In this document: positions 1 through 8,398 of the stretch, piece after piece | Numbering within the stretch: the stretch's first letter is position 1 | Layout of the letters: each line of letters starts with the position of its first letter | Assembly (NCBI GenBank): GCA_018262455.1 | Contig: JAGSPR010000418.1 | Location: forward strand, 1-8,398 | DNA: 8,398 nucleotides | Origin: Deltaproteobacteria bacterium | Lineage (GTDB): Bacteria; Myxococcota; Polyangia; Haliangiales; Haliangiaceae | Reading direction: 5' to 3' | Notes under the pieces: generated by a model | The model's input: the letters and a program-made list of their open reading frames with translations, nothing else | The model's database searches: none | Told to the model about the DNA's origin: nothing | Made by a program: the position numbers and the translations under genes

Positions 1-428
1 CGAAGGCGAAGGCGAATCCGGACCTGAAGGGCGATTCGGCGCGAGGAGTGGCCGCCCGCGCGTGCGAGCAGAGCTCGATGCAGCTCGCGATCGACGCGCC
101 CGCCGGTGCCATGCCGGGCGAGCTCCACGTCAAGCGGGTCGAGCTGTTCGACGAGACCGGCGCCTCGCTCGGGGAGCTCACGGCCAGCGCTCCGACCAGG
201 TGGTTGGATCTCGAGTCGTACGTGCCGTGGGATCAGCGCATCGAGCCAGGGCACGAGCTGGCCGTGAGTTACGCGCTCAGCCAGCCCAGCTGGCGCGGGG
301 TGAACGACCGCTGGAACAAGACGTATGTGGTCAAGGCCGTGATCTCCGTCGGCGGCGCGGATCAAACGGTGCAGCAGAGCGTCGAGGTCAGCGCGCCGAC
401 GAGCCTGCCCCCCGGCGTCAAGACCTAG
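1..428 (+). CDS. C-terminal part of an unidentified protein (5' end outside window)
   Basis: The frame is open from the window edge (first full codon at position 3) to a TAG at 426-428, giving at least 141 residues. An in-frame GTG at 48 has no clear ribosome binding site, and the Lys/Ala-rich residues before it read as coding, so I treat this as the 3' part of a longer gene. The visible part looks like a soluble beta-rich domain: alternating hydrophobic residues around 'LHVKRVELFDETG' and 'YVVKAVISVGGADQ', a Trp-containing segment (WLDLESYVPWDQ), and a Pro-rich end. I see no catalytic motif, membrane segment or haem site. The pattern resembles secreted or periplasmic beta-sandwich proteins, but I do not recognise the family. 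It is convergent with the di-haem cytochrome gene, with only 23 bases between the stop codons. I am fairly sure it is coding and have no view on function. Confidence 0.65.
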   Translation, partial: KAKANPDLKGDSARGVAARACEQSSMQLAIDAPAGAMPGELHVKRVELFDETGASLGELTASAPTRWLDLESYVPWDQRIEPGHELAVSYALSQPSWRGVNDRWNKTYVVKAVISVGGADQTVQQSVEVSAPTSLPPGVKT

Positions 429-451
429 CGACGACGACGCGGTCGGCTACC

Positions 452-1813
452 TCAGAGGGTCTCGAGGAACGCGATCAGGGCGGCGCGATCGGAGTCGTCG
501 AGGTGGGTCCCCGCCGGATGACCGGGGATAGGTCCCGGTCCGAGCCGGCCCGCGGCGTATCCCGGTTGCAGACGTGCCGGCGAGATCAGCTCCGCCAGCG
601 AGGAGATCGAGCCGTCGTGAAGATACGGCGCGCCCTCGCCGACGCGCACGAGCGGAGGAACCCGGTACGTGCCGGTGCCACGCCCGCGCCCGGTGGCGAG
701 TGCCGGATTCGTCCCGATCGCCGCCGCCGCGATCGTGCGCCCGCCGTACGCCGCGTTCTCATGACAGCTCCGGCAATGCTCGTCGAACACCGCCGCGCCG
801 TGCCTGGCACTGGGGCCCGGACGGACCGCGCGCGCCGGTGGTTCGAGCGAGTACAAGTACATCGCGAGCGCCCACGCGAGTGCGCGCGGCGGCCGGATCA
901 GCGTGTGGTTGGAATCGGTCAGCTGGGTGTCCTGGCGGATCGCCAGCGCGAGTGGGCTGTCGTGCCGGATCGTCCCGGCCTGCGTCAGCCAGCGCTGATC
1001 ACGGACGCCCCACAGATCGGGAATCGTCACCGGATCCTCGTCGTCGTCCTCGGTGACATCCGCGCGCCCGGGGCCCCAGCTCGCCATCCGGCGCGCGAGC
1101 TGTGGATCGAGCGGCGCACCGGTCTCGAGGTGGAACGCGAGCCGCAGCCGGCCGTAGTCGAACGCTCGCCGCGCCGCACCCACCACCAGCGCGCCGTCCT
1201 TCACCGTCGTGTGGCAGATCGCGCACGTGATGCCCACCCGGGTCTCGCCATCGACGTTCTTGAACACGACCAGCCCGGGAACCCCGCCATCTGCCGTGCG
1301 CTCGACCCCGACGGCCGCGGCCACCTCCGGCCGGGTCAGCCCCCACTCCATGGCCACCTCGGCGCGCATCGGATACTCGAAGAACACGCGACGCCCGAGC
1401 GCCACCCAGCCGGCCATCGTCGTGGGCTCCTTGCCGTCCCACAGCGGCGCCGCGAGTGCGTCTGGAATCTCGCCGTGCGCGAGTCGAGCAGCGAGCGCGG
1501 CCGTCACCAGCTGTGCGCGTGGATTCCACGCGGGCAACCGGTCCCAGCCTGCCGAGCCGAGCCCGTACGAGGCCAGCCGCTGTCGCGAGTACAGGTTGCC
1601 GTGGTTGGTGAGCGAATGCTCGAGTGCCGCGCGCCGGTAGGGCGTGTCGTCGAGGAACCGCCTCGCTTCGCGGGCCATCCAGTCATCGGACCACGCGGCA
1701 GGCGACGCCGGCTCGCCACGACCACGCTCGTCAGGCTCGGGTGCCGGCCTGCTCGAGCATCCCCCGATCGCGGCAAGCACCGCGATCGTCGTCGGGAGGG
1801 CCACGCCGCGCAT
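452..1813 (-). CDS. Di-haem c-type cytochrome lipoprotein, RoxA / cytochrome c peroxidase-like
   Basis: This 453-residue exported redox protein starts at an ATG (1811-1813). The N-terminus is a lipoprotein signal ending in IGG-Cys19, followed by a Pro/Arg/Glu-rich linker, so it is probably membrane-anchored on the outer face. Two haem c attachment motifs are present: CAICH at 197-201 and CRSCH at 347-351. The C-terminal domain carries APYLHDGS (395-402) followed by a Leu-rich helix, as in the C-terminal domains of RoxA-like and di-haem peroxidase-like cytochromes. The N-terminal third has many Trp and Arg residues and a 'GRRVFFEYP' stretch before the first haem. An acidic cluster (TEDDDEDP) lies between the haems. 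RoxA itself, a secreted rubber oxygenase, is much longer, so I do not infer that activity; peroxidase, MauG-like oxidase or plain electron carrier are all possible. The gene is alone on its strand. Di-haem cytochrome is secure; the subfamily is not. Confidence 0.88.
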   Translation of the reverse strand: MRGVALPTTIAVLAAIGGCSSRPAPEPDERGRGEPASPAAWSDDWMAREARRFLDDTPYRRAALEHSLTNHGNLYSRQRLASYGLGSAGWDRLPAWNPRAQLVTAALAARLAHGEIPDALAAPLWDGKEPTTMAGWVALGRRVFFEYPMRAEVAMEWGLTRPEVAAAVGVERTADGGVPGLVVFKNVDGETRVGITCAICHTTVKDGALVVGAARRAFDYGRLRLAFHLETGAPLDPQLARRMASWGPGRADVTEDDDEDPVTIPDLWGVRDQRWLTQAGTIRHDSPLALAIRQDTQLTDSNHTLIRPPRALAWALAMYLYSLEPPARAVRPGPSARHGAAVFDEHCRSCHENAAYGGRTIAAAAIGTNPALATGRGRGTGTYRVPPLVRVGEGAPYLHDGSISSLAELISPARLQPGYAAGRLGPGPIPGHPAGTHLDDSDRAALIAFLETL

Positions 1814-1872
1814 CGGTTTGCCAGGATCGCTGACCGCCGCGACGGCTGTCGAGCGATTTCGACCTACGACCG

Positions 1873-1888
1873 AGGCATGCGTCTTGCT
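1873..1888 (+). promoter_or_regulatory. Candidate sigma-54 (-24/-12) promoter for the OmpA-like gene
   Basis: The 16 bases AGGCATGCGTCTTGCT match the sigma-54 consensus TGGCACGNNNNTTGCW at 10 of 12 fixed positions. GG (1874-1875) and GC (1886-1887) are exactly 10 bases apart, and the -12 half TTGCT is perfect. Initiation would fall near 1899, about 58 bases before the ATG at 1957. A short inverted repeat, GTCGA/TCGAC (1848-1863), lies just upstream and might be an activator site, but that is weak. This is inferred from pattern only. Confidence 0.55.
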
Positions 1889-1946
1889 GCTTGTTGATTC
1901 GTTCGATCACTCGCTGCTGCTCTCCCCCACGATCGACGTCGACCAC

Positions 1947-1951
1947 GGAGG
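1947..1951 (+). promoter_or_regulatory. Ribosome binding site fixing the OmpA-like start
   Basis: GGAGG lies 5 bases before the ATG at 1957. The same frame stays open upstream to a TTG at 1891, but that codon is only 3 bases past the predicted -12 element and so before the likely transcript start. The Shine-Dalgarno and the signal peptide that follows both favour 1957. Confidence 0.8.
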
Positions 1952-1956
1952 ACGTC

Positions 1957-2490
1957 ATGAGAGTCAATCTCGCAATCACTGCCTGCACGCTGCTGCTCGG
2001 AAGAATCGCCTCGGCGGGCTCGACCGGCTCGACCGGCGAGCCGGCCGAAGACGCGGCGCGCAACGTCACCGAGACCTACTTCGCATTCGATTCGTCGCTG
2101 CTCGATCCCGCGTCAGCTGCCAAGCTTGCCGCTGCCGCCGACGAGCTGCGGCAAAACCCCGACGCCAGGATCCTGGTGGCGGGCTTCGCCGATCCGATCG
2201 GAGCCTCGGACTACAACCTGGGGCTGTCGATCCGCCGCACCGAGGCGGTCCGCGAAGCGCTCGAGGGGATCGGCGTGAACCCCGATCGGATGGTGTTCGC
2301 GTTCTACGGCGAGGACGGCCCGCGACGAGAGAGCCATGCCCTCGATCGGCACGTCAGCATCCAGCTCACCCGGGAGCCGCTGCACGCCATCATCGGTCGC
2401 ACGCTGCCCCAGGCGACGGCGCTGCTGTGGAACAAGCCCGTCACCGCCGCCGAGCTCACAGCGCCCCCGATCCCCGTCGCGACGCGATGA
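1957..2490 (+). CDS. Exported OmpA-like peptidoglycan-binding domain protein
   Basis: The protein has 177 residues. Residues 1-20 form a signal peptide with a likely cut after ASA (20/21). A Gly/Ser/Thr-rich linker follows, then one OmpA C-terminal-type domain (about 38-140). Diagnostic parts are YFAFDSSLLD (41-50), 'VAGFADPIG' with Asp79 where the family has the GHTD aspartate, and YNLGLSIRR (86-94) matching the NxxLSxxR motif, with Arg94 at the conserved arginine. Asp and Arg are the pair that binds the diaminopimelate of peptidoglycan in this family, so cell-wall tethering is likely. There is no lipobox and no beta-barrel, so it would be a free periplasmic domain. About 37 residues after the domain are unassigned. 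It is divergent from the di-haem cytochrome and convergent with the sigma-54 regulator. A sigma-54-like promoter precedes it. Confidence 0.88.
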   Translation: MRVNLAITACTLLLGRIASAGSTGSTGEPAEDAARNVTETYFAFDSSLLDPASAAKLAAAADELRQNPDARILVAGFADPIGASDYNLGLSIRRTEAVREALEGIGVNPDRMVFAFYGEDGPRRESHALDRHVSIQLTREPLHAIIGRTLPQATALLWNKPVTAAELTAPPIPVATR

Positions 2491-2602
2491 CCGTCGACGA
2501 GCCCGCTGTGCCCGATCGACACATGGCCCACCCGGTGCGCGCCTTTGCGCTCGGTGCGAGATGTTCGAAGTCGAGGCACGGATCTCCGTCCATCGCGTTC
2601 AG

Positions 2603-2763
2603 CTAACCCCAGGGTTCGCCTGAGATGATCCCGAGATCGCGAGCCGCTTGTGCGAGGTCGAGGCGCAGCGACGAAACGCTACGGGCGGTAACGTGAGGAG
2701 CAGCAACGAAGAGATCGCGCAAGCGGCGACGCGAGGGTCAGCTCAGGTGAACCCTGGGGTTAG
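2603..2763. repeat. 161-bp imperfect palindrome, MITE-like inverted-repeat element
   Basis: Outer arms 2603-2631 and 2735-2763 are inverted copies: the outermost 22 bases differ at one position, and 29 bases differ at three. Further in, 2643-2655 pairs with 2715-2727 (12 of 13). At the apex CGCTAC (2677-2682) faces GTAACG (2688-2693) across a 5-base loop. All three arm pairs centre on 2683-2685, so the whole stretch could fold as one long hairpin. Each outer arm also holds its own small palindrome, AACCC-NN-GGGTT. The ends read CTAACCCC and GGGGTTAG, with a TA just inside each end that could be a target-site duplication. I see no coding capacity. It lies between two converging genes, and the regulator's stop codon (2760-2762) is inside the right arm. 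Alternatives are a structured RNA or a bidirectional terminator. Confidence 0.8.
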
Positions 2764-4337
2764 ACCAGGACGGCGTCTCGAGCGCGTCGCGAAACAGCAC
2801 CCTTCGCACCGGTTCGCTCGAGCACCGGAGGCGGCGACGGGCAGTCGGCGACGGCGTGCGGTTCGTTCGACGCCGGGGCCGCGTGGGCGGAGTGGTCGCT
2901 CGCCACGCCATCGCGCGAGGCCTCGAGCCTCCGGTGCAACGACCTGCGATCGATCCCGAGGATGCGCGCGGCGTGCGTCTTGTTCCCGCCGACGCCAGCG
3001 AGCACCTGGCGAACGTAGCGGCGTTCCAGCTTGCTGAGGGTGATCATCTCGCCCGGCGACTCGGTCGTGATCACGAGCTTCGAGATCTGGTGTTCCCGGA
3101 TCTTCTCCGCCAGATCCTCGACGGTGATCACGTCGAGCCGGCACAGCGCGACCGCGCGCTCCATGCAGTTCTCGAGCTCCCGGACGTTGCCCGGCCAGTC
3201 GTAATCCATCAGCCGACGCGCGGCGGGCCCCGAGAGGCCCTTGACCTGCTTGCTTGCTCGCCCCGCGATACGCGTCAGGAAGTACTGTGCGAGGAGAAGG
3301 ATGTCGCCCGCGCGTGCTCGCAGCGGCGGCACGGCGATCGCGACGACGTTGATCCGGTAGAACAAGTCCTCGCGGAACCGCTTCTCGTGGACCTCGGTCT
3401 CGAGGTCACGGTTGGTCGCGGTGATCACGCGAGCTTCGAACGGGACCTCGTCGTCGCCCCCGACTGGCCGCACCTTGCGCTCCTGGAGCACGCGCAACAG
3501 CTTGACCTGCATCTCGAGCGGCATTTCGGCGATCTCGTCGAGAAAGATCGTGCCGGAGCCTGCCTGCACGAACAGACCTGAGCGCGCTCGCTTGGCGTCG
3601 GTGAACGCGCCGCGCAGGTGACCGAACAGCTCGCTCTCGAGGAGCGAGGCTGGCATCGCCGCGCAGTTCACGGCCACGAACGGCTGATCGCGACGCGGCG
3701 ACAGGTGGTGAAGTGCCTTTGCGACGAGCTCCTTCCCGGTCCCGCTCTCGCCGGTGACGAGCACGGTCACGTCGCTGTCCGCGACCCGACGCACCATCTC
3801 GAGCGTCTGGCGGATCGCAGGGCTATCGCCTGCGATCCCCCCGATCGGGAGGTCCCGGTCCGCGGCCGACCTCAGCCGCCTGACCTCGCGCTTGAGGGTC
3901 AAGTGCTCGATCGCGCGGCTGACCGCGATCTCGAGCGCCTCCACCTTCACCGGTTTGGTGAGGTAGTCATAGGCGCCGCCGCGGATCGCAGCGATCGCGG
4001 TCTCGATCCCGGTCTGACAGGTGAGCACGATCGGCAACAGCTCCGGGTGGCGTTCGCGGAGCTGCTGGCACAGCTCGATGCCCGTCATCCCTGGCATGAG
4101 AACGTCGGTCACGACGACGTCGGCCGGCGTCGTGCGGAGGTGTTCGAGCGCGGCGTACCCCGACGCGACGGCATCGGCATGGAAGCCACGATCCCGAAGA
4201 ATGTCGCGGAGCAGCCACGCGCTGTCGTCATCATCGTCGACGACCAGGATGGTTCCGGTCACGTTGGGTCGAGGCCGCTTTGTCGGCGCGCGGTCATCTG
4301 CAACAGGGACTGCATGCAGGCGATTTGCGTCGCTCAT
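2760..4337 (-). CDS. Sigma-54-dependent response regulator (NtrC family, orphan)
   Basis: The 525-residue protein has three modules. The receiver domain (about 28-148) has the acidic run Asp34-38, phospho-acceptor Asp78 (VVVTD), Thr106 and Lys128. The AAA+ domain (about 165-400) has Walker A GESGTGKE (196-203), the sigma-54 contact loop GAFTDA (243-248, usually GAFTGA), Walker B GTIFLDE (262-268), and arginines 322 and 328 in FREDLFYR. The Fis-type helix-turn-helix is at about 438-475 (NKTHAARILGIDRRSLHRRL). Once phosphorylated it should bind upstream sites and drive open-complex formation by sigma-54 RNA polymerase. The frame is open to an ATG at 4586, but the extra 83 residues are Trp/Arg-rich and unlike any receiver leader, so I chose 4337, although its ribosome binding site is weak. 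No histidine kinase is nearby. An unconserved tail of about 50 residues follows the helix-turn-helix and ends inside the 2603-2763 repeat. Confidence 0.93.
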   Translation of the reverse strand: MSDANRLHAVPVADDRAPTKRPRPNVTGTILVVDDDDDSAWLLRDILRDRGFHADAVASGYAALEHLRTTPADVVVTDVLMPGMTGIELCQQLRERHPELLPIVLTCQTGIETAIAAIRGGAYDYLTKPVKVEALEIAVSRAIEHLTLKREVRRLRSAADRDLPIGGIAGDSPAIRQTLEMVRRVADSDVTVLVTGESGTGKELVAKALHHLSPRRDQPFVAVNCAAMPASLLESELFGHLRGAFTDAKRARSGLFVQAGSGTIFLDEIAEMPLEMQVKLLRVLQERKVRPVGGDDEVPFEARVITATNRDLETEVHEKRFREDLFYRINVVAIAVPPLRARAGDILLLAQYFLTRIAGRASKQVKGLSGPAARRLMDYDWPGNVRELENCMERAVALCRLDVITVEDLAEKIREHQISKLVITTESPGEMITLSKLERRYVRQVLAGVGGNKTHAARILGIDRRSLHRRLEASRDGVASDHSAHAAPASNEPHAVADCPSPPPVLERTGAKGAVSRRARDAVLV

Positions 4338-4354
4338 CGCCGCGTGGTGATGCA

Positions 4355-4368
4355 GCTGGCGCGCCAGC
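4355..4368. promoter_or_regulatory. 14-bp perfect palindrome upstream of the regulator gene
   Basis: GCTGGCGCGCCAGC is a perfect dyad 17 bases upstream of the chosen ATG at 4337. Its size suits a Fis-type dimeric site, so it could be an autoregulatory operator or an upstream activator site shared with the divergent gene. In such GC-rich DNA a chance palindrome is also quite possible. Confidence 0.3.
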
Positions 4369-4631
4369 CAACGCCACGAGTCGGAGCGCATCGGTGATCC
4401 ACAACAGGTCCAGCAACATCGGCCCACGGACGTCCAGCCGCCCTCGGCCGACGCGCGTGCAGAACCCGGCGAAGCAGCCGAAGTCCCCACTGGCCAAGCA
4501 GGCGCCGAGATCCAGACAAACAGCCGGCGCCGGATCACGAGCCCGGCCGGAAGTGGCTCGCGCTGCGCCTGAACCCCGCTCGCCATGCGCCCCGAGGTGC
4601 GCGAACCTTGCTCGGGCGCCCGAAGATCTCA

Positions 4632-4647
4632 CGGTCCCTTGCTTGCA
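4632..4647 (+). promoter_or_regulatory. Weak candidate sigma-54 promoter for the LEA-like gene
   Basis: CGGTCCCTTGCTTGCA has GG (4633-4634) and GC (4645-4646) exactly 10 bases apart and a perfect TTGCA -12 half. The -24 half keeps only GG and one C of TGGCACG. It lies about 50 bases before the ATG at 4697, a sensible leader length. On its own it would be dismissed; the adjacent sigma-54 activator and the better matches at neighbouring genes give it some weight. Confidence 0.3.
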
Positions 4648-4696
4648 GTAGCTCGAGGCCACGGGGGCCAAATGGCTCGCAGGAACAGGAGGTCGT

Positions 4697-4912
4697 ATGG
4701 GAACCAAGGACAGGACGAAGGACAAGATCGATCTGGCGGCCGTGAAGGCCAGAACCGCCGTCCACAACGTCATGGACAAGACGTCGGATGCAGCGCACAC
4801 CGTCGGCGAGAAGATCAAGGACGCCGCGGCCACGGTCGGCGAGAAGATCAAGGACGCTGGCGCGGCAGTGAAGGACGCCGGCAAGGATATCAAGCGCAAG
4901 ATCGAACCCTGA
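4697..4912 (+). CDS. Small LEA-like hydrophilic repeat protein
   Basis: This 71-residue protein is dominated by Lys, Asp and Ala with almost no aromatic residues, no Cys, no signal peptide and no membrane segment, so it is probably cytoplasmic. It contains a repeated 11-residue unit, TVGEKIKDAAA (35-45) and TVGEKIKDAGA (46-56), and a decayed third copy, AVKDAGKDIKR (57-67). Such 11-residue periods form amphipathic helices and recall group 3 LEA proteins and small bacterial stress proteins that are disordered until drying or membrane contact. The start is well supported: AGGAGG at 4687-4692, four bases before the ATG. It is divergent from the sigma-54 regulator and convergent with the Tyr/Trp-rich lipoprotein. 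A desiccation or envelope-stress role is inferred from composition only. Confidence 0.85.
   Translation: MGTKDRTKDKIDLAAVKARTAVHNVMDKTSDAAHTVGEKIKDAAATVGEKIKDAGAAVKDAGKDIKRKIEP
4799..4864 (+). repeat. Two tandem 33-bp units inside the LEA-like gene
   Basis: Units 4799-4831 and 4832-4864 both begin AC(C/G)GTCGGCGAGAAGATC and differ at only a few bases, mostly near their ends. Each encodes one 11-residue helical unit. The near identity, including synonymous positions, points to a recent in-frame duplication, so copy number may differ between strains. Confidence 0.85.
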
Positions 4913-4932
4913 GGGCCGCCGAGGCTCAACCC

Positions 4933-4966
4933 TGGTTTGCGCACCCATGGTTTGCGAATCACGCAA
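4933..4966. repeat. Short direct repeat and small hairpin after the LEA-like gene
   Basis: TGGTTTGCG occurs at 4933-4941 and 4948-4956. The second copy runs into TTGCG-AATCA-CGCAA (4952-4966), a 5-bp stem with a 5-base loop. It lies 40 bases past the LEA-like stop, between converging genes, so it may help end transcription. The stem is short and has no T-tract. I see nothing else in the 225-base gap up to 5137. Confidence 0.25.
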
Positions 4967-5137
4967 GGGGTTCGGCTCGGTGCGATCTCGCGGCACATCC
5001 TGCGCGAAACTGCATCGCGGGCCGGGCGCGTTGATCTGTTCGGGCCGTGCGCACGAACGGCGTCGACTCGGCGACGCAGGTCACGAGCCGGTCACCAGAC
5101 CGATGCGCATGACCTTCGTCACCACGGAGCAAAACAA

Positions 5138-5500
5138 CTAGCGGCGGTGATCGCGGCGAACCGGAGCGCGGTTGCCACGGTTCTCGCGCGCCACGTAGCC
5201 GTGGGGGCGGTAGTGGCGATACGCGCCGGGCGTGTTGATCCGGCCGACCACCACCGGCGGATTCGCGTAGACCCAGCCGCGGTTGTAGTAGTTCGACCGA
5301 TACCAGCGGCCGCCGTCATTCCGCCAGTAGTAGTTGTTCGAGTAGAAGATCGGCTCGTCGTAGTCGACGATCACGGAGACGCCGGGCGAGATCTCGACGA
5401 GATCCGGCGTGTACGCGACGGCCGTGACTCGATACTCGCCGGAGCCGATACAGCCTGCGGTGAGCGCGGCCGAGGTCAGCAACGCGGGGATGATACGCAT
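5138..5500 (-). CDS. Small Tyr/Trp-rich lipoprotein of unknown function
   Basis: The 120-residue product has a lipoprotein signal ending in LTAG-Cys17, so it should be lipidated and membrane-anchored. The mature part has a beta-like segment (EYRVTAVAYTPDLVEISPGVSVIVDYDEP, 22-50 in two overlapping strands) and then a very aromatic stretch (51-79) with the pattern YYWR-DGGRWYRS-YY-RGWVY. It ends in a basic tail rich in Arg, His and Tyr (about 94-120). Short aromatic envelope proteins of this kind are common in myxobacteria and proteobacteria, but I cannot assign a function. The frame extends to a TTG at 5515, but the GGAGG there is the ribosome binding site of the ATG at 5500. It is convergent with the LEA-like gene and has the best sigma-54 promoter match in the window. 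Confidence 0.85.
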   Translation of the reverse strand: MRIIPALLTSAALTAGCIGSGEYRVTAVAYTPDLVEISPGVSVIVDYDEPIFYSNNYYWRNDGGRWYRSNYYNRGWVYANPPVVVGRINTPGAYRHYRPHGYVARENRGNRAPVRRDHRR

Positions 5501-5508
5501 AAGGATTT

Positions 5509-5513
5509 CCTCC
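5509..5513 (-). promoter_or_regulatory. Ribosome binding site fixing the lipoprotein start
   Basis: On the - strand GGAGG lies 8 bases before the ATG at 5500. It sits within the first codons of the alternative TTG start at 5515, so that longer start is unlikely. Confidence 0.75.
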
Positions 5514-5526
5514 AATCGCTAGTGCA

Positions 5527-5542
5527 CGCAGGTCGCGTGCCA
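5527..5542 (-). promoter_or_regulatory. Strong sigma-54 (-24/-12) promoter for the Tyr/Trp-rich lipoprotein
   Basis: Read on the - strand, TGGCACGCGACCTGCG has a perfect TGGCACG -24 element. GC is at the -12 position with the required 10 bases between GG and GC. Only the first T of TTGC and the final A/T deviate. Initiation would fall near 5516, giving a very short leader (about 16 bases) that just contains the GGAGG. This is the best sigma-54 match in the window. Confidence 0.72.
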
Positions 5543-5592
5543 TTCTCGTTAGGAGATCCTCTGATCGTGCGGGGAACGCGCGCCCAGCGGCT

Positions 5593-5623
5593 CGCGGCAG
5601 GCAGGCGAAGCCTGAGCGCCGCG
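5593..5623 (-). terminator. Candidate hairpin terminator of the oxidase-cytochrome operon
   Basis: The stem is CGCGGC (5593-5598) with GCCGCG (5618-5623), then a symmetric 3x3 internal loop, then CAGGC (5602-5606) with GCCTG (5610-5614) around a GAA loop. It lies 24 bases beyond the cytochrome stop codon. There is no U-tract in the - strand direction, which is common in GC-rich genomes but leaves termination unproven. It could equally insulate the downstream lipoprotein promoter. Confidence 0.42.
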
Positions 5624-5647
5624 CGTGAGCGCATGACGTGAACCCGA

Positions 5648-6226
5648 TCAGTGATCGTGCCTGTCAGGCGCAACAGCTTGGTGCGCGCCGGCCTTCTCTG
5701 AGGTCTCCCACGTGTCCGTCCACGCCTTGATCTTGGCGAGGTCGTCCCCTTTGACCGAGCCGGGCTTGTCGGAGGGCATCTTGGGCTTCTTGCCGGTGAT
5801 GCCGAGCACGTCGCGGATCGTGAAGCCGATCGTGCCCGCGTGATGTCCGCCTGGCGGGTACGGATCCATGTCGAAGTGGTCGAGCTTCTTCTTCGCCGCC
5901 TTCTTGCCCGCCTTGGTGTGGCAGCTCGCACACCACTTCGTGAACACCGGCCTCGCAACTTCCCACGCCGAGGTCTCCGCGGCGAGCAGGTCCGCCTTCA
6001 CCTGCGCGGGATCCGGCGTCGGCGGAGCGATGGCCCGGTCGTGCTCGTTCGCTGTCGGGTCGGGCGTCACGGCCGCGCTTCCTGAACCGGTGTGCGCGAG
6101 ATCCGCGGGCGCGGGCCGAACTGGCGTCGGAGCCGGCGGCGTCGGCGTCGGCGGCGTCTGGGGGGACCTGGAACCACAGGCAACGAGCGCTGCGGTGGCC
6201 ACGAATCTGACGAGGTGTTGGGTCAC
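5648..6226 (-). CDS. Mono-haem cytochrome c lipoprotein
   Basis: The protein has 192 residues. A lipoprotein signal ends in LVA-Cys17, followed by a long Pro/Thr/Ala-rich linker (about 20-75) that would hold the haem domain away from the membrane. The haem c motif is CASCH (99-103), followed by a Lys-rich stretch and 'DPYPPGGHHAG'. Met150 in KPKMPSDKPG is the likely distal haem ligand, and a final helix (DDLAKIKAWTDTW) completes a small class I-like cytochrome fold. The GTG start at 6224-6226 overlaps the upstream stop as GTGA and has AAGGA seven bases before it, so translation is probably coupled. As the last gene of the operon with a multicopper oxidase it is a plausible electron donor or acceptor for that enzyme, which is inference from position. 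The tail is His-rich (HQAVAPDRHDH). Confidence 0.87.
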   Translation of the reverse strand: MTQHLVRFVATAALVACGSRSPQTPPTPTPPAPTPVRPAPADLAHTGSGSAAVTPDPTANEHDRAIAPPTPDPAQVKADLLAAETSAWEVARPVFTKWCASCHTKAGKKAAKKKLDHFDMDPYPPGGHHAGTIGFTIRDVLGITGKKPKMPSDKPGSVKGDDLAKIKAWTDTWETSEKAGAHQAVAPDRHDH

Positions 6227-6843
6227 GTGGGTGTCCTTGCGATGTGTTGCCTGACCAGCACGCGCTCGACCACGCCGAGCAGCCTGTCGATTGCCGAGCC
6301 GATCGCGGCACGTGCACTTTCCTCGGACGCGAGGACTCGCACGTCACCGCTCACGGCCCCGCTCACCCGCCCGAGCGACTCGTTCGCTCGCCACAGCTCG
6401 GCGATGAACTTGATGCGAACGAAGCGGGGCACGCGCACCGTCGGAGCGCCCGGGAGGGCACCCGGGCCGTGCGTCCGGAAGATCGCGGCGCCATGCGCGC
6501 TCGCGAGCAGCTCATCGCCTGGTGTGGTCGCCTCGAAGTCGATCGACGACACGGTCAAGCGTACGACCGTCTGAGCGCCTGGCATCGCCGGACCGAGGGT
6601 CGCCCGCAGCAGCGCCGCCACGTCGGGAACCACGACATCGGGCACCGCACCGTGCCCTGTGATCGTGGTGCTCCGGAGCGTCTGCGGACCGACCTCGACG
6701 GCATACGCCGGTCGCACGCGAAGCGGCGCGGCCCCCGAGATCTGGACTCGATGCGCGCCACACCCACTGGTCATGACGATCAGCGCGATCACCCCCAGAT
6801 GCCATGCGATGGCCTCACCGGTCCGACGAGGTGTCATCGGCAT
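6223..6843 (-). CDS. Lipoprotein of unknown function between oxidase and cytochrome
   Basis: The 206-residue product starts at the ATG whose first base (6843) is the last base of the oxidase TGA, forming TGATG; an ATG two codons later (6837) is an alternative. A hydrophobic stretch (about 11-26) leads to SG-Cys28, a plausible though imperfect lipobox. The mature part has beta-like segments (HRVQISGAAPLRVR, VVRLTVSSIDFEA, VRIKFIAELWRA) and a C-terminal amphipathic helix (about 174-200). There is no haem motif, no Cys other than Cys28, and no obvious copper-binding cluster. The layout of short strands plus a final helix recalls small outer-membrane or transporter-auxiliary lipoproteins, but I recognise no family. 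Its place between two redox lipoproteins suggests an assembly, docking or scaffolding role. Confidence 0.83.
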   Translation of the reverse strand: MPMTPRRTGEAIAWHLGVIALIVMTSGCGAHRVQISGAAPLRVRPAYAVEVGPQTLRSTTITGHGAVPDVVVPDVAALLRATLGPAMPGAQTVVRLTVSSIDFEATTPGDELLASAHGAAIFRTHGPGALPGAPTVRVPRFVRIKFIAELWRANESLGRVSGAVSGDVRVLASEESARAAIGSAIDRLLGVVERVLVRQHIARTPT

Positions 6844-8258
6844 CACGGGTCTCGTACCTCGATCGTCGTCATCATCCCAGCCTCGGCATGCTCGAGAATG
6901 TGACAGTGCATCATCCAGATCCCCGGGTCGGTCGGCACGACTCCGACGTCGACTTCCTCGCGCGCATGGACGAGCACGGTGTCGCGGAAGAACGGTTCGT
7001 CGACCGCCACGCCATTGCGTGCCAGCAGCCGGAAGAACATCCCGTGCGTGTGGATCGGATGGATGCGCGCCGATTCGTTGACGAAGTGCCAGCGCGCGAA
7101 CTTGCCGCGAACCAGCGAGGTGCTGGGCGCCATCATGTGGTCGTGACCCTGGAACGCCACGCCATCGATCATCCACGAGATCCCGAAGGCACCGCCGGTC
7201 TTCGCGTTCAGGCGAAACGTGTGAGCGGCGGCGACGGCGAGCGCGTTCGGCCAGCGCGGGACGTGCGCATGCGCGGGGGATCCAAACCGTGGCGTGTCGA
7301 CCAGCTCGCCTGCGACCTCGACCGTGGCGAGCTTGTTGGGGCGTTGCGGCATGAACCGGTCCCAGATCTCGAGCGGCCCGGGGAGGCTCGCGGCAAACGT
7401 CAGCTCGACATCGAGCCGATTCCCGGGGGCAAGCTCGAACCCTCGCGCCGGCATCGGTGACCGCAGGTAGAGCCCGTCGACGGCGATGATCTTGGCGTCG
7501 AGCCCGCCGAAATCGGGCACGAACACGCGACCGTTCGCCGAGTTGAGCATGCGCAGCCGGATGCGTTCACCCGGTCGAACGCGCAGCGTCGTGGCGGGCT
7601 GGCCGTTGATCGTGACCACGCCACCCCAGCGACCGTCCATCGCGAGCTCGTGACGCGTGTTGAACTGCGGCGCGACCTGGCCGCTGGGATCGAGCAGCCA
7701 GTCATCGAGCACCCACACGAGATCCTGCGTGTACGCCGGTGGCGAGGCGTCCTCGACGACGAGCACCCCGTACAGGCCCCGTTCGACCTGCTCGCTCGCC
7801 CGGACGTGCGGATGAAACCAGAACGTGCCCGCGTCCCTGGGCGTGAACTCGTACGTGAACGTCCCGCCCGACGGGACGGCTGGCTGCGTGACGTTCGGCA
7901 CGCCGTCCATCGCGTTCGGGAGCCGCACCCCATGCCAGTGGATCGTCGTGTCCTGCGGGAGCTTGTTCGTGAACCGAACCCGCAGGGTCTCGCCGAGCCG
8001 GATCCGCAGCGTCGGACCAGGCACCTGCCCGTTGTACGCCCACACGTTCAGGCGGTCTTGCCCTGCGCGCGCCACCACCGCCGGCGCCGCGACGATCTCG
8101 AACTCGCGCACCACGCCGGGGGGCGGCGCCTCGGTCGGATACGAGCCGGCGAACTCGACGATCGCCTGGTCCTCGGGGTCATCGGCGGGCGCGGATCGTT
8201 GCGAGCACGCGATGCTCGAGACGATCAGCAGCGTAACCCCAGCTCGCACGACGGCCAT
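6843..8258 (-). CDS. Laccase-like multicopper oxidase lipoprotein
   Basis: This 471-residue three-cupredoxin multicopper oxidase has all four copper-binding motifs. They are HWHG (His107, His109), HPH (His149, His151), HPIHTHG (His400, His403, His405), and HCHILEHAEAGM (His451, Cys452, His453, His457, axial Met462). A complete type 1 site and trinuclear cluster are therefore expected, allowing one-electron oxidation of a substrate with reduction of O2 to water. The CueO Met-rich insert is absent; a small cluster, HDHMM (372-376), is the only His/Met-rich spot. The N-terminus is a hydrophobic signal ending in IA-Cys18, a likely lipidation site. I chose the ATG at 8258, preceded by GGGG six bases upstream; an open frame to 8354 would put a non-signal leader in front. 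It is first in a coupled operon. Substrate is unknown: Cu(I), Fe(II), Mn(II), phenols or a cytochrome. Confidence 0.94.
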   Translation of the reverse strand: MAVVRAGVTLLIVSSIACSQRSAPADDPEDQAIVEFAGSYPTEAPPPGVVREFEIVAAPAVVARAGQDRLNVWAYNGQVPGPTLRIRLGETLRVRFTNKLPQDTTIHWHGVRLPNAMDGVPNVTQPAVPSGGTFTYEFTPRDAGTFWFHPHVRASEQVERGLYGVLVVEDASPPAYTQDLVWVLDDWLLDPSGQVAPQFNTRHELAMDGRWGGVVTINGQPATTLRVRPGERIRLRMLNSANGRVFVPDFGGLDAKIIAVDGLYLRSPMPARGFELAPGNRLDVELTFAASLPGPLEIWDRFMPQRPNKLATVEVAGELVDTPRFGSPAHAHVPRWPNALAVAAAHTFRLNAKTGGAFGISWMIDGVAFQGHDHMMAPSTSLVRGKFARWHFVNESARIHPIHTHGMFFRLLARNGVAVDEPFFRDTVLVHAREEVDVGVVPTDPGIWMMHCHILEHAEAGMMTTIEVRDP

Positions 8259-8284
8259 TGATACCCCGCATCGGGACGTCCGAA

Positions 8285-8316
8285 CACCCGCCGGGCATGG
8301 TGTGATCCGGCGGGTG
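8285..8316. promoter_or_regulatory. 10-bp-stem hairpin upstream of the multicopper oxidase
   Basis: CACCCGCCGG (8285-8294) and CCGGCGGGTG (8307-8316) are perfect inverted copies around a 12-base spacer, 26 bases upstream of the oxidase ATG. It could be an operator dyad, a leader hairpin, or a terminator of something to the right. No T-tract follows on either strand. In 8317-8398 I see no supported gene; an ATG at 8353 (+) opens a frame that leaves the window after 15 codons. Confidence 0.45.
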
Positions 8317-8398
8317 GCAGCCAACCTTGCAGACTGGGGGTAGATCACCAACATGAGGGGCGATCGTCGATGGTGTCATGCCACCTGCTTCGCAGGGT

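Follow-up and report, generated by a model that had tools for sequence, protein, structure and literature searches.

In the window, which is the whole 8,398-nucleotide stretch of DNA analysed here, the genes of a lipoprotein, an OmpA-domain protein and a sigma-54 activator quite probably each have their own sigma-54 promoter. They would be separate members of a regulon scattered over the chromosome, with a grouping that would be local to the window. Sigma-54-type (-24/-12) elements stand before all three genes and recur at homologous genes in other genomes, and the gene cluster itself is not conserved. On this sequence evidence the promoters look real. The compact regulon proposed by the first-pass annotation, with one NtrC-family activator over three flanking envelope and stress genes, is unsupported as stated, and a dispersed regulon fits better. 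Transcription would start from the elements and depend on sigma-54: the polymerase would wait at the GG/GC element to be remodelled by an NtrC-type activator that a kinase has phosphorylated. Autoregulation of the activator gene is probable. The features are as follows.

452-1813, minus strand: cytochrome c-type protein.
1873-1888, plus strand: element of the OmpA-like gene, AGGCATGCGTCTTGCT, with 2 mismatches; the OmpA-like ATG is 68 nt downstream.
1957-2490, plus strand: OmpA-domain protein of 177 aa (PF00691, E 2.3e-16), with a GGAGG ribosome site 5' of the ATG.
2603-2763, no strand assigned: 161-nt hairpin between the convergent OmpA and activator genes; the outer arms, 2603-2631 and 2735-2763, are 90% complementary.
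2760-4337, minus strand: sigma-54 activator with a receiver domain, an AAA+ domain with a GAFTDA loop and a Fis-type HTH; start at ATG 4337 or GTG 4262.
4351-4366, minus strand: element of the activator gene, TGGCGCGCCAGCTGCA, with 2 mismatches; ATG 4337 is at 13 nt and GTG 4262 at 88 nt.
4632-4647, plus strand: weak element of the LEA-like gene, CGGTCCCTTGCTTGCA, with 4 mismatches; the small Lys/Ala-rich gene is 49 nt downstream.
4697-4912, plus strand: Lys/Ala-rich protein of 71 aa, earlier called LEA-like.
5138-5500, minus strand: Tyr/Trp-rich lipoprotein of 120 aa, with a lipobox in TSAALTAGC (read by eye).
5527-5542, minus strand: element of the lipoprotein gene, TGGCACGCGACCTGCG, with 2 mismatches; the ATG is 26 nt downstream, with a GGAGGA ribosome site between.
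A second cytochrome-like protein, a 206-aa protein and a multicopper oxidase are also encoded in the window.

Mismatches are counted against the sigma-54 promoter consensus TGGCACGN4TTGCW. The three GG-N10-GC elements reported earlier are present in the sequence at the positions and on the strands listed above. The OmpA-like element was rightly called good and the LEA-like element weak. The lipoprotein element is also good, but the description 'near perfect' is generous for a site with two mismatches. The fourth element, 5' of the activator gene, had been overlooked. A loose scan of the window (at most three mismatches, any position) gives 13 sites against 12.1 expected, which is chance level. 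With GG and GC fixed and at most two mismatches, 3 sites are found against 0.71 in shuffles, and 5 of 200 shuffles reach 3. Three of the eight gene starts, a count that omits the gene truncated at the left end of the window, have an element of at most two mismatches 8-90 nt upstream, and none of 1000 shuffles equals that. From the element offsets, the predicted leaders are about 15 nt for the lipoprotein, 38 nt for the LEA-like and 57 nt for the OmpA-like gene, all with ribosome sites. The sigma-70 promoter scan and the Rfam search of the window each gave 0 matches.

The activator contains Response_reg, Sigma54_activat and HTH_8 domains, in that order and all above the curated cut-offs, which confirms the NtrC-family type assigned to it. 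Its start is unsettled, because the orthologues begin at the GTG equivalent to 4262. In the genome collection, its ten nearest relatives show 77-82% identity and come from metagenome genomes with the titles Kofleriaceae, Myxococcales or Deltaproteobacteria. The window resembles myxobacteria of the Kofleriaceae type. GAFTDA replaces the GAFTGA loop in the window protein and in the ten orthologous loci checked (L001-L009 and L012). An element precedes the activator gene or its DUF1328 co-gene in seven orthologous loci (L001, L002, L004, L005, L006, L011 and L013). The neighbours of the orthologues comprise DUF1328, low-affinity iron permease, LPG-synthase-like, BON, receiver-kinase and Ser/Thr kinase genes, as seen in a domain scan of nine representative proteins, three of which had no match. 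Several of these genes, including the DUF1328-activator operons, have an element close upstream.

The hairpin at 2603-2763 is an adjoining feature outside the regulon. Its folding, calculated over 165 nt, has a z of -10.7, and the stop codon of the activator gene lies inside its end. No full copy was found among the blastn matches listed for about 2.0 Mb of fetched DNA, and its end motif is absent from 235 loci and from the viral collection.

Relatives of the lipoprotein are present in all seven activator-bearing genomes and in 22 of the 30 myxobacterial family genomes. An element with at most three mismatches and an ATG 8-90 nt after it stands at 21 of 31 unique homologues, where about 2 are expected. 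Control genes have one in 37 of 573 cases (P 2e-18), the homologue scan being somewhat more permissive than the control scan in that it took any in-frame ATG. The count of 21 in 31 is 23 in 33 rows minus two duplicates, and a smaller subset gave 7 in 11. At the remaining 10 loci, an element was not found within the limits used. The homologue at L218 has the element TGGCACGCGACGTGCT, compared with TGGCACGCGACCTGCG in the window, and both genes have a short leader with a ribosome site. The lipoprotein has no Pfam family match. No sigma-54 activator lies within 1.5 kb of any of 30 lipoprotein loci, several of them short contigs; two homologues have paralogous activators at distances of roughly 1.8 and 3.6 kb (G009:C655 and G018:C277).

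An element is found upstream of 12 of 30 OmpA-domain homologue loci, where the control rate predicts about 2, and of 5 of the 6 best. The other 18 are without one within the limits used, and many of them are distant paralogues with unsure starts. Five of the 30 loci had no match in the first scan and were scanned by open frame, and the twelfth positive (L107) comes from a later scan. A sigma-54 activator lies within about 1.5 kb of nine of the 30 loci, compared with 106 of 5000 random 3.3-kb windows of genome G001 (P 8e-9), although the nine are not independent, several being one pair in different genomes. The pair of an OmpA-domain gene and an activator is thus a recurring arrangement in the family. 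These adjoining activators are 42-47% identical to that of the window, and their OmpA proteins are distant (28-34% identical). At four of the loci with such a pair (L098, L107, L108 and L110), an element lies 13-28 nt before an ATG of the OmpA gene. The closest five OmpA relatives (L093-L096 and L100) have no activator beside them. A reading of the OmpA-domain protein of the window as a Pal lipoprotein was rejected, with a TIGR02802 score of 65.3 against a cut-off of 125.35 and a signal peptide that, by eye, lacks a lipobox.

The name 'LEA-like' for the 71-aa protein has no profile support: no LEA family is among its matches and none of these is above cut-off. Its relatives occur in two of seven genomes (loci L091 and L092), both with weak elements of three mismatches, and no sigma-54 activator lies within 1.5 kb of either locus. 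Conservation of the elements, a check suggested by the first-pass annotation, is therefore seen at the lipoprotein (21 of 31), OmpA-domain (12 of 30), activator (seven loci) and, weakly, LEA-like (2 of 2) genes. The sigma factor itself turned up in 27 of the 30 family genomes, and the three without it may be incomplete. The earlier proposal of sigma-54-type promoters before envelope-type genes is thereby upheld.

Conservation of the gene cluster, suggested as a second check, gave a negative answer. The 14 best activator loci, several of them on short contigs, have no match to the other eight proteins of the window. Among 44 activator loci, orthologues and paralogues together, an OmpA match occurs in two, both with paralogues of the activator (L142 and L144, 53-54% identical). 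The same 44 loci have no match to the lipoprotein, the LEA-like protein, the cytochromes, the oxidase or two other window proteins; several compared loci are short contigs from which longer-range linkage could escape. Five relatives have 57, 75, 70, 68 and 62 sigma-54 activators per genome, and paralogues of the window's activator are plentiful. With the block not conserved and so many candidate regulators per relative, control of the flanking genes by the window's activator is unsupported.

The idea of a local envelope regulon, in which this activator drives its three neighbours or, at the least, the OmpA-domain gene, is accordingly improbable. Proximity speaks for it, and so do the good elements of two of the three neighbours and the element-bearing BON, LPG-type and DUF1328 genes beside the orthologues. 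The OmpA-domain genes that adjoin activators in nine of 30 loci, four with an element, make it somewhat likelier and the dispersed regulon slightly less so. However, the paired OmpA proteins are distant, their activators are 42-47% identical and the closest five OmpA relatives are without one. The block is not conserved, 57-75 activators compete and no significant shared dyad is present in the window. The LEA-like element is also weak, and the OmpA gene and the activator gene are convergent in the window. Chance matching in GC-rich DNA is a very unlikely origin of the elements. The loose window scan at expected numbers and the lack of genome-wide enrichment of the strict pattern in G001 (see below) agree with chance, but the positional enrichment at gene starts and the recurrence at homologous genes in other genomes do not.

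It is doubtful, too, that the activator controls its own gene and the lipoprotein gene through an upstream dyad close to CACMGMGCGC-N2-GCGCKCKGTG. This candidate enhancer was read by eye, post hoc, from the promoters of orthologous activators and BON/LPG-type genes. Eleven of the 13 source promoters reach 15-19 of 20, by construction; the activator promoters of L002 and L006 reach only 14 and were left out of the comparison with the window. In favour of the dyad, 4 of 21 lipoprotein-homologue promoters score at least 16, compared with 0.385 expected from their own shuffles, and 0 of 200 shuffles reach this. The lipoprotein promoter of G001 scores 17, and so does its DUF1328-activator promoter, which is a source of the dyad. 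Against it, 14 of the 21 lipoprotein-homologue promoters score below 15, and scores of at least 16 occur in 0 of 11 OmpA and 0 of 2 LEA-like homologue promoters. The four window promoters score 12, 13, 14 and 12 of 20 for this one candidate dyad, which is ordinary relative to control genes; the lipoprotein promoter has the 14, reached by 25% of controls, and the activator promoter a 12. Eleven other promoters in the source loci score 12-15. The recognition helix of the activator is nearly the same in the window and the orthologues. With the dyad enriched before lipoprotein homologues and ordinary in the window, control of the lipoprotein by the activator is possible in some relatives.

Other enhancer searches were set aside. 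A first expectation-maximisation run gave three differing motifs (best 74.8 at width 22, compared with 56-68 in four shuffled sets). A second run gave a palindrome core of about A.GGCG..CGCC.T at three widths (71.7 compared with 30.3 and 36.8 in resampled sets, at width 22). The core was dropped because its best sites are weak and spread over distances of 0-169 nt from the element, the input was partly orthologous and the null model was different. Dyad counting returned GC-rich palindromes of doubtful meaning.

The dispersed regulon has a further feature in the distance between element and start codon. Sigma-54 transcripts start about 11-13 nt past the element, so that with a spacing of 12-14 nt the predicted transcript start is the ATG itself. 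In 771,251 bases of G001, 27 of 76 elements with at most two mismatches have an ATG at 12, 13 or 14 nt (14, 9 and 4 sites). Other offsets have mostly 0-3 sites, with a small second bump at 38-40, and a reversed-consensus control of 113 sites has 0, 1 and 0 at the same three distances. The strict sigma-54 pattern occurs 23 times in the whole of G001 against 37 for the reversed control, so enrichment is seen only by position relative to genes. With a looser core, 349 kb of other loci, a non-random set fetched for the gene families of the window, have 16 sites at 12-14 nt compared with 0-3 in adjacent bins.

The pattern GGCAYGN5TGCT followed by ATG after 12-14 nt occurs 1098 times over the 30 family genomes, compared with 120 times for a gap of 22-24 nt, and the excess is present in all 30. 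Over 33 other genomes the counts are 39 and 34, with an excess in 14. These 33 were picked from activator-match loci; their titles name Pseudomonas, Desulfo-type organisms, Acidobacteria, a Pirellulaceae and others, and three (L028, L034 and L070) belong to the same phylum. An even draw of 282 genomes from the phylum includes 13 that have, by eye, at least 20 sites at 12-14 nt; the counts of these 13 at 22-24 nt are 2 to 12.

In a start-centred set of 704 genes of G001, a ribosome site is present in 0 of 11 genes with leaderless spacing, compared with 7 of 12 with a spacing of 17-60 nt. In the whole set, TANNNT lies 6, 7 or 8 nt before the ATG in 19, 17 and 16 genes. Only 20% of the genes have a ribosome site, a figure on the low side, since some true starts are not the first ATG. 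The TANNNT peak and the scarcity of ribosome sites suggest that leaderless genes are general in the lineage and not special to sigma-54. Judged from these spacings, it is fairly likely that sigma-54 mRNAs of the family are leaderless genome-wide and start at the AUG, with an activator-gated promoter coupled to translation free of ribosome sites. Such genes would cover surface lipoproteins, proteins with OmpA or BON domains and, judging by eye, certain repair and metabolic genes, and the activator of the window would be one of them. It is the only gene of the window that the leaderless spacing fits (ATG 4337, 13 nt), with GTG 4262 as its alternative start.

Instead of one odd cluster, the finding now concerns a family-wide rule that can be tested. 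Should sigma-54 transcripts of this lineage begin at the AUG, promoters known for strict control by activators would determine how the message is translated as well, and the gene starts and regulons of these poorly studied soil bacteria could be read directly from sequence. The analysis also yields a list of envelope genes as candidate rpoN targets.

The activator resembles two-component activators of the NtrC, AtoC and ZraR types in its order of receiver, AAA+ sigma-54 and Fis-type HTH domains. Its best NCBIfam scores are to AtoC, NtrC, a PEP-CTERM regulator and ZraR, and for the best 25 of 121 families matched its score always stays under the curated cut-off. Unlike those types, it and its orthologues have a GAFTDA loop in place of GAFTGA. 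No kinase gene lies beside it in the window, whereas a receiver gene comes after the activator in orthologous loci such as L001 and L003, with HisKA and HATPase domains confirmed for L003.

In leaderless genes of Actinobacteria and Deinococcus, a -10 box precedes the start by 6-8 nt, and G001, too, has TANNNT at that distance from the ATG. The genes described here share with them a fixed short distance between promoter and ATG and the lack of a ribosome site, but the promoter is of the -24/-12 type. Leaderless mRNAs are also reported in the available parts of papers on Sinorhizobium and Bradyrhizobium (PMC3616915, PMC4842269), and the Bradyrhizobium set has an extended -10 (TGnTA) motif, unlike the -24/-12 elements here (PMC4842269, available part). 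For Leptospira, many leaderless mRNAs and sigma-54 sites are reported, and the two are not joined in the available part of the paper (PMC5243855). No title announcing leaderless sigma-54 genes was found in the open PMC literature, subscription papers being outside this scope. Sigma-54 regulons of the 'bacterial exterior' are described in the available part of Francke et al. 2011 (PMC3162934). An envelope theme for sigma-54 is thus already published. As in the available part of that paper, sigma-54 elements stand here beside lipoprotein and envelope genes; in contrast to it, the gene families were followed through one lineage, and many of their promoters have the leaderless spacing.

The OmpA-domain gene (1957-2490, plus) and the NtrC-type sigma-54 activator gene (2760-4337, minus) converge on a hairpin:

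2603-2763: hairpin of 161 nt, between the convergent OmpA-domain and activator genes

The outer arms are 90% complementary, the folding z is -10.7, and the termini read TA-ACCCCAGG...CCTGGGGT-TA. From their sequence, these ends look like those of a small mobile element. Since the activator stop codon lies inside the hairpin, the hairpin may have replaced the original gene end and a downstream kinase.

The sigma-54 contact loop of the activator is GAFTDA, not GAFTGA, in the window and in the orthologues (ten orthologous loci covered). In five genomes, an OmpA-domain gene and a receiver-type sigma-54 activator are found in divergent orientation (loci L102 in G004, L103 in G002, L104 in G005, L113 in G006, and L116 in G003). 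These activators have 42-44% identity to that of the window, and a scan upstream of the five OmpA genes found no -24/-12 element.

A further gene of the window is:

5138-5500, minus strand: Tyr/Trp-rich lipoprotein

With a cut-off of E 1e-5, the search gave 326 relatives. Among the 120 matches listed, none carries a Pfam domain; those that are named are called 'hypothetical protein', and they come, where a source is given, from Kofleriaceae, Polyangiales, or soil metagenome.

Three orthologous promoters (L004 3100, L011 5748, and L013 5801) comprise the -24/-12 element, 8-9 nt, and then ATGCATAACC(A/G)TAGGAGA, which forms a micro-ORF of 6-7 codons overlapping the DUF1328 ribosome site. In some other Myxococcota (G042, G047, G163, and G211), the ATG follows the same elements by 22-24 nt and is accompanied by a strict AGGAGGT ribosome site, as in TGCTC...CAGGAGGTCCCATG. 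This combination is a different fixed architecture.
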